A stretch of DNA of 64,000 nt from an uncultured Flavobacteriales bacterium (GTDB taxonomy: Bacteria; Bacteroidota; Bacteroidia; CAIKAF01): assembly GCA_903837495.1 (NCBI GenBank), contig CAILUT010000056.1, positions 62,001 to 126,000 of the forward strand, read 5' to 3'. The position numbers and the translations under genes were made by a program. Below the pieces are notes generated by a model, which worked only from the letters and a program-made list of their open reading frames with translations, did not search any database and was not told the origin of the DNA. Shown one piece after another: positions 1 to 64,000 of the stretch (position 1 is the first letter of the stretch; each line of letters starts with the position of its first letter).

Positions 1-450
1 ATGAATCCAATGGCCCGAAATCCCTACGACGGGCAAACCTATGCCCTTCAACCGCTGGGCACCGAAGGGCAGTTTGTGTTGCCTACCCGCGACCCATACA
101 GCTTGGTTCAAATTGCCATTCCCATTGGAGTTGGGTTCTCGTTTAAACTGACCAACGAAATTAACCTGGACGTTGAAGTGGGTTGGAGAAGAACCTTTAC
201 CGATTACATGGACGACGTATCTTCGACCTATGTTGACCCCAATTTGTTTGACAGCGACGTGGCCAAACAACTTTCGATCGGAACTCAAGCCTATTATTTG
301 GACCAAACTCCCGAGCCCGGTGTTCAGATTTTTGGCCCCGGCGACCAACGTGGCAACCCCCAAGACAACGACACCTACATGTTTTTTGCTTTTAACCTAA
401 GTTGGAAACTCACCGCTTTCCAAAATTCCGCACCCAAATACCCACGTTAA
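1..450 (+). CDS. DUF6089-like outer-membrane protein, 5' end outside the window
   Basis: The reading frame is open from the first base, so the first ATG is probably internal and the true N-terminus lies outside the window. The C-terminal half carries alternating beta-strand patterns and the segment WRRTFTDYMDDVSSTY. This aligns with MRMTFTDYLDDVSYRY in the next gene, so the two are tandem paralogs of the DUF6089 type, probably small outer-membrane beta-barrels. The family commonly sits just upstream of uppS-bamA in Bacteroidota, as here. No enzymatic role can be inferred. Confidence 0.75.
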   Translation: MNPMARNPYDGQTYALQPLGTEGQFVLPTRDPYSLVQIAIPIGVGFSFKLTNEINLDVEVGWRRTFTDYMDDVSSTYVDPNLFDSDVAKQLSIGTQAYYLDQTPEPGVQIFGPGDQRGNPQDNDTYMFFAFNLSWKLTAFQNSAPKYPR

Positions 451-504
451 TTCGTTCGGAGGGCACCAAACCCTTCGAAACGCCGTTTGCCTACTGAGCA
501 TATT

Positions 505-1335
505 ATGAGGCTATCCTTGGGTTTTCTTTTTGGTCTTTTTTTGCCTTTTCTTTTGAAAGGTCAAACCCATGAACTAGGGTTTGGACTGGGGGGTATGTAC
601 TATCAGGGCGACATAAATCCAGAGGTTCCCTTTCAGCAATCTCAATGGGCCTTTCAGGCTTTTTACCGAAAGAACTTTGGTTACCATTGGTCTATTCGGG
701 CCGGTGGATTGATTGGCAAGGTGCGGGGCGACGATTCCCTTGGAAGCTATGATTTCCAAACCTACCGGAATTTGCGTTTTGAAACCGCCATATACGAAGG
801 GCATGGGCTGCTGGAATTTAACTTTTTGCCCTACAGGCCCGGAAGAACAAACAAAGGTGGGGCCTGGACTCCCTTTGTTTTTGCAGGTCTAAGCTTGTTT
901 TATTTTTCGCCCCAGGTTCAATACAACGGCAGCTTGATTGATTTGGCAACACTGAATACCGAAGGGCAAAACCTACCCGGTTCTACCTTAGAGGACTATG
1001 GATTTGTTTCCATGGCCATTCCATTTGGTGCCGGAATCAAATTGAAGCTGTCGAATCGATTTAGCTTGTTGGGCGAATGGGGCATGCGCATGACCTTTAC
1101 CGATTACCTTGACGATGTTAGCTATCGGTATCCCAACCAGGCCCAAATGGTTATTATTAACGGGCAGCTGGCCTCCGAATTGTCAGACCCATCTATGGGC
1201 GGAACGGTAGGCGGAAGCACCTTGAGTGGCTACCAACGGGGCACCTCAAATAATTTAGACTGGTATTCCTTTTTCAATGTATCTTTGGTGTTCAAATTTA
1301 ACGACCCTAGTATCTGTTACATGAATGGTCTTTGA
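505..1335 (+). CDS. DUF6089 family outer-membrane beta-barrel protein
   Basis: This 276-residue protein begins with a signal peptide (MRLSLGFLFGLFLPFLLKGQ) followed by glycine- and aromatic-rich beta strands, including the family segment TFTDYLDDVSYRY near residue 200. The frame extends to a TTG at 487, but ATG 505 gives a clean signal peptide and is preferred. The product is predicted in the outer membrane. It heads the uppS-bamA-ompH-murI operon, which suggests an envelope-biogenesis role, but the function is unknown. It is a paralog of the truncated gene to its left. Confidence 0.8.
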   Translation: MRLSLGFLFGLFLPFLLKGQTHELGFGLGGMYYQGDINPEVPFQQSQWAFQAFYRKNFGYHWSIRAGGLIGKVRGDDSLGSYDFQTYRNLRFETAIYEGHGLLEFNFLPYRPGRTNKGGAWTPFVFAGLSLFYFSPQVQYNGSLIDLATLNTEGQNLPGSTLEDYGFVSMAIPFGAGIKLKLSNRFSLLGEWGMRMTFTDYLDDVSYRYPNQAQMVIINGQLASELSDPSMGGTVGGSTLSGYQRGTSNNLDWYSFFNVSLVFKFNDPSICYMNGL

Positions 1336-1351
1336 CCAACAGGCAAAGCGT

Positions 1352-2098
1352 ATGGGATTTAAAGAGCACATTCAATTAGAAATATTGCCTCAGCATGTTG
1401 CCATAATAATGGATGGCAATGGCCGATGGGCCAAGCAAAAAGGCCGGTTGCGGACCTTTGGGCATAAGGTAGGGGTGAAAGCCGTGCAAGAAACTGTTGA
1501 AGGTGCTGCCGAAATTGGTCTAAAGGTGTTGACTTTATATGCTTTTTCGACCGAAAACTGGAATCGCCCTAAGGTCGAAATCAACACCCTGATGAATCTG
1601 TTGGTGGAAACCATTCACCAAGAAACGCCCCGTTTGATTGAAAATCGGATTCAGCTTCGAGCCATGGGCGACCTGAGCCAGCTGCCACTCAGTTGCCAGC
1701 GCCAACTTCAAAAAAGCATAGATAAAACCGCCGACCAAACTGGAATGATTCTGAATCTAGCCTTGTCTTATTCCGCCCGTTGGGAAATATTAAGGGCTGT
1801 AAAAGAACTGGCCAATCAGGTTAAAGACGGCAAGCTGAATCCCGAAGACATCAGCGAAGAGGTGTTTAGCAAACACCTGTGTACGGCCGAATTTCCTGAC
1901 CCTGAATTGCTCATTCGTACCAGCGGAGAACAACGCATCAGCAACTATTTGCTGTGGCAAATCGCCTACAGCGAATTGTATTTTACCTCATGCCTATGGC
2001 CCGATTTTACCCGGGAACATTTGTTCGAGGCCCTGGTGGCCTACCAACAGCGTGAACGTCGGTTTGGAAAAATTAGTGAACAAGTTGCCCCGCAGTGA
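1352..2098 (+). CDS. uppS: Isoprenyl transferase (undecaprenyl diphosphate synthase)
   Basis: A cis-prenyltransferase that condenses isopentenyl diphosphate units onto farnesyl diphosphate to make the C55 carrier lipid for peptidoglycan and O-antigen. The catalytic motif MDGNGRWA is at residues 20-27 with Asp21. AFSTENW follows, and the C-terminal RTSGEQRISNYLLWQ and SELYF blocks are intact. ATG 1352 aligns best with the family N-terminus. An in-frame ATG at 1325, overlapping the previous gene by 11 nt, is the alternative. The stop overlaps the GTG start of bamA (GTGA), which suggests translational coupling. Confidence 0.95.
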   Translation: MGFKEHIQLEILPQHVAIIMDGNGRWAKQKGRLRTFGHKVGVKAVQETVEGAAEIGLKVLTLYAFSTENWNRPKVEINTLMNLLVETIHQETPRLIENRIQLRAMGDLSQLPLSCQRQLQKSIDKTADQTGMILNLALSYSARWEILRAVKELANQVKDGKLNPEDISEEVFSKHLCTAEFPDPELLIRTSGEQRISNYLLWQIAYSELYFTSCLWPDFTREHLFEALVAYQQRERRFGKISEQVAPQ

Positions 2099-4740
2099 AA
2101 AAAGCCATCTATATTGCCTTTTTTGCCCTTTGTGCCCTAACCCAATGGATTCAGGCCCAGCGGCCCGGATTCGATGTAGATTACCGCTACCCTAGAACCT
2201 ATACCCTTGACCGAATTCGAGTTGTTTCGCCCGGTCAAAAACTAGACTCAACCTATGTTGTTCTTCTAAGTGGCCTAAACTTAGGCGATAAAATTCAAAT
2301 ACCCGGAAGGGAGACCGCCGCCGCTATTCGCAAACTGTGGAAAGAAAAAGTCTTTAAGAACATCCGCATCTCTGCCAATGAACTGCAACCTGGGCATGCA
2401 GAATTGTTCATCTATGCCGAAGAACAACCCCGCATTTTAAAACCCGTTATTTTTGGAATTAAAAAGGGCGAACAAGAAGACATTACCAACCTGATTAAAT
2501 GGTATAGAGGCGAGGTGTACACCGACAACCTACGGAAAGTGGCCGAGTACCGCATCCGCGATTTCTTGGCCGAAAAAGGCTTCCTGAATCCCCAGATTGA
2601 ATTCCGTACAGAAACCGACAGCACCATGCCGCCCGATTTTGTCAATTTGGTTATTGATATACACCGCGGAGAAAAAGTTAAAGTCGGCTCCCTCGAAATC
2701 TCTGGAAACCTACTTGTTAACACCTCGAAAATCCGCAGAACCATTAAGGACGCCCTTGTCGAAAAATCACGCGTTGATTTGGCACGCGATTTTTTCCAGT
2801 TCCTACAAGGGAATCCAGAATTGGCAGAATTTGATTCGGTGCTGCTGGGCAAAGGATTTTATGCCGCTACCCTGGAATACCTGCGCAACGCCAATCGAAT
2901 CAATATTTTCACCAAATCAAAGTACAACGAACTAGAATGGGATATGGCCATGCGCAGCATTGTGGCCCTATATCAAGCCAAAGGGTATCGGGACGCACGT
3001 GTTGTTCGCGATTCGGTGTTCTACGCCAACGGAGAATTGCATGCCCAAATTCAAATTTCTGAGGGCATTCAATACCATTTTAGGCACATTAAATGGCTCG
3101 GCAACCAAAAGTACACCTCTGGCCGCCTAGACAGCCTTTTGGGCATCAAACGCGGAGATGTGTACGACCAAGAGCGCCTGACCAAGCGCCTCAACATGGA
3201 CCAAAATGCCTTAGACATTAGCTCTTTATACCAAAACGACGGCTATCTTTTCTTTCGGGTCGAACCCTTAGAAGTACTGGTAGAGGGCGACAGCATCGAT
3301 TTGGAAATCCGAATTTCAGAGGGAAAACAAGCTCGGATTCGCAGAATTATTTTGTCGGGAAATACCAAAACCAACGACCGGGTTTTGCTTCGAGAGGTGC
3401 GGGCCAAGCCCGGTGATCTCTTCCGCCGTTCCGATGTAATTCGCACTCAACAAGCTTTATCTCAACTCGGTATTATTGACCCCCAAGCCCTTGAAATTAT
3501 TCCTCGGCCCGACCCCATAAACGGCATGGTTGATTTGGAATTTGTGGTTACCGAATCTCCTTCCGACCAAATTGAATTGTCTGGAGGCTGGGGAGCCAAT
3601 CAGGTGGTTGGAACCCTGGGGCTTTCTTTTCGAAATTTTAGCCTGCGGAACATGCTTAAGCCCTCTACTTGGTCGCCCCTTCCATCGGGCGATGGGCAGC
3701 AACTTTCCATTCGAGCCCAATCTACCGGCCCTCAATTTCAAGCCTACAATTTTAGCTTTAATGAACCTTATCTAGGGGGCAAAAAACCCATTTCCCTGGG
3801 CCTTTCGGTAAACCACAGCTTGTTCTCTTTTGGCTTGTCTGATTCGGCCTCCCGTTTAATGAACACCTCTGTTGGCCTAAACGTGGGCCGGCAGCTTCGC
3901 TGGCCCGACGATTATTTCCAACTGTCGGGCGGCATTTCCTACAACCGGTACGATGCCCGCGATTACCGCCTGATTGCCGGCACAGCACAAAATTTCACCG
4001 GCGTTTCCAACAACTTTAACATCAACATCGGCCTAATTAGGAATTCGACCGACGATTTCATCTTCCCAACCTCTGGGTCTTTGTTTATGTTTAATGTGGA
4101 ACTTACCCCCCCCATAAGTGCTTTTAATTCGGTGGATTATGCTTCTTTGCCCCTTCAAGAACGCTATCAATGGCTCGAATACCACAAATGGAAATTCCAA
4201 GGCAAGTGGTTTATTCCCCTCGATAAACGCGCCAACGACAAGCCCTCTAAGTTTATTCTTATGCTTAGAACGGAATTCGGCTTCTTAGGGCAGTACTCCG
4301 ACCGGGTAGGGCCAACTCCCTTTGAGCGGTTTTTCTTAGGTGGCGACGGACTTACCGGGTTCAACATTGATGGCCGCGAAATCATCTCCCTGCGCGGGTA
4401 CCCAAACCTTTCGCTTACTCCAGGGTTTGACGGAAATTCGGTCAATTCGGTAGGGGGTACCATTTACAACAAACACACCCTGGAACTTAGATTCCTGTTG
4501 TCGCCAAACCCACAGGCAAAAATATGGGTACATGGATTCCTAGAGGCCGGCAATGCTTGGGACGGATTCGATTCCTACACTCCTTTCCAATTGCAGCGTG
4601 CCTGGGGTCTGGGAATGCGTTTCTTTCTTCCTATGTTTGGTTTATTGGGTGTCGATTATGGCTGGGGAATGGACCCCTTGCCGCCCAACAACACTCCGCC
4701 CGGCGGGCAGTTCCACTTTATGATTGGCCAACAATTCTAA
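2095..4740 (+). CDS. bamA: Outer-membrane protein assembly factor BamA
   Basis: An 881-residue Omp85 protein that inserts beta-barrel proteins into the outer membrane. It has a signal peptide (cleavage near WIQAQ), a periplasmic half consistent with tandem POTRA domains to about residue 480, then a 16-strand-type barrel. The loop segment GREIISLRGYPNLS carries the RGY version of the conserved L6 VRGF motif, and the chain ends in an aromatic residue (GQQF), the usual barrel signature. The start is GTG, overlapping the uppS stop by 4 nt. It is followed directly by the Skp-like chaperone gene, a common pairing. Confidence 0.95.
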   Translation: MKKAIYIAFFALCALTQWIQAQRPGFDVDYRYPRTYTLDRIRVVSPGQKLDSTYVVLLSGLNLGDKIQIPGRETAAAIRKLWKEKVFKNIRISANELQPGHAELFIYAEEQPRILKPVIFGIKKGEQEDITNLIKWYRGEVYTDNLRKVAEYRIRDFLAEKGFLNPQIEFRTETDSTMPPDFVNLVIDIHRGEKVKVGSLEISGNLLVNTSKIRRTIKDALVEKSRVDLARDFFQFLQGNPELAEFDSVLLGKGFYAATLEYLRNANRINIFTKSKYNELEWDMAMRSIVALYQAKGYRDARVVRDSVFYANGELHAQIQISEGIQYHFRHIKWLGNQKYTSGRLDSLLGIKRGDVYDQERLTKRLNMDQNALDISSLYQNDGYLFFRVEPLEVLVEGDSIDLEIRISEGKQARIRRIILSGNTKTNDRVLLREVRAKPGDLFRRSDVIRTQQALSQLGIIDPQALEIIPRPDPINGMVDLEFVVTESPSDQIELSGGWGANQVVGTLGLSFRNFSLRNMLKPSTWSPLPSGDGQQLSIRAQSTGPQFQAYNFSFNEPYLGGKKPISLGLSVNHSLFSFGLSDSASRLMNTSVGLNVGRQLRWPDDYFQLSGGISYNRYDARDYRLIAGTAQNFTGVSNNFNINIGLIRNSTDDFIFPTSGSLFMFNVELTPPISAFNSVDYASLPLQERYQWLEYHKWKFQGKWFIPLDKRANDKPSKFILMLRTEFGFLGQYSDRVGPTPFERFFLGGDGLTGFNIDGREIISLRGYPNLSLTPGFDGNSVNSVGGTIYNKHTLELRFLLSPNPQAKIWVHGFLEAGNAWDGFDSYTPFQLQRAWGLGMRFFLPMFGLLGVDYGWGMDPLPPNNTPPGGQFHFMIGQQF

Positions 4741-4775
4741 CCCTTGCTGTACCCCCAATTAAACTTGCTTTTGGT

Positions 4776-5378
4776 ATGAAACACCTCCTTCTTTTTACCG
4801 CCCTGCTCCTCGCACTCTCTCAACCCCTTTCTGCTCAAAAATCGGTGTATGTAGATAGCGATTACATTCTAAGCAACGTCCCCGAATACAAAGCGGCTCA
4901 AAAACAATTGGAAGACATTGCCGCCGAATGGCAAAAAGAAATTGAAAGCAAGCTGGCCGACATCAACCAGGTGTACAAAACCTATCAGGTCGAAAAAATA
5001 CTTCTTAGCGAAGAAATGCGCATTAAACGAGAAGAAGATATTTTGAAAAAAGAAAAAGCCGTGAAGGAACTCCAAAAAAAACGGTTCGGACCCGATGGCG
5101 ATTACTTTAAAAAACAAGAAGAGTTAATCCGACCCATTCAAGACAAAGTATTTAACGCCATTTCTAGCCTAGCCGAAGAAAAAAATTACAGCATGGTTTT
5201 CGATAAAGCCGGATCAACCACCATGATGTATGCCAACAAACGCTTTGACATCAGCAAGGATGTTATTCGCGAATTGGGCCTGGTGCCCGGGGCCACCGAC
5301 GAAGAAGACACGGAGGAGACGGACGAGGAGGAAGATGGAGGCAGCGGAGATCAACCGGTAAAACTCGACAAGCCCTAA
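4776..5378 (+). CDS. OmpH/Skp family periplasmic chaperone
   Basis: A 200-residue secreted protein: signal peptide ending LSAQ, then a long charged coiled coil (residues about 35-120) typical of Skp/OmpH, which holds unfolded outer-membrane proteins for BamA. It ends in a very acidic tail (EEDTEETDEEEDGG), which is not part of the core fold. The frame extends upstream to 4524 inside bamA, but only ATG 4776 gives a signal peptide. Many Bacteroidota have two ompH copies here; this window has one. Confidence 0.9.
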   Translation: MKHLLLFTALLLALSQPLSAQKSVYVDSDYILSNVPEYKAAQKQLEDIAAEWQKEIESKLADINQVYKTYQVEKILLSEEMRIKREEDILKKEKAVKELQKKRFGPDGDYFKKQEELIRPIQDKVFNAISSLAEEKNYSMVFDKAGSTTMMYANKRFDISKDVIRELGLVPGATDEEDTEETDEEEDGGSGDQPVKLDKP

Positions 5379-5380
5379 CT

Positions 5381-6163
5381 GTGAGCGCCCGCATTGGAAT
5401 GTTTGATTCCGGCGTGGGCGGATTAACCGTCCTCAAAGCCTTTCGCAACGCCTTCCCCCAAGCCGATATCCAATACGTCGGCGATACCCTGCACATGCCC
5501 TATGGCGACAAAAGCCCCGATAACATTCGAGATTTTAGCCGACACATTGCTCGATATCTTCGCAGCAGCGGTGCCGAACTTATCGTTATCGCCTGCAATT
5601 CCGCTTCTTCTTGGGCCTATGAGGCCGTTTGCGAAGAGGCCGGCAACATCCCCGTTCTCGACGTCGTTCGTCCTGTTGTTCACCACCTGGCCAAACAACC
5701 CAACCTTAGCCGAGTAGGCCTGGTTGGTACCCGGGCCACCGTTCAATCGGGTATTTATCCCCGGCTGCTCAAGGCCCTTGCTCCAAACATCCACATCGAT
5801 GCCCTCGCAACTCCTCTGCTGGCGCCCTTGGTGGAAGAAGGCATTCAATTGCACGAACTCAACCGCTTGCTCGTTTCTCATTATTTGCAGCAATTGCCCC
5901 TAGACAGCATGCAAGCTTTGGTGCTTGCATGTACCCACTATCCGGTGCTGCAAGATGTTTTTCAAGAACTGCTGGGCCCCAACATTCAGGTGCTAAATCC
6001 CGGCGAACTCCTCGCTCTGGAATGCCGCAACAAAGGCTTAAATTTCGCCGGAAAGGGTACGCTGCTGTGCGAGGTAACCGAATACACTTCGGCTTTCGAG
6101 AAAACAGCCGAGCGCCTTCTGGGCCACCCTATTTCGCTGCAAACCATCGATTTGCACGCTTAG
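5381..6163 (+). CDS. murI: Glutamate racemase
   Basis: Interconverts L- and D-glutamate for peptidoglycan. The N-terminal FDSGVGG block (residues 8-14) and both catalytic cysteines are present: Cys72 in ACNSAS and Cys184 in ACTHYP. The first motif has Ser where most MurI have Thr (ACNTAS), and the second has Ala for Gly (usually GCTHYP). Length 260 is normal. The start is GTG, two bases after the chaperone stop, so it closes the envelope operon. A structured repeat lies 52 bp downstream. Confidence 0.93.
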   Translation: MSARIGMFDSGVGGLTVLKAFRNAFPQADIQYVGDTLHMPYGDKSPDNIRDFSRHIARYLRSSGAELIVIACNSASSWAYEAVCEEAGNIPVLDVVRPVVHHLAKQPNLSRVGLVGTRATVQSGIYPRLLKALAPNIHIDALATPLLAPLVEEGIQLHELNRLLVSHYLQQLPLDSMQALVLACTHYPVLQDVFQELLGPNIQVLNPGELLALECRNKGLNFAGKGTLLCEVTEYTSAFEKTAERLLGHPISLQTIDLHA

Positions 6164-6215
6164 ATTAGGCTGTTTCCTGTTCTCATTTCTATGCCTTTTT
6201 ATTTTTCTCTTTGGC

Positions 6216-6355
6216 GCGGCAGCCGGGCTTTCACGCGTAGTCCGCAGCGGCCTGTGGCTGCCCCAGCGGGCTTGCGGTGGCTCCTAAAGTCGCCTCCGCG
6301 CCACGCGGGGCAGGCACAGGCCGCTTGGCGGGCTACCGCGTTCAATCCCTGCCGC
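6216..6355 (+). repeat. Structured 140-bp intergenic repeat, copy R1
   Basis: One of five copies in the window. The terminal stem is GCGGCAG (6216-6222) with CTGCCGC (6349-6355). An inner arm pairs GCGGCCTGTG with CACAGGCCGC (10 bp, perfect). The invariant core GCTCCTAAAGTCGC is at 6280-6293. It is much richer in G+C than its AT-rich flanks, and lies between murI and the epimerase gene, both on the plus strand. Together with its flanks it accounts for the 327-bp gene-free gap 6164-6490. Confidence 0.85.
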
Positions 6356-6490
6356 ATTCCAACCCGTTTTTGCCCAACTTTCTCAACGTGCTTGGTCGTT
6401 TTAAACCGTTTTATTTTTACCTTCGAAAACAACAATCTGTTTCCCTCTTCTATTATTCAAATAATCTGAAACCTATAACTCCACACTAAA

Positions 6491-7471
6491 ATGAGCAAAG
6501 GAAAAATATTTGTTACCGGGGGAGCCGGTTTTATTGGCAGCCGAGTTGTTAAAATGGCCATCGATCAAGGCTACGAAGTACGATGCTTGCTCCGCAGCAG
6601 CACCAATGTGCGTCGGCTCGAAGGGCTGCAGTATGAATCGTTTTTGGGCGACATCACCAACGCTGAATCCATGCACCAAGGTATCAAAGGCTGTACAGCC
6701 GTGGTGCACCTGGCCTCTTTGTCAAACTGGAAAGACATTCACAGCCCTAAAATGCCCTTAGTGGTCATTGAAGGCAGCCGGAATGTCTTAAACGCCGCCC
6801 GCGACAACGGAAACCTTCCTATGGTTTATGTATCCTCTTCTACTGCCGTTGATGGAACCGAAGAAAAAACCATCTTAAACGAAGACAGCCCCTTAACACT
6901 CAGCAAATCTCATTTCGTGTATCCGCATGCCAAAAAGCAGGTCGAAGGCCTTTGCAAAGAATACGCGGCTGCAGGTCTTCCCGTGTGCATCGTGAACCCA
7001 ACCGAAGTGTATGGCCCTCAAGATTGGGAAAAAATTACCTGCGGAAACCTAATCGATTTCGCCACCACCAAAACCATACAACTCGCTGAAGGAGGAACCT
7101 CCATTGTACACGTGGACGATGTGGCCATCGGTATCCTTGCCGCCCTTCAAAAAGGCAAGCCCGGCGAACGGTATATCTTGGGCGGAGACAACATGGAGTT
7201 TAAAGACCTTGCCGCCTTGGCAATGGAAATTCTAGGCAAGCCCGCTAAAATTTCTATGATGTCACGCAAAATGCTCATGTCCTTAGCCTGGATTTCCAAA
7301 ACCTTCCGCATTCCAATGGGCTTTGAACCCGCAGTTATTCCCTACGCCGTTAAATACTGGTTTGTTGACAACAGCAAAGCCAAAAACGAACTGGGTGTTG
7401 ATTTTCGCTCCCCCCGCGAAATCTTAACACCTACCTTAAATTGGGTGCGCGAAGTGGGCTGGCTGAAATAG
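6491..7471 (+). CDS. NAD(P)-dependent epimerase/dehydratase family protein
   Basis: A 326-residue extended SDR. The N-terminal TGGAGFIG motif (residues 9-16) binds NAD(P), YVSSSTAVDG supplies the active-site serine region, and YPHAKK is the YxxxK catalytic pair. The C-terminal half is of the dihydroflavonol-4-reductase or HpnA-like type, so the substrate may be a sugar nucleotide, a sterol-like compound or a ketone. It stands alone between repeat R1 and a second SDR gene. Substrate assignment is not possible from sequence alone. Confidence 0.85.
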   Translation: MSKGKIFVTGGAGFIGSRVVKMAIDQGYEVRCLLRSSTNVRRLEGLQYESFLGDITNAESMHQGIKGCTAVVHLASLSNWKDIHSPKMPLVVIEGSRNVLNAARDNGNLPMVYVSSSTAVDGTEEKTILNEDSPLTLSKSHFVYPHAKKQVEGLCKEYAAAGLPVCIVNPTEVYGPQDWEKITCGNLIDFATTKTIQLAEGGTSIVHVDDVAIGILAALQKGKPGERYILGGDNMEFKDLAALAMEILGKPAKISMMSRKMLMSLAWISKTFRIPMGFEPAVIPYAVKYWFVDNSKAKNELGVDFRSPREILTPTLNWVREVGWLK

Positions 7472-7548
7472 GCATTTCGGGCCTTGCTCTGCTTCTGCCC
7501 AACCCTTCTGCTGCTTTTTTTCGTCTGATTTACGTTTTCTAACACACC

Positions 7549-8328
7549 ATGAAAGGTCGAGTACTTATTACAGGAGCCAGTTCAGGCATTGGTGCGGCCA
7601 CCGCTCAACGGCTTGCAAAAGAGGGATACAATCTGATTTTAACCGGCAGACGCTCCGACCGATTGCAGCAAGCCACCGCCCAATTGAACGCCGATTACCC
7701 CCAAATTCAAGTGGAATGGCGAAAATTAGATGTTCAGATTGAATCGGATGTAATTGCTTTTTATCAGGATTTAGAACAGAGCGGAATCATGCCTACCATT
7801 TTGGTGAACAACGCAGGATTGGCCGCCGGCCTAGCCCAGGTCGATGAGGCTCTTACCAACGACTGGCATCGAATGATTGATACAAACATCAAAGGGGCCT
7901 TGTTCATGTGCAAATACCTTATACCGCACCTAAAAAATCAAAACACAGGGCACATCGTTCAAATGTCTTCGGTGGTGAGCCGAGAGGTGTACGCCGGGGG
8001 CAGTGTTTATTCTGCCACCAAACACGCCCTAGACGCCATTCACCGCACCCTTAGGTTGGAATTGCTGCCTTGGAACATCCGCCTAACCTCTATAAATCCA
8101 GGTATGGTTGAAACCGAATTTAGCTTGGTTCGGTTTAATGGCGACCAAGAACGCGCCGACGCTGTGTACAATGAGGTAAATCCCCTACGCCCCGAAGACG
8201 TTGCCGATGCGGTGGCTTACTGCCTGTCTGTGCCGCCCCACGTCAACATTCCCGAACTGCACATTGCTGCCGCCTGCCAAGCCACCGCAACGCGCGTACG
8301 AAAACACGACGGCACGCTGCGCGGTTGA
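7549..8328 (+). CDS. Classical SDR family NAD(P)-dependent oxidoreductase (YdfG-like)
   Basis: A 259-residue classical short-chain dehydrogenase with TGASSGIG (residues 8-15), the NNAG motif and the catalytic YSATK. The stretch LVNNAGLAAGLAQVDEALTNDWHRMIDTNIKG resembles YdfG/serine 3-dehydrogenase-type enzymes, which oxidise 3-hydroxy acids. A possible -7 box TACGTTTT is at 7531-7538, 10 nt before the ATG, so it may be transcribed separately from the epimerase gene. Confidence 0.88.
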   Translation: MKGRVLITGASSGIGAATAQRLAKEGYNLILTGRRSDRLQQATAQLNADYPQIQVEWRKLDVQIESDVIAFYQDLEQSGIMPTILVNNAGLAAGLAQVDEALTNDWHRMIDTNIKGALFMCKYLIPHLKNQNTGHIVQMSSVVSREVYAGGSVYSATKHALDAIHRTLRLELLPWNIRLTSINPGMVETEFSLVRFNGDQERADAVYNEVNPLRPEDVADAVAYCLSVPPHVNIPELHIAAACQATATRVRKHDGTLRG

Positions 8329-8471
8329 TTTTTTCGATTAAGCCAACCGCAGCCTTCTTCCATTCCGATTGCAAAAAAATCAGCTGACGTTTTAAGCCCT
8401 GCTTAAACCCCTAAACAGCTGCAGATTCAGGACCCATTTCCCGGCATGCCACATGGAATCAAGCCCCCAAC

Positions 8472-10076
8472 TTACCTGCCCCTGAAAATAGGCAAAACCG
8501 CCCCAACCGATGCATTCGGTGATGGTATGCCCAAAAGCTGAGAAAGCGTGGGAGCAATATCCTCAACCCCAACCTCCTGGTAATGGCAGTGAGGTTTGAA
8601 TACGCTGCCCAAAAACAACAGGGGGACTTGTGCATCATACGAATATGGAGAGCCATGGGTTGTGCCTTTTTCTCCACTTAAGCCTTCCATGTATCCCGGC
8701 ATAGAAAGTCCAATCAAGTTGCCAGAGCGGTTGTGGTGCAGCCCCTTGGCCAGCATCCCCGGACCATGAGAAAGCGTAAGCAAAGGGAATAATTCCGAAA
8801 AAGAATACACGTCCAAAATGCCAGGAATGCTGCGCATGGCCTGCCGAATCCGCTCTTGAAAGTCAGCAGGGCAATCGGGACTTAAATATACGTTTAGGTT
8901 TTGAACCGCCTGTATGTATGCGCTTGAACCGGGCACACTGTGCTCCAGTTTTGTTTTTATGTCATCTGTTATCACTCCCCCCGGTATTTTTTGTGCCTTA
9001 GCAAATTTTGGATTTTCAGCCGCCCCATGGTCGGCAGTAAGAACCACCACATAATGCTCCGAACCTACCTTTTGATCCAAATACCCAAACAACTTAGCCA
9101 GGTTCTGGTCTAACTTGATGTAGGTGTCGGCCACTTCAAGCGAACGAATGCCAAACTGATGCCCCATAATATCTGGCTGTGAAAAGCTAATGTTTAACAA
9201 ATCGGGCGTGTCATCCAATCCTAGGTTTTCCTGTTCAATCGTTTCTACCGCGAAATCTACGGTTAGGGTGTTGCCGGCCGGCAAATGCTTAAGCCGCTGA
9301 TATCCATATTTCCCGCTTTTTTTTGGGTCGTTGTGTGGAAATACAGGCTCTGTTTCCCCAGGAAATGCGGCCTCGTCGGGTTGATTGTCCAAATGGCTTA
9401 ATGCCTGCAGCTTTTTGTCTAAATCCCAAGGCTGGTTTATCTCTTTATCCTTGGCAGCACTTTGATTAAATGCGCTTACCCAGCTGGGTAAAGCTTGGGT
9501 ATAAAAGGTTGAGCTAATGAAATTTCCGTTTAAAGGGTCCAACCAATACACCCCGTTTGCATGGTGGCCAGCCATCAAAATCGCTGACCTATCTTTTATG
9601 GCAACGGCGATGTTTTTGGCATCGGGAAAGGCCAACTTTAATTCGTCGCCTAGGGTTGTGGCCCAGAGGTACTGGGGACTCATTTGCCCTGCGTTGCCGG
9701 TGCTTCCTACTGTTTTTGCCGAGGGGTCTTCCACACAATATACCGATTTCTGCTGGGCACGGTCAAACCAATCGTTGGCTACGATGCCGTTGTACATGGG
9801 GAAGCTCCCTGTCGAAATGCACGCATGCCCCGGACCGGTGTAGGTGGGCACATAATGATACCTGGCGTTCGAAAAACGGATTCCCTGCCGCTTTAGCCGA
9901 TTAAATCCCCCCTCTCCGAAATACGAACCAAACCGTTCTAAATAATCGTTGCGCATTTGGTCAACAGAAATCACCACCACCAAACGCGGGGGCACTAAAC
10001 TGCCCGTGTTTGTCTGGGCATCAACCAGCCCTGCAAGGCTTAAGCAAATTAAAAAAAAGAATGGATAGGGTTTCAA
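8472..10076 (-). CDS. pafA: PafA-like alkaline phosphatase, secreted
   Basis: A 534-residue alkaline-phosphatase superfamily enzyme with a signal peptide ending at GLVDAQ. The arrangement matches PafA phosphate monoesterases: metal ligand Asp39 in SVDQMR, nucleophile Thr80 in VPTYTGPGH, Asn101 in IVANDW, the KxR pair Lys161/Arg163 in IKDRSA, then metal ligands in QPDIMGHQFG, TADHG and THGSP. It would release phosphate from organic esters in the periplasm. The start is TTG (10074-10076), four bases after the stop of the upstream membrane gene; no ATG lies nearby in frame. Confidence 0.9.
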   Translation of the reverse strand: MKPYPFFFLICLSLAGLVDAQTNTGSLVPPRLVVVISVDQMRNDYLERFGSYFGEGGFNRLKRQGIRFSNARYHYVPTYTGPGHACISTGSFPMYNGIVANDWFDRAQQKSVYCVEDPSAKTVGSTGNAGQMSPQYLWATTLGDELKLAFPDAKNIAVAIKDRSAILMAGHHANGVYWLDPLNGNFISSTFYTQALPSWVSAFNQSAAKDKEINQPWDLDKKLQALSHLDNQPDEAAFPGETEPVFPHNDPKKSGKYGYQRLKHLPAGNTLTVDFAVETIEQENLGLDDTPDLLNISFSQPDIMGHQFGIRSLEVADTYIKLDQNLAKLFGYLDQKVGSEHYVVVLTADHGAAENPKFAKAQKIPGGVITDDIKTKLEHSVPGSSAYIQAVQNLNVYLSPDCPADFQERIRQAMRSIPGILDVYSFSELFPLLTLSHGPGMLAKGLHHNRSGNLIGLSMPGYMEGLSGEKGTTHGSPYSYDAQVPLLFLGSVFKPHCHYQEVGVEDIAPTLSQLLGIPSPNASVGAVLPIFRGR

Positions 10077-10080
10077 CGTC

Positions 10081-10539
10081 TTATACTTTTAAGGCAATAG
10101 AAAATAAAATCAACATGCTTCGAAAGGTCCAAAGACCTGCTCGAATAAAAGAGGTAATGTACATGGCTTGGTAGCTTTTTTCAGTGGGATTTTCCCAAAA
10201 AGCAGCTCTTTGCCGCCTCAATATACCCAGCGAAATGCCCCAAATTGCCAATAAAATGAAAAAAGACAAGCCATACAGCTGAATAAAACGGGCGGCCTGC
10301 TCGGAAGCCGACATAGAGCGTACCGAAAAGATAAGGGTAGCAAAAGAGCTGAGCAGCTCTAATGAAACCAAAGGGAAGTGGAGTAGGGTAGAGCGCTTTT
10401 TAAACTCCTCCGAAGCCTCTTTTCGCGCGTTTTCTGGAATCCAGCGCAGCAAAGGCAGTGTTGATACACTGCTAAACCAAGCCATGCCGGTAAGAAGCAG
10501 GCTGCATAGTAAGGAGAGTATAAAAGCAGGTGAAACCAT
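10081..10539 (-). CDS. Small integral membrane protein of unknown function
   Basis: A 152-residue protein with four hydrophobic segments (about residues 3-22, 55-75, 88-107 and 130-150) separated by basic loops such as ENARKEASEEFKKR. I do not recognise a family. It lies between pdxH (3-bp gap) and pafA (4-bp gap), so the three minus-strand genes look like one operon. Confidence 0.75.
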   Translation of the reverse strand: MVSPAFILSLLCSLLLTGMAWFSSVSTLPLLRWIPENARKEASEEFKKRSTLLHFPLVSLELLSSFATLIFSVRSMSASEQAARFIQLYGLSFFILLAIWGISLGILRRQRAAFWENPTEKSYQAMYITSFIRAGLWTFRSMLILFSIALKV

Positions 10540-10542
10540 AGA

Positions 10543-11187
10543 TTAGGGAGCAAGCCGTTCTTTATTCCACGATTTTTCTTCCCGTACAAACCGAATTCGA
10601 TCGTGAAGCCTACCGGGCCTACCTTGCCAAAATTCCATGCTTTGCGGCAACAGTCGGTATCCACCCCAAAAAGGAGGCATCGGAATTACATCGGTGTGGG
10701 AAAAACGCGCCTCAACCGATTTTAACAGGTCCTCTAAATGTGCCCGGTCGGGAACAATTTCACTTTGGGGTGAGGCCCAAGCCGATAGTTGATTTAGGCG
10801 GGGACGGCTTTGAAAATATGCATCCGATTCAACTTTCGATAATTTCCGTACTTCCCCTTTTATGCGAATTTGACGTTCTAGCTCCACCCAAAAAAAGTTT
10901 AAAGCCGATTTGGGGTTGCTTTCTAGGTGCCGGGCTTTCTCTGAGGTGTAATTGGTGTAAAAAACCAAGCCCCCCTGCGAAATATCTCGAAGCAATACGA
11001 TTCGGCTGCTCGGAAATCCGTTTAAGTCTACTGTGCTAAGAGTCATGGCATTTGGTTCCGACTGACCTGCATTTGCGGCATCGCCCAACCATTTTTCCAA
11101 TAAAAAAATGGGGTCTGTTCCACATTCCGTTTCGGATAATGCCATCAATTTATAATCTTTACGGAGTTTTGAGAGAAATTCTTTCAT
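10543..11187 (-). CDS. pdxH: Pyridoxamine 5'-phosphate oxidase
   Basis: A 214-residue FMN enzyme that oxidises pyridoxamine or pyridoxine 5'-phosphate to pyridoxal 5'-phosphate. Typical blocks are present: SSRIVLLRD, FYTNYTSEKARHLE, SAWASPQSE, and the C-terminal FWQGRPGRLHDRIRF. Length and start are normal. A -7 box TATCTTTG lies upstream on the minus strand at 11215-11208. It heads the pdxH - membrane protein - pafA operon and is divergent from the GT39-like gene. Confidence 0.96.
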   Translation of the reverse strand: MKEFLSKLRKDYKLMALSETECGTDPIFLLEKWLGDAANAGQSEPNAMTLSTVDLNGFPSSRIVLLRDISQGGLVFYTNYTSEKARHLESNPKSALNFFWVELERQIRIKGEVRKLSKVESDAYFQSRPRLNQLSAWASPQSEIVPDRAHLEDLLKSVEARFSHTDVIPMPPFWGGYRLLPQSMEFWQGRPGRLHDRIRFVREEKSWNKERLAP

Positions 11188-11207
11188 AATGCATCAACTT
11201 CTGATAT

Positions 11208-11215
11208 CAAAGATA
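11208..11215 (-). promoter_or_regulatory. -7 box for pdxH
   Basis: TATCTTTG on the minus strand matches the Bacteroidota -7 consensus TAnnTTTG, 20 nt before the pdxH ATG. No clear -33 TTTG is present. It lies in the 33-bp divergent gap with the gene starting at 11221. Confidence 0.55.
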
Positions 11216-11220
11216 CCGAA

Positions 11221-13197
11221 ATGGAATCAATAGAAACCGACTTAAAAGAACGAAAGGTTGACCGAGTTAAATGGCTTGCACTCATTATTATTGCTCTTTC
11301 TTCTGCATTTCGATTGTTTTTCGCCTCGACCATTTCTTTTAGCCCAGAAGAGGTTTTTTCCATTTTTCAGTTTTCTGAACATGGCTTCTCCGGTCTGATC
11401 GATCACCTAAACGAACGCGGCGAAAACCACCCGGTTGTCGCTCAGGTGTTCTTTGGATTGTGGCATCTAATTACGCCCAGCCATGAATTTTTTGTCCGAT
11501 TGCCTTATGTTGTTTTAGGGTCCATGGGAATGTGGTGGGCATATTTGCTTTTTTCAGGTTGGTTTGGACGGAAAATAGCCGTTATGGTGTTGATTTTTAT
11601 GGGATTTGCCGCCATGAATATGGTTTTTGGAATCTATGCTCGGCCTTTTGTTTTGGGAATGTCTTTGATTATGCTGGCGGCCTGGCGCTGGGATCGAGTT
11701 GTCAATAGAACCGGGCAGATCTCCCTTAAAAAAGGCTTGTTTCTAGGCCTCGCCTGGCTCATCGCCGCTCACTCCCACTATGGAGCACTCATAATCGTAG
11801 GACTTATGGTGCTTGCCTCTTTGCTTTTCATTAATCCCAAAAACATGTACGCCCTGGGTGCCGCAGCCCTTATTTTGGCAATAGGGCTTGTTCCATTTTA
11901 TGGAATTGGCCGGCAGCATTTTACCATGGCAACCATCGGCCCGCACGGCTTACCCGTTCCAGACCCCCAATTTAGCTGGATTTTAGACTGGATCTTGTAT
12001 CTGGTTAACCAGTCCTATTTTGTGTTTTTAACCCTAATCGGCATTCTGGTTTACTCCCGCCCCAAATCCTATGAAAAAAAATACAATTGGAGGGCCTCTC
12101 GCTATCACATGGCCCTAGGAAAACAACAAATTGTTTGGATTTCGGCTGCCTTTGGCTTCTTGCCCTTTATTGGTTTGCTCTTTTATTCTTTCGTTCAAAA
12201 ACCGGTTTTTCATGTTTCTTTAATTCTACCTACCTTCCCTTTTGTTGCGGCCTTCGTTTTTCAATGGGCATATCCCTTTTTCAGAAAAATGCCCACCCAT
12301 TTGTTGGGGGTTTTTGCTCTGGTGGTTCTGTTTACCTCTATGACCGAAAAGGAAGCCTTTAACATCATGCCTTTTACCCACTTCAAACAAGCCATTGCTC
12401 AAATGGAAGAGCAGGTTGAAACAAGTCCTAAAACCGCCGTTCTTATGGTGAGCCATTCGCCCGAGGTCTTGAAGTATTTTATTGATGAAGATAGTCCCCT
12501 AAATAAAGTAGGGCGAATTTTTCACCCCGACAGCCTGAATCAAAAGTTTACCGACTGGATGACGGCCGCAAAACAACAAGGGCAACAAAATTTGATTTAC
12601 GCCTGGTTTGATGAGGAACCCGCCGTTGAGATACCAACTCGAATTCGAGCCGTATTTCCCAACTACGCTATGCGAAAACGCGGCAGCCAGCAAGCTCAGC
12701 ACTATTTTTCTGTGCTTCCCGTTAAATCTGCCATTTTGCGCGATTTAGATACCCTGCTTTCTTACCAGCATTTTTACACCGCTGCCCCTCTCGATTCTAT
12801 GCTTTCTCAGCCTGCCATCTTTATGGATGCCGGCCCCCTACGCGACGACCTAAATCCATGGACCGAAGTGGTAGGCAAGGTTGTTCTGCAAAACCTTGAC
12901 AGTGTGCCCGCAAACATTCAAATTCATGTTGAAGTTTTATCGGATTACGGAGCAAACTGGGAAAACATCTTGACCGTCGAGGTTCCCGCCCTTGCCACCC
13001 AAGCGTACTTTGTGGGACGAAAACTGAGAGCAGAAATTTCCTATAAAAAGGAACCCATCTTCCGTTTAAAAACCAATCCCATTGCTCAAAACGGCCAACC
13101 CGGTAAAATACGGGTGCTCGAAAACTATATTTCGGTCGTGGTAGGCGACGAGAAAAATTTCCCCAAAATGATGTACCCAGGCCATCAAAAAAGATAA
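11221..13197 (+). CDS. GT39/ArnT-like multispanning glycosyltransferase
   Basis: A 658-residue membrane protein with about ten transmembrane segments in residues 15-385, then a soluble periplasmic-type region. The first loop carries the acidic SFSPEEVFSIFQFSEHG and a HPVV segment, as in polyprenyl-phosphate-sugar:protein or lipid transferases (PMT/ArnT/GT39 superfamily). It is distantly similar in layout to the protein at 38202-40016. Acceptor and donor are unknown; lipid A, polysaccharide or glycoprotein are all possible. porZ follows after 7 bp. Confidence 0.75.
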   Translation: MESIETDLKERKVDRVKWLALIIIALSSAFRLFFASTISFSPEEVFSIFQFSEHGFSGLIDHLNERGENHPVVAQVFFGLWHLITPSHEFFVRLPYVVLGSMGMWWAYLLFSGWFGRKIAVMVLIFMGFAAMNMVFGIYARPFVLGMSLIMLAAWRWDRVVNRTGQISLKKGLFLGLAWLIAAHSHYGALIIVGLMVLASLLFINPKNMYALGAAALILAIGLVPFYGIGRQHFTMATIGPHGLPVPDPQFSWILDWILYLVNQSYFVFLTLIGILVYSRPKSYEKKYNWRASRYHMALGKQQIVWISAAFGFLPFIGLLFYSFVQKPVFHVSLILPTFPFVAAFVFQWAYPFFRKMPTHLLGVFALVVLFTSMTEKEAFNIMPFTHFKQAIAQMEEQVETSPKTAVLMVSHSPEVLKYFIDEDSPLNKVGRIFHPDSLNQKFTDWMTAAKQQGQQNLIYAWFDEEPAVEIPTRIRAVFPNYAMRKRGSQQAQHYFSVLPVKSAILRDLDTLLSYQHFYTAAPLDSMLSQPAIFMDAGPLRDDLNPWTEVVGKVVLQNLDSVPANIQIHVEVLSDYGANWENILTVEVPALATQAYFVGRKLRAEISYKKEPIFRLKTNPIAQNGQPGKIRVLENYISVVVGDEKNFPKMMYPGHQKR

Positions 13198-13204
13198 CCG
13201 CGCT

Positions 13205-15472
13205 ATGGTACAAGCCCCCCCTCTTCGTTTGCTCTCTTTCGCCCTTTTGTTGCAGTTCTCGGCCATCTGTGCCCAAAATAAGCCGGAATCGTGGCGGGTT
13301 CATTTGCCTTTCTTTCGATGTGCCCACATCGACTTCCAACAAGGCAACTTGCTGCTCGCCTCCGATCAAGGTGCCTGGAGCTACAACCTCCAAACCATCG
13401 AACGCCAACCTTTCTCTAAAGCCGAGGGCTTTAGTGCCGTCGAAAGCTCTGTGGTGCGTGCACACCCCAGCAAGCCCTGGGCAATTATTACCTACCGCAG
13501 CGGACACGTCGATTTGATTAAAAATGGCCGAGTTATAGGCTTGAATTCCTTGCTAAATGCAGGAATTAATGATTCCAAGTTCATCCGGTCGGCCGAATGG
13601 TTCGGCGATACCGTTCTTCTGGCTGCCGATTTCGGTGCCGTGATTATCGATGCAAATCAAGAGGTTTTTCGGAATTCCGCTATTCTTAATAATAGCCCCC
13701 AATTCACCACCGAAACCTGCCAGTATGCCGCTGTGTTTAACAACCGATTTTGGTTCGCCCTCTCCTCAGGCCTCTACAGCAGCCCCTTGAATGGAAACAT
13801 CAAAGACCTTACATCTTGGTCTTTGCATGCCGATGCAGGCCCCGGATTTTACTTGAAATTAGCCCCCTTCAACGGAAAACTCTATGCCATTAAAGGCCAA
13901 ACCGGCGATAGCCTCTTTGCCATTGTGCCCGGTGTCTCTGTGCAAAATCTGCAATTCCCCGATTTCCCCTCCTTTAACCAAATCCGAACCATAGGCAACC
14001 GACTCTATATCCTAACCGACACCGTCGCTATTGCCATTGACCCCCAGCAATCGCCCATCTGGAATTTTCATTCGCCCTTCGGTTTATTTAAGGATATTGT
14101 GCAAGACGATCTGGGCAACCATTACCTGGCAACCTCACGAAACGGATTGTTGTTCGCCGCTACCAATCAAACCGCTTACGGACCGCCAGGCCCCGAAACC
14201 CGAAACGCATACGACATCAAAGTGCTGCCCAACGGAGATGTTTGGGTGGCCACCGGAGGACGAACTCCACTTTGGGGTGCCATTTTTCGACGAGATCAAC
14301 TGTTTTACCGCCGCCAAGGATTTTGGAGGGTGCTGCGCGAACCAGAAGCCGGATATCCGCTGGGGCATGCCGACTTACTTGCCATTGCCCCCGACCCCGA
14401 CAACCCAAGCCGATTGTTTGTCGCAGCCGGTATAACCGGACTCTACGAAATCAACAACTACGCCTATTCCTCCTTTATTCAAGGCCCACCACTTCCGATG
14501 GGCCTGAACCGGCCAGGCTTGGGGGGCCTCGCTTTCGACCGGCAAAAAAACCTCTGGGTGGCCCCAACCTACGACCCCATTGGTCTGCTCTGCTTGAAAA
14601 CCGACAATACGTTCAGCGCTGTCGATTTCCCCAATTTTACCTCAAACTCTGTGCCTACAGGCGATGTTGTAGTTGACGATTTTGGCCATGTTTGGCTCGC
14701 CGTCTGGAGCCGCGGAATCGCTGTTTATAACCCCTCCTCTGGCCAAAAGCAATACTTGACAGCTACTTTTAACTCCGGCGACCTGCCAAACCTGCACATT
14801 CGAACCCTGGCCAAAGATAAAAATGGGGAAATTTGGGTTGGAACCGACGACGGAATCCGCGTGTTTTCCCCTGGACTTTTGTTCTCAGGAAACCCCATCA
14901 ATGGCCAAAAAGTGGTGCTGAAATCCGACGATGGAAACAATGAACTCCTGCTGGCCCAAACCATTGTGAACGACATTCAAATTGATGGCGGAAACCGAAA
15001 ATGGATCGCTACTCAAGGTGCCGGTGTTCTTTTGGTAAGTCCCGATGGCCGAAGCATTATTCGCAGTTTTAATGCTGCAAACAGCCCCCTGTTGGCCGAT
15101 AATGTACAATGCATAGGCATCGACCCCGTCTCGGGCGAGGTGTATTTTGGCACCGAACTCGGCATCATTTCTTACCAAGGAAACGCCTCCGAAGCCAACG
15201 ACCAATTTGGCGAGGTGCTGGCCTTTCCCAATCCGATTAAACCCAACTACGACGGCCCTGTTACCATTAGGGGCCTGGCCCGAAATGCCCATCTTAAAAT
15301 AACCGATGTGGCTGGAAATCTTGTGTATGAACTGCAGGCCGACGGCGGTACCGCAACCTGGAACGGAAAACGATTTGATGGACGACGCCCACAAACCGGC
15401 GTTTACTTGGTTTGGGCCACGAATGAAGATGGCTCAGAATCCATGGCAACAAAACTGATTTTTATTCATTAG
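13205..15472 (+). CDS. porZ: Type IX secretion system protein PorZ
   Basis: A 755-residue secreted protein: signal peptide to about ICAQ, a start WRVHLPFFRCAHIDF that matches the PorZ propeller N-terminus, two beta-propeller-like domains with repeated DxxGxxWxxT motifs (NGEIWVGTDDGIRVFS, RKWIATQGAGVLLVS), and a C-terminal T9SS domain (FPNPIKPNYDGPVTIRGL ... GVYLVWATN). PorZ is part of the surface attachment complex that processes T9SS cargo. The next gene is recO, the order commonly found in Bacteroidota. Confidence 0.9.
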   Translation: MVQAPPLRLLSFALLLQFSAICAQNKPESWRVHLPFFRCAHIDFQQGNLLLASDQGAWSYNLQTIERQPFSKAEGFSAVESSVVRAHPSKPWAIITYRSGHVDLIKNGRVIGLNSLLNAGINDSKFIRSAEWFGDTVLLAADFGAVIIDANQEVFRNSAILNNSPQFTTETCQYAAVFNNRFWFALSSGLYSSPLNGNIKDLTSWSLHADAGPGFYLKLAPFNGKLYAIKGQTGDSLFAIVPGVSVQNLQFPDFPSFNQIRTIGNRLYILTDTVAIAIDPQQSPIWNFHSPFGLFKDIVQDDLGNHYLATSRNGLLFAATNQTAYGPPGPETRNAYDIKVLPNGDVWVATGGRTPLWGAIFRRDQLFYRRQGFWRVLREPEAGYPLGHADLLAIAPDPDNPSRLFVAAGITGLYEINNYAYSSFIQGPPLPMGLNRPGLGGLAFDRQKNLWVAPTYDPIGLLCLKTDNTFSAVDFPNFTSNSVPTGDVVVDDFGHVWLAVWSRGIAVYNPSSGQKQYLTATFNSGDLPNLHIRTLAKDKNGEIWVGTDDGIRVFSPGLLFSGNPINGQKVVLKSDDGNNELLLAQTIVNDIQIDGGNRKWIATQGAGVLLVSPDGRSIIRSFNAANSPLLADNVQCIGIDPVSGEVYFGTELGIISYQGNASEANDQFGEVLAFPNPIKPNYDGPVTIRGLARNAHLKITDVAGNLVYELQADGGTATWNGKRFDGRRPQTGVYLVWATNEDGSESMATKLIFIH

Positions 15473-15475
15473 GGC

Positions 15476-16189
15476 ATGCCCCGACAATTGGAATGCCTGC
15501 TCTTGCACACCATCCGTTTTGGTGATCAGGGCCATATTCTTAAATTATTGGCTGCCGACGGGGAGCAAGTCGATGCGGTCATTTCCATTTCCTCCAAAGC
15601 AAAATCCACCAAAAGGGCTTTCTTACACCCGCTTTCCGCTCTCAATTTGGTGCTCAGCGACAGCAAATCTTCAGGCTTGCCCTACGCCTCTCAGTTTTCC
15701 TTTCAACCCCATCGGTCTTTCGTCCATGCCGGACCCGCTCAATTGGCCACTGCTTTGTTCGTGGCCGAAGTATTAACCCGAATTTGCCAGTGGCAAAAAG
15801 GCGATGCAGCCCTCTATGAACTGTCCACGCGCTACCTAGAAGAAATGCTGCAGCCCGTCAACTCCAGCCATTTGCCCATTTTGTTTTTACTTGAGGTTAT
15901 TGACTGGTCGGGGTTTTTACCCGAACCCCCCGAAACCCAAAACACCAATTTGGTTTTTGGCCTCCAATCCGCAGCCTTCTCTCCCGCGCCCGGTTCGGGC
16001 TTGGAACCCGTTTTTTCAACCGAACTTTCGCAAATCTGGATTGACCTGATTGCCCATCGAGCCCTGCCCCCCTTGGCCAAGCAGCGCCGCGAACTCCTTG
16101 ACGCCATGGTTCGATTCTTAGAATGGCACTTCGATAAACCGGGCAGCATTCTTAGCCACCGCATTTTTGCAGAAATGAGCCAAGCCTAA
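15476..16189 (+). CDS. recO: DNA repair protein RecO
   Basis: A 237-residue RecFOR-pathway protein that helps load RecA on SSB-coated DNA. It has the N-terminal OB-like region (LECLLLHTIRFGDQGHILKLL) and the helical middle. The four-cysteine zinc motif of many RecO proteins is absent from the central region. It starts 3 bp after the porZ stop and is followed by a strong terminator. Confidence 0.9.
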   Translation: MPRQLECLLLHTIRFGDQGHILKLLAADGEQVDAVISISSKAKSTKRAFLHPLSALNLVLSDSKSSGLPYASQFSFQPHRSFVHAGPAQLATALFVAEVLTRICQWQKGDAALYELSTRYLEEMLQPVNSSHLPILFLLEVIDWSGFLPEPPETQNTNLVFGLQSAAFSPAPGSGLEPVFSTELSQIWIDLIAHRALPPLAKQRRELLDAMVRFLEWHFDKPGSILSHRIFAEMSQA

Positions 16190-16220
16190 AAAAAAAGGAC
16201 CGGTTTCCCGGCCCTTTTTT
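16188..16220. terminator. Bidirectional terminator between recO and a convergent gene
   Basis: An A-run, the stem GGaCCGG / CCGGcCC and a T-run form a symmetric hairpin immediately after recO. It can terminate both recO and the minus-strand gene ending at 16241. Confidence 0.85.
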
Positions 16221-16240
16221 ACGTTTTTTAAATCCCTTGT

Positions 16241-17356
16241 TTATTGAATCACGAAACGACCGCGGGCAACCGCTTGCCCTTGCTCCAATACGGTGAACAG
16301 GTAAATGCCTGAATTTAAATTGCCAACATCAATTTGGTCCGATCCCATCCGGACAGCCGCATGCCGACGTCCGCTTAAGTCGGTCAGGCTAAGCTGGGCA
16401 GTAGGCTTCAGGCCTTCAATCCGGATTACCCCCGCGTTCGATGGATTCGGATATACCGTTAATTCTGGCGTGGAAACGGGCGAAACGGACATTTGGCTGG
16501 CATCGCTCTTAAAACGCGCATTGTCTGGATTCCCTTGGTCGTCCAAACGCAGTGCCACAACCCCAAATTTCTCTCCATTCGCATACCAAGTATATACTGT
16601 GGTGGTGGTAGTAACTACATTGCCCGGAAGGCCAGCCAGCTGAGCCAAGGTTTGAGGCATTAAATTCCAACCGGCAGGCATGTTAATGCCCAACAGCAAA
16701 CAATTGATCGGCGATGGATTGTACACAAAAATCGAATCTGTGGTTGTTTCGTCCGATTTAGCCCGCAACGCTTGCACGGTATCGGTAGGCAAATAAACCG
16801 TTCCTGAGGCATCAAATACCGTGTTTAAGGTGGAACGGCGGTTGATCCGTGTTGAGTCAAAGGTCAACTGACATCCCAATACATTGGTGTCCAATCCTAA
16901 GTAGATGGCCGCTTTGAATGAGGAGCTGCTGTTGACTTGATCGTTCAACTGAGAAGGAAATGGCAACAAAATTTGTTCAGGCTGATACACCGCTAAGGTG
17001 GGCACTCCATTCAAATCGGTACCCAATGCAACCGTATTTACGGAGCTCGAAGTTTTGTTTAAGAAAAAGTAACCATCGTTCGACTCGGTAACTAAATTGC
17101 AGTTTCCAAGCCCAGAGGCCGCAGGAACCGCCGATGGATCCAGAAAAAACAAGGTGTCTAAACTTTCTGTGTTCAAAGAGCTGAAATTCCATGTCTGCCC
17201 AGCACCCGCAGGTCCAGGTTGAATCCCAGGGGTGTTGTCGGAACCTACAATGAATTGATCGCCCACGGAACCAAAGTCAGATGAACCAATGCTAATCTGT
17301 GCTCCAGCCGTTAGCACACTTGCGCTGCACAGCAAACTAAAATAGATGTTTTTCAT
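16241..17356 (-). CDS. Secreted protein with T9SS type A sorting domain
   Basis: A 371-residue protein with an N-terminal signal peptide (MKNIYFSLLCSASVLTAGAQ) and a C-terminal type A T9SS signal: LTVYPNPSNAGVIRIEGL, LSLTDLSGRR, LNSGIYLFTV and a final GRFVIQ. The middle is rich in Ser, Thr and Asn with no recognised catalytic motif. It is probably exported by the machinery that includes PorZ. Function unknown. Confidence 0.85.
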   Translation of the reverse strand: MKNIYFSLLCSASVLTAGAQISIGSSDFGSVGDQFIVGSDNTPGIQPGPAGAGQTWNFSSLNTESLDTLFFLDPSAVPAASGLGNCNLVTESNDGYFFLNKTSSSVNTVALGTDLNGVPTLAVYQPEQILLPFPSQLNDQVNSSSSFKAAIYLGLDTNVLGCQLTFDSTRINRRSTLNTVFDASGTVYLPTDTVQALRAKSDETTTDSIFVYNPSPINCLLLGINMPAGWNLMPQTLAQLAGLPGNVVTTTTTVYTWYANGEKFGVVALRLDDQGNPDNARFKSDASQMSVSPVSTPELTVYPNPSNAGVIRIEGLKPTAQLSLTDLSGRRHAAVRMGSDQIDVGNLNSGIYLFTVLEQGQAVARGRFVIQ

Positions 17357-17462
17357 AGGGTGTTTTTTAAATTCTCAATTTCACAAAACTAATGCCAAAA
17401 TACCATTTTTTCATATCCACTGCATTATTTGCAAAAGGCAGTTCCTTTTTCAACAGGATGCT

Positions 17463-17470
17463 TACCTTTG
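17463..17470 (+). promoter_or_regulatory. -7 box for the 60-residue membrane protein
   Basis: TACCTTTG fits TAnnTTTG and lies 16 nt before ATG 17487. It supports that start over upstream codons in the same frame. Confidence 0.55.
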
Positions 17471-17486
17471 TCAAAATCTTTATACT

Positions 17487-17669
17487 ATGGGTTGGTTGTT
17501 TATTCCTCTTGGCAACGGCATCAAATCGTCTTTTCAGTTTTTGGAAATGGCGGGCATGAATTACAACCTGCTCATGATTGCAGCAGGTACAGGCCTAACC
17601 GTGTATTGGGTGCTGCAAATGATTAAGAACAAACAGTCCGAAGACAAAGGCGTTTTTCGCCCCAAATAA
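17487..17669 (+). CDS. Small membrane protein, 60 residues
   Basis: The peptide MGWLFIPLGNGIKSSFQFLE is followed by one transmembrane helix (about residues 26-43, NLLMIAAGTGLTVYWVLQMI) and a short charged tail. The layout is similar to the short Bacteroidota proteins annotated as DUF6341, but that match is inferred from memory of the layout, not proven. The frame is open from 17346, but a -7 box at 17463 and the hydrophobic N-terminus favour ATG 17487. It lies between two minus-strand genes. Confidence 0.65.
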   Translation: MGWLFIPLGNGIKSSFQFLEMAGMNYNLLMIAAGTGLTVYWVLQMIKNKQSEDKGVFRPK

Positions 17670-17695
17670 GCGAGCCCCTTTTTTTCGGTTCAAAA

Positions 17696-17710
17696 GCCCC
17701 AAATCGGGGC
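17696..17710 (-). terminator. Probable lepA terminator
   Basis: The inverted repeat GCCCC-aaat-CGGGGC reads on the minus strand as a stem followed by TTTT. It lies downstream of lepA and its duplicated tail. The U-tract is short, so it is moderately supported. Confidence 0.5.
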
Positions 17711-17729
17711 GGGACTTAGGCAAATCCCC

Positions 17730-17846
17730 TTTTAATCGTTTAGCTTGAGTACAGCTTGAAAAGCTTCTTGTGGAATTTCTACGCTTCCTACCTGCCGCAT
17801 CTTTTTCTTGCCCTCTTTCTGTTTTTCCAACAGCTTCCGCTTCCGA
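17730..17846 (-). pseudogene. Tandem duplicate of the last 117 nt of lepA
   Basis: This segment is a direct, abutting copy of 17847-17963, the coding 3' end of lepA plus its stop. The copies differ at 4 of 117 positions. In the lepA frame three differences are synonymous (GAA/GAG, CGT/CGG, GTG/GTA) and one changes Leu to Gln. The copy is in frame with lepA but separated by the lepA stop codon, so it is not translated with it. It looks like a relic of recombination with a diverged lepA allele, or an assembly join of two strains. Confidence 0.85.
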
Positions 17847-17848
17847 TT

Positions 17849-19639
17849 TTAATCGTTTAGCTTGAGTACAGCTAGAAAAGCTTCTTGTGGAATTTCTACG
17901 CTTCCCACCTGACGCATCTTTTTCTTGCCTTCTTTCTGTTTTTCCAACAGCTTCCGCTTCCGACTAATGTCGCCCCCATAGCATTTTGCCGTTACATCTT
18001 TCCGCAGGGCTTTCACCGTTTCGCGCGCAATAACTTTTGCACCAATTGCGGCTTGTATAGCAATTTCAAACTGCTGCCTTGGCAGCAATTCCTTCAGTTT
18101 CAAACAGAGCTTTTTCCCTAAATTAAACGCGTTGTCTCGGTGAATAAGGCTCGACAATGCATCTACCTGCTCCCCGTTCAGCATAATATCCATTTTAACC
18201 AGCACCGAAGTGCGGTAGTCGCTCGGATGGTAGTCAAAGCTGGCATAGCCCTTCGAAATGGTTTTGAGCCGGTCGTAAAAGTCAAATACAATTTCCCCTA
18301 AGGGCAATTCAAAACTCAACTCTACCCTGTCTTGTGTTAAATAAACCTGGTTTTTTAAAATGCCCCGTTTCTCCATACACAAGGTCATTACAGAGCCGGT
18401 AAATTCCGATTTCGTGATAATTTGTGCATGAATATAAGGTTCTTCAACATACTCTAAGTGATTCGGCTCGGGCAAATCCGAGGGATTATTCACAATGAGC
18501 TTTTCTCCTTTTTTAGTGAAGGCATTGTACGAAACGTTGGGAACGGTGGTAATCACATTCATGTTAAACTCCCGCTCCAAACGCTCTTGAATAATTTCCA
18601 TGTGCAACATGCCCAAAAATCCGCACCGAAATCCAAATCCAAGGGCCGCCGAAGATTCCGGCTCAAAGGTCAGGCTGCTGTCGTTCAACTGCAGTTTTCC
18701 CATGGCTTCGCGCAGCTCTTCGTAATCCTCTGTATCTACCGGATAAATACCGGCAAATACCATGGGTTTTACGTTTTCAAACCCATGTATCATGTCGGTA
18801 CAGGGATTGGCAACATGGGTAAGGGTGTCGCCCACCTTTACCTCTTTGGCCGTTTTAATGCCAGAAACAATATAACCCACATCGCCTGCCAGTACTTGGT
18901 TGCGGGGCGACAAATCCAATTTCAAAACCCCTACCTCATCGGCATTGTATTCCCGTTCGGTGGCCATGAATTTCACTTTGTCGCCTTTGCGCAGGCTGCC
19001 GTTCATGATTCTGAAATAGGCAATAATGCCCCGGAAGGGATTGAATACCGAGTCGAATATCAGCGCCTGCAAGGGGGCTTCTGTGTCCCCTTTGGGTGGA
19101 GATATCCGTGCCACAACCGCTTCCAGTATCTTGTCCACGCCCAACCCTGTTTTGCCCGAGGCAGGAATAATGTCGTCCAACGAACAGCCAATCAACTCCA
19201 CAATTTGGTCCTTCACCTCTTCGGGCATGGCCGAGGGCAAATCCATTTTATTTAGAATGGGTATGATTTCCAAATCGTGTTCAATGGCCAAGTACAAATT
19301 TGAAATTGTTTGGGCCTGAATCCCTTGCGTAGCATCTACAATCAGCAAGGCTCCTTCGCAAGCCGCAATGCTGCGGCTTACCTCGTACGAAAAATCCACA
19401 TGCCCAGGGGTGTCAATCAAATTCAAGATATACGATTGCCCATTTAGGCTGTATTCCATTTGAATGGCCTTGCTTTTTATGGTAATGCCGCGCTCCCGTT
19501 CCAGGTCCATATCGTCCAGCGTCTGTGCCTTCAAATCTTTACCACTAATGGTATTGGTGATTTGCAACAGGCGGTCGGCTAAGGTCGATTTCCCATGGTC
19601 AATATGGGCAATAATGCAAAAATTCCGGATGTGCTTCAT
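17849..19639 (-). CDS. lepA: Elongation factor 4 (LepA)
   Basis: A 596-residue translational GTPase that back-translocates or rescues stalled ribosomes. The P-loop AHIDHGKST (residues 11-19), the switch [10 protein letters not shown] and the NKMD guanine-binding motif are intact. The C-terminal region ends [21 protein letters not shown]. The last 117 nt are duplicated downstream. The -7 box TACCTTTG (19657-19650) ends 10 nt before the ATG, so the leader is short. Confidence 0.97.
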
Positions 19640-19649
19640 AGCTTATGGG

Positions 19650-19657
19650 CAAAGGTA
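19650..19657 (-). promoter_or_regulatory. -7 box for lepA
   Basis: TACCTTTG on the minus strand, ending 10 nt before the lepA start codon. It predicts a 5' leader of only a few nucleotides. Confidence 0.6.
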
Positions 19658-19735
19658 AAAAAAGGGGGCTTGCACAGGCCATTTCTCGCCGCTTTTCAGT
19701 TAAAACCGAAGGGGTTTTTGAAGTTTGTGTTTTTT

Positions 19736-19876
19736 GGGCGGGTTTTCGGGCTTTCTCCGGTGGTCCGCGGGTGCAGGCCTAGGCCCCAGCGGGGTACGGG
19801 GGCTCCTAAAGTCGCCTCCGCCCCGCGCGGGGCCTCGGGCCCACACCCTTGCGGGCCACCCGGTTCAATCCCGCCC
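19736..19876 (+). repeat. Structured 141-bp intergenic repeat, copy R2
   Basis: The terminal stem is GGGCGGG (19736-19742) with CCCGCCC (19870-19876), perfect. The second stem pairs CCGGTGG with CCACCCGG. The inner arm pairs GCGGGG with CCCCGC. The core GCTCCTAAAGTCGC is at 19802-19815, and a T-arm-like GGTTCAATCC lies just inside the 3' stem. It sits in the 577-bp gap upstream of lepA (19640-20216). Apart from this element and the promoters I see nothing else there. Confidence 0.85.
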
Positions 19877-20216
19877 GCAGGCGGCTCAATGCGTTTTCCC
19901 AGCTCAACATAAAAAACCGTTTTCCTGAACCCCAGCTTTTGCCTGCTCCCCTTTTCCCTTCCTTCCCCAAATCAAAAAACGGCATAAAATGCAGATTTGC
20001 CCTTTCCACCGTCTGCGCCGGTCCGTAATTTTGCAGTTCATCGCTGAATCATTTGTGTTGGAAGGTGCTTCGCTACATTTTTTGGGCTGGAGAAGAACAC
20101 GCAAGGTGTTTTTTAGGTTTGAGGTCTGTTTGTGGTTCAAAGGTCAGCTCGCAGCAAAGTTCAACGCAGGTAACTATATTTACAAACTGTTGAAATTTCC
20201 AACCACTTTCACTTGC

Positions 20217-20399
20217 ATGCCAAATGAAAACGCGTTTTTCAACAGACTTAGGGGAGCTAAGGTTAAAACCTTGTTGGACGAGGGGAAACTCACCGAACTT
20301 GCGGTTCACAGCATTGATGGGATTTGTCGCAACCTAAACGATTTTGTTTTCGTTGTGGACCATTTCAGATTGGAAGCGCCGCCCCATCGCGTTGGCTAA
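20217..20399 (+). CDS. Hypothetical protein, 60 residues
   Basis: ATG 20217 opens a 60-codon frame (MPNENAFFNRLRGAKVKTLL ... APPHRVG) with ordinary codon use and no low complexity. A TATATTTA -7-like box is at 20175-20182. The frame stays open upstream to 19989, but that part reads like non-coding sequence. I do not recognise a family. It could be a small cytosolic protein or a decayed gene fragment. Confidence 0.45.
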   Translation: MPNENAFFNRLRGAKVKTLLDEGKLTELAVHSIDGICRNLNDFVFVVDHFRLEAPPHRVG

Positions 20400-20466
20400 A
20401 GCAGTTTGTGCCCGCAAGGGAAAACCATCGGATTTGCTCTTAAAATAAGGCTCCCCAATATTCCGC

Positions 20467-21060
20467 CTAAGGCTGGGCTTCCCTTCCCGCCTGAATCAAG
20501 TCTGATGCCGATGCGAATTCTAAAATAACGGCAACCAATGCCGTTATTCCACCAAGAACTCCTCCAGTGGCAGGTTCATTCAAAGCAATCAGGCTTGCCG
20601 CAATTCCAGCTCCTGCAATTCCAGTTACCAATGCGGCAATTCTTTTCTGGCCTGCACGAACAAGATGTATGTTGCCTACTGCAACGGTGGTTTTTTCCTT
20701 GAGCTGCTTAGCTTGGTAAGGGCCTTTTTTTAAGGTGTACGCTGTGCCCCAAGGAAATAATTTATCCAGTGCGGCTTTTATTTTTCTTTTGGGAATTGAA
20801 TCCGCATACAGGACGTAAATGTGAGGTATATTCACACTTTCATAACCAGCTTGATGCAGATATTGGGCATTGCTTTCGCTGACATTGTTGGCAATCACGG
20901 TATCTAAAACCCCAATTTCTATTCCTTTGTGGTAGAGTTTTATTTTTTGCAGGCTGAGGGGCAATTGCGTTTGTTGGGCCTGAAGCGGGAGCAAGGAAAG
21001 GAATAGCAGGAAACATAGCAGTGAAAAGGCATTTTTAATGTTCATTATTTCGTTTTTCAA
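20467..21060 (-). CDS. Hypothetical secreted or membrane-anchored protein
   Basis: A 197-residue protein with a signal peptide (hydrophobic core AFSLLCFLLFLSLLPLQAQ), a central soluble region (IKLYHKGIEIGVLDTVIANN), and a Gly/Ala-rich hydrophobic C-terminal third (LVTGIAGAGIAASLIAL, GGITALVAVILEFA) that could form one or two membrane helices. MNIKNAF at 21045 is an alternative start. No family recognised. It lies opposite elbB. Confidence 0.7.
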   Translation of the reverse strand: MKNEIMNIKNAFSLLCFLLFLSLLPLQAQQTQLPLSLQKIKLYHKGIEIGVLDTVIANNVSESNAQYLHQAGYESVNIPHIYVLYADSIPKRKIKAALDKLFPWGTAYTLKKGPYQAKQLKEKTTVAVGNIHLVRAGQKRIAALVTGIAGAGIAASLIALNEPATGGVLGGITALVAVILEFASASDLIQAGREAQP

Positions 21061-21181
21061 TGTACAAAAGTCCTATAAAATAAACCAAAAGCAACAAAAA
21101 TGCGGTAAAATAAACCGAAAATGAAAAAATCAAAATGGGTAGCACATCCCAATTTCCCCCAAAAATGTGCAACTTTAACCC

Positions 21182-21856
21182 ATGAAAGCATCTGTTCTAT
21201 TATCTGGCTGCGGGGTTTATGACGGCAGCGAAATACATGAGTCGGTTTTGGCTCTTTTGGCCTTACAGCAACAGGGTTTTGAATGTTCTTGCTGGGCGCC
21301 AAATGCAGTTCAGTTTCATGTGGTAAATCACGTCAATGGGGAAGAAATGCCCGAGTCGCGTCAGGTTCTTGTTGAATCGGCCCGAATTGCACGGGGGCAA
21401 ATAGCAGATTTGGCCGATTTTTCGGCCGAAAATGCCGATTTGCTTTTAATTCCCGGTGGTTTTGGGGCAGCAAAAAACCTGTCGGATTGGGCCGTTCATG
21501 GCCCCTCCGGAAGCATACATGCAGATGTAGCCAAGGCCATTCAGGCCATGCATGCGGCGGGCAAACCCATTGTGGCGCTGTGCATGGCCCCGGTGTTGCT
21601 GGCCCATGCATTGGGAGCTCATACACCCCAACTCAGTTTAGGTCAACATGGCGAAGGTTCGCCCTACGATATTGCAGGAATCCATGCAGGTGTGGAACTT
21701 CTGGGAGCAAAGGCGGGCGAGGTGCCCTTTGGCGATATTTGGGTAGATGAAATCAATAAGTTGGTTTGTGGCCCTTGCTACATGATGCATGCAACTTTGG
21801 TTGAGGTGCACGATGCGATTCAAAAGGCGGTGGCCAAAGCCAAGGCATGGCTGTAA
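21182..21856 (+). CDS. elbB: Isoprenoid biosynthesis glyoxalase ElbB
   Basis: A 224-residue DJ-1/PfpI superfamily protein. It has the ElbB start KASVLLSGCGVYDGSEIHESVL, the LLIPGGFGAAKNLSD block and the nucleophile-elbow cysteine in IVALCMAPVLLA. ElbB proteins have weak glyoxalase activity and were linked to isoprenoid synthesis. Length and residues are normal. Repeat R3 begins 33 bp after the stop. Confidence 0.92.
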   Translation: MKASVLLSGCGVYDGSEIHESVLALLALQQQGFECSCWAPNAVQFHVVNHVNGEEMPESRQVLVESARIARGQIADLADFSAENADLLLIPGGFGAAKNLSDWAVHGPSGSIHADVAKAIQAMHAAGKPIVALCMAPVLLAHALGAHTPQLSLGQHGEGSPYDIAGIHAGVELLGAKAGEVPFGDIWVDEINKLVCGPCYMMHATLVEVHDAIQKAVAKAKAWL

Positions 21857-21889
21857 TGTTTTAGGCGATTTTTTTGCGGGATGGCCTGC

Positions 21890-22031
21890 GGGCCGGATGG
21901 AGCAGGGTTGCCCACAAGGGGCTTAGGGCACTGGGGCGCGCGCTGCGCAGGCGACTTTAGGAGCCCGCGTAAAGCCGCAGCCCCAGGCCCTAAGCACCGC
22001 GGACTACCCGCGACAGCCGGATTGCCCGCCC
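21890..22031 (-). repeat. Structured 142-bp intergenic repeat, copy R3 (inverted orientation)
   Basis: Read on the minus strand it starts GGGCGGG (22031-22025) and ends CCGGCCC (21896-21890), a terminal stem with one mismatch. Inner arms pair GCTTAGGGC with GCCCTAAGC (perfect) and GCTGCG with CGCAGC. The core is at 21964-21951. It occupies almost all of the elbB-recR gap and ends just before the recR promoter. Confidence 0.85.
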
Positions 22032-22034
22032 ACA

Positions 22035-22064
22035 TTTGAAACACTAATTTTAACCCTATCTTTG
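22035..22064 (+). promoter_or_regulatory. recR promoter, Bacteroidota type
   Basis: TTTG (22035-22038), an 18-nt spacer, then TATCTTTG (22057-22064). The -7 box ends 7 nt before the recR ATG, so the leader would be only a few nucleotides. Repeat R3 ends 3 bp upstream of the -33 box. Confidence 0.75.
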
Positions 22065-22071
22065 ACTTCGT

Positions 22072-22698
22072 ATGGCTCAGGTTATTGCCTCTTCTAAGGT
22101 TTTTGATGTTGCGGTGGAAGCCCTTTCAGGCCTGCCTGGAATTGGTCGGAAGTCGGCCATGCGCCTGGCACTGTTTCTGTTAAAGCAAGAAAAAGAGCGG
22201 GTAACTGGACTTGGAACGGCCTTGATTGAGCTGGCCACCAACGCCCGCTTTTGCGACCTTTGCCACAATTTAAGCGACACAGACCGTTGTGGCATTTGCG
22301 TAAACCCTGTTCGGCAAGGCAAGGGTCTTTGTGTTGTCGAAGACCTGCGCGACGTGCTGGCCATCGAAGCTACGGCCCAATTTCATGGGCTTTACCATGT
22401 GCTGGGCGGCCGAATTTCGCCCATGGACGGCATTTCACCCTCAGATTTAAACATTGAATCGCTGATGGACCGCATGAAACAGGGGGAATTTGAGGAAGTG
22501 ATTTTTGCCCTGAGTCCTACCATGGAGGGCGACACCACCGCTTTTTTTCTGTATCGAAAATTGGCTGAATTTAAGCTGAAAATAACCACACTTGCTCGGG
22601 GCGTTGGCTTTGGAGATGAATTGGAGTTTGCCGACGAGGTAACCTTGGGCCGCAGTATTTTGCAGCGTCAACCGTTTGAACAAACCTTAAGAAACTAA
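22072..22698 (+). CDS. recR: Recombination mediator RecR
   Basis: A 208-residue RecFOR component that binds DNA and helps load RecA. It has a helix-hairpin-helix (LPGIGRKSAMRLA), a four-cysteine zinc finger (Cys61, Cys64, Cys73, Cys76), a Toprim domain (LCVVEDLRDVLAIE) and the C-terminal ARGVGFGDELEFADEVTLGRS. All family hallmarks are present. Its stop overlaps the next start by one base (TAATG). Confidence 0.97.
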   Translation: MAQVIASSKVFDVAVEALSGLPGIGRKSAMRLALFLLKQEKERVTGLGTALIELATNARFCDLCHNLSDTDRCGICVNPVRQGKGLCVVEDLRDVLAIEATAQFHGLYHVLGGRISPMDGISPSDLNIESLMDRMKQGEFEEVIFALSPTMEGDTTAFFLYRKLAEFKLKITTLARGVGFGDELEFADEVTLGRSILQRQPFEQTLRN

Positions 22699-24656
22699 TG
22701 CCCACCCCTGTGAAGCTGAGTGTAGTTATTGTCAACTACAATGTGCGCTATTTTTTAGAGCAGTGCCTTAAATCGGTAGAACAAGCGGGAAAAGCCCTTC
22801 AGGCATTGCATGGGCCTAATGCCTTTGAGGTGTTTGTGGTTGACAACCATTCGGTGGACGATTCTATGGCCATGTGCAGGGAGCTTTTTCCCTGGGTGCT
22901 GCGCAAGGAAATGAGCGAAAATCTGGGGTTTTCAAAGGGCAACAACCTGGCTATTCGCGAGGCGAGCGGCGAGTATGTGTTGCTGCTAAACCCCGATACG
23001 GTTGTTGATCGCGATACCTTTGTTTCAACCTTGGCTTTTATGGATCAGCACATGGATTGCGGGGGCCTTGGGGTGCGGATGGTTGACGGGTCGGGTCGGT
23101 TTTTGCCTGAAAGCAAGCGGGGCTTGCCCAGCCCAGACGTGGCTTTTTACAAAATGATTGGCTTAGCCAAACTGTTTCCGCGCTCCCGCCGGTTCGGAAA
23201 ATACCATTTGGGCTATTTGTCTGCCCTTGAAACGCATGAAATAGATGTGCTGTCGGGAGCCTTTATGCTGCTGAGAAAAAAAACATTGGATCAGGTGGGC
23301 TTGCTGGACGAAACCTTTTTCATGTATGGAGAAGACATTGATTTAAGTTATCGGATTCAATTGGGCGGCTGGAAAAACTACTATTTTTCGGGCACCACCA
23401 TCATTCATTACAAGGGCGAAAGCACAAAAAAACGCTCGGTCAATTATGTGGTGGTGTTTTACAAGGCCATGGTTATTTTTGCCGAAAAGCATTTTTCGCA
23501 GGGGAATGCCGGGTTGTTTCGGGTCTTAATCAATATGGCGATTGTTTTTCGGGCCTTGATTGCTCTGCTGAGGCGTATGGCCGACCGCATTTGGTTGACC
23601 GTGCTGGATTTTACGGTTTTGTTGTTTGGATTTATTGGCTTTAGCCGCATTTGGGCACATTGGGTTCGATACTCCGATGGGGGGCATTATCCGGCTGTGG
23701 TTGATGGGGTTGTAGCACCCGGAGTTGCCCTGATTTTAATTCTTTTTTTGGGGCTGAACGGGGCCTATAAAAAACCATTTCGTTGGACCCGTTGGTTGCG
23801 TGGTGGTGGGTATGGCATGCTTTTGATTGTTTTGCTGTACGGTTTGCTTCCAGAAGATTTGCGTTTTGGGCGGGCTTTGGTCTTGTTGGGTGGGGGACTG
23901 GCATGGGCACTGTTGACTCTGCTGCGGGGAATCTTGGGCGGGCTTTTTCCAAACAGTCCGTTGGGGCTGGTAGGCAAAAAGGGAAAACGGGTATTGTTGA
24001 TTGGCTCTGAAAATGAGGAACAACGAATTTTGCCTCTGTTGTCGGCTTCCGGTCAAAAAGTGGCTTATGTTGGCCGCTTAGACGCGGGGGGCGAAGCTAC
24101 TGAACTGGGGAAGCTAACCGATGCGGAGGAGCTGCTCGAAATCAAGAAAATTGACGAGGTGATATTTTGTGCCTCCGATATGGAAGCCGCCACGATTATC
24201 GGCAAAATGACCGCCTGGGAATCTAGGCAGCTGGAGTTTAAAATTGCTCCGGCCAATTCGGCGTTTATTATTGGCAGTCAAAGCATCAACAGTCCGGGCG
24301 AATGGTATTTGGAGCAAATTAGCACCCTGGCCAATGCGTCGGTTCGCCGCCAAAAACGGGCGTTCGACCTCGGGGTTTGCCTGCTGCTTCCTATTTTATA
24401 CCTGGCAGTGCCGGGACGGGGAGCCAAGTCGAAACTGTTTGCACATTGGTGGTTGGTATTGGTTGGGAAAATGACTTGGGTCGGTTATGCTCCTGCCAAA
24501 TCGAATGTAGGGCTGCCACCCTTAGCCCCCGCTGTTGTTTGGCCCGGTGGGATGGGGGCTAGCCCATCTGAAGAATATGCCAAAGAATTGAATGTGATGT
24601 ACGCACGAAATCATTCTTTGTCGTACGATTGGAAGGTGTTTCTGGATTCTTGGTGA
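22698..24656 (+). CDS. GT2 glycosyltransferase fused to a degenerate sugar-transferase-like region
   Basis: A 652-residue protein. Residues 1-250 are a GT-A rhamnosyltransferase-like domain: SVVIVNYNVRYFLEQCL, VVDNHSVDD, LLNPDTVVD and FFMYGEDIDLSYR. Several membrane segments follow (about 270-430). The C-terminal 220 residues begin with a nucleotide-binding-like VLLIGSENEEQRILPLL and contain KRAFDLGVCLLLPILYL and GKMTWVGYAP. These parallel KRAMDI...LLLLSPLYL and GDMSLVGPRP of the polyprenyl glycosylphosphotransferase at 42008, but lack its catalytic middle. It starts on the recR stop. Role: surface polysaccharide synthesis, details unknown. Confidence 0.85.
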   Translation: MPTPVKLSVVIVNYNVRYFLEQCLKSVEQAGKALQALHGPNAFEVFVVDNHSVDDSMAMCRELFPWVLRKEMSENLGFSKGNNLAIREASGEYVLLLNPDTVVDRDTFVSTLAFMDQHMDCGGLGVRMVDGSGRFLPESKRGLPSPDVAFYKMIGLAKLFPRSRRFGKYHLGYLSALETHEIDVLSGAFMLLRKKTLDQVGLLDETFFMYGEDIDLSYRIQLGGWKNYYFSGTTIIHYKGESTKKRSVNYVVVFYKAMVIFAEKHFSQGNAGLFRVLINMAIVFRALIALLRRMADRIWLTVLDFTVLLFGFIGFSRIWAHWVRYSDGGHYPAVVDGVVAPGVALILILFLGLNGAYKKPFRWTRWLRGGGYGMLLIVLLYGLLPEDLRFGRALVLLGGGLAWALLTLLRGILGGLFPNSPLGLVGKKGKRVLLIGSENEEQRILPLLSASGQKVAYVGRLDAGGEATELGKLTDAEELLEIKKIDEVIFCASDMEAATIIGKMTAWESRQLEFKIAPANSAFIIGSQSINSPGEWYLEQISTLANASVRRQKRAFDLGVCLLLPILYLAVPGRGAKSKLFAHWWLVLVGKMTWVGYAPAKSNVGLPPLAPAVVWPGGMGASPSEEYAKELNVMYARNHSLSYDWKVFLDSW

Positions 24657-25217
24657 GTTTACCGGCCCTTCTGGGCTTGTTCTGCGTTCTTAAGGAGTAT
24701 TGTTTTTATGGGGCGTTGTGGGCGTTTTGGACTCTGGGGGGCAAAATGCGGAGCTGGGCCAATCTCGTTTTGACAAGCCCTACAAAAGGCAGAGCGCAAT
24801 GCCATAGCTTGGGTTGCAGCCCCTCATTGTTTTAGGGCTGGGCAAGGCGCATCGGTTTTTGATTTGTTGTTGGCCGCACATGCACAGGGCCGCATCCGAT
24901 TGCGAAGGCATTTGTCCCCAGCGTTGACGGGTACAAGGCCTCAAAGCAAACACCGCAAAGTTTCAATTAAGCCTTGGAACTTTAAAAGGGGCCAATCGGA
25001 ATTTTGTTGGATTGCATCTGTTAAACGAAACAGGGATAAAAAATCTACACCTACCCCCGACTTAGTTGCACCCCATATTCAAAAGAGCACTTGCTTAATT
25101 TTAAAGCAGTTCAGCCTAGGAATTTGGCAACCTATATTCCCCTTCCACTTGGATTGGGTTGAACTGGGTAAAAACTTTTGCTAATGTGTAGGAATGCTGT
25201 ACCTTTAATTTACGAAT
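24657..25217. other. 561-bp gap without a recognised gene
   Basis: Open frames at 24629-24835 and 24864-25184 have no recognisable protein features and unnatural composition. An inverted repeat AGCCC/GGGCT lies near 24818-24836 and could be a weak terminator after the GT2 gene. TACCTTTA at 25200-25207 is a possible -7 box for the next gene. Confidence 0.4.
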
Positions 25218-27785
25218 ATGGTTTTTATGCGACTCAAAAAAGGCCTTTTAACAGCTGTAATTTTCATGGGTTTGGGGTTTTCGGTTCAAGCCCAACAGTC
25301 TTGCTATCAAAATCCTTCGCTTGAAGGGCCATCTCAGGCACACGTAGTTCCAGCCCCCTGGCAGGCCTGCTATGGTTCGCCCGACACCCAGCCGGGCCAG
25401 TGGGGATTTACACAGCCCCCTTCAAATGGAACAAGCTATGTTAGTGCCTTGCACGACGGCTATTCCCCTAACGGGTATGCCGAAGGAATGACCCAACTGT
25501 TAACGCCCTGTTTGGTTGCCGGTCAAACCTATACCATTTCTGTTGACCTAGCTCATTCTCCGGTTTACAATACCGCGTCGCCCGGAGATTGCCCCAGTTC
25601 TTTGGCCATTTATGGTGGGAATTCTTCGTGTGGAATTGCGGAAACCCTGTACACCTCTGGGCCTATTACCCATACCAACTGGCAAACCTACAGCATTACA
25701 TTTACGCCCAGCCAAAGCTATTGCTACATTAGTTTTGCACCGTATTTTGTTCAGTCTTGTTCGGGGTACATCAACATTATGATTGACAATTTTTCCTGCG
25801 TAGAAAACGTGGCCATCCAAACCACATCTACTCCGGTTTCTTGCCCAGGCAACTGCGATGGAACCGTTAGTGCTACGCCCAATTCGGGTGTTCCACCGTT
25901 CACTTATTTATGGACTCCCGGAAATCACACAACTCAAACAGTGAATAATCTGTGTGCTGGAACCTACCAAGTTGCCGTTACCGATGCAAATGGCAGTACG
26001 GCAACTTCCTCGGTTGATGTTTTAAGTCCACAACCCATTACAGCCAGTTTCCAAACCGTGAATCCCCTTTGCTCTGGCTTGCCCAGCGGCAGCACTCAGG
26101 TTTCGGGGAATGGAGGCAATGGTGTTTTCTCCTATTCTTGGAGTCCCGGCGGCTTAACAGGCCCTTACATTTCAGGCTTGACCGCGGGCACCTATGTGGT
26201 TACAGTAACCGATACAAACGGCTGCATTGGTACCGACAGCGTAGTAATTAATGCCCCTGCACCCATCAACATTGCTCCTCCGCAGGTGAGTCCTATTTCC
26301 TGTTTTGGTAATACCAATGGGGGAATTGTTTTTAGTGTATCTGGAGGAACAGGAAACCTGCAAACCAGTTGGAATCCGAACCTAGGCAGCGGCACGCAGT
26401 TGCAAAACCTTGGCCCAGGCACCTATATTTTATCTGTAATTGACGACAACGGTTGTACGGCAGCCGATACCGTTGTTCTTGTTGAGCCGGCTGTTTTGCA
26501 GCACAACATGGCCAGCACCCAAGTACTTTGCCACGATTTGGCCAATGGAACTGCACAGGTTAGTCCGCAAGGAGGAACCGCCCCGTATCAATATGTATGG
26601 TCAAGTGGCCAAAATTCAGGCAGCATAACCGGTTTGGATACCGGGGCTTATGTTGTTTTGATTACGGACGCCAACGGTTGTACCGACACCGGATTGGTTC
26701 TCATCAATCAGCCGCCTACATTGGCCATCAGCCTTCAGTTTGGGGATTCTATTTGTCAGGGTACTTCTATGGGTTTAAGTACTCAGTTGCTGTCGCCCGG
26801 AGCGGGCGGGGCAGGCTATTCTTGGCATACAGGGCAGACTACAGCCTCCATTCAGCCTGTGGCAAATTCCTCGGGACCAACGCCCATTTGGGTCATGGTA
26901 ACCGATGCGAACGGATGTACCTTCCGAATTGATTCATTGATTCAGGTGGGCAGCGTTCCACAGGTTCAACTTAGCCTGCCCGACATTTGTGCAGGAGAAA
27001 ACCAAGCTTTTGCCTACCAGATTGCAAACCCGCACGGTCAGGTTCTGCAGCATTTGTTTGAGCTAGAACGCAATGGAATGCCCTATGTGGGGCCTGTTGA
27101 CACCTTGAATCCGGAATTTGATTTAAATCAACCCGGTCAATATACCTACAGCCTACAGGTGGCCACCGATTTCGGTTGCCAAGCTTCGGTTCAGGGTTCT
27201 TTCGAGGTATTCCCGCTGCCTACCGCATCGTTTACTCCCGACCCTTTCTGTTTTTACGAGGTTACCCTTATCAATACCTCGACCGGCGGAACCGGCATAC
27301 TCAATCCCACCTGGACCGTTCCGGGCTGGAATGGCGATACCCTAATAGTGGGTCAAAATGAAGCCCTGCATGTTTTCCCCAACGTATTGTCAGCCCCAGT
27401 GACGCTGTGGGTTACCGACGCCAACGGATGCCGAGACGACAGCACCCAAACCATTGATATTATTGGGGTGCCAGATCCGCCTGCCATGCCCAACGTATTG
27501 ACCTTAAATCCAGAAATGACAGGAAACGACCGGCTGGATTTTATGGTGTTTGCTCCGTTCTTCAACCTCTGCTACGATTACACCCTTCGCGTTTTCAACC
27601 GTTGGGGCGTAGAGGTGTTTTCGACAAACAATACCACGAATCAACCCGATTTGACCTGCCAATCTTGTTTTAAAAGCCTAAACCAAGCAGGGCAAGAGTT
27701 AAGCAACGGTACTTATTTTTGGGTTATTCATGGTTCCGAAGGCTTAGAAATGAACGGACGCTTCTCCATTTTTCGAAGGGATTAA
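25218..27785 (+). CDS. Secreted SprB-repeat protein with type B T9SS sorting domain
   Basis: An 855-residue surface or secreted protein. It has a signal peptide ending FSVQAQ, an N-terminal carbohydrate-binding-like region (about 30-195), then four SprB-type repeats of about 72 residues (about 198-490). Each repeat carries a CxGxxxG-like start and a TYxVxVTDxNGC end. PKD-like segments follow, with a C-terminal gliding-motility type B domain (FNLCYDYTLRVFNRWGVEVF ... NGTYFWVIHG). SprB repeats occur in gliding adhesins, but this protein is short for an adhesin. ATG 25227 is an alternative start. Confidence 0.87.
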   Translation: MVFMRLKKGLLTAVIFMGLGFSVQAQQSCYQNPSLEGPSQAHVVPAPWQACYGSPDTQPGQWGFTQPPSNGTSYVSALHDGYSPNGYAEGMTQLLTPCLVAGQTYTISVDLAHSPVYNTASPGDCPSSLAIYGGNSSCGIAETLYTSGPITHTNWQTYSITFTPSQSYCYISFAPYFVQSCSGYINIMIDNFSCVENVAIQTTSTPVSCPGNCDGTVSATPNSGVPPFTYLWTPGNHTTQTVNNLCAGTYQVAVTDANGSTATSSVDVLSPQPITASFQTVNPLCSGLPSGSTQVSGNGGNGVFSYSWSPGGLTGPYISGLTAGTYVVTVTDTNGCIGTDSVVINAPAPINIAPPQVSPISCFGNTNGGIVFSVSGGTGNLQTSWNPNLGSGTQLQNLGPGTYILSVIDDNGCTAADTVVLVEPAVLQHNMASTQVLCHDLANGTAQVSPQGGTAPYQYVWSSGQNSGSITGLDTGAYVVLITDANGCTDTGLVLINQPPTLAISLQFGDSICQGTSMGLSTQLLSPGAGGAGYSWHTGQTTASIQPVANSSGPTPIWVMVTDANGCTFRIDSLIQVGSVPQVQLSLPDICAGENQAFAYQIANPHGQVLQHLFELERNGMPYVGPVDTLNPEFDLNQPGQYTYSLQVATDFGCQASVQGSFEVFPLPTASFTPDPFCFYEVTLINTSTGGTGILNPTWTVPGWNGDTLIVGQNEALHVFPNVLSAPVTLWVTDANGCRDDSTQTIDIIGVPDPPAMPNVLTLNPEMTGNDRLDFMVFAPFFNLCYDYTLRVFNRWGVEVFSTNNTTNQPDLTCQSCFKSLNQAGQELSNGTYFWVIHGSEGLEMNGRFSIFRRD

Positions 27786-27862
27786 CATTCCTAGGCCGCA
27801 TTCGTTTTAGTGTTGTTATGCAATTGTGCAGGTCTGTATTTTTATAGTACCGGCAATCAACC

Positions 27863-27870
27863 TACCTTAG
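27863..27870 (+). promoter_or_regulatory. -7-like box for the GT9 gene
   Basis: TACCTTAG (one mismatch to TAnnTTTG) ends 4 nt before ATG 27875, implying a leaderless or nearly leaderless transcript. Confidence 0.45.
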
Positions 27871-27874
27871 CGAT

Positions 27875-28906
27875 ATGTTAGAGGTGAAGCCGAGAAAGTT
27901 GCCCCAGCGAATTGGAATCATTCGGATAAGTTCCTTGGGCGATATCGTGTTAATTAGCCCAATCATTCGGTGTTTATATCAACAACTTGAGCAGCCCGAA
28001 CTAATATTGCTCACCCATAAGGACATGTTGCCTTTGTTCGAGCACAATCCCTTTTTGCACAAAGCAATTGCCTACGATCCTGCTGAGCCTGGAAAAAGCG
28101 CAGCCGAGTTTTTAGCTTGCATGCTGGATTTAATTGTTGACCTTCAAAAAAACCTGCGCAGTTCTTTTTTAAAGTTGGGTGCGGGACTTCCTGTGCTAAC
28201 CTTTTCAAAACAGAACGTTCGGAAATGGAAAATGGTCAATTTAAAAAATGGCCAAGGGTGTAGGCATGTCGTTTTGCGGATGCTTCAAGGATTGAATGCC
28301 CTGGGGATATCGGACGATGGATTGGGGGTGGAATTGCATTTGCCAGCGGAAGAAACCTCGGAAGATTCTTGGAAGCAGCGGCTTCATGGGGGCTATATAG
28401 CCATAGGCATAGGTTCGGCCCATGCCACCAAAGCCTTGTCCATGGAATTCCTTTCCTCTTTTTTGGCAAGGCAATCTCTACCCTGTGTTTTGTTGGGTGG
28501 CCCTAACGATCAATTGAAAGGGGAGGCACTGCAGGCCAAGTTTCCCGAACGGGTTCGGTCTCTGTGCGGCCAAACCGACCTGCTTACCACCGCTTATTGG
28601 GTTCGAGATTCGGCCCACGTAGTTAGTGGTGATTCCTTTATAATGCACCTGGCAGCTTGTTTTTCAAAGCCGCTCGATGTTGTTTGGACCAATACCGTTC
28701 CTGAATTTGGTATGGAGCCCTACTATGGCACCGCCCAAGCCTTTAAAGCCAAGTACCACCAAACAAAAGAGTTGAATTGCCGCCCCTGCACTAAAACCGG
28801 ATTTTCTGCTTGCCCCAAAGGGCATTTTAACTGCATGAATCGGATTTCGGCATGGATTGTGCAGCCCAGCTTAGATATGGTCTTCGATGAAGCCGCAACA
28901 TTTTAG
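27875..28906 (+). CDS. GT9 family glycosyltransferase (heptosyltransferase-like)
   Basis: A 343-residue GT-B enzyme of the ADP-heptose:LPS heptosyltransferase family. The N-terminal IGIIRISSLGDIVLISPIIRCL is diagnostic. The C-terminal ARDSAHVVSGDSFIMHLAA-like segment (residues about 245-265) is the donor-binding region. It probably transfers a heptose or similar sugar to the lipid A-core in the cytosol. The cysteine-rich stretch NCRPCTKTGFSACPKGHFNCM near the C-terminus is common in this family. No partner LPS genes are adjacent. Confidence 0.88.
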   Translation: MLEVKPRKLPQRIGIIRISSLGDIVLISPIIRCLYQQLEQPELILLTHKDMLPLFEHNPFLHKAIAYDPAEPGKSAAEFLACMLDLIVDLQKNLRSSFLKLGAGLPVLTFSKQNVRKWKMVNLKNGQGCRHVVLRMLQGLNALGISDDGLGVELHLPAEETSEDSWKQRLHGGYIAIGIGSAHATKALSMEFLSSFLARQSLPCVLLGGPNDQLKGEALQAKFPERVRSLCGQTDLLTTAYWVRDSAHVVSGDSFIMHLAACFSKPLDVVWTNTVPEFGMEPYYGTAQAFKAKYHQTKELNCRPCTKTGFSACPKGHFNCMNRISAWIVQPSLDMVFDEAATF

Positions 28907-28934
28907 TAAACTTGTACCCTACAATACATCATCC

Positions 28935-29459
28935 ATGAAAACCAACATCCTGTCTTCGTTTATTGTTTTCGGTTTTATGTTCTTAGCAACCCTGAAAGCC
29001 CAAAAGCAATATTCCTTGCCAACGGCCGATGTACAAGATTTAAAAGGGCAAACCGTTTCAACCTCAACCTTTTCAAACGAAGGGAAGCCCATGATCATTA
29101 GTTTTTGGGCAACCTGGTGCAAGCCTTGCATCGCAGAGTTAAGCGCAATACATGAAGAATATGAAGCTTGGGCCGAAGAAACGGGAGTGAAATTGGTGGC
29201 GATATCGGTGGACGATCAACGCAACGTGGCCAAGGTCGCCCCATTTGTGAATGGCCGAGGCTGGAATTATGAGGTGTATTGTGACCCGAACGGCAATTTT
29301 AAACGGGCCATGTCGGTGAATACCGTTCCACATACGTTTTTACTCGATGGACAAGGAAATATTGTTTGGCAACACAACGCCTACAATCCTGGCGATGAAG
29401 AACACTTGTTTGAAATGATTGAAAAGGTGGCGGCAGGCAAATTGCCGGAGTCCAAATAA
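28935..29459 (+). CDS. TlpA-like thiol-disulfide oxidoreductase
   Basis: A 174-residue thioredoxin-fold protein exported by a signal peptide (MKTNILSSFIVFGFMFLATLKAQ). The active site is WATWCKPC with Cys62 and Cys65, and VNTVPHTFLLD carries the cis-Pro. The frame is open from 28887, but ATG 28935 gives the signal peptide. It is followed by DUF6029 (8-bp gap) and Omp28 genes, so it probably reduces or oxidises disulfides of those or other exported proteins. Confidence 0.9.
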   Translation: MKTNILSSFIVFGFMFLATLKAQKQYSLPTADVQDLKGQTVSTSTFSNEGKPMIISFWATWCKPCIAELSAIHEEYEAWAEETGVKLVAISVDDQRNVAKVAPFVNGRGWNYEVYCDPNGNFKRAMSVNTVPHTFLLDGQGNIVWQHNAYNPGDEEHLFEMIEKVAAGKLPESK

Positions 29460-29467
29460 GGCCATTC

Positions 29468-31141
29468 ATGAAAAACCTACTTCTTATTTTAGGCCTTTTT
29501 GGCTTTGGATCTTTTTTGCATTCCCAATCTGCCACCGATTACGGTGAAATACACGGGAATGTGGGCATTGACGCTCAATATTATTTGGACGATGCGGCCA
29601 TAAATACCCAGCCGGTTCCAGACATTTTTCGGGCGAATTCGTTTTTAAATTTGGTGTACACCCGAGGCGATTTTAGGGCAGGCTTGCGGTACGAAGCCTA
29701 TATGCCCAAACCCCTACTGGGTTTCCCCGTTGCTTTTGAAGGGCACGGTATCCCTTTTCGATATGCTGGATATACCTTGGGCCGCTTAGACATAACGGCC
29801 GGAAATTTCTACGAACAATTTGGAAACGGTTTGATTTTACGGTCTTACGAGGAGCGGGCTTTGGGGTTTGACAATGCCCTTGACGGAGTTCGCCTAAAAT
29901 ACCAACCTGTTGATGGCCTTCGCTTGACGGGGTTTATAGCCCGTCAACGGTTTTATTGGCAATACAGCCCTGGAAACATTAAAGGCTTTGATGCAGAATT
30001 AACCCTAAGGGAATTTTTGCCCAAAGCAGATTGGAAAAAATGGAATTTAATTGTGGGCGGCAGTTTTGTAAGTCGATACCAGCCGGGCCAAGAAATTGCC
30101 AACCCAGACAATCCCGCCAACCTTCTTGAAATCCCCTTAAACGTGGGCAGCTTTTCGGGTAGATTGAACATAGGTTATGCCGGCTTTCAGTTGAACGCCG
30201 AATATGCCTACAAAATCAACGACCCCAATGCGCTGAATAAATTTATTTATAAACCTGGAACGGCGGCTTACCTAAGTGCGGCCTACTCAACAAAAGGCTT
30301 GGGAATCAGCCTGCAAGCAAAACGCGTAGAAAACTTTGACTTTCGCAGCGACCGGAATGCCCAAGGCAACGATTTGCTGCTGAACTTTATTCCCATGCTC
30401 AACAAACAACACACCTATGCCTTGCCCGCCAGCATTTACCCCTACGCCGTTCAAGCCAACAGCGAACTGGGCTGGCAAGCCGATGTGAACTTTACCACGC
30501 CCAAATGGCTAAAAAAGAAGTACGCTACCACAGTTAATTTAAATTTTAGCATGGTGTCGGCCCTAGATACCACCCCCACCGGCGATCGATACGGATACAC
30601 CAGCTCGGCCTTTGATTTCGGAAAACAGTATTACATGGATGCCAACATTGAGGTACAACAACCCTTGGGAAAGAAGACCAAATTATCGGTGATGTACATG
30701 TATTTGTGGCAAAATCAACGCTTGGTGCAAGGACAGGGAACCACCGAAGACAACGTGATTGCGGCCCACATCGCCGTCGTTGATGCCACTTGGAAAGTAG
30801 CGAAAAAACACACCCTGCGCTTTGAACTGCAGCACCTTGCAACCCCCGCGCTCCAAAATCCGTTAAATACCTTGGTAAATGGAAGCTGGGCCATGGCCTT
30901 GGTGGAGTACAATTTTAATCCTTTGTTTTTTGCTAGCGTAATGAACCAATGGAGCTACGGCAACCCAGACGAGAAAAAGCAAATCCATTACCCAACGGCA
31001 ATGGTTGGCGTAACCTTGAAAACCACCCGAATTGCCATTGGATACGGACGGCAACGAGAAGGAATTATTTGCATTGGGGGTGTATGCCGCCAAGTGCCTG
31101 CCAGCAATGGCTTAACCTTTTCTTTGATGAGCAGTTTTTAA
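29468..31141 (+). CDS. DUF6029 family outer-membrane protein
   Basis: A 557-residue protein with signal peptide (to FLHSQ) and a barrel-like pattern of alternating strands. The segments YGEIHGNVGIDAQYYLDD, RYAGYTLGRLDITAGNFYEQFGNGLILRSYEER and DGVRLKYQP are typical of DUF6029, a Bacteroidota-specific family. It ends with an aromatic residue (MSSF), as outer-membrane barrels do. It sits between a TlpA-like protein and an Omp28 lipoprotein. The transported substrate, if any, is unknown. Confidence 0.85.
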   Translation: MKNLLLILGLFGFGSFLHSQSATDYGEIHGNVGIDAQYYLDDAAINTQPVPDIFRANSFLNLVYTRGDFRAGLRYEAYMPKPLLGFPVAFEGHGIPFRYAGYTLGRLDITAGNFYEQFGNGLILRSYEERALGFDNALDGVRLKYQPVDGLRLTGFIARQRFYWQYSPGNIKGFDAELTLREFLPKADWKKWNLIVGGSFVSRYQPGQEIANPDNPANLLEIPLNVGSFSGRLNIGYAGFQLNAEYAYKINDPNALNKFIYKPGTAAYLSAAYSTKGLGISLQAKRVENFDFRSDRNAQGNDLLLNFIPMLNKQHTYALPASIYPYAVQANSELGWQADVNFTTPKWLKKKYATTVNLNFSMVSALDTTPTGDRYGYTSSAFDFGKQYYMDANIEVQQPLGKKTKLSVMYMYLWQNQRLVQGQGTTEDNVIAAHIAVVDATWKVAKKHTLRFELQHLATPALQNPLNTLVNGSWAMALVEYNFNPLFFASVMNQWSYGNPDEKKQIHYPTAMVGVTLKTTRIAIGYGRQREGIICIGGVCRQVPASNGLTFSLMSSF

Positions 31142-31158
31142 TTTAAAAATTCAAGCAC

Positions 31159-32031
31159 ATGAAATACGCTGTTTTGCTGCTGCTAGGGCTCTTTTTCTTC
31201 TTGTTTCCAAGCTGCGATATCATTGAAGACCCCGATGGGCCACCGGCTCCAACGGTTCCCTTTTGCACGGATACCCCTGCTTTTCAGCCTAGGCTGAATC
31301 CAGAAATTAAGGTGTTGTTGGAAGATTATACTGGGCATAGGTGCGGAAATTGCCCTTTGGCCGCCTCAAAATTGCACGATTTGCAGGAAGAACACCCCGG
31401 GCAAGTGGTTGGCTTGGCCCTGCATGCTCAAGCCGCCGGCTATTTTACTGCACCAAAAACAGGGCTTACCTTTACCCACGACTTTAGAAATGAAGTGAGC
31501 AATACCCTAGACGACTACTTTCAGGTGGCAGCCACCGGATTGCCAAAAGGGGTGATTAACCGCAAACGCGTGAATGGAGCTTACGATTTGCCCATTTCAA
31601 TCTGGGGTCAGATTCTACAGCAAGAATTAAATGCAAGTCAAACCGCCGATTTGCAGGTTAAAACCATTTGGGACAGCAGCACCTCGTCCTTGTGTGCTTT
31701 TGTTTTTGTGGAACAACTTTCGGGAAGTTTGCCCGACAGTTTGATGCTGAGTGTGTATCTGGTCGAGAATGATTTTGTGAATTGGCAAGCAGACTATTCA
31801 ATACCCGGAGAAGAAATTGAGCAGTACACGCACAACCATATTTTGCGCAGCAGCTTGGGGCCCATTTGGGGAAAGCCAGTAAAACTGAACTCCAATGCCG
31901 CTGTGGTTTCGTTTAGCAAAAACGTTTCGGGCGCAACTTGGGTTATGAGCAATTGCACTGTGGTTGCCGTTTTGCAAAATGGGCTTAGCCGAGAGGTGAT
32001 TCAGGTTGAAGAGGTTGCAGCCTTGCCATAA
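31159..32031 (+). CDS. Omp28-related outer-membrane lipoprotein
   Basis: A 290-residue lipoprotein (lipobox LFPSC, Cys19) with a thioredoxin-like Omp28 domain. DYTGHRCGNCPLAASKL holds a CxxC pair (Cys62, Cys65), followed by the TGLPKGVINR loop with the cis-Pro position. Omp28 proteins are surface or outer-membrane proteins with a redox-type fold and uncertain function. It is the third gene of the TlpA-DUF6029-Omp28 run. Confidence 0.88.
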   Translation: MKYAVLLLLGLFFFLFPSCDIIEDPDGPPAPTVPFCTDTPAFQPRLNPEIKVLLEDYTGHRCGNCPLAASKLHDLQEEHPGQVVGLALHAQAAGYFTAPKTGLTFTHDFRNEVSNTLDDYFQVAATGLPKGVINRKRVNGAYDLPISIWGQILQQELNASQTADLQVKTIWDSSTSSLCAFVFVEQLSGSLPDSLMLSVYLVENDFVNWQADYSIPGEEIEQYTHNHILRSSLGPIWGKPVKLNSNAAVVSFSKNVSGATWVMSNCTVVAVLQNGLSREVIQVEEVAALP

Positions 32032-32083
32032 ATCGAACAACCGCTTTTGGTTACATATCTTTATTAATTGCAAAGCTAAGCGC

Positions 32084-33850
32084 ATGAATATTGGATTTTG
32101 GGATTGGGTTATCATTGCTGCGTATTTTTTGCTGACCTTGGGCATAGGTTTATGGGCATCAAGGGGTTCAAGAAACAACGCGCACTCTTTTTTTTTAGCG
32201 GGCGGAAAAATGCCTTGGTGGCTTTTGGGTGTAAGTATGGTGGCCACTACCTTTTCGACCGATACGCCCAACCTAGTAGCCGGCTTGGTTCGTGAAAAGG
32301 GGGTAGCTGGGAATTGGGTTTGGTGGTCGTTCCTGCTTACAGGCATGCTAACGGTTTTTATGTATGCACGGCTTTGGAAACGTTCGGGAGTCATGACCGA
32401 TATTTCTTTTTACGAATTGCGCTACGGCGGTCCGGCCGCTGCGTTTCTTCGAGGATTTCGGGCAGTGTATTTAGGCCTGGTCTTTAATGTGCTGGTGATG
32501 GGCGCCGTTTCTCTTGCCGCGGTTAAACTGGGCTCTATATTGTTGGGCTGGCCAGGTTGGTTGACCTTGCTGCTGGCCGGAGGGGTTACCTTGGTGTATT
32601 CGGGTTTAGGCGGACTTAAAGCCGTTATTTGGACCGATTTTATGCAGTTTATTCTTGCCATGGTTGGTTCGGTTTCGGCCTGCATTTACCTGGTGAATCT
32701 GGATTCGGTGGGCGGGATGCAGGCCATGCTCAGCAATCCGTTGGTTTCTTCAAAAATGAATTTTCTGCCCGATTTTAGCGATGCCAACAGCTGGGTCCCC
32801 CTGTTGTTTGTTCCGCTGGCCGTTCAATGGTGGAGCAGTTATTATCCCGGTGCAGAACCTGGAGGGGGAGGCTACATTGTGCAGCGAATGCTCAGCGCAA
32901 AAAACGAAAAACATGCCTTGGGTGCTACGCTTTTATTTAACGTCGCCCATTATGCCCTGCGCCCTTGGCCGTGGATTTTGGTTGCTTTTGCTTCACTGGT
33001 GGTTTTCCCAGATTTGACTTCCCTTCAACAGGCATTTCCCAATCTTGCTGCCCATCAAATTCGCCACGATATGGCGTATCCTGCCATGTTGAGCCTGTTG
33101 CCTGCGGGCCTTCTTGGATTGGTGGCGGCCTCTTTGCTGGCTGCCTACATGAGTACCATGTCAACTCAATTGAATTTGGGTGCCAGTTATCTTGTGAACG
33201 ACGTTTGGTTGCGGTTTGTCAACCCCGAATCGACCGATTCGCAGCAGCTAACCGTGGGCCGTTGGGTAACGTTTGGCTCTTTGGTTTTGGGCTCTGTTTT
33301 GGGCCTTGTGCTTACCGATGCAGGGCAGGCTTTTGAATTGTTGCTCCTGTTGGGTTCGGGAACAGGGGGACTTTTTTTGTTGAGGTGGTTTTGGTGGCGC
33401 ATCAGTGCCCGCACCGAACTCATAGCCATGCTCTCTTCATTGTTGGTCGCCATTTACTTTACTTTTATCCACGATTCTTTGTCCCTTTATCCGTTGGAAT
33501 CGTATGAAAAATTAATGCTTGGCACCTTGATTACCACCTGTGTTTGGCTTGGAAGTTGCTTTATTTTACCCCCCGAAGATGAAGCTGTTTTGAAAAATTT
33601 TGTTCAAAAGGTAAAACCCGGAGGCCCCGGGTGGAAATCGGAATGGACCGCCTCGGAAGCCCAAGGCAACCTCTTTTTGTACCAATTTTTAGCCGCCACC
33701 CTGGCCATTTTATCGGTGTATGGAATGCTGCTTGCCACCGGCACAATTTTATATGGTCAACTCCCAGCTGCCGCCCTTTTGTCGGTTTTTTCTATCCTTT
33801 CAGGCTGGGCCTGCTTTCGCATGGCTAAAAGAGCTAAGTTGTGGCAATAG
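32084..33850 (+). CDS. Sodium:solute symporter family protein
   Basis: A 588-residue transporter with about 13-14 membrane helices. The N-terminal WDWVIIAAYFLLTLGIGLWASR and FFLAGGKMPWWLLGVSMVATTFS match the SSS family, and a GAEPGGGGYIVQRMLSAKNEKHAL loop is typical. The substrate (sugar, amino acid or other) is not readable. The frame extends to 32006, but ATG 32084 is preferred: a TATCTTTA box lies at 32056-32063 and the family N-terminus aligns there. Confidence 0.9.
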   Translation: MNIGFWDWVIIAAYFLLTLGIGLWASRGSRNNAHSFFLAGGKMPWWLLGVSMVATTFSTDTPNLVAGLVREKGVAGNWVWWSFLLTGMLTVFMYARLWKRSGVMTDISFYELRYGGPAAAFLRGFRAVYLGLVFNVLVMGAVSLAAVKLGSILLGWPGWLTLLLAGGVTLVYSGLGGLKAVIWTDFMQFILAMVGSVSACIYLVNLDSVGGMQAMLSNPLVSSKMNFLPDFSDANSWVPLLFVPLAVQWWSSYYPGAEPGGGGYIVQRMLSAKNEKHALGATLLFNVAHYALRPWPWILVAFASLVVFPDLTSLQQAFPNLAAHQIRHDMAYPAMLSLLPAGLLGLVAASLLAAYMSTMSTQLNLGASYLVNDVWLRFVNPESTDSQQLTVGRWVTFGSLVLGSVLGLVLTDAGQAFELLLLLGSGTGGLFLLRWFWWRISARTELIAMLSSLLVAIYFTFIHDSLSLYPLESYEKLMLGTLITTCVWLGSCFILPPEDEAVLKNFVQKVKPGGPGWKSEWTASEAQGNLFLYQFLAATLAILSVYGMLLATGTILYGQLPAAALLSVFSILSGWACFRMAKRAKLWQ

Positions 33851-33864
33851 CCCATCGTTTTCCA

Positions 33865-33872
33865 TACATTTG
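33865..33872 (+). promoter_or_regulatory. -7 box upstream of the duplicated terC start
   Basis: TACATTTG fits TAnnTTTG. It lies at the junction of the first copy of the 55-bp duplication. The matching position in the second copy is CACATTCG and no longer fits, so transcription should begin in copy 1 and read through a short upstream frame. Confidence 0.55.
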
Positions 33873-33975
33873 TCCTGAATTTTAACCCATGGATTTATCC
33901 ATCTTTTCAGAATTCGCCGCACATTCGTACTGAATTATAACCTATGGATTTATCCGTCTTTTCAGATTCCGCCGC
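33866..33975 (+). repeat. 55-bp tandem duplication covering the terC start region
   Basis: 33866-33920 and 33921-33975 are abutting direct copies differing at 7 of 55 positions. Each contains a start: ATG 33889 begins MDLSIFSEFAAHSY and stops at 33933, while ATG 33944 begins the real gene (MDLSVFSDSAAW). The first copy is therefore a 14-codon upstream frame that mimics the terC N-terminus. Confidence 0.88.
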
Positions 33976-34708
33976 TTGGGTTTCTTTGCTCACGCTAACA
34001 TTCTTAGAAATCGTGTTGGGCATCGACAACATTATTTTTATTTCCATCATCAGCAACCGATTGCCGGTACACCAACAAAAGCGCGTCCGAAATTATGGAT
34101 TGCTGCTGGCCATGGGATTCCGCTTGTTGCTGCTGCTATCCATTACCTGGATTCTTGGGTTTACTGCCCCTCTAATTAGCATTCCCCCAGTAAAATACAT
34201 CAACCTATTGAAAGTTGGGCTCGAAATTTCAATCAAAGACTTGATTTTAATGGCTGGAGGTTTGTTTTTGATTGCCAAAAGCACCACCGAGATTTTTCAT
34301 AAAATGGAGGGGCAAGATGAAGTGAAAAAAACACTGAACGCCGGTAAAGGAATGGCCATGATTTTAGCCCAAATTGTTTTGATCGATTTGGTTTTTTCTT
34401 TTGATAGCATTCTAACGGCCGTGGGATTAACCCCTTGGGTCGAAGTGATGATGATCGCCGTAGTGATTTCTATTCTGGTAATGATGGTTTTCGCCGGAGT
34501 TATCAGTAGGTTTATCAACAATAACCCATCCCTGCAAGTGTTGGCACTTAGCTTTTTAATTTTGATTGGCTTTTTGCTCCTTCTGGAAGGTTTTCACTTG
34601 GATGTGCCAAAAGGCTACCTGTATTTTGGGGTTTTGTACGCTTTGTCCATCGAGCTGCTGAACATGCGGCGGCGGCGGCGGTCCAAGGCGGCCGAGTTGA
34701 AGGAATAA
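33944..34708 (+). CDS. TerC family integral membrane protein
   Basis: A 254-residue protein with seven to eight membrane helices. The two family signatures with acidic residues in the membrane are present: LEIVLGIDNIIFISI (residues about 21-35) and LIDLVFSFDSILTAVGL. TerC/Alx-type proteins export Mn2+ or take part in metal loading of exported enzymes. It ends in a basic tail (MRRRRRSKAAELKE). Its 5' end is partly duplicated upstream. Confidence 0.92.
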   Translation: MDLSVFSDSAAWVSLLTLTFLEIVLGIDNIIFISIISNRLPVHQQKRVRNYGLLLAMGFRLLLLLSITWILGFTAPLISIPPVKYINLLKVGLEISIKDLILMAGGLFLIAKSTTEIFHKMEGQDEVKKTLNAGKGMAMILAQIVLIDLVFSFDSILTAVGLTPWVEVMMIAVVISILVMMVFAGVISRFINNNPSLQVLALSFLILIGFLLLLEGFHLDVPKGYLYFGVLYALSIELLNMRRRRRSKAAELKE

Positions 34709-34978
34709 TTCAGCTGTAGGGCTGTCTTTCTTTAGCACCGACGCCCTTAATCTCACACCACAGCGGGGCGCAGCCCAGGGAACGTTAAATACCCCCCAAC
34801 GTTACACCTTCCAAACGCCAATTGTTTCGGGGTGGCGGGAAACGAGAAACCCCGGCAGAACAAAGAAAACCCGCGGCCGCTCTGCGTTTGCTGTGGCAAC
34901 AAAAGCATTGCGGCAAAAAGAAACTCCTGCAGGCCATCCCCATTTTCACTTTCCTAAGATTCTCTCAAATTTGCTTTG
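34709..34978. other. 270-bp gene-free stretch after terC
   Basis: No gene is visible. It contains an inverted repeat CGGGGT/ACCCCG near 34829-34855 without a T-run and two AACGTT palindromes (about 34781 and 34799). It does not contain the core of the five structured repeats. Confidence 0.35.
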
Positions 34979-34986
34979 TATTTTTG
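34979..34986 (+). promoter_or_regulatory. -7 box for the BadF-type kinase gene
   Basis: TATTTTTG matches TAnnTTTG and ends 4 nt before ATG 34991, placing the start codon at about +1. It also decides the start: the TTG at 34976 precedes the promoter. Confidence 0.6.
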
Positions 34987-34990
34987 TGCC

Positions 34991-35836
34991 ATGATTGCAT
35001 GGATAGCCGATGCCGGAGGCACAAAAACAAGTTGGTTAAGCCAAACTGGAGAATGGTTCGAGGGGCCGGGCATCAATCCCAATACATTGACCGAAGCGGA
35101 GATTTCGCAAAGGGTTCCCATGCAGGTGCAAGAATCGGCCAGCATCCTGCATTTTTATGGTGCGGGTTGCAGTTCGAGTTCCAGCACGATGCGGGTAAAC
35201 AAGGCCGTGCGAAAAGCCATTCCCAAGCTTCAAACCCTTGAAATCAATCACGATATTTTAGGTGCATGCCGGGCATTGTGCGGCTCAAATCCAGGCATTG
35301 CTGCCATATTGGGCACGGGGTCCAACAGCGCTTTGTACAACGGACAGCACATCGAACAAACCGTGGCCAGTCCTGGGCATCTTTTTGCCGACGAAGGCGG
35401 AGGAACTTGGCTGGGAAAACGCTTGCTTTTGGCTTATTTTCGTGGAGATTTCTCGGCAGGTTTGCAAGATCGGTGGAACGATACCTATCCGGAATGGAAC
35501 GCCGATGCCCTAATTCGATATGCCTACAGTTCAGAAGCCAAACCCGCTTGGTTTGCCTCTTTTGTCCCGTTTTTGCACAAGCAGCTCCTCGATTTTCCAG
35601 AAGTGAAAGGCTGGATTATGCAAGGCTTTTTCGCATTTATAGAGCAACACCTTAAGCGGTATCCCAGAATCATTGCCCATCCCGTTCATGCAACCGGTTC
35701 GGTTGGATTTTATTTTCAGGATTTGCTAAAAGAAGCCCTGATTCAACATGGATTTGAATTGGGAAGGGTTGCACGCCGACCCATTGAAGGATTGGCTCAT
35801 TACCATGGTTTTTCTGTTCCCACCACCCATGCCTGA
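34991..35836 (+). CDS. BadF/BadG family ATPase, N-acetylglucosamine kinase-like
   Basis: A 281-residue ASKHA-fold sugar kinase-like protein. WIADAGGTKTSW (residues 4-15) is the phosphate-1 loop, AAILGTGSNSALY the second phosphate loop, and SPGHLFADEGGGTWLGKRLL a family signature. It probably phosphorylates an amino sugar such as N-acetylglucosamine from cell-wall recycling. The stop overlaps the ppx start by 8 nt (ATGCCTGA), so the two genes are coupled. Confidence 0.85.
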   Translation: MIAWIADAGGTKTSWLSQTGEWFEGPGINPNTLTEAEISQRVPMQVQESASILHFYGAGCSSSSSTMRVNKAVRKAIPKLQTLEINHDILGACRALCGSNPGIAAILGTGSNSALYNGQHIEQTVASPGHLFADEGGGTWLGKRLLLAYFRGDFSAGLQDRWNDTYPEWNADALIRYAYSSEAKPAWFASFVPFLHKQLLDFPEVKGWIMQGFFAFIEQHLKRYPRIIAHPVHATGSVGFYFQDLLKEALIQHGFELGRVARRPIEGLAHYHGFSVPTTHA

Positions 35837-36758
35837 GTTTCCGCTGACCTTTGCCGCTATCGATATTGGCTCAAATGCCGTTCGACTTCTGTTCAACCAC
35901 GTTTACCTAAATCCGCAAAATCAACCCGTTTTTAAAAAGGTGGCGCTTACCCGAGTTCCCGTTCGTTTGGGTGCCGATGTGTTTGGGAATGGGTTTGTTA
36001 GCCCCCGCAACGAAGAACGCTTGCTCCAAACCATGCAGGCCTTTAAAAGCCTAATGCTGGTGCACGGAGTAAACGATTGGATGGGTGCCGCTACCTCAGC
36101 CATGCGCGAAGCCCAGAATGGCCCCAATATCCTAGATCGCATTTATAGGGAAACAGGCCTTAACATCGATGTGATTGATGGAAGCACCGAGGCCGATTTG
36201 ATTTTTAAAAACGATGTGGCCGGTCAGTTGATTCCCGGTAAACCGTATTTGTACATCGATATTGGCGGCGGAAGCACCGAACTTACCTTGTTTTTTGAAG
36301 GCGAAAAACACCTTGCCCATTCTTTTCCCATTGGAACCGTTCGAGCCTTAAGCGGAAAGATACTGCCCGAAACCTGGACAGAACTTAAAGAAATTTGCCT
36401 TGGTATAAAGAATTCCTTCCCCGAGTTAAGCGGAATCGGTTCGGGCGGAAACGTGGTTAAATTGTTTGCACTGGCCGAGGTTCCCGCCGGAAGGCCATTA
36501 ACTACCGACAAGACCAAGGGCGTTTTAAAACGGCTTCAAGCCCTCTCGTTCGACGACCGCATTCGGCATTTAAACCTAAATCCCGACCGGGCCGACGTAA
36601 TTTTGCCCGCAACCGAAATCCTACTCTTTATTTGCCGCCATGCCGGCATCCGACGCCTCTGGGTTCCGCAGGTGGGGTTGTCGGATGGAATCGTTCATCA
36701 TTTGTATGAACGCTGGCTAAATTCAAATCCCCACCATGGGCCCATGCAGATTTCATAA
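35829..36758 (+). CDS. Ppx/GppA family phosphatase (exopolyphosphatase-like)
   Basis: A 309-residue protein of the exopolyphosphatase / pppGpp phosphatase family. It has FAAIDIGSNAVRLLF (residues 7-21), the YIDIGGGSTELTLF phosphate loop and GIGSGGNVVKLF. It has only the two ASKHA domains and lacks the C-terminal HD-like domain of longer E. coli-type Ppx. An in-frame ATG at 35748 lies inside the kinase gene and is rejected, since the family begins near MPEFPLTFAAID. Confidence 0.88.
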   Translation: MPEFPLTFAAIDIGSNAVRLLFNHVYLNPQNQPVFKKVALTRVPVRLGADVFGNGFVSPRNEERLLQTMQAFKSLMLVHGVNDWMGAATSAMREAQNGPNILDRIYRETGLNIDVIDGSTEADLIFKNDVAGQLIPGKPYLYIDIGGGSTELTLFFEGEKHLAHSFPIGTVRALSGKILPETWTELKEICLGIKNSFPELSGIGSGGNVVKLFALAEVPAGRPLTTDKTKGVLKRLQALSFDDRIRHLNLNPDRADVILPATEILLFICRHAGIRRLWVPQVGLSDGIVHHLYERWLNSNPHHGPMQIS

Positions 36759-36770
36759 GGAACGTGGCCT

Positions 36771-37544
36771 ATGAGTAACCTACCTATCCTTGTGGTTATT
36801 CCAGCCCGCCTAAACTCAAGCCGGCTGCCCAGAAAAATGCTGGCCGATATCCATGGAAAACCTATGCTGCAATGGGTGTATGAAGCCTGCCAAAATGCAG
36901 GCCCAGGATTTCAGGTGCAAATTGCTGTTGATTCCCCTGAATTATTAGAGGCCTGCGCCGCATTCGGAGCATCTGCCATGCTAACCTCCGATGCACATGA
37001 ATCCGGCAGCTCCCGCTGTTTAGAAGTTTGGCAGCACCTCCAAAACCAAGGCCTGCAATTTCAGGGCCTGATCAATGTGCAAGGCGATGAACCTTTTTTA
37101 GATCCGAGTTTGCTGCAGTCAATGGCTGCTTTTTTACAAACAGAAAAGAAATCCATCGTTACGGCCGCTAGCCCAATATCAAACCCTGAAGAAATTAAAG
37201 CCCCCAATTGTGTTAAGGTTGGATTCTCTGAAATGGACCAGAGCGCAACCTATTTTAGCCGTATTGCCCCTAAGCAGAATGCCGATTCCTTCAATTCAAA
37301 CCATGTTCAAACCGATGTTTTTTTTAAACACCTAGGCATTTATGGATTCCCGGCTAGTTTGCCTTTGCCCAATGTTTTAGGTGCGTCTAGTCCCAATTCC
37401 CGCCGAGAACGGCTCGAACAATTGGCTTGGTTGGATTCCGGTTTGCCCATTCATGTCCTTACCGTTGCACCCACCTTCGGCGGAGTTGACTCAGCCGAGG
37501 ACCTAGAACGCGCTAGGGCGTATGCAGGCAGAGCTCGCTTTTAA
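36771..37544 (+). CDS. kdsB: 3-deoxy-manno-octulosonate cytidylyltransferase
   Basis: Activates Kdo with CTP for lipopolysaccharide core synthesis. The CTP-binding VVIPARLNSSRLPRKMLADIHGKPMLQWV and the LINVQGDEPFLDPSLL motif are intact, as is KHLGIYGF in the C-terminal half. The usual SRxPIP element reads YFSRIAPK here, and LEQLR reads LEQLAW, which are small departures. Length 257 is normal. It follows ppx by 12 bp in the same operon. A tandem repeat array begins 13 bp after the stop. Confidence 0.93.
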   Translation: MSNLPILVVIPARLNSSRLPRKMLADIHGKPMLQWVYEACQNAGPGFQVQIAVDSPELLEACAAFGASAMLTSDAHESGSSRCLEVWQHLQNQGLQFQGLINVQGDEPFLDPSLLQSMAAFLQTEKKSIVTAASPISNPEEIKAPNCVKVGFSEMDQSATYFSRIAPKQNADSFNSNHVQTDVFFKHLGIYGFPASLPLPNVLGASSPNSRRERLEQLAWLDSGLPIHVLTVAPTFGGVDSAEDLERARAYAGRARF

Positions 37545-37556
37545 CCCCTACTCCTA

Positions 37557-38195
37557 AATTTTTTTAAGGTCAGATTCTCCTCTTAGGCCTTGAGTTTAGC
37601 CACGAATGCACGAATAATTGCCCATTCCTGGCTAATTATTCAATTCAATTTTTTAAGGTCAGATTCTCCACTTAGGCCTTGAGTTTAGCCACGAATGCAC
37701 GAATAATTGCCCATTCCTGGCTAATTATTCAATTCAATTTTTTAAGGTCAGATTCTCCGCATAGGCCTTGAGTTTAGCCACGAATGCACGAATAATTGAC
37801 CTTTCCTGGCTAATTTCCAATTCATTTTTCCAGATTCGCATTCTCCCCCTAGCCCTTGCTTCTCGCCCCTAATCCAAAACATTCGTGCATTCGTGGCTAA
37901 TTTCCAATTCATTTTTCCAGATTCACATTCTCCCCCTAGCCCTTGCTTCTCGCCCCGAATCCAAAAACATTCGTGCATTCGTGGCTAATTTCCAATTCAT
38001 TTTTCAGATTCACATTCTCCCCCTAATCCTTGCTTCTCGCCCCGAATCCAAAACATTCGTGCATTCGTGGCTAATTTCCAATTCATTTTTCCTGATTCAC
38101 ATTCTCCCCCTAATCCTTGGTTCTCGCCCCGAACCCAAAAACATTCCTGGCTAATTTCCAATTCATTTTTCCAGATTCACATTCTCCCCCTAGTC
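37557..38195 (+). repeat. Eight-unit tandem array, about 640 bp
   Basis: Three near-identical 89-bp units (anchor aaggtc at 37566, 37655, 37744) are followed by five related units of 80-87 bp (anchor cagatt or ctgatt at 37831, 37918, 38005, 38092, 38172). The first type carries AGCCACGAATGCACGAAT followed by a short inverted partner ATTCCTGGCT. The second type carries the reverse complement ATTCGTGCATTCGTGGCT in full. The array fills the convergent gap between kdsB and the GT39-like gene. Confidence 0.9.
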
Positions 38196-38201
38196 CTCCA
38201 A

Positions 38202-40016
38202 TCAAGGCCTTACCCAATCCACCTTTTTAAAAGGGGCATCCATAATTCTATTTCCTGGCCAGCATTCCACCGAAATTTCTAGGCTTTCTACCTGGGCCGA
38301 ATCGGGAGCCCAGGCATATCCCATCCATTCCCCAAACCTCCCCATGTTATCGATGTCTTGCAACAGCACCGCGCTGGCATACCACAGCGTGTCGCCCCTT
38401 TGCTTCAACGGCATTGCACTTCTCCACATGACCCGTTCCTCGCCCCTGCGAATTTCGCTCACCCAACGCGGGGGATTTCCCCTTTCCGCAATCAGTTTGA
38501 CTTCCTGGTATAGCCAGTCGGACTCATGCCCGATTAGGCTGTCTAATTTTATTTTGACTCCCTCAAAAAACACCCTTTTTTCTCCTACTTCAAAGTTCCA
38601 CCTGCCCTTGAAATAGGGCTGAACCGACCTGTTGCTTTTCTCTTTTTTGAATTCCCATATCATGCCCCCCGTAAAATCAACCCGTTGTTGCACTTCAGGA
38701 AAATGGAATTTTAGAGCAGCCCATACATCGGGATTGGTTTCTCGAACCTGACCCAGCACCGCCCCTTGCATGTTTGGCTGCGATTCAAAATCCGGCAAAC
38801 TGTCGGGATGGTTTAGGCTGGGCGCCAGCTGCAAAGGCCCTTTTAGGGGGCCATGAACATACCACTGCCAGCGTTCGGGAGCAACATCGCAAATATAATA
38901 GGTTCTAGGCTTATTGTGTTCGGCCATCCACAAAGGAATGCCCTTAAAGGGCTCCTTGCTTTGCATGTAGGGATGCCGGCGAATCCCCAATAAACTTCCC
39001 ACCATCAAAATCAGCATGAATGCCAAGGCACCGGCACTCCACAGCTTTGGCAATCGGTCAATGCCTGAACTCAAAAACAAGAGGAAAAAGGGCAACGAAA
39101 AATGCAGGGTCGAAAACTGCAAAACCGGATTCCGCAGCACCGAATAGGCAAAGGCAATGAAAGCCGGAACAACAAACCAAATTAATCCGGTAAACCAGGC
39201 CTGTTTTCGCAGTGCCAGCACAAAAAGCAGCCCTGCCGACAAGTACAGTGGAACATAATAATGAAACAGGTACGCCAAAAAAGTTAGGAAAAAATCTGGC
39301 CGAGGTTTTCCCAGCCAACCTTGTTCTCCGCCCACTCCGCCCAACCGTACCTGTTCCAACCACAGCGGCATGGCCGGCAAAAAAAGCAAAAGGCCCAAGA
39401 AAGCAGCTCCCAGCCATTCCCAGCGCAAAGCCCGCCGAAACGTCAAAAACCCAGTTAGCCAAACAATGCCCGCAGCCAGCGCCGCAAGGTGGTGGATGTA
39501 TGCCGCTAAAGCCAGCAAAATCCCCTGCAAAACCATGCGTTTCCACGAAAACGCTGCCGCACTTTTCCCTTTCAAATAAACCAAGCTTAAGCCCAAGAGC
39601 ACGCTGCTTCCTGGGGCATACATGCGTGCCAATTGCCCATAAAACACCGGAAATTGAAGGGCCGACATAAACAAGGCGGCCAGATCGGCGGCCCGCCCCA
39701 TTCCCAAGCGCCGCCCCAGCAACCAGGTTAGAAATACATTCAGCAAGCTAAAACCAACAAAGGGCAGTTTGACCCACCAGGCCTGGTCGGTAAAAACTCG
39801 ATTCCAGAAGTACAAAAACACCTGTATTCCGGGCGGGTGTACATCGGTTTTCAATCCCTTTTCCACCAACTCGTTCCAGCTGCCATAATGGGTTCGGAGC
39901 AGGGCACTCAGGTCGTCGCCCACCAGCACCATGCCGCCGGGAACGTAAACCCGAAGAACCAGCCCCAACCCCAGCAAAGCAATCAAGGCTCCGTACATTG
40001 CAAACCATCGGCGCAT
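38202..40016 (-). CDS. GT39/ArnT-like multispanning glycosyltransferase, second copy
   Basis: A 604-residue membrane protein with about ten helices in residues 5-360. The acidic first loop GMVLVGDDLSALLRTHYGSW and DVHPPGIQVFLYFW are the DD...HPP motif region of PMT/ArnT-type transferases. A soluble C-terminal part (about 385-600) follows. The architecture resembles the protein at 11221-13197. It probably transfers a sugar from a polyprenyl carrier in the periplasm. The acceptor is unknown. Confidence 0.78.
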   Translation of the reverse strand: MRRWFAMYGALIALLGLGLVLRVYVPGGMVLVGDDLSALLRTHYGSWNELVEKGLKTDVHPPGIQVFLYFWNRVFTDQAWWVKLPFVGFSLLNVFLTWLLGRRLGMGRAADLAALFMSALQFPVFYGQLARMYAPGSSVLLGLSLVYLKGKSAAAFSWKRMVLQGILLALAAYIHHLAALAAGIVWLTGFLTFRRALRWEWLGAAFLGLLLFLPAMPLWLEQVRLGGVGGEQGWLGKPRPDFFLTFLAYLFHYYVPLYLSAGLLFVLALRKQAWFTGLIWFVVPAFIAFAYSVLRNPVLQFSTLHFSLPFFLLFLSSGIDRLPKLWSAGALAFMLILMVGSLLGIRRHPYMQSKEPFKGIPLWMAEHNKPRTYYICDVAPERWQWYVHGPLKGPLQLAPSLNHPDSLPDFESQPNMQGAVLGQVRETNPDVWAALKFHFPEVQQRVDFTGGMIWEFKKEKSNRSVQPYFKGRWNFEVGEKRVFFEGVKIKLDSLIGHESDWLYQEVKLIAERGNPPRWVSEIRRGEERVMWRSAMPLKQRGDTLWYASAVLLQDIDNMGRFGEWMGYAWAPDSAQVESLEISVECWPGNRIMDAPFKKVDWVRP

Positions 40017-40163
40017 GGTCCAAAGCTACTGCATTTGATTCAACTTAGGCTTGGCCAACCCGGCACAAGTTCATAAAAAAATGCAGCTTTTTGCCTACAA
40101 TTGGGCCAAAATTCCACCCACATCGCCGGGCAATTTCGTACCTTCGTTGGCAAATTTGAACAC

Positions 40164-41057
40164 ATGCTTAAGAACGTTTCAGTTATTGGCGCAGGCACCA
40201 TGGGCAATGGAATTGCCCACGTTTTTGCCATGCACGGTCATCAGGTTACCCTTGTCGATGTTTCAGAACAGGCCTTGGAAAAGGCGCTGTTAACCATTGA
40301 AAAGAACCTAGACCGCATGCTGTCTAAAGGCAGCATTACCGAAGCCGATAAGGCTGAAACCCTGTCAAGCATTCAAACCAACACCTCGCTTGCCGCCGGC
40401 GTTGGCTCGGCCGATTTGGTGGTTGAAGCCGCCACCGAGCGGGTGGATTTAAAGCTCGAAATTTTCAAAACCCTGGACCAGCATGCTCCTGAGCATGCCA
40501 TTTTGGCCTCCAATACTTCGTCCATTTCCATTACCAAAATAGCATCGGTAACCAACCGGCCCAACCGCGTTATTGGCATGCATTTCATGAATCCGGTGCC
40601 GGTTATGAAGCTGGTTGAAATCATCAACGGCTACAGCACCGAGCCCCGGGTAACGGAACAAATTGTGCAGTTGAGTCGAGATTTAACCAAAGTGCCCGTG
40701 GTGGTCAACGATTATCCGGGCTTCGTGGCAAACCGCATTTTAATGCCCATGATCAACGAGGCGATTGAAACGTATTTCGAGGGCGAAGCGGGGGTTGAAG
40801 AAATCGATACGGTGATGAAGTTGGGCATGGCGCATCCCATGGGTCCATTGCAACTTGCTGATTTTATTGGACTTGACGTTTGTTTAAGCATTTTGCAGGT
40901 GCTGCACGCTGGCTACGGCCGCCCCAAGTACGCGCCCAGTCCGCTGCTGGTCAACATGGTGCAAGCGGGCAAGCTTGGCGTCAAATCGGGCGAAGGTTTT
41001 TACCTGTACACGCCCGGCAGCAAGGACCTGGTGGTGTCGCCCAGGTTGCTGCGATAA
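40164..41057 (+). CDS. 3-hydroxyacyl-CoA dehydrogenase (3-hydroxybutyryl-CoA type)
   Basis: A 297-residue single-function NAD enzyme of the Hbd/PaaH type. It has the dinucleotide fold VSVIGAGTMGNGIAHVFA, the catalytic region SNTSSISITKIA, GMHFMNPVPVMKLVEI with the catalytic His, and the C-terminal domain VVVNDYPGFVANRILMPMINEA. It oxidises 3-hydroxyacyl-CoA in beta-oxidation or works in reverse in butanoate pathways. ATG 40164 fits the family N-terminus; the frame upstream to 40101 does not. Confidence 0.94.
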   Translation: MLKNVSVIGAGTMGNGIAHVFAMHGHQVTLVDVSEQALEKALLTIEKNLDRMLSKGSITEADKAETLSSIQTNTSLAAGVGSADLVVEAATERVDLKLEIFKTLDQHAPEHAILASNTSSISITKIASVTNRPNRVIGMHFMNPVPVMKLVEIINGYSTEPRVTEQIVQLSRDLTKVPVVVNDYPGFVANRILMPMINEAIETYFEGEAGVEEIDTVMKLGMAHPMGPLQLADFIGLDVCLSILQVLHAGYGRPKYAPSPLLVNMVQAGKLGVKSGEGFYLYTPGSKDLVVSPRLLR

Positions 41058-41082
41058 GGCTGTTTTTTTGGTTTTTTTTAGG

Positions 41083-41223
41083 GCGGCAGCCGGGCTTTCC
41101 GGGCAAGTACGCGGTTCGGTACGGGGGGCTGTCGGCACGGCAGTAGCTCCTAAAGTCGCTCTGCCGTGCCAGCAGCCCCAGCCGTACCGAACCTTGCGCG
41201 CTTGCCTCGTCAATCCCTGCCGC
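41083..41223 (+). repeat. Structured 141-bp intergenic repeat, copy R4
   Basis: The terminal stem is GCGGCAG (41083-41089) with CTGCCGC (41217-41223), perfect. Arms pair GGTTCGGTACGG with CCGTACCGAACC (12 bp) and GGCACGGCAG with CTGCCGTGCC (10 bp), both perfect and unlike the arms of other copies. The core is at 41146-41159. It lies between the convergent dehydrogenase and smpB genes; the rest of that 297-bp gap holds only a weak smpB terminator. Confidence 0.88.
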
Positions 41224-41336
41224 TGCATACTAAAGCCGGCGTACTAAACCGTTGTGTGCTTAATCCGTTTGCCTTAGGGTGGAAGTCTAAAAAGGGGCAA
41301 ATTGCTTGTTGGAAAAACCGATGAATTAAAAGACGC

Positions 41337-41355
41337 AAAAACAAGCTTTGTTTTT
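41337..41355 (-). terminator. Weak AT-rich terminator after smpB
   Basis: AAAACAA-gct-TTGTTTT forms an inverted repeat immediately after the smpB stop, followed on the minus strand by a T-run. The stem is AT-rich, so support is moderate. Confidence 0.4.
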
Positions 41356-41810
41356 TATCCCCCCTTCCGAACCCGGTCCAAATCCCGTTGAACGTCTTTT
41401 TCTTTAAGGCTGTTTCGTTTGTCGTACATTTTTTTGCCTTTGGCCAGGCCAATTTGGAGTTTGGCCAGTCCTTTTTCGTTCAGGAATAGTTTTAGGGGTA
41501 TAATGGTTAGGCCTTTTTCTTTGACCTTATGTTCCCATTTGTTGATTTCTTTTCGGTTCAACAGCAATTTGCGTTGCCTTCTGGGGCTGTGGTTGGCATA
41601 GGTTCCCAGGCTGTATTCTGGAATAAAGAGGTTGCGCACAAATGCTTCACCCTCAGCAATGGCACAAAAGGCTTCGTTCAAGCTGCCTTTGCCTTCGCGA
41701 AGGGCTTTTATTTCGGTGCCGGTTAACACCATGCCTGCCAGCAGTTCCTCTAAAATTTCGTATTCAAAATAGGCCCGCTTGTTGCGAATGTTCACCGGAT
41801 TAAACCCCAT
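41355..41810 (-). CDS. smpB: SsrA-binding protein SmpB
   Basis: A 151-residue tmRNA partner for ribosome rescue. It has [60 protein letters not shown], the [27 protein letters not shown] block and a basic tail. The start is ATG 41810, not the upstream in-frame ATG at 41825, because a -7 box (41822-41815) ends 4 nt before 41810. Structured repeats R4 and R5 flank the gene in opposite orientations. Confidence 0.96.
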
Positions 41811-41814
41811 GCCA

Positions 41815-41822
41815 CAAAAATA
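41815..41822 (-). promoter_or_regulatory. -7 box for smpB
   Basis: TATTTTTG on the minus strand ends 4 nt before the smpB ATG, the same sequence and spacing as at the BadF-type kinase gene. A leaderless transcript is expected. Confidence 0.6.
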
Positions 41823-41864
41823 CAACTAATTCAGGCATGCTGCATCTTCTTTGATGCGGCCTGC

Positions 41865-42006
41865 GGGCGGGATTGAACCGGGTTGCCCGCAAGGCCGAAA
41901 GGGTATGGGCCCGCGAGCGGCGCAGGCGACTTTAGGAGCCCGCGCAACGCCGCTGGGACCAACCCTTTTGGACGCGGACAACCGGTGAAAGCCCGAATAC
42001 CCGCCC
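41865..42006 (-). repeat. Structured 142-bp intergenic repeat, copy R5 (inverted orientation)
   Basis: Read on the minus strand: GGGCGGG (42006-42000) pairs with CCCGCCC (41871-41865), CCGGTTG with CAACCCGG, AAAGGGT with ACCCTTT, and GCGGCG with CGCCGC. The core is at 41939-41926. Its 5' stem starts one base after the stop codon of the minus-strand sugar transferase gene (stop at 42010-42008), so it could form the 3' end of that mRNA. Confidence 0.88.
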
Positions 42007-42007
42007 C

Positions 42008-43441
42008 CTATTTTCCCTCGCCCCGAACCACAATTAAAAAGGTATGCAGCATTATTTTTAGGTCGAGCAGCAGGCTGGCGTTGTGGATGTACAGCAAATC
42101 AAGTTTGAGCCTTTCTACCATTTCGTCGATGTTTTCGGCGTATCCAAATTTTACCTGCCCCCAAGATGTAATGCCGGGTTTTACGCGGTGCAACAGCGGG
42201 TAATGCGGGGCTATCTGCCTGATTTGTTCGATAAAGTAGGCGCGCTCGGGCCTAGGTCCAACCAAGGACATGTCGCCGCGCAAAACGTTGTAAAATTGAG
42301 GCAATTCGTCCAATCTGTATTTGCGCATGGTGCGCCCCCAGGGAGTAATGCGGCGGTCGCTGTCGCTGCTCAATCTTGGCGTGTGCGACTCGGCGTTTAC
42401 CACCATGCTGCGAAATTTATAGATCTGAAATCCCTTGCCGTTTAGTCCGATGCGTTCGTGGTTATAAAATATAGGTCCGCGGCTGTCAAGCCTTACTCTG
42501 AGCGCAATGAACAGGTAGAGCGGCGAGAGCAAAAGAAGCATGCTTCCCGACAAGGCAATGTCCATGGCCCGCTTAATAAACTGCTGCCAGGGCGGCATTT
42601 TTAAGGCGTGGACCTCCATGAGCGGAGTTTCGAAGACGTTCGAAAACCGAACGGTTCCTGAGGTGATGTCGTACAAGTCGGGGCTGATTCGAATGCGCAC
42701 TCCCGCCAGGTGCAATCGGCCAATCAACTGCTGTAAGGCAACATGGTCGGTTTGCCGAAAACAAATCACCACATCGTCCACCGACTGGCTGATGCATAAG
42801 GTTTCCAGGTCGTTTATCTTGCCTAAGTGCGGCAAATTCTTCCAGTCTTGGGCTATTTCGTTGCTTACATAGCCCAGCATTTCGGTGCCAGAAAAGAAGC
42901 GTTGGGGATTGAGTTTTGCGTGCACCTCTTTAATTCCTTCTACATCGCCCAACAATAGGGTAGGGAAGGTCAGGCGGCCGGAACGGATTTGAGCGTGGTA
43001 GCGGCTGGTTTGCACGACCCTGGGAATCCAAGTAAAACCGAACTGAAGCCCGATTAACACGGCCAAAGAACGGTAGTAATCGGTGTAAATAAAAACGGTG
43101 TCGTCAAGAATGATGAAGAAAAACAAGGTCAAGCCTCCGGTCACCGAAGCCAGGAAGGTGCGGAACAATTCCATAAGCCGGCTTTTGCGGTCCACCTCTT
43201 TATAATATCCACTCAGAGCATGAATCGACAACCAAAACGGAGGAAGAACCAGCAGGCCCCACATGTAATTGCTGTCGTTCAGGTGCACATGCCAAGGAGA
43301 CAAATGGAAATCCCAAAGGGTTTCTGATTTGCGGTACAAAAAGAAAAGAGTCCAGGCGGGAAGGCAGGCAAGGGCGTCGCCCAGCATATAGAGGCTGCGT
43401 TTTTTTTGAATGCGTTGCTTGGCCCGGCCGGAATGCATCAA
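42008..43441 (-). CDS. Polyprenyl glycosylphosphotransferase (exopolysaccharide initiating sugar transferase)
   Basis: A 477-residue membrane enzyme that moves a sugar-1-phosphate from a UDP-sugar to undecaprenyl phosphate, starting a polysaccharide repeat unit. There are four N-terminal helices, a central nucleotide-binding-like domain (about 150-280), then the bacterial sugar transferase domain: KRAMDIALSGSMLLLLSPLYL, GPIFYNHERIGLNGKGFQIYKFRSM, RKYRLDELPQFYNVLRGDMSLVGPRP and VKPGITSWGQV. The start overlaps the lipoprotein stop by 4 nt (ATGA). Confidence 0.94.
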   Translation of the reverse strand: MMHSGRAKQRIQKKRSLYMLGDALACLPAWTLFFLYRKSETLWDFHLSPWHVHLNDSNYMWGLLVLPPFWLSIHALSGYYKEVDRKSRLMELFRTFLASVTGGLTLFFFIILDDTVFIYTDYYRSLAVLIGLQFGFTWIPRVVQTSRYHAQIRSGRLTFPTLLLGDVEGIKEVHAKLNPQRFFSGTEMLGYVSNEIAQDWKNLPHLGKINDLETLCISQSVDDVVICFRQTDHVALQQLIGRLHLAGVRIRISPDLYDITSGTVRFSNVFETPLMEVHALKMPPWQQFIKRAMDIALSGSMLLLLSPLYLFIALRVRLDSRGPIFYNHERIGLNGKGFQIYKFRSMVVNAESHTPRLSSDSDRRITPWGRTMRKYRLDELPQFYNVLRGDMSLVGPRPERAYFIEQIRQIAPHYPLLHRVKPGITSWGQVKFGYAENIDEMVERLKLDLLYIHNASLLLDLKIMLHTFLIVVRGEGK

Positions 43442-44322
43442 TAAACGAGTTTAAGGTTGTCGATGTACACCCGTTGGTCGGCGATGGAGGTGTCTTGTGG
43501 GACGCGAATGAACAGGTGAACGGCTTCGGAAACTCCGCTAAGTTGATCAACCAGATTGGTGATGTTTACATACAATTTGTTGTATTCGGATCGGGGGCGA
43601 ACCCCAATTAGAGAGGCTGCTTGGTTTGAGCCTGCGGCACGCAGCCCCAGCAAAAAATCGCAGTTGTTGCGGTAGTCCATTTCAATAAAATAGCCGGCTT
43701 TTCCGCTGGGTACGGGCAAACTGCTGGTTTCCAATATCATATCTTGGTCGCCTTGGGGAAGGTAAAGCTGCAGGCAGCCTTGGCCTTCGTAGGCCTCGGT
43801 GGCGTTTAAAAGGATGGAGTAAAAACCGCCGCCTTGCACAATGGCCAGCGACATGCCGCTTAATTGCGATTGATCAAAGGTTTGGTTGATGGGAACGATG
43901 TATCCTTTTGGGTAGCGCAGCCTAGGCAAAACGGTGGCGGTGTCCATGGTATTTAAGTTCACTTTGGCTTGCCAAGGAGCATAAAATGGGTATCGGCCGG
44001 CTTGGGTAGCGATGCCGTTTTCTGAAATGCCTCCAAAAACCGTTATGTCCACGTCGCCTGTTTCCAACACCGGCACCACGGCAGGCAACCAAAATACACC
44101 GAGCAGGTTGTCGTTGGCATACACCCAAGCGTAGCGAATGGCATGGGAAACGCTGCCGGTAGAATCGAAGGAGGTGCTGTCAACGGAAATGGTATCGATG
44201 CGCAGAAAACTGGGTGCGGGTGCCGGCGAGGTGTCGCAACCCATAGGAATGCCCAGCAAGGCAAGCAGTCCAACAACAGCGGTGCTTCTTAAAATGGGTT
44301 TAAGAAAAGTTGGAATCGGCAT
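43438..44322 (-). CDS. Hypothetical lipoprotein
   Basis: A 294-residue lipoprotein (hydrophobic LLALLGIPMGC, Cys29) with a beta-rich body and a C-terminal segment VRPRSEYNKLYVNITNLVDQL ... HLFIRVPQD ... VYIDNLKLVY that looks like a carbohydrate-binding or jelly-roll domain. It overlaps the MocA-type gene by 23 nt upstream and the sugar transferase by 4 nt downstream, so the three are one operon. Function unknown; a polysaccharide-related role is an inference from context. Confidence 0.8.
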   Translation of the reverse strand: MPIPTFLKPILRSTAVVGLLALLGIPMGCDTSPAPAPSFLRIDTISVDSTSFDSTGSVSHAIRYAWVYANDNLLGVFWLPAVVPVLETGDVDITVFGGISENGIATQAGRYPFYAPWQAKVNLNTMDTATVLPRLRYPKGYIVPINQTFDQSQLSGMSLAIVQGGGFYSILLNATEAYEGQGCLQLYLPQGDQDMILETSSLPVPSGKAGYFIEMDYRNNCDFLLGLRAAGSNQAASLIGVRPRSEYNKLYVNITNLVDQLSGVSEAVHLFIRVPQDTSIADQRVYIDNLKLVY

Positions 44323-45217
44323 AGCGCATGGATTGAATGATTTTTTCGGCCAAATCTACGTTTTTAAGTCCGGCAAGGGCGTCAACGCGTGGACTCTTTC
44401 CGGTTAATATGGCTTGGCCCCAGTCTTCTAATTCATCTAAAATGGCGTTGTTGGGAATAATTTCGGGGTAAAGGGTGCTGGGGTTTTGCCCCTTCCAAGG
44501 TTGAACGGCCAGGCTGTGATTCAACAGGTCTAGGTCTAGGGTTTGATGGTCTTCGTACACGGTCAGGCTGCGGTATCGGCGCACATGGGCTCGGCTGGCC
44601 AGCATCAGGGCCTGGCTTCCGTTTTCAAATTCCAAACTTACCTGTGCCGTATCGCAGGACTGGGTAAAAGAGCGGTGTCCAGAGGCTTGAATGGATGCAA
44701 TGGGAGCTTGAATAAGGGCCAGAATTAAATCGATGTCGTGAATCATCATGTCAAGCACCACCGACACATCTAAGCCACGGCTGCCTTGGGTGGCGTATCG
44801 AACCGCTTCGATGCGGCGCGGATTTGAAATAAGAGGGAGGGCGGCGGTAAAGGCGGGGTTAAACCGCTCAACTTGGCCAACCGCCACAACGGGTTTGCCC
44901 GGACCGCAGAAATGCAACAAATGCTGGGCTTCGGCGGCCGTTTGGGTGATGGGCTTTTCAATAAAAACGTGTTTGCCTTGGCGCAGAGCGGCTTCGGCTA
45001 GCTCTGCATGGGCCACAGTGCTGGAACAAATGCTTAGGCATTGGCAGGCATCGAGCAAAGATTGCAGGGAATCAAAATAGGGGAAGGGGGAGTCGCTGGC
45101 CTGGGCCGCCGGATCGTAAAAGCCTTGAAAGTCAAACATGGGCAAACTGTGCAGCAGTTTCCCGTGAATTTTACCCATGTGGCCGGCACCGACCACGCCC
45201 ACTTTCAAGACATCCAT
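44300..45217 (-). CDS. Gfo/Idh/MocA family oxidoreductase
   Basis: A 305-residue NAD(P)-dependent sugar oxidoreductase. The N-terminal KVGVVGAGHMGKIHGKLL binds the cofactor, GKHVFIEKPITQT carries the EKP motif, and DMMIHDIDLILAL is in the catalytic domain. Such enzymes often make modified sugars for polysaccharides, which fits the downstream sugar transferase. A TAATTTTG box (45241-45234) lies 16 nt before the ATG. The gene is divergent from pcm. Confidence 0.9.
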   Translation of the reverse strand: MDVLKVGVVGAGHMGKIHGKLLHSLPMFDFQGFYDPAAQASDSPFPYFDSLQSLLDACQCLSICSSTVAHAELAEAALRQGKHVFIEKPITQTAAEAQHLLHFCGPGKPVVAVGQVERFNPAFTAALPLISNPRRIEAVRYATQGSRGLDVSVVLDMMIHDIDLILALIQAPIASIQASGHRSFTQSCDTAQVSLEFENGSQALMLASRAHVRRYRSLTVYEDHQTLDLDLLNHSLAVQPWKGQNPSTLYPEIIPNNAILDELEDWGQAILTGKSPRVDALAGLKNVDLAEKIIQSMRYADSNFS

Positions 45218-45233
45218 TGTTAGTATGTTTTCA

Positions 45234-45241
45234 CAAAATTA
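45234..45241 (-). promoter_or_regulatory. -7 box for the Gfo/Idh/MocA operon
   Basis: TAATTTTG on the minus strand fits TAnnTTTG, 16 nt upstream of the ATG at 45217. It shares a 60-bp divergent gap with the pcm promoter. Confidence 0.6.
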
Positions 45242-45265
45242 CACATTTTAGGCCCCCCAACCGAT

Positions 45266-45273
45266 TAAATTTG
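45266..45273 (+). promoter_or_regulatory. -7 box for pcm
   Basis: TAAATTTG fits TAnnTTTG and ends 4 nt before ATG 45278. A leaderless transcript is expected. Confidence 0.6.
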
Positions 45274-45277
45274 CCGT

Positions 45278-45925
45278 ATGGATTCGTATCGGTACATGGG
45301 CTTGCGAAAGCAGTTGACAGATTTGCTGGCAAAAAAGGGAATAAAAGATGCGGGGGTCTTGGCAGCCATTCAAAAAGTGCCTCGGCATGCCTTTCTTGAT
45401 ACCCAGTTTGACCAATATGCTTACCAAGACATGGCCTTTAAAATTGGGGCCGGACAAACCATAAGTCAGCCGTTTACCGTAGCCTTTCAAACGGAATTGC
45501 TGCAAGCCACAAAAGGCATGAAGGTGTTGGAAATTGGAACCGGGTCGGGCTATCAAACCTCCGTTTTAATGGAATTGGGCTTAAAGGTGTTTTCGGTTGA
45601 GCGGCAGCGGATTTTATACGACAGGGTAAAAGTGCTGCTGCCCAAACTGGGTTATGCTCCCAAATTGTTTTTTGGAGACGGATTTGCAGGAAAGCCGGCT
45701 TTTGCTCCGTTCGACCGTATTTTGGTTACCTGTGGAGCTCCCTTTGTTCCTGTGGCTCTGCTCGAACAACTTCGGCCGGGAGGCGTTTTGGTGATTCCTG
45801 TGGGCGAAGGCGATGTTCAGGAAATGCTGCGCATTATTCGAATGGAAGATGGGACAACCCAAACCGAAAGTTTTGGGGAGTTTCGTTTTGTGCCTATGTT
45901 GCCCGAGCGATCGAACGACATTTAA
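45278..45925 (+). CDS. pcm: Protein-L-isoaspartate O-methyltransferase
   Basis: A 215-residue SAM enzyme that repairs isoaspartyl residues. It has VPRHAFLD, the family signature GQTISQPFTVAF (residues 59-70), motif I VLEIGTGSGYQTSVL (83-97) and DRILVTCGAPFVP. The size is normal. A small DUF2256 gene follows on the same strand after 62 bp. Confidence 0.95.
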   Translation: MDSYRYMGLRKQLTDLLAKKGIKDAGVLAAIQKVPRHAFLDTQFDQYAYQDMAFKIGAGQTISQPFTVAFQTELLQATKGMKVLEIGTGSGYQTSVLMELGLKVFSVERQRILYDRVKVLLPKLGYAPKLFFGDGFAGKPAFAPFDRILVTCGAPFVPVALLEQLRPGGVLVIPVGEGDVQEMLRIIRMEDGTTQTESFGEFRFVPMLPERSNDI

Positions 45926-45987
45926 ACCCGGCGACTCAACATTGAAGGCGGTTGGATTGTTTGCAATCGAACCGAATTTTGAAAAAC

Positions 45988-46149
45988 ATGCATAAAAAAC
46001 AGCATCTTCCTGAAAAAATGTGTGAGGTATGCCAACGTCCATTTTCTTGGAGGAAGAAATGGGCCAAAAATTGGGAAGAGGTGAAGTATTGCAGCCAGGC
46101 TTGCCGAGAAGGAAAAACAAAAAAGGCCGGAGTCAATCCAGCCTTTTGA
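45988..46149 (+). CDS. DUF2256 domain-containing small protein
   Basis: A 53-residue protein: [34 protein letters not shown] is close to the DUF2256 consensus. Cys12, Cys15, Cys35 and Cys39 form a probable zinc site, and the middle is strongly basic. It may bind nucleic acid, but the function is unknown. The open frame extends upstream to 45952; ATG 45988 matches family length. Its 3' end overlaps the rplS terminator on the other strand. Confidence 0.85.
46121..46147 (-). terminator. rplS terminator
   Basis: On the minus strand the stem AAAAGGCTGGA / TCCGGCCTTTT with a TTGAC loop is followed by a T-rich tract. It lies 20 bp after the rplS stop and inside the last codons of the convergent DUF2256 gene. 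Confidence 0.75.
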
Positions 46150-46167
46150 AAAAGTATATGTACTGCG

Positions 46168-46524
46168 TTATGCGGTAATGATGCGTTCTTTGATGCGGGC
46201 CGATTTGCCAGACAAACCACGAAGATAAAACAACCGCGCCCGACGCACTTTGCCTTTGCGCATAATAGTCAGAGAGTCAATAAAAGGCGTATTCTCTGGA
46301 AAAATACGCTCAACCCCTACGCCGCCAGAGATTTTACGAACGGTGAACGTAGCGGTAGAACCGCTGCCCCGACGCTGAATCACAACGCCTTGGAATTGCT
46401 GAATCCGTTCTTTGTTTCCTTCTCTAATTTTATAGGCCACGTTCACTGTATCGCCGGCTTTGAATGCAGGCAACACGTTCTTATTGACCAATTGATTTTC
46501 TACAAACTGAATGAGTGATGACAT
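46168..46524 (-). CDS. rplS: 50S ribosomal protein L19
   Basis: A 118-residue ribosomal protein with [64 protein letters not shown] and a basic tail: complete L19. It stands alone on the minus strand, while rpsP-rimM lie on the plus strand 1.8 kb away and trmD is not in the window. In many bacteria these genes form one rpsP-rimM-trmD-rplS operon. Confidence 0.98.
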
Positions 46525-46561
46525 AGCGGTATTCTTTAAACAAGCCTCCTTAACGGGTTGG

Positions 46562-46592
46562 CAAAATTAACAGGAAAAATTTAAAATTCCAA
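46562..46592 (-). promoter_or_regulatory. rplS promoter
   Basis: On the minus strand TTG (46592-46590), a 20-nt spacer, then TAATTTTG (46569-46562). The leader would be about 35-40 nt. Confidence 0.65.
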
Positions 46593-46676
46593 CCCCTGCA
46601 ACAAATATAGAAGGCTTGAACTTGGTAAGATGGGTAAATGGTGTTTAAGCAAGGGGATTAAACCTATCAAAAGTAA

Positions 46677-46684
46677 TACCTTTG
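46677..46684 (+). promoter_or_regulatory. -7 box upstream of holA
   Basis: TACCTTTG fits TAnnTTTG and lies 56 nt before ATG 46741, giving one of the longer leaders in the window. No -33 TTTG is obvious. Confidence 0.5.
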
Positions 46685-46740
46685 CTTTACAACAATGAAG
46701 TGCATGAATGCAGTCAGGTGCATATTAAAAAGGAATTGCC

Positions 46741-47781
46741 ATGCAGGTTAAGCCAATGGAATTGGTGCGGGAAATCCGTTCGGGAACAGCGGCACCCTTA
46801 ATGCTGGCAGGAGGAACCGAGGGTTTTTTCTTAGATGAAATAGAAGGAGCCCTTTTAGATTCGGTGTTGAAAGAGGATGAAAAGGCCTTTAATTTAGACA
46901 TCGTGTACGGTTCAGAAACCAATGCCGTGCACTTGATTGCCATTGCCAAAAGCTATCCGATGATGGCTGAAAAAAGGCTTATTTTGGTTCGCGAGGCGCA
47001 AAACTTGCATGCTCGGGAGTGGGAAAAGTTGATTCCCTATTTAAATGCTCCATCGGGCAGCACGGTTTTGGCGTTTATGCACCGCAATAAAGATCCAGAC
47101 AAGCGAAAAACCGCAACGAAAGCCTTTATGGGTTCTAAGCAAGCGCGATTTGCTGAAGCCAAACCCATGTCGGAAGAGGGATTGGTGGATTTTATAGTCG
47201 CCAAAGCGGGGCAGCATCAGTTGAAATTTGACGGCAGGGCAGCGTTTGCCTTAAAAGAATTGCTGGGTTCAAACTTGTCTCGCATTGTTTCTGAAATCGA
47301 AAAAATCCGCCTTTCGGTGCCGGCCGGTGCCGAAATAAAGCTTGAAAAAGTCATTGATCAGGTAGGGTTGAGTCGAGAGTTCAATATGTTTGATGTTCCT
47401 GCATATTTGGCACACAAGAATGAGGTGCGCTTGTTGCGTACCACCATGTACATGGCCCGAAATGCCAATAAGTACCCTTTGCCTGTTTTGGTGGGGGTGC
47501 TGTATAATTTCTATTCTAAATTGCTGGCCATCCAAAGCATTTACTTTGAAAATCAACGGCTTCAAAAACAAGGCAAGCCAGGCCGCGATCCGTTTCGGGT
47601 GATTCGGGTGTACGACCCCGGCAATTACCAAGCGGCTTTAAAAACCATTCCCATGGATAAAACCGCCCGTTCGCTGCAGATTCTTCGGGATTACGACCAT
47701 AAATCAAAAGGAATTGACCGTTCGGCGGCTCCTGAAGATGCCCTAATGAAAGAACTAATGCTAAAATTGCTGTATCCATGA
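46741..47781 (+). CDS. holA: DNA polymerase III subunit delta
   Basis: A 346-residue clamp-loader subunit that opens the beta clamp. It has PLMLAGGTEGFFLDEIEGALL, EKRLILVREAQNL, FARD-like middle helices (ALKELLGSNLSRIVSEIEKIRLS) and a C-terminal domain with LLRTTMYMARNANKYPLPVLVGVLYNFYSKLLAI. Length and order are normal for HolA. The stop overlaps the next start (ATGA). Confidence 0.92.
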   Translation: MQVKPMELVREIRSGTAAPLMLAGGTEGFFLDEIEGALLDSVLKEDEKAFNLDIVYGSETNAVHLIAIAKSYPMMAEKRLILVREAQNLHAREWEKLIPYLNAPSGSTVLAFMHRNKDPDKRKTATKAFMGSKQARFAEAKPMSEEGLVDFIVAKAGQHQLKFDGRAAFALKELLGSNLSRIVSEIEKIRLSVPAGAEIKLEKVIDQVGLSREFNMFDVPAYLAHKNEVRLLRTTMYMARNANKYPLPVLVGVLYNFYSKLLAIQSIYFENQRLQKQGKPGRDPFRVIRVYDPGNYQAALKTIPMDKTARSLQILRDYDHKSKGIDRSAAPEDALMKELMLKLLYP

Positions 47782-48203
47782 TTGCCAATGTCTGGCTTAT
47801 AAAATCAGAGCCTATTAAATACCCTTGGTCAAAAATGCTGGAAGATGGCCGGACGTTTTGGGATGGAGTTCGAAACCACCAAGCCAAGAACAATCTGCTG
47901 TCCATGCGGAAGGGTGATTTTGCCTTTTTTTACCACAGCAATGAAGGCATGGAAATCGTGGGGGTGGTTCAGGTTGTGAAAGAAGCTTACCCAGACCCAA
48001 CGGCCCAGGAAGGACCCTGGGTGGTGGTGGATGTAGTGCCCGTCGCTACACTGCCTAAATCTGTAACATTGGCTCAATTAAAAGCAGATCCCATTTGTGC
48101 CTATATGGCCTTGGTCAGGCAGAGTCGTTTGTCGGTTTGTTCGGTTTCTGAAGCAGAATTTCGGCGGGTGTGCGAACTGGCCGATTGGAACCCCGAGTTC
48201 TAA
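47778..48203 (+). CDS. EVE domain-containing protein
   Basis: A 141-residue protein of the EVE/PUA-like fold: NVWLIKSEPIKYPWSKM, FWDGVRNHQAKNNLLSMRKGDFAFFYHSNEG and VGVVQVVKEAYPDP. EVE domains bind modified bases in DNA or RNA. It is translationally coupled to holA by a 4-nt overlap. The exact ligand is unknown. Confidence 0.9.
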   Translation: MIANVWLIKSEPIKYPWSKMLEDGRTFWDGVRNHQAKNNLLSMRKGDFAFFYHSNEGMEIVGVVQVVKEAYPDPTAQEGPWVVVDVVPVATLPKSVTLAQLKADPICAYMALVRQSRLSVCSVSEAEFRRVCELADWNPEF

Positions 48204-48295
48204 TTTGATTTGACGAATAGGATTTCTCGAAAATTCCTCGCACCTTTGCCCCCTCATAAAATAAACTTTTACAGTAACACTTAATCTTAAGGACC

Positions 48296-49078
48296 ATGGC
48301 TGTACGCATTCGACTTAAAAGACAAGGCAGAAAACAACGCCCGTATTACCACATCGTTGTTGCCGACGCCCGCTCACCCCGCGACGGACGTTTTATTGAA
48401 CGGATTGGAAATTACGACCCAAACACCCAGCCCGCTACCATTGAAATCAATGTAGATAAGGCGGTGAATTGGTTGCAAAACGGAGCTGAAGCTTCCGATA
48501 CCGCCCGTGCTATTTTGAGCTACAAAGGTGTTTTGTATAAAAATCACCTGCTTAACGGAGTACGCAAAGGAGCATTGACCGAAGAACAGGCCTTGGCAAA
48601 ATTCGAGGCTTGGATGAAAGAAAAAGAAGATAAAATTAGCGGCCACGCCAAATCTATCGGAGATTCTAAGGCTTCTGACAAAGCCGCCCGTTTGGCCGCT
48701 GAACGCAAAGTGAATGAAGCCCGCGAAGCCGCATTGGCCCAGGCCGAAGCCTCAGCGCAGGCAACTGAAGCTCCCGCGGAAGTAGCCCCTGAAGCCGAAG
48801 CCCCCGCAGAAATTGCAGCAGCAGAAGAAGCTCCGGCTGTTGAAGCGGTTGCAGTAGAAGCTCCCGCTGAAGTAGAGGTTCCTGTTGCCGAATCGGCTGC
48901 AGTAGAAGCCCCGGCTGAAGTAGAGGTTCCTGTTGCCGAAGCGGCTGCAGAAGAAGCTCCGGCTGAAGTAGAGGTTCCTGTAGCCCAAGCGGCTGCAGAA
49001 GTCGCTGCGGCTGTTGAAGCGGTTGCAGAAGAAACGCCTACCGCAGAAGCCTCAACCGAAGAGAGCCCCGAGGCCTAA
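48296..49078 (+). CDS. rpsP: 30S ribosomal protein S16 with long repetitive C-terminal tail
   Basis: The first ~80 residues are a normal S16 (VRIRLKRQGRKQRPYYHIVVADARSPRDGRFIERIGNYDP). A charged helix follows. From about residue 155 to 260 comes an Ala/Glu/Val/Pro-rich tail with three near-identical repeats around EAPAEVEVPVAE. The total of 260 residues is about three times the usual S16 length. It heads the rpsP-rimM operon. Confidence 0.95.
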   Translation: MAVRIRLKRQGRKQRPYYHIVVADARSPRDGRFIERIGNYDPNTQPATIEINVDKAVNWLQNGAEASDTARAILSYKGVLYKNHLLNGVRKGALTEEQALAKFEAWMKEKEDKISGHAKSIGDSKASDKAARLAAERKVNEAREAALAQAEASAQATEAPAEVAPEAEAPAEIAAAEEAPAVEAVAVEAPAEVEVPVAESAAVEAPAEVEVPVAEAAAEEAPAEVEVPVAQAAAEVAAAVEAVAEETPTAEASTEESPEA

Positions 49079-49089
49079 TCGTTCTCGGT

Positions 49090-49632
49090 TTGGATGCATC
49101 AAACTGCTTTTTTCTGGGTAAAATAAAAAAGCCCAACGGCTTAAGTGGAGCCCTCGAACTCTTTTTGGACGTAGACAACCCTACAAATTACCTTAAATTA
49201 GACTTTGTCTTTGCTGAACGGCATCAGCAATTGGTGCCCTTGTTTTTTTCTCAACCCATTCAAGTGGCGGGGCAAAAGTTTATTGGCCGTTTTAAAAATA
49301 TTGAGCACATAGATCAGGCCGCCGAATGGGCCGGTGCTGACTTGTATTTGCCCATCGACCGCTTGCCTGTTCTGAGCACCGACCAGCAGTATTATTTCCA
49401 TGAATTGACTGGATTTGTTGCCTGCACCCCCGAAGGGCTTGAATTGGGTTCCATTGTTGAAGTGATGGAGCATGGGCCTTTGCAGTGGCTGGTGGTTCAA
49501 CGCGCCGGTCAGGAAGCTCTGCTGCCCCTGAACGAACAGGTGTTTGTTCGGGTGGATCGGGAATCGAAACGGTTTTATTTGCATCTTAGTCCGGGCATGG
49601 AGGAGTTATACCCTTTTTTGTTTGAAGGATGA
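49090..49632 (+). CDS. rimM: Ribosome maturation factor RimM
   Basis: A 180-residue 16S rRNA processing factor that binds S19 during 30S assembly. The N-terminal barrel (FFLGKIKKPNGLSGALELFLDVDNP) and the PRC-barrel half (YYFHELTGFVACTPEGLELGSIVEVMEHGPLQWLVVQ) are both present. The start appears to be TTG at 49090, 11 bp after rpsP; there is no in-frame ATG nearby. Its end overlaps the SBP gene by 4 nt (ATGA). Confidence 0.93.
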   Translation: MDASNCFFLGKIKKPNGLSGALELFLDVDNPTNYLKLDFVFAERHQQLVPLFFSQPIQVAGQKFIGRFKNIEHIDQAAEWAGADLYLPIDRLPVLSTDQQYYFHELTGFVACTPEGLELGSIVEVMEHGPLQWLVVQRAGQEALLPLNEQVFVRVDRESKRFYLHLSPGMEELYPFLFEG

Positions 49633-51224
49633 GTTTTCTGTGCCTTGGGCGCTGGTATTCTCGATTCGCTTTAGGTCTGATTGGGGCTTGTTCCCTTCCT
49701 AATTCAGCAGACCAAGGCGTATTGGTGTACAACGAACATTCCGGCATTACATCTTTGGACCCCCTGTATGCCCGAAATTTGGCGAATATTTGGGCCGTTC
49801 AGTGGGTGTATGAAGGGTTAACACGGCTGAATGCCGAAAATCAAATTGAGCCTTGTTTAGCTGAATCTTGGGTCTGCGATTCAACAGGCAGAGAATGGAC
49901 CTTTTCCCTACGAAAAGAGGTGTTTTTTCATCCCAATCCAAATTTGGTGCAGGGCTATACCCTCAACAGCCGCGATGTGGTGTTGAGTTTGGATCGGGCA
50001 CGAAAGCACCCGTTTAGTGCTTGGATTTTAGAGGATTTAGATACCCTTTTTTCCATTGGCCCCCAAACGATTGTACTTCATTTTTCAAAGGCTATGCCCG
50101 ATTTGCCGGCCTTGATGTCCATTCCCGCCCTAAGCATACAACCGGCTCCTTTGCTGGATTCCAAAACCTCGGATTATTGGCGAACAATGTCTTGCGGAAC
50201 CGGAATGTTTCGGCTGCAAACTTGGGTAGAAGGAGAAAAAATGGTATTGCCGAGGTTTGATTTACATTGGAATAAACCTGTTTCTACCTTGGCCGGAACA
50301 CCCATTAAAGGTGTTGCCATTCAATTTGTAAAGGAGATTCAAAGCGCAAAACTTGACTTTTTAAGCGGTAGTTTGGGCTTTTTTCAGGGTGCTGACCCAC
50401 AGGTGAACGATGAATTGCGGGTGCTTTCTAAAAAAAGCAATTCCCCCATTCGCATGGTACAAGGCGATTTTTTAAATACCGAATACCTAGGATTTAATCT
50501 TCAGGGAAAACACCCCGCCTGCCGATCGGCTGCGTTACGCAAAGCCCTTAGAGCTTTTTTAGATGTGCCTAGGGTTTTAAATGAGGTTCGAAGCGGTATG
50601 GGGCAGGCAGCCGCTGGTCGGTTTTGTCCGCCTGCATTGGTGTCGGCCAATCGGACGCTTCCTGAATTAAGTCCCCAAGATCAGCGTGCCGAGGCCTTGG
50701 CTTGGTTAAAAAAAGCGGGTTACACGCAGCCCAGCGAAGTGCCTCCTTTGGTTTTGCATACCGATCCGGCTTACGCATACTTTTGTTCTGCTTTAATTTA
50801 TCCGTGGGTATCAGAGGGGTTTCGGGTCAGGCTTGAGGTGGTTGAACGTTCTACCTTAAAGTCTATGGTGGCAAAGGGGCAGTTGGATTTTTATCGGGCC
50901 TCATGGATAGCCGATTGGCCCTCAGCTAGCAATGTTTTGGGTATTTTTCATTCCGAACGCATTCCGCCCAAAGGCCCCAATTACAGTTTTTTTGACAACG
51001 ACAGCTTAGATCAAGCTTTATCGGTGCTTTCTGAACGTACCGATCCGCAAAAGCAGCAATCGGCAATTGAACAAATTGAATCCATTCTAAACCACCACGC
51101 CCCTGTGATTCCTTTGTATTTTGATGCTTACCTGCGGTTCGAACGCAAGGAATTTCAGGGTTTGCAATCCAATGTATTGAATCAACTGGATGCCCGAAAT
51201 TTGGCTGTTTCAACGGGCCAATAA
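49629..51224 (+). CDS. ABC transporter substrate-binding lipoprotein (peptide/nickel family 5)
   Basis: A 531-residue SBP_bac_5 protein. It has lipobox LGLIGAC with Cys21, the start SLDPLYARNLANIWAVQWVYEGLTRLN, LAESWVCDSTGREWTFSLRKEVFFH, and YLGFNLQGKHPACRSAALRKALRAFLD. Such proteins bind peptides or similar ligands in the periplasm. No ABC permease or ATPase gene lies beside it. It is coupled to rimM by overlap, and a broken LytTR gene begins just after it. Confidence 0.88.
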   Translation: MSFLCLGRWYSRFALGLIGACSLPNSADQGVLVYNEHSGITSLDPLYARNLANIWAVQWVYEGLTRLNAENQIEPCLAESWVCDSTGREWTFSLRKEVFFHPNPNLVQGYTLNSRDVVLSLDRARKHPFSAWILEDLDTLFSIGPQTIVLHFSKAMPDLPALMSIPALSIQPAPLLDSKTSDYWRTMSCGTGMFRLQTWVEGEKMVLPRFDLHWNKPVSTLAGTPIKGVAIQFVKEIQSAKLDFLSGSLGFFQGADPQVNDELRVLSKKSNSPIRMVQGDFLNTEYLGFNLQGKHPACRSAALRKALRAFLDVPRVLNEVRSGMGQAAAGRFCPPALVSANRTLPELSPQDQRAEALAWLKKAGYTQPSEVPPLVLHTDPAYAYFCSALIYPWVSEGFRVRLEVVERSTLKSMVAKGQLDFYRASWIADWPSASNVLGIFHSERIPPKGPNYSFFDNDSLDQALSVLSERTDPQKQQSAIEQIESILNHHAPVIPLYFDAYLRFERKEFQGLQSNVLNQLDARNLAVSTGQ

Positions 51225-51226
51225 TT

Positions 51227-51526
51227 GTGGTGGTTTCAGAAAATACTTCGGATGGTTTTTTATTGCAGATTGAAAATTAGCAAAGCTTACATTTGGCTGT
51301 TTTTTGCATTTATAAACAAGAGGGCAACCTAAGCCATTTTGAAGAACATTTAAGCGAATCCTGCTTTTTGCGAATAGGTCGCTCTTTTTTGATCAACCTA
51401 AACTACCTCTCGAAATTGGAGTCCCCCTTGAAGGCTGTCATTAAAATGGAAGATGGCTTCTGCATCCCCATTCCAAGAAGACAAAAAAGGCAGGTTGTAG
51501 AGCGTTTAAGCCCCTATACTAAATAA
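51227..51526 (+). pseudogene. LytTR DNA-binding domain gene broken by an in-frame TAG
   Basis: In one frame the sequence reads VVSENTSDGFLLQIEN, then a TAG stop at 51278-51280, then QSLHLAVFCIYKQEGN and a clear LytTR domain (FLRIGRSFLINLNYLSKLES ... GFCIPIPRRQKRQVVERL). The second part alone could start at TTG 51293. The first part lacks about ten residues normally found before the third strand. GTG 51227 or 51230 lies 3-6 nt after the substrate-binding gene stop. A decayed LytTR regulator is the simplest reading. Confidence 0.6.
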
Positions 51527-51534
51527 AAAACCCA

Positions 51535-51954
51535 TTAATCTCCAAAATACTCCACCGAATTCCGTTCTGTTTCTGCAATCCGAATGCTGTGCAAGGTGCA
51601 GCCTAACTCAGAAATAGGGTTTTGCAACTGCCCCCAAACCTGAACGGCCAGGTTTTCCGTGGATGAAAAAATACCCTCCATAAAAGCCACGTCTAAATTC
51701 AGGTTTTTGTGGTCTAGTTTGTCGATCACCCGAGCCCGTATTAAGGTAGAAAGTTGCTTAAGATCAACCACAAAACCAGAGTCAGGATGGGGCTGACCTT
51801 TTACTGTAACCCACAAATCATAATTGTGGCCATGCCAATTTTTATTGGAACAAGGACCAAAAACGCGTTCATTTTCTTCTTCTGTCCAAAGGGGATTGAA
51901 CAGTTTATGTGCAGCGTTGAATTGCTCTTTTCGGGTCAAATAAACCAATGGCAT
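51535..51954 (-). CDS. queD: 6-pyruvoyl-tetrahydropterin synthase / QueD family protein
   Basis: A 139-residue T-fold enzyme of queuosine or pterin synthesis. The zinc ligands are His16 (FNAAHKL), His41 and His43 (WHGHNY); Cys35 and a C-terminal RIAETERNSVEYF are also present. The upstream in-frame ATG at 51981 is rejected because a -7 box TATCTTTA (51972-51965) lies between it and 51954. Confidence 0.9.
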   Translation of the reverse strand: MPLVYLTRKEQFNAAHKLFNPLWTEEENERVFGPCSNKNWHGHNYDLWVTVKGQPHPDSGFVVDLKQLSTLIRARVIDKLDHKNLNLDVAFMEGIFSSTENLAVQVWGQLQNPISELGCTLHSIRIAETERNSVEYFGD

Positions 51955-51964
51955 CTTTTTTTCG

Positions 51965-51972
51965 TAAAGATA
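51965..51972 (-). promoter_or_regulatory. -7 box for queD
   Basis: TATCTTTA on the minus strand (one mismatch at the last base) ends 10 nt before ATG 51954 and decides the queD start. Confidence 0.5.
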
Positions 51973-52073
51973 AATAACCATTTCTATCCTACATGCCCTT
52001 TTACTTCTGTTTTAATCGGCAAAACCGAGCCGTTTATCTTGCATCTGTCCGTTCTATCCCGAATCTTACTTAG

Positions 52074-53450
<1,377 letters not shown>

Positions 53451-53458
53451 GCCAACCT

Positions 53459-53794
53459 TTACACGTTGTCTTCCCCCAATACCCTTAATTTTAGGGTCGA
53501 AGGGCAGTGCTCCGGGCGCAATTGACAACTTAAACGCGAGGTGTCCGTTAATACCGGAAGGCTTTCAAGCATATCCAATTCTTCGTTTCCGGCCTCAGGC
53601 AGCTCAGAATATCCTTCCAAAACCTCAACATGGCAGGTGGCACACAAGGCCATGCCTCCGCAAGTAGCCAAAATAGGGAATCCTTCTCCCTTTAATACCT
53701 CCATCAACGATAGCCCCATATCGGTGGGCACTTCCACATTCATGGTTCTTCCGCTCAGGTCTTCCGCTTGCAGTTCAATATGCGAATTGGCCAT
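53459..53794 (-). CDS. 2Fe-2S ferredoxin, adrenodoxin type
   Basis: A 111-residue electron carrier. The cluster ligands are Cys45, Cys51, Cys54 (CGGMALCATC) and Cys90 (LSC), with the CX5CX2C...C spacing of ISC/adrenodoxin-type ferredoxins. It starts 3 bp after the stop of the oxidoreductase at 53798, which is its likely reductase. Confidence 0.92.
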   Translation of the reverse strand: MANSHIELQAEDLSGRTMNVEVPTDMGLSLMEVLKGEGFPILATCGGMALCATCHVEVLEGYSELPEAGNEELDMLESLPVLTDTSRLSCQLRPEHCPSTLKLRVLGEDNV

Positions 53795-53797
53795 GCT

Positions 53798-54814
53798 TTA
53801 AAAGGCGTTTACCCCGTTTACCGTGGTGTATTTAAAACTTAACTTCTGCTCTGGAAATACCCGAGCAAAGGCCGATTGTGCCATAAGGGCAGCTTCATGA
53901 AAACCGCATAAAATTAATTTCAATTTGCCGGGATAGGTGTTGATATCGCCAATCGCGTATATGCCTTCCACATTGGTGCTGTAGTCCTCTGTATTTACTA
54001 GAATGGCGTTTTTGTCAATGTTTAAACCCCAATCGGCAATGGGACCTAGTTTGGGAGTCAATCCAAAAAGCGGGATGAAAAAATCGGTTTTGATATCTAG
54101 GTCTGATTCCTGTCCTGCTTCCCGTACCATTAATCCTTCAAGTTGTGTTGAGCCATGCAAAGACTGAACTTCCGCATTTAAAATTAAATTTATTTTCCCT
54201 GCTTGAGCCAAATCAAATACCTTTTCGGCACTTTCGGGCGCCCCCCTAAAGGAGCCACTTCGGTGTATAAGGGTTAATTCGGAACAAACATCCGACAAGA
54301 AAATGGCCCAATCTAAGGCCGAATCGCCGCCTCCGGCTAGAACTACTTTTTTATTCCTGAATTTTTCAGGGTCCAAAACCATGTAGGCAACTCCTTTGCC
54401 CTCGAAAACCTCTAAGTTTTCTACAACAGGCTTCCGGGGTTCAAAGCAACCCAAACCACCCGCAATTACAACAACTTTACTCTGGATTTTAGTGCCGGTT
54501 GACGTACTTATTTGATACCCTGTTTCTGTTTTATCTAGGCATTCTACCCGTTCGCCCAACGTAAATCCAGGTTTAAACGGTGCGATTTGCTCCATCAGGT
54601 TTTCAACCAGTTCCCCGGCCAATATAGAAGGGTAGCCTGGAATGTCGTAAATCGGCTTTTTGGGGTAAATTTCCGACAATTGGCCCCCTACTTGGGGCAG
54701 GGCATCTACCAAATGGCAACGCATTTTTAATAATCCCGCCTCAAAAACAGCAAATAAACCCACCGGTCCTGCGCCTACGATGCATAAATCGGTTTGAATG
54801 CTTTGGTTACTCAT
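53798..54814 (-). CDS. Ferredoxin--NADP reductase, thioredoxin-reductase-like
   Basis: A 338-residue FAD/NAD(P) enzyme. It has the FAD-binding LCIVGAGPVGLFAVFEAGLL, VGGQLSEIYPKKPIYDIPGYP, the NADPH-binding VVLAGGGDSALDWA and the C-terminal YAIGDINTYPGKLKLILCGFHEAALMA. There is no CxxC active site, which separates it from thioredoxin reductase. It is paired with the ferredoxin gene 3 bp downstream. TACCTTTA (54829-54822) ends 7 nt before the ATG. Confidence 0.92.
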   Translation of the reverse strand: MSNQSIQTDLCIVGAGPVGLFAVFEAGLLKMRCHLVDALPQVGGQLSEIYPKKPIYDIPGYPSILAGELVENLMEQIAPFKPGFTLGERVECLDKTETGYQISTSTGTKIQSKVVVIAGGLGCFEPRKPVVENLEVFEGKGVAYMVLDPEKFRNKKVVLAGGGDSALDWAIFLSDVCSELTLIHRSGSFRGAPESAEKVFDLAQAGKINLILNAEVQSLHGSTQLEGLMVREAGQESDLDIKTDFFIPLFGLTPKLGPIADWGLNIDKNAILVNTEDYSTNVEGIYAIGDINTYPGKLKLILCGFHEAALMAQSAFARVFPEQKLSFKYTTVNGVNAF

Positions 54815-54821
54815 ACGGCCA

Positions 54822-54829
54822 TAAAGGTA
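54822..54829 (-). promoter_or_regulatory. -7-like box for the ferredoxin reductase gene
   Basis: TACCTTTA on the minus strand (last base differs from consensus) ends 7 nt before ATG 54814, predicting a very short leader. Confidence 0.45.
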
Positions 54830-54867
54830 AGATGCCTAACAGAATGGATTGCGGTTTGTGCTTTATT

Positions 54868-55830
54868 TTAGCTCTTACCCGGAAGCTTTTTTCCGTCAAT
54901 CCGCTTAGAACCATATTTTACCTCTACCGGCACAGGACGTATGTTCCACACTATTCCAAACAAGGCTAAAGTTCTTAAAACGTAATAACTGGGGTCAAAC
55001 TCCCACCAATAAAAGCCTTGACGGCATGATCCTTGGTAATAGTGGTGGTTGTTGTGCCAACCTTCGCCCATGGTAATCAAGGCCAAAACCGCATTGTTCC
55101 GCGAATGGTCTTTGGTTTTGTACCGGCGACGCCCTATTTTATGCATCAACGAATTAATGGAAAACGTCCCATGATACAATATAACAGTGCTTGTTAAATA
55201 TCCCACCACCACAGTGGACCAACCGGCATTCCAATCCGTAATTCCATTTCCGTTGAGCAGATTGCCTACAAAATAAATGATAACGGCCATAATGATTGGA
55301 GGAACCATGAAATATCGATTCAGAAACCGCAACTCCGGATACTTAGCAAAATCCTGAATTAAGTCGTACCTGGTTTTTTGATAATCAGGCCCCATAATCC
55401 AACCAATATGGGCATAGAAAAAACCATAGATGTTCGCCGAATGGGGGTCGTGAGCTGTGTCGCTGTGGCGGTGGTGAACTCTGTGTTGAGATGCCCACCA
55501 CAAAGCTCCTTTCTGTATGCTGGTTTGGGCAAAAAAGGCAATCAAAAACTGGAAGAACCGACTTGTCTCGTACGTTTTGTGCGAAAAATACCGGTGGTAT
55601 CCGGCACTAACAAAAAACATGCGGAAGTAGTACATAAACAAACATACCAACCAATCTTTCCAGGTAAAACCGGACCAAATCATTAAAAGAGGTGTCAGGT
55701 GGATGAGCCCAAAACCATATTGGTCGATGAGCTTCGGTTGGTTGCGGTTTTCTTTTTTTACCGCTTCGGGTGGCGGGCCTTCTGGAGAGGTGTATAAGGA
55801 CTCAACAAGGGGTGTACTAGCTTCACTCAT
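54868..55830 (-). CDS. Acyl-CoA desaturase (delta-9 type)
   Basis: A 320-residue membrane di-iron desaturase. The three histidine boxes are HRYFSH (79-84), HRVHH (116-120) and HNNHH near residue 260. Hydrophobic segments cover about 40-75 and 165-225. It introduces a double bond into membrane fatty acids and needs electrons, which the adjacent ferredoxin and ferredoxin reductase could supply. TACCTTTG at 55874-55867 is its probable -7 box. Confidence 0.93.
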   Translation of the reverse strand: MSEASTPLVESLYTSPEGPPPEAVKKENRNQPKLIDQYGFGLIHLTPLLMIWSGFTWKDWLVCLFMYYFRMFFVSAGYHRYFSHKTYETSRFFQFLIAFFAQTSIQKGALWWASQHRVHHRHSDTAHDPHSANIYGFFYAHIGWIMGPDYQKTRYDLIQDFAKYPELRFLNRYFMVPPIIMAVIIYFVGNLLNGNGITDWNAGWSTVVVGYLTSTVILYHGTFSINSLMHKIGRRRYKTKDHSRNNAVLALITMGEGWHNNHHYYQGSCRQGFYWWEFDPSYYVLRTLALFGIVWNIRPVPVEVKYGSKRIDGKKLPGKS

Positions 55831-55866
55831 GACTTAAAGTATCAACAGCCGAAACACATCGGCATG

Positions 55867-55874
55867 CAAAGGTA
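55867..55874 (-). promoter_or_regulatory. -7 box for the desaturase gene
   Basis: TACCTTTG on the minus strand fits TAnnTTTG, 36 nt upstream of ATG 55830. No clear -33 TTTG. Confidence 0.5.
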
Positions 55875-56018
55875 TAGAATTCAGTTTCCATTCGGTGTTT
55901 TCCAATAAACAAAAGGCCTTTTTCTTTCTTGTTTGACCGCTTTACATGGAATCGCATGGAAGGTATCTATCAAACACAATAAGCACTTATCTTGTTTAAA
56001 AAAAGAAGATTTGCTGCA

Positions 56019-56594
56019 TCAAGCCCCAAACATTAAAGTCCAAACCACCTCTACTTCATCGCTTAAAAGAGCGGAATCGCCAAGGTTGAAGGAGCTGCGT
56101 TTTACCTGGAATTTCGACTTTATTAAATACCCTTGGCTTGTTTTTGTTGCTTCGGCCGTTATTTGAATGGGTTGACTTTTTCCTTTTATGCTTATCCACC
56201 CGCTTACAATCCAACCTTTCTCGGTGCGGCGAATGGCCTCTGATCGAAATTTGAGTTGGGGATGGCGTTCTGCATTAAAATAATCGGACTTTAATAAATG
56301 CCTGTCGCGCAACGCGATTCCAGTCTCGATGCTGTTTACCTGTATTTCACCATACAAAAATTCTGGTTGTCCTGTGCTTGGATTCACCTGGAGTTCTCCA
56401 AGCATGTGGTTAAAGTGCCCATCAACCCGTATGCCCATATTCCTAAGGCTGAATTCCACCTTGCTTTTGGGTGATTGAAGAGAATAGTGCTGGGCGAAGC
56501 TCTTATTGAAAATGCCAAACAGGCCAATACGTAAGGCCCAACTCAAAATGGGAAAAAAGGCAACGCTTTTGAAGAGGGGGATGCGCGCAGTCAA
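56019..56594 (-). CDS. YceI family protein
   Basis: A 191-residue secreted lipocalin-like protein (hydrophobic N-terminus to about FAQ). The YceI features are SKVEFSLRNMGIRVDGHFNHMLGELQVNP, the GIALRDRHLLKSDYFNAERHPQLKFRSE block and ISIKGKSQPI. YceI proteins bind isoprenoid-like lipids in the periplasm. It follows the ferritin gene by 2 bp and is probably co-transcribed with it. Confidence 0.9.
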   Translation of the reverse strand: MTARIPLFKSVAFFPILSWALRIGLFGIFNKSFAQHYSLQSPKSKVEFSLRNMGIRVDGHFNHMLGELQVNPSTGQPEFLYGEIQVNSIETGIALRDRHLLKSDYFNAERHPQLKFRSEAIRRTEKGWIVSGWISIKGKSQPIQITAEATKTSQGYLIKSKFQVKRSSFNLGDSALLSDEVEVVWTLMFGA

Positions 56595-56596
56595 TT

Positions 56597-57127
56597 TTAT
56601 TTTTCTTGCACCGATTCGGCGGGTTTAGCTAAGGCCATTGTAGCCAGTTGGCCTATCTCTTTGTCAATTAAGTACAGTCCGTTCGCTTCTAGGCCAATCA
56701 GGTTGATTTTGTCTTTAATGTTGCGGGCTGTAGTTTCTTCTTCGTGTTGCTCGGCAACATACCACTGCAAAAAGTTCAAGGTGGTGTAGTCTTTCTCTTG
56801 GGTTGCGATGTAAACCAATGTATTGATGCCCTCTGAAACCCGCAACTCGCCCTGAAGAAAACTCTCTACTGCTTCTAGAATGTCTTTAAAGTCTGTTTTT
56901 GGTTTGCTTAGTTCGGGCGTCAGTGCCTGCCCCCCTGAATCATTTATGTATCGAAAAAGCCGAAGCATGTGGGCCCGTTCTTCGTTCGATTGCAAATAGA
57001 AAAATTTCGCGGCTCCTTCCATTCCCTTCGCGTCGCACCACGAGGCCAACGCTAAGTAGGCATTTGAGCTGTGGCTTTCAATGGCGATTTGCTCGTTTAG
57101 AGCTGTTTCTACTACAGATGTTAACAT
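56597..57127 (-). CDS. Ferritin
   Basis: A 176-residue non-haem ferritin storing iron. The ferroxidase residues fall in LNEQIAIESHSSNAYLALASW (Glu), FFYLQSNEERAHM (Glu and ExxH) and LQWYVAEQHEEE (Glu, Gln). The frame runs upstream to 57232 inside rnz, but a full consensus promoter (57169-57139) lies between, so ATG 57127 is the start. It is followed by yceI. Confidence 0.95.
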   Translation of the reverse strand: MLTSVVETALNEQIAIESHSSNAYLALASWCDAKGMEGAAKFFYLQSNEERAHMLRLFRYINDSGGQALTPELSKPKTDFKDILEAVESFLQGELRVSEGINTLVYIATQEKDYTTLNFLQWYVAEQHEEETTARNIKDKINLIGLEANGLYLIDKEIGQLATMALAKPAESVQEK

Positions 57128-57138
57128 GGCTTTTTTTT

Positions 57139-57169
57139 CAAAGATACCCCTTAGTTGGTCAAGTTCAAA
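57139..57169 (-). promoter_or_regulatory. Ferritin promoter, full Bacteroidota consensus
   Basis: On the minus strand TTTG (57169-57166), a 19-nt spacer, TATCTTTG (57146-57139), then 11 nt to the ATG. It is the best consensus promoter in the window and overlaps the last codon of rnz at its -33 box. Confidence 0.8.
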
Positions 57170-58076
57170 GTTCAAGGCGAAGGCCATTGAAGGCCAAGCG
57201 GGTATTGCCAAACCTATTCTGTGCCTCAGCAAGCAACTCGCCCAAGTCTGGGTAGCGAACCGAAAAATGCCCCAATATCAGGCTTGTAACGCCCCATTTC
57301 TCAGCAATTTCAGCCGCTTCTATTGCCGTAGAATGTTGGGTTTTTTTTGCCCTTTCTTGGTGCTTTTCTGTAAAGGTGGCTTCGTGGTACAACACCTGGG
57401 GTGCTGCTAATTTTAACAAAGTTTGCAATACAGGTCGGGTGTCGGTAATGTAGGCATAGCTTCGGCATGCCGGCCCACTTGAGCCTACCTGGTTTGCCTG
57501 CAGTGCTTCGCCCGTATTTAACTGCACCGAATTTCCTTGTTTCAATTCCCGCAGCTGTGCAATGCTCAGGTCGTATTCTTTAATTTTGACCTTGTCTAGA
57601 ACAAAGGCATCTCGGCGTTCCCGCACAATAAAACCCCGGCAGGGCACCCCGTGTTTTAACACAACGGCCTCTACTTGAATTGATGCATCTTCCAGCACCA
57701 ATCCCCCAGAGCGCCAAGCCTCCACATCTATTTCAATAGGGTAGGAGGGCTGGTAATCTACGCTTTTCCAGTAGTTCAACAAAAACTCTTTTACCGATTC
57801 GGGGCATACAATCCGCAGGCTTTTCTTTCTGCCCAACAATTCCATGGTCGAAAGAAGTCCGGGCAAGCCCAAGAAGTGGTCGGCATGGGAATGCGATATA
57901 AATACAACCGATAGGCGCTGCATGGGCAAGCCCTCTTGCCGAATCCGAATTTGTGTCCCTTCTCCGCAGTCCAACAAATAATGCCGGTGGTGAACCTCCA
58001 ACCATTGGGCACTCAAACCCCGTTCGGCCGTTGGAACCGCTGAACTGCATCCCAATATGCACACATGAAAATTCAT
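57165..58076 (-). CDS. rnz: Ribonuclease Z
   Basis: A 303-residue metallo-beta-lactamase-fold endonuclease that matures tRNA 3' ends. It has LGCSSAVPTAERGLSAQWL, LLDCGEGTQIRI, the zinc motif SHSHADH (His62, His64, Asp66, His67), YITDTRP and the C-terminal LILGHFSVRY. All conserved features are present. The ferritin promoter overlaps its 3' end. Confidence 0.95.
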   Translation of the reverse strand: MNFHVCILGCSSAVPTAERGLSAQWLEVHHRHYLLDCGEGTQIRIRQEGLPMQRLSVVFISHSHADHFLGLPGLLSTMELLGRKKSLRIVCPESVKEFLLNYWKSVDYQPSYPIEIDVEAWRSGGLVLEDASIQVEAVVLKHGVPCRGFIVRERRDAFVLDKVKIKEYDLSIAQLRELKQGNSVQLNTGEALQANQVGSSGPACRSYAYITDTRPVLQTLLKLAAPQVLYHEATFTEKHQERAKKTQHSTAIEAAEIAEKWGVTSLILGHFSVRYPDLGELLAEAQNRFGNTRLAFNGLRLEL

Positions 58077-58248
58077 GGTTTTTGTGGATTGAATTTGGCC
58101 TCAATGAACATCCTTGACCACCGTCCTGCCAATGCATTTGGACATCTGCTGCCGCAGCGATTCTGAAGGGCCTCCTGAATGCTACCCCGGCAGCTTGATT
58201 TTCCTTGGCACAGGTTCTGCTGACCCGAAAGATGCGCAAGGTCTTTTA
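58077..58248. other. Gene-free stretch upstream of rnz
   Basis: Frames here (for example on the minus strand to 58300) give no recognisable protein. Together with the adjacent terminator it forms the 253-bp gap between a T9SS gene and rnz. No TAnnTTTG box was found close to rnz. Confidence 0.35.
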
Positions 58249-58289
58249 TAAAAAATCCACCCCTCAACCGATGGGTAAGGGGTGGATTT
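58249..58289 (-). terminator. Terminator after the T9SS protein gene
   Basis: The 12-bp perfect stem AAATCCACCCCT / AGGGGTGGATTT with a 13-nt loop is followed by TTTTTT on the minus strand. Confidence 0.88.
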
Positions 58290-58329
58290 AAATGCGGCAT
58301 CGGGCTAAATGCCTTCAGGGTATAAGAAC

Positions 58330-59181
58330 TTAATCGTGTTGAACCATAATTTTGCCGGTGGCCTGAACTCCATTCACTTCAAGCGAATATAGATACAGTC
58401 CTGCAGCAAATTGAGCCGTTGAAACCTGAATGCTTTGCTCGCCCAACTGGCAATTTCCATTCTGTTGATGTACCACACGACCTGCGGCATCTTTCATTTG
58501 AAATCCAAACGAACCCGATTTTGTTGCTGTGAAGTTCAAAGTGGCTGTGGCATTTGCCGGATTTGGAAACATAGGCTGAACTTGTACTCCAGGCAAGTTT
58601 TCAAAACTGGTGTTGGCACAAACCGGAAAGGCAATATTAAAAGACAAATCGCCGCTGGGGGGCGGAACATCGTTGCAACCAATTCCCAGATTAATTCGGC
58701 CTCGAACATCTACTTTGAAGTACACCGTATCGCAAGGCGTATTGATGGGGCTAGGTACGTTGACCGAATTTAAACGCAAACATACCCGTTGCAAATTGGT
58801 TCCAGGAGCAATATTGATGGGCGTAGTGCTGCTGTTTGTGGAGTTGATTTCGGTGTTGCCTTGGTAGGCAGCCCAGGTAAAATTGAATCCCGCCGGAATG
58901 GATTGGTTGTATGAAGCCAAGGTGTCAAGGCTAACCGACAAAATTTTTACTCCGCACAAGTCGATGGAATCACCAGGGGTGGGGGTCAACGTATTGTCAA
59001 CTTTTCCTGGAAGTACCACCGTATTTTGGTGGGTATAGTTACTCCCCGACACGGCTGCGGGCAGCGGGTTGGGGTTGAATCCCATCTGGGTTGCCGTAGG
59101 GTCAGGAGGATTGGGTGAGCAAATTTGGGCTTGAGCCAGTGCCCCAGTAAACAAGGCTGCAATCAGTAAAATTTGTTTCAT
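58330..59181 (-). CDS. Secreted protein with T9SS type A sorting domain
   Basis: A 283-residue protein with signal peptide (to ALAQAQ), a beta-rich body with several cysteines, and the C-terminal sorting domain: MFPNPANATATLNF, FQMKDAAGRVVHQQ, QFAAGLYLYSLEVNG and a final KIMVQHD. It lies 25 bp after the STAS gene. Function unknown. Confidence 0.85.
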   Translation of the reverse strand: MKQILLIAALFTGALAQAQICSPNPPDPTATQMGFNPNPLPAAVSGSNYTHQNTVVLPGKVDNTLTPTPGDSIDLCGVKILSVSLDTLASYNQSIPAGFNFTWAAYQGNTEINSTNSSTTPINIAPGTNLQRVCLRLNSVNVPSPINTPCDTVYFKVDVRGRINLGIGCNDVPPPSGDLSFNIAFPVCANTSFENLPGVQVQPMFPNPANATATLNFTATKSGSFGFQMKDAAGRVVHQQNGNCQLGEQSIQVSTAQFAAGLYLYSLEVNGVQATGKIMVQHD

Positions 59182-59206
59182 GGTTTTTGGTTTTAAAGGT
59201 TAATTA

Positions 59207-59584
59207 TTATTCTTCTTCATCCAACAAATCTTGAGCAATGTTGCTCATGATGATGAAGTCTTCGATTTCATTTTCGTTGTGGATAATGTTCAATACCGTA
59301 TCCAATTGGCAAATTTGAAGGATTTTCATAACCCCAGCATGCACCCCCGTAATGGCAAACACCCCATTTGATTTATGCGCAAGTCGATTGCCAACAAGAA
59401 GAGCTGACAGGCCGCTGGAATCTACAAATTCTACCTTTTGAAGGTCAACAACTAAATTTTTATGACCTAGGGCGTTGAGCCGCACCAATTCGGATTTTAG
59501 GTCGGGTGCCGTTTGGGCCGTTAGCTGCTCTTCTTCAATTAACAAGGATAAATAGTGAGGCTTTTCCGTGCTGCTAAAATTCAT
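59207..59584 (-). CDS. STAS domain protein (anti-sigma factor antagonist type)
   Basis: A 125-residue SpoIIAA-like protein. VEFVDSSGLSALLVG holds the conserved Asp55-Ser56-Ser57, with Ser56 or Ser57 the expected phosphorylation site. An acidic C-terminal tail (LLDEEE) follows. ATG 59584 is preferred over the upstream frame to 59680 because a TAACTTTG box (59612-59605) lies between. No kinase or sigma-factor partner is adjacent. Confidence 0.88.
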   Translation of the reverse strand: MNFSSTEKPHYLSLLIEEEQLTAQTAPDLKSELVRLNALGHKNLVVDLQKVEFVDSSGLSALLVGNRLAHKSNGVFAITGVHAGVMKILQICQLDTVLNIIHNENEIEDFIIMSNIAQDLLDEEE

Positions 59585-59604
59585 GTAGATGTTATTCAAT
59601 TTCC

Positions 59605-59612
59605 CAAAGTTA
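59605..59612 (-). promoter_or_regulatory. -7 box for the STAS gene
   Basis: TAACTTTG on the minus strand fits TAnnTTTG, 20 nt upstream of ATG 59584. It decides the start of that gene. Confidence 0.55.
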
Positions 59613-59686
59613 AAAAAATATGCGGTTCCCTCCGTTTTGTTGTTTTGTTTAAGCTGAAATATCCTATGCCCTAACCCCAACTATAA

Positions 59687-60643
59687 TTACGCTGCACTCC
59701 CGCCCGTTTGGCCCAGCAAATAGAGCACAGCCATACGCACCGCCACTCCGTGTTGTACCTGGTCTAGAATAATAGAGGCCGGGCCATCGGCCAGTTTGCC
59801 ATCGATTTCTACTCCCCGATTTACGGGGCCCGGATGCAGAATTACAGGCTTGTTCTTGGCCTTTTCCCAGCGGGCTAGGCTTAAACCGAATACCTGGTGG
59901 TACTCGTATGCGCCCGGAAAGTGCTGAACCTGTAGCCGCTCCTCTTGAATGCGCAGCACGTTCAGGGCATCGGCCCGTTCTAAGGTTGCATCCAATGAAT
60001 GGCTTACCACCACCCCCAGACTTTGAATGTTCCGGGGCAACAAGCTGGGCGGAGCACATACTTCCACATGGGCTCCCATTTTTTGAAGCAGTAGGATGTT
60101 CGACAAGGCCACGCGCGAGTGCAATACATCTCCCAACAATGCAATGCGTTTGCCCTTCAGCGGGCCAAGTACCTCTTGCATGGAAAAAGCGTCGAGCAGG
60201 GCCTGAGTAGGGTGTTCGTGAGTGCCGTCGCCGGCGTTGATGATTCGGGCATGTGCCGAATGCCGAAACCGCGGCAGGTGCTTGGCCAAAAACAGGCCGG
60301 CACCCGGGCTGCTGTGCCGAAGTACGATCATATCCACTTTCATGGCCAAAATGTTGTTGACCGTATCCAACAGCGTTTCCCCTTTGCTTAAACTGGAGCC
60401 CGAAGCCGAAAAATTAATGACGTCGGCCGACAAGCGTTTCTCTGCCAATTCAAACGACAAGCGCGTTCGGGTGGAGTTTTCAAAAAATAAATTGGCAATC
60501 GTTTTGTCGCGCAGCGATGGCACTTTTTTGATGGGCCGCTGCAATACCTGTAGAAATTCGGCCGTCGTGGACATGAGCAGGTCAATGTCGCTGTTTGTTA
60601 GGTCTTTTATGCCCAATAAATGTTGGTGGCTAAGCTGTGGCAT
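59687..60643 (-). CDS. pyrB: Aspartate carbamoyltransferase, catalytic subunit
   Basis: A 318-residue enzyme for the first committed step of pyrimidine synthesis. Carbamoyl-phosphate binding motif FFENSTRTRLSFE, DGTHEHPTQALLDAFS and VILHPGPVNRGVEI are intact. No regulatory pyrI gene is nearby. It follows pyrR by 6 bp. Confidence 0.96.
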   Translation of the reverse strand: MPQLSHQHLLGIKDLTNSDIDLLMSTTAEFLQVLQRPIKKVPSLRDKTIANLFFENSTRTRLSFELAEKRLSADVINFSASGSSLSKGETLLDTVNNILAMKVDMIVLRHSSPGAGLFLAKHLPRFRHSAHARIINAGDGTHEHPTQALLDAFSMQEVLGPLKGKRIALLGDVLHSRVALSNILLLQKMGAHVEVCAPPSLLPRNIQSLGVVVSHSLDATLERADALNVLRIQEERLQVQHFPGAYEYHQVFGLSLARWEKAKNKPVILHPGPVNRGVEIDGKLADGPASIILDQVQHGVAVRMAVLYLLGQTGGSAA

Positions 60644-60649
60644 AGGCTG

Positions 60650-61201
60650 CTAGGCGTTGTTTTCTATCCAAATAGCGTCTTCTCCATGTTGTTCGGCCCA
60701 CCTGACTTTTACTTTTTGCCCTTCAAAGGCGTCCATAGACCAGCCATAAAAATCCGGATGAATGGGCAAATGACGCGCAAAGCGGCGTTCCACCAAAACC
60801 AGCAGTTTTATCCACTCCGGCCGGCCAAAGGTGTGCACTGCATCTAAGGCGGCTCGAATCGTACGGCCCGTATACAACACATCGTCAACCAACACCACCC
60901 GCCGGTTCTCAAGCGAAAAATTCAGCTGGGTCGCCTCCGGAACCAACACTTTGTCTTGGTTAAAGTCGTCTCGAAAAAAGGTGGGATCCAAAAGTCCATA
61001 ATCCAATGCTACCCCAGGCATTTGTTGCGTCCATGCCGCCTTCAAACGCTCAGCTAAATACACCCCCCGGGGCTGAATGCCTAGCATGACCAAGGGCAAA
61101 TCGGCCCGGGGCAACTCCCCGAGCATCAAGGACAAACGGTGTATCCGAAGCTGCATTGCTGCGGCATCCATAAAAAATGTACCTGCTGCCGGTCCGTTCA
61201 T
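60650..61201 (-). CDS. pyrR: PyrR-type uracil phosphoribosyltransferase / pyr regulator
   Basis: A 183-residue PRTase-fold protein. VVLVDDVLYTGRTIRAALDAV is the PRPP loop, with MLGIQPRGVYLAERL and the DPTFFRDDF segment of PyrR. In Gram-positives PyrR controls pyr attenuation; here it is adjacent to pyrB. The start is uncertain: ATG 61201 has a TACTTTTA box ending 4 nt before it (61213-61206), while ATG 61171 is an alternative. Confidence 0.88.
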   Translation of the reverse strand: MNGPAAGTFFMDAAAMQLRIHRLSLMLGELPRADLPLVMLGIQPRGVYLAERLKAAWTQQMPGVALDYGLLDPTFFRDDFNQDKVLVPEATQLNFSLENRRVVLVDDVLYTGRTIRAALDAVHTFGRPEWIKLLVLVERRFARHLPIHPDFYGWSMDAFEGQKVKVRWAEQHGEDAIWIENNA

Positions 61202-61205
61202 GCCA

Positions 61206-61213
61206 TAAAAGTA
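61206..61213 (-). promoter_or_regulatory. -7-like box for pyrR
   Basis: TACTTTTA (last base differs from consensus) ends 4 nt before ATG 61201 and overlaps the T-run of the rpsA terminator. Confidence 0.35.
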
Positions 61214-61242
61214 AAAAAGCCCTTCACAAGGAAGGGCTTTTG
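61213..61242. terminator. rpsA terminator, near pyrR start
   Basis: The stem AAAGCCCTTC / GAAGGGCTTT with a 5-nt loop has a T-run on both sides. On the minus strand it ends rpsA and lies 11 bp before the pyrR ATG, so it could act as an attenuator for pyrR. Confidence 0.85.
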
Positions 61243-61248
61243 TTTAAT

Positions 61249-63117
61249 TTATTCTGCCGATTCGTCTGCAGGGGCATCCGCCTTTTTCGATTTGGCTTTC
61301 GATTTGGGCTTGGCATCCTCTTTCTCCGTCGCTTCCATTTCTTTTTTCAAATCAGACAAAGCACTGATGTCGCCCAATGTGGTAACATCTGCCTTTTGAA
61401 CCTTTGCGGGTGCAGGAGCTGGTTTCGATTTTCCACTCACTTTCGGACGTGGCTCGGCCCCAACCTCTGGCTTGGTCGATTCATCCCATGTCCGGGTGTG
61501 CGATACCAAGATTTTCTTGTCGTCTTTGGAAAACTCCAAAATGGCAAAATCCAACTGCTCTTCAACCGAAGCTTTGCTTCCGTCTTCCTTTTTAAGGTGC
61601 TTCATCGGAGCAAATCCTTCAATTCCATAAGGCAAGGCAATTATGCCGCCTTTGTCGTTCAGCTCCAACACAGTACCTCTGTGCTTTTCCTCCGTATTAA
61701 ATACGGTGGCAAATACTTCCCATGGATCCTCTTCCAATTGTTTGTGGCCCAAGGAAAGTTTGCGGCTGTTTGTGTCAATTTCAAGCACCGAAACTTCGAT
61801 TTTCTCTCCAATTTTCGTGAAATCAGAGGGGTGCTTGATTTTTTTGGTCCAACTCAAATCCGAAATATGGATTAAGCCATCGATGCCTTCTTCCAATTCT
61901 ACGAATATTCCATAGTTGGTGAAGTTGCGAACCACGGCCATGTGGCGGCTTCCTTGCGGATAACGACCTTCGATGTTTTCCCATGGATCCGTGCTAAGCT
62001 GCTTCATGCCCAAAGACATCTTGCGCTCCTCCCGGTCAATCGAGAGCACAACCGCTTCTACTTCGTCTCCAATTTTCAGAAAATCGTGCGCCGTACGCAA
62101 ATGCTGCGACCAACTCATCTCCGATACGTGAATCAACCCTTCTACTCCAGGTGCAATTTCTACAAACGCTCCGTAATCGGCCAGTACAACGACCTTCCCT
62201 TTTACTTTATCGTTTTCATTGATCTCAGCACTTAATGCCTCCCATGGGTGTGCACTCAATTGCTTCAATCCAAGGGCAATACGACGCTTCTCGTCGTCGT
62301 AATCCAATACCACCACGTTGATTTTTGCATCCAGTGTTACCACTTCTTCAGGGTGGTTGATGCGGCCCCAACTAATGTCCGTAATGTGAATCAAGCCATC
62401 TACACCGCCCAAATCCACAAATACGCCGTACGATGTGATGTTTTTCACAACGCCTTCCAATACTTGTCCTTTTTCTAATTTCGATATAATGTGCTTTTTC
62501 TGCTCTTCCAGCTCTTCTTCAAGCAGGATCTTGTGCGAAACCACTACGTTCTTGAATTCCTGGTTGATTTTTACCACCTTGAATTCCATAGTCTTGCCTA
62601 CATACACATCGTAATCGCGGATGGGCTTAACATCTATCTGTGAACCAGGTAAAAAAGCCTCAATCCCAAACACGTCTGCAATCAATCCTCCTTTGGTGCG
62701 GCATTTAATAACCCCTGTTATCACTTCGTCTTTTTGATGCACCTCATTCACCCGATCCCAGGCACGAATAGCACGGGCTTTGCGGTGACTCAACAACAAT
62801 TGACCATTCCGATCTTCCAACTGGTCAATGTAAACCTCCACTTTATCGCCCACTGCCAAGGCAGCACTGTATCGAAATTCGGTGCGGGGTACTACGCCTT
62901 CTGATTTGTAACCAATGTTGATTACAACGTCTTTAACCGTCAAATGAACCACACTGCCATCTAATATCTCATGTTCGGCAACGCTGCTTAGCGTTTTCTC
63001 GTACATATCCGACAAACGGACCCTCTCTTCGTTCGAATAACTTTGTCCTTTTTTGCTTACGGTTGACCAGTCAAATTCTGGTTGGGACGCAGCCCCCATT
63101 TTGTTTTCTTCTGACAT
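61249..63117 (-). CDS. rpsA: 30S ribosomal protein S1
   Basis: A 622-residue protein with six S1 RNA-binding domains, clearest in GVVKNITSYGVFVDLGGVDGLIHITDISW, GKVVVLADYGAFVEIAPGVEGLIHVSEMSW and NFTNYGIFVELEEGIDGLIHISDLSW. The last repeats end with LSLGHKQL-type motifs. A Lys/Ala/Asp-rich tail (about 555-622) is low complexity. S1 promotes mRNA binding. A consensus promoter (63257-63228) predicts a leader of about 105 nt, unusually long here. Confidence 0.97.
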   Translation of the reverse strand: MSEENKMGAASQPEFDWSTVSKKGQSYSNEERVRLSDMYEKTLSSVAEHEILDGSVVHLTVKDVVINIGYKSEGVVPRTEFRYSAALAVGDKVEVYIDQLEDRNGQLLLSHRKARAIRAWDRVNEVHQKDEVITGVIKCRTKGGLIADVFGIEAFLPGSQIDVKPIRDYDVYVGKTMEFKVVKINQEFKNVVVSHKILLEEELEEQKKHIISKLEKGQVLEGVVKNITSYGVFVDLGGVDGLIHITDISWGRINHPEEVVTLDAKINVVVLDYDDEKRRIALGLKQLSAHPWEALSAEINENDKVKGKVVVLADYGAFVEIAPGVEGLIHVSEMSWSQHLRTAHDFLKIGDEVEAVVLSIDREERKMSLGMKQLSTDPWENIEGRYPQGSRHMAVVRNFTNYGIFVELEEGIDGLIHISDLSWTKKIKHPSDFTKIGEKIEVSVLEIDTNSRKLSLGHKQLEEDPWEVFATVFNTEEKHRGTVLELNDKGGIIALPYGIEGFAPMKHLKKEDGSKASVEEQLDFAILEFSKDDKKILVSHTRTWDESTKPEVGAEPRPKVSGKSKPAPAPAKVQKADVTTLGDISALSDLKKEMEATEKEDAKPKSKAKSKKADAPADESAE

Positions 63118-63227
63118 GTTGTGCAGAACTGTCGAAATTTGTTCAAATCGGCCCGGATGCCTTGGCAGACCTGTTCAAACCTCGGGATTAAACATATTTT
63201 TTGGCTTGGCACCCTTTTAAGTGGGCA

Positions 63228-63257
63228 CAAAAATAGACAAAACTTCATCAAATCAAA
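63228..63257 (-). promoter_or_regulatory. rpsA promoter
   Basis: On the minus strand TTTG (63257-63254), an 18-nt spacer, then TATTTTTG (63235-63228). It leaves a 5' leader of roughly 105 nt, long enough for an S1 autoregulatory site. Confidence 0.7.
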
Positions 63258-63342
63258 GCACAATCAGGCCCTCAAACATCTTTTTCAATCCAACCCTTTT
63301 ATTTTTTTTAACAAAGATGAGGCTGCTCCCAATTTATTATAC

Positions 63343-63350
63343 TAAGTTTG
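63343..63350 (+). promoter_or_regulatory. -7 box for the lipid methyltransferase gene
   Basis: TAAGTTTG fits TAnnTTTG, 21 nt before ATG 63372. It is divergent from rpsA. Confidence 0.55.
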
Positions 63351-63371
63351 TCGGCTTTTAAACTACCTACC

Positions 63372-64000
63372 ATGAGCAAATCTCCTTTAGATTTTATTGC
63401 AACAAAAACTCCGTCCGCAGGACGCAAATACGTTGCCGGAAAAAAAATTCCATTCTCTGAATTTATCCACGATTACGCCAACGGCGAAGTAGATATTGAA
63501 GGGGATTTCATTGAGTTTATGAACTGCCGAAACGAGGTGTTCGACTACCGTCTAACTTGGAAGCACATTAAATTCTTCTTCACCCGCATGATTCCCGAAG
63601 TGGCTAGCCACTCTAAAAGTCAGGACGAACGAATTGTGCGCGACCACTACGACCGCGGCAACGATTTTTTCTCCTCTTTCCTTGGACCACGTATGATTTA
63701 TACCTCTGGTTTCTGGAACGATGTGCCCAACGAAACGCTAGAGCAGGCGCAAGACCGTAAAATGACCATGGTCTGCGACAAACTGCTAATGAAACCCGGA
63801 AACAAGCACCTAGACATCGGTTGCGGTTGGGGTACTTTGGTGGCTTACGCCGCTAAATACTATGGCACTGATTCCACCGGCATTACCCTTGCTCAAGATG
63901 GCACCGACCACGGCAACAAGCAAATTGCCGCACACGGCGTTGCCGACCGTGCACGAATCTTGCGCATGGATTACCGCGACATGATTACCCCAGGTAAAAA
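63372..64000 (+). CDS. CFA/sphingolipid C9-methyltransferase-like SAM enzyme, 3' end outside the window
   Basis: The frame is open to the window edge (209 codons seen). It has the cyclopropane-fatty-acid synthase layout: VRDHYDRGNDFFSSFLGPRMIYTSG (residues 89-113), LEQAQDRK (123-130) and SAM motif I LDIGCGWGTL (147-156). GPRMIYTSG, GITLAQDGTDHGN and ILRMDYRD look more like eukaryotic sphingolipid C9-methyltransferases than standard bacterial CFA synthases. Bacteroidota make sphingolipids, so a sphingolipid substrate is possible. The rest of the gene must be read to decide. Confidence 0.88.
   Translation, partial: MSKSPLDFIATKTPSAGRKYVAGKKIPFSEFIHDYANGEVDIEGDFIEFMNCRNEVFDYRLTWKHIKFFFTRMIPEVASHSKSQDERIVRDHYDRGNDFFSSFLGPRMIYTSGFWNDVPNETLEQAQDRKMTMVCDKLLMKPGNKHLDIGCGWGTLVAYAAKYYGTDSTGITLAQDGTDHGNKQIAAHGVADRARILRMDYRDMITPGK

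Follow-up and report, generated by a model that had tools for sequence, protein, structure and literature searches.

An intact methyltransferase gene of an aquatic Bacteroidota bacterium represents a separate deep clade of the cyclopropane fatty acid synthase superfamily

The fungal sphingolipid C9-methyltransferase (EC 2.1.1.317), represented by NCU07859/scumbo of N. crassa, is a protein of 525 aa with two N-terminal transmembrane segments, and the C9-methylation of sphingoid bases, which matters for fungal growth, has been described as fungus-only (PMC9325734). Both this enzyme and the cyclopropane fatty acid synthases (CFAS) of bacteria are SAM methyltransferases of the CFAS superfamily. 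A methyltransferase (MTase) gene found in an aquatic Bacteroidota bacterium raises the question of which kind of lipid product, branched or cyclopropanated, and which lipid substrate such a bacterial gene serves. The window, which is the whole stretch of 64,000 nucleotides that was analysed, covers positions 62001-126000 of contig C56 of the whole assembly (G000).

The gene and its locus

The frame is open on the forward strand from an ATG at window position 63372 to the end of the window (63372..64000), and 209 residues fall within it. These belong to the 5' part, 209 codons out of 399, of a gene for a C9-methyltransferase-like lipid MTase of the CFAS superfamily, which is intact in the assembly at C56:125372-126571, with 399 residues and no internal stop, and which ends at window position 64571. 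The ATG at 63372 was preferred as the start to an upstream TTG at 63348 because the alignment of the relatives starts there. An earlier note on this DNA had quoted four peptides from the frame, and all four were found. The aligned part within the window comprises the motif GPRMIYTSG (residues 105-113, 63684..63710), in which Ser112 stands at the place of CFAS Cys139, and the clade segments GITLAQDGTDHGN (residues 170-182, 63879..63917) and ILRMDYRD (residues 196-203, 63957..63980); the SAM-binding motif LDIGCGWGT occupies residues 147-155 (63810..63836), and all of these lie on the forward strand.

The MTase gene stands alone. Its neighbours, identified by eye from the proteins they encode, are a divergent rpsA gene on one side and a convergent miaA gene on the other, and 3' of the MTase stop codon lies a terminator-like hairpin with a T run behind it, a combination of near chance frequency. 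The first five genes upstream are the same in the congener G001 (clusters 3-7, common to loci L002 and L123), and full-length orthologues with 85-96 % identity are present in five congeneric genomes. A chance open reading frame and eukaryotic contamination are both ruled out by the synteny with the congener and by these orthologues, so the frame named in the earlier note is a real gene.

An acyl desaturase gene (PF00487) lies 7.5 kb from the MTase gene on the reverse strand (54868..55830); it is a candidate only as a source of unsaturated chains, with a putative tie to the MTase. Viewed by eye, this gene adjoins genes for a ferredoxin and a ferredoxin-NADP reductase-like flavoprotein on the same strand (53459-55830), a group that resembles a self-contained electron supply for desaturation. 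A further PF00487 protein, by eye similar to AlkB-type alkane/fatty acid hydroxylases, is encoded 8 kb downstream of the MTase gene at L002:14327-15394.

Clade, fold and active site

The 209-residue part matches the Pfam CMAS model (PF02353) with an E value of 4.8e-36 and 124.9 bits, against a gathering score of 27. The best annotated matches of the MTase are CFAS, and it stays far under the NCBIfam CFAS cut-offs, reaching 182 of the 400 bits needed for the curated model NF008686. Identities are sharply bimodal, being 51-100 % within the clade and no higher than 37 % with CFAS relatives outside it. The MTase is 73-75 % identical in two further genera of its own family and absent from six of the 16 family genomes compared. 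Of 395 genomes sampled evenly across the phylum, 13 (the source genome included) carry a relative at 55-100 % identity, with the next best at no more than 37 %, and in the class sample 16 of 395 genomes carry one at 52-100 %. Its distribution is patchy within families, with carriers and non-carriers in each of families f10 and f45 and in genus g5, and the MTase of f87, a family of another class, is 65-67 % identical; the patchiness together with the latter identity suggests exchange of the gene between lineages.

A tree was constructed from 22 clade members, five structural references and 36 other CFAS-like sequences that come from Bacteroidota and plasmids. The MTase clade forms one side of a branch with 100/99 support, its stem measures 1.24 changes per site, and it consequently does not lie inside the CFAS clade; all CFAS sampled, among them the structural references, fall on the other side. 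The tree program flags a meeting of long branches that involves one distant group, a warning of which the unity of the clade is independent. The MTase is thus a SAM-dependent member of the CFAS superfamily in a separate deep Bacteroidota clade, previously unremarked, and the proposal of the earlier note that the gene encodes a lipid methyltransferase different from ordinary bacterial CFAS is borne out by the Pfam match and by the tree, in which a position inside the synthases would have spoken the other way.

Scans of viral contigs with queries from the family and from the wider clade retrieved CFAS-like relatives at about 30 % identity and not a single member of the clade. A tblastn search of a plasmid collection likewise gave only relatives below 60 % identity, the best 30 listed being 24-31 % identical. 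Either auxiliary genes or contamination from the host may account for the CFAS-like MTase genes on IMG/VR viral contigs (L137-L144 and L184-L190), which are about 30 % identical to the clade and, in L184-L190, 41-49 % identical to E. coli CFAS.

A predicted model of a 96 % identical orthologue, made from 23 aligned sequences, reached a pLDDT of 77.6; an earlier model from nine close sequences (pLDDT 54) was not usable. The predicted fold matches CFAS over both domains, with 7qos (A. aeolicus), 5z9o (L. acidophilus) and 6bqc (E. coli) as top matches and structural alignments at about 23-26 % identity, and the sequence and the model agree on the two-domain CFAS fold with its SAM motif. In CFAS, a bicarbonate held by Glu239, His266 and Tyr317, ligands which matter for activity, accepts the proton during cyclopropane formation (PMC11387697). 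The MTase shares the Glu and Tyr of this site with the three synthases (Glu224 and Tyr315) and differs from them in the His, so that the full set of bicarbonate ligands is absent. The 28 clade members examined all have this Glu and Tyr, and in 28 of 28 His266 is replaced by Gln (Gln251), Ile268 by Ala (Ala253) and Cys139 by Ser, Gly or Thr, whereas His266 is retained in all five structural references. Among 43 CFAS-like sequences of uncharacterised product outside the clade, 14 also have Gln in place of His, and the change is therefore no proof of methyl branching. Conserved in the clade, as in the fungal C9-methyltransferase, is the EHV of the methyltransferase domain (PMC9325734). Read from sequence, the active-site replacements suggest a methyl-branch product instead of a cyclopropane, as in C9-methyltransferases, and C9-methyltransferase-like chemistry is plausible for the MTase.

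The explanation considered best, and held with somewhat better than even confidence, is that the MTase, a member of a CFAS-superfamily clade of its own in Bacteroidota, is a SAM-dependent lipid C-methyltransferase that is associated with the membrane and makes a mid-chain methyl branch. The small N-terminal domain would offer the catalytic domain a long, unsaturated chain from a membrane lipid, and the C=C of this chain would then attack the methyl group of SAM. The resulting cation would lose a proton without the bicarbonate base of a true CFAS, and would give a mid-chain methyl branch and no cyclopropane. The double bond would come from the desaturases that travel with the MTase gene. The same lipid would also be the substrate of a CrtISO/RetSat-like FAD oxidoreductase and of an Scs7-like 2-hydroxylase.

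Accompanying genes and candidate lipids

Partner genes were compared within the family between ten MTase-positive and six MTase-negative genomes. The CrtISO/RetSat-like FAD oxidoreductase occurs in 10/10 of the former and 0/6 of the latter, a pair of PF00487 desaturases in 9/10 and 0/6, and an Scs7-like fatty-acid 2-hydroxylase at an identity of at least 47 % in 10/10 and 0/6. Fisher p values range from 1e-4 to 9e-4 with the kinship of the genomes ignored. Two MTase-negative family genomes carry an Scs7-like hydroxylase at 42-44 % identity, and if these are counted as present the p value for this partner is 0.008, kinship again ignored. In genus g5, two genomes have all four genes and two have none. 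The co-occurring desaturase pair is missing from the assembly that contains the window, through either loss or an assembly gap, and other desaturases are present there.

Adjacency was also observed. A desaturase gene adjoins the MTase gene in three genomes (G001, G004 and G013), as does a 33 % identical desaturase homologue in a genome of another family (G667), and the FAD oxidoreductase gene adjoins the desaturase gene in three genera. The Scs7-like hydroxylase gene, whose best PDB match is yeast Scs7, a ceramide fatty acid hydroxylase (1e-31), lies directly upstream of the MTase gene in two genomes of family f45 (G531 and G622). The FAD oxidoreductase was not found outside the family, and the gene module is for this reason not universal to the MTase clade. 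In the source genome, the Scs7-like hydroxylase gene adjoins genes for a Blh-like carotenoid dioxygenase and a microbial rhodopsin (L182, G000:C59, 92-2293), neighbours from which, read by eye, the organism may use light.

The lipid on which the MTase would act was approached through the acyltransferases that begin the candidate pathways. With the curated model for serine palmitoyltransferase (SPT), NF047600, and its cut-off of 640 bits, none of the 16 family genomes, the source genome included, contains an SPT; the best score in the source genome is 358 bits, from a glycine C-acetyltransferase (Kbl). The branched sphingoid base that the earlier note had envisaged as a product, and for which it had named the SPT of the genome as a check, is accordingly not supported in this organism; the MTase also has no N-terminal transmembrane pair. 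A true sphingolipid substrate is unlikely here because the genome has no SPT. An orphan alpha-oxoamine synthase (AOS) gene on contig C17 (L075) was considered as a hidden SPT and rejected, being 33-35 % identical to true SPTs against 37-38 % to Kbl, below all SPT cut-offs and retained in the MTase-negative genomes G009 and G015, and so not linked to the MTase. The AOS of contig C17 (L124:9174-10559, reverse strand) has an N-terminal extension of 60 residues and is conserved in genera g1, g4 and g5.

The source genome contains a homologue of SulA/cysteate acyltransferase (CFAT) on contig C42 (L076:1429-2679, reverse strand), beside a BamD-like gene. It scores 589 bits to 7u7h and 576 to 28eh, a cysteate acyltransferase, against 234 to SPT, and it retains Lys281 in the context AKSLPMP, a Lys that separates SulA from SPT (PMC9304779). 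From this homology and its diagnostic Lys, the organism probably makes sulfonolipids, which are structural analogues of ceramide phosphate. A sulfonolipid base is a candidate substrate of the MTase, and so, equally, are the acyl chains of phospholipids.

The first of the competing explanations is a more specific form of the preferred one, in which the MTase acts on the long-chain base of a capnine-type sulfonolipid. SulA would form 3-ketocapnine, the desaturases would add double bonds, the MTase would methylate one of them, by analogy with the action of fungal C9-methyltransferases on ceramide, and the Scs7-like enzyme would hydroxylate the N-acyl chain. The SulA homologue with its diagnostic Lys agrees with this route, as do the ceramide-hydroxylase-like Scs7 homologues, which lie beside the MTase gene in f45 and are present in all ten MTase-positive family genomes; against it, Scs7-like PF04116 enzymes are common, and MTase-negative family genomes, too, contain AOS genes whose scores with the SPT model (about 275-294 bits) are like that of the SulA homologue, so that SulA is not specific to MTase carriers. 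The SulA/CapB pathway as described contains no methyltransferase. The route is put forward tentatively, as a possibility with well under an even chance of being correct.

A second explanation looks to the synthesis of furan fatty acids, in which UfaM, a CFAS-like cis-vaccenate 11-methyltransferase, has other, oxidative enzymes as its partners and yields an unsaturated chain with an 11-methyl group (PMC12089945). UfaM and the MTase are both CFAS-like, the two being likened here by description, and from the FAD oxidoreductase and desaturases that accompany the MTase, as oxidative enzymes accompany UfaM, one might imagine a counterpart of UfaM/UfaD/UfaO that acts on phospholipids and is of the furan- or 10-methyl-fatty-acid type. 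The partners of the MTase are of the FA_desaturase and CrtISO-like types, however, and its oxidoreductase is nearest to carotenoid isomerases and desaturases, yet below every cut-off, which leaves this pathway doubtful.

It is unlikely that the MTase is an ordinary cyclopropane fatty acid synthase of unusual sequence, as its best annotated matches, its CFAS fold with the N-terminal domain and its Glu and Tyr ligands might suggest, given the deep separate clade, the shortfall against the CFAS model and the replacement of all three active-site residues throughout the clade. Most improbable is a genuine sphingolipid C9-methyltransferase that makes 9-methyl sphingoid bases: the clade is separate from CFAS, the GPRMIYTSG-type motifs presumably resemble those of fungal C9-methyltransferases, the Scs7-like hydroxylase and the desaturases that accompany the MTase are reminiscent of the glucosylceramide route of fungi, and one carrier outside the family (G634 of f114, L168 9060-10286, MTase 65-66 % identical) has a canonical SPT of 684.8 bits, but that genome is the only SPT-bearing carrier among those tested, and the MTase is shorter than the fungal enzyme (399 against 525 residues), has no transmembrane pair (the highest 19-residue hydropathy in the first 110 residues is 0.28) and resides in a bacterial host without SPT. 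The absence of these segments and of a sphingolipid-making host is the reason that the MTase is not filed as a fungal-type C9-methyltransferase. For the question of true sphingolipid C9-methylation, G634 is the best genome.

Implications for Bacteroidota lipids

The MTase is a real, intact and unusual bacterial variant of a known superfamily, and a sphingolipid role in its own organism is disfavoured. A bolder reading, to which a low probability is assigned, is that Bacteroidota are the bacterial sister or the source of the fungal C9-methyltransferase and that in this lineage the MTase methylates a sulfonolipid base to give methyl-branched capnines. If this were true, the desaturase, the C-methyltransferase and the Scs7-like 2-hydroxylase would together decorate a sulfonate backbone, in a bacterial counterpart of the route by which fungi decorate glucosylceramide, and the enzyme of G634, the sole carrier with an SPT, could act on true sphingolipids. 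A grouping of the clade with the fungal enzymes would point to the origin of C9-methylation chemistry.

As a single gene whose product has no membrane segments, the MTase offers a model for the question of branch versus ring among CFAS relatives, and on the preferred explanation, a lipid C-methyltransferase that makes a mid-chain methyl branch, aquatic Bacteroidota are predicted to contain a methyl-branched lipid not yet described.
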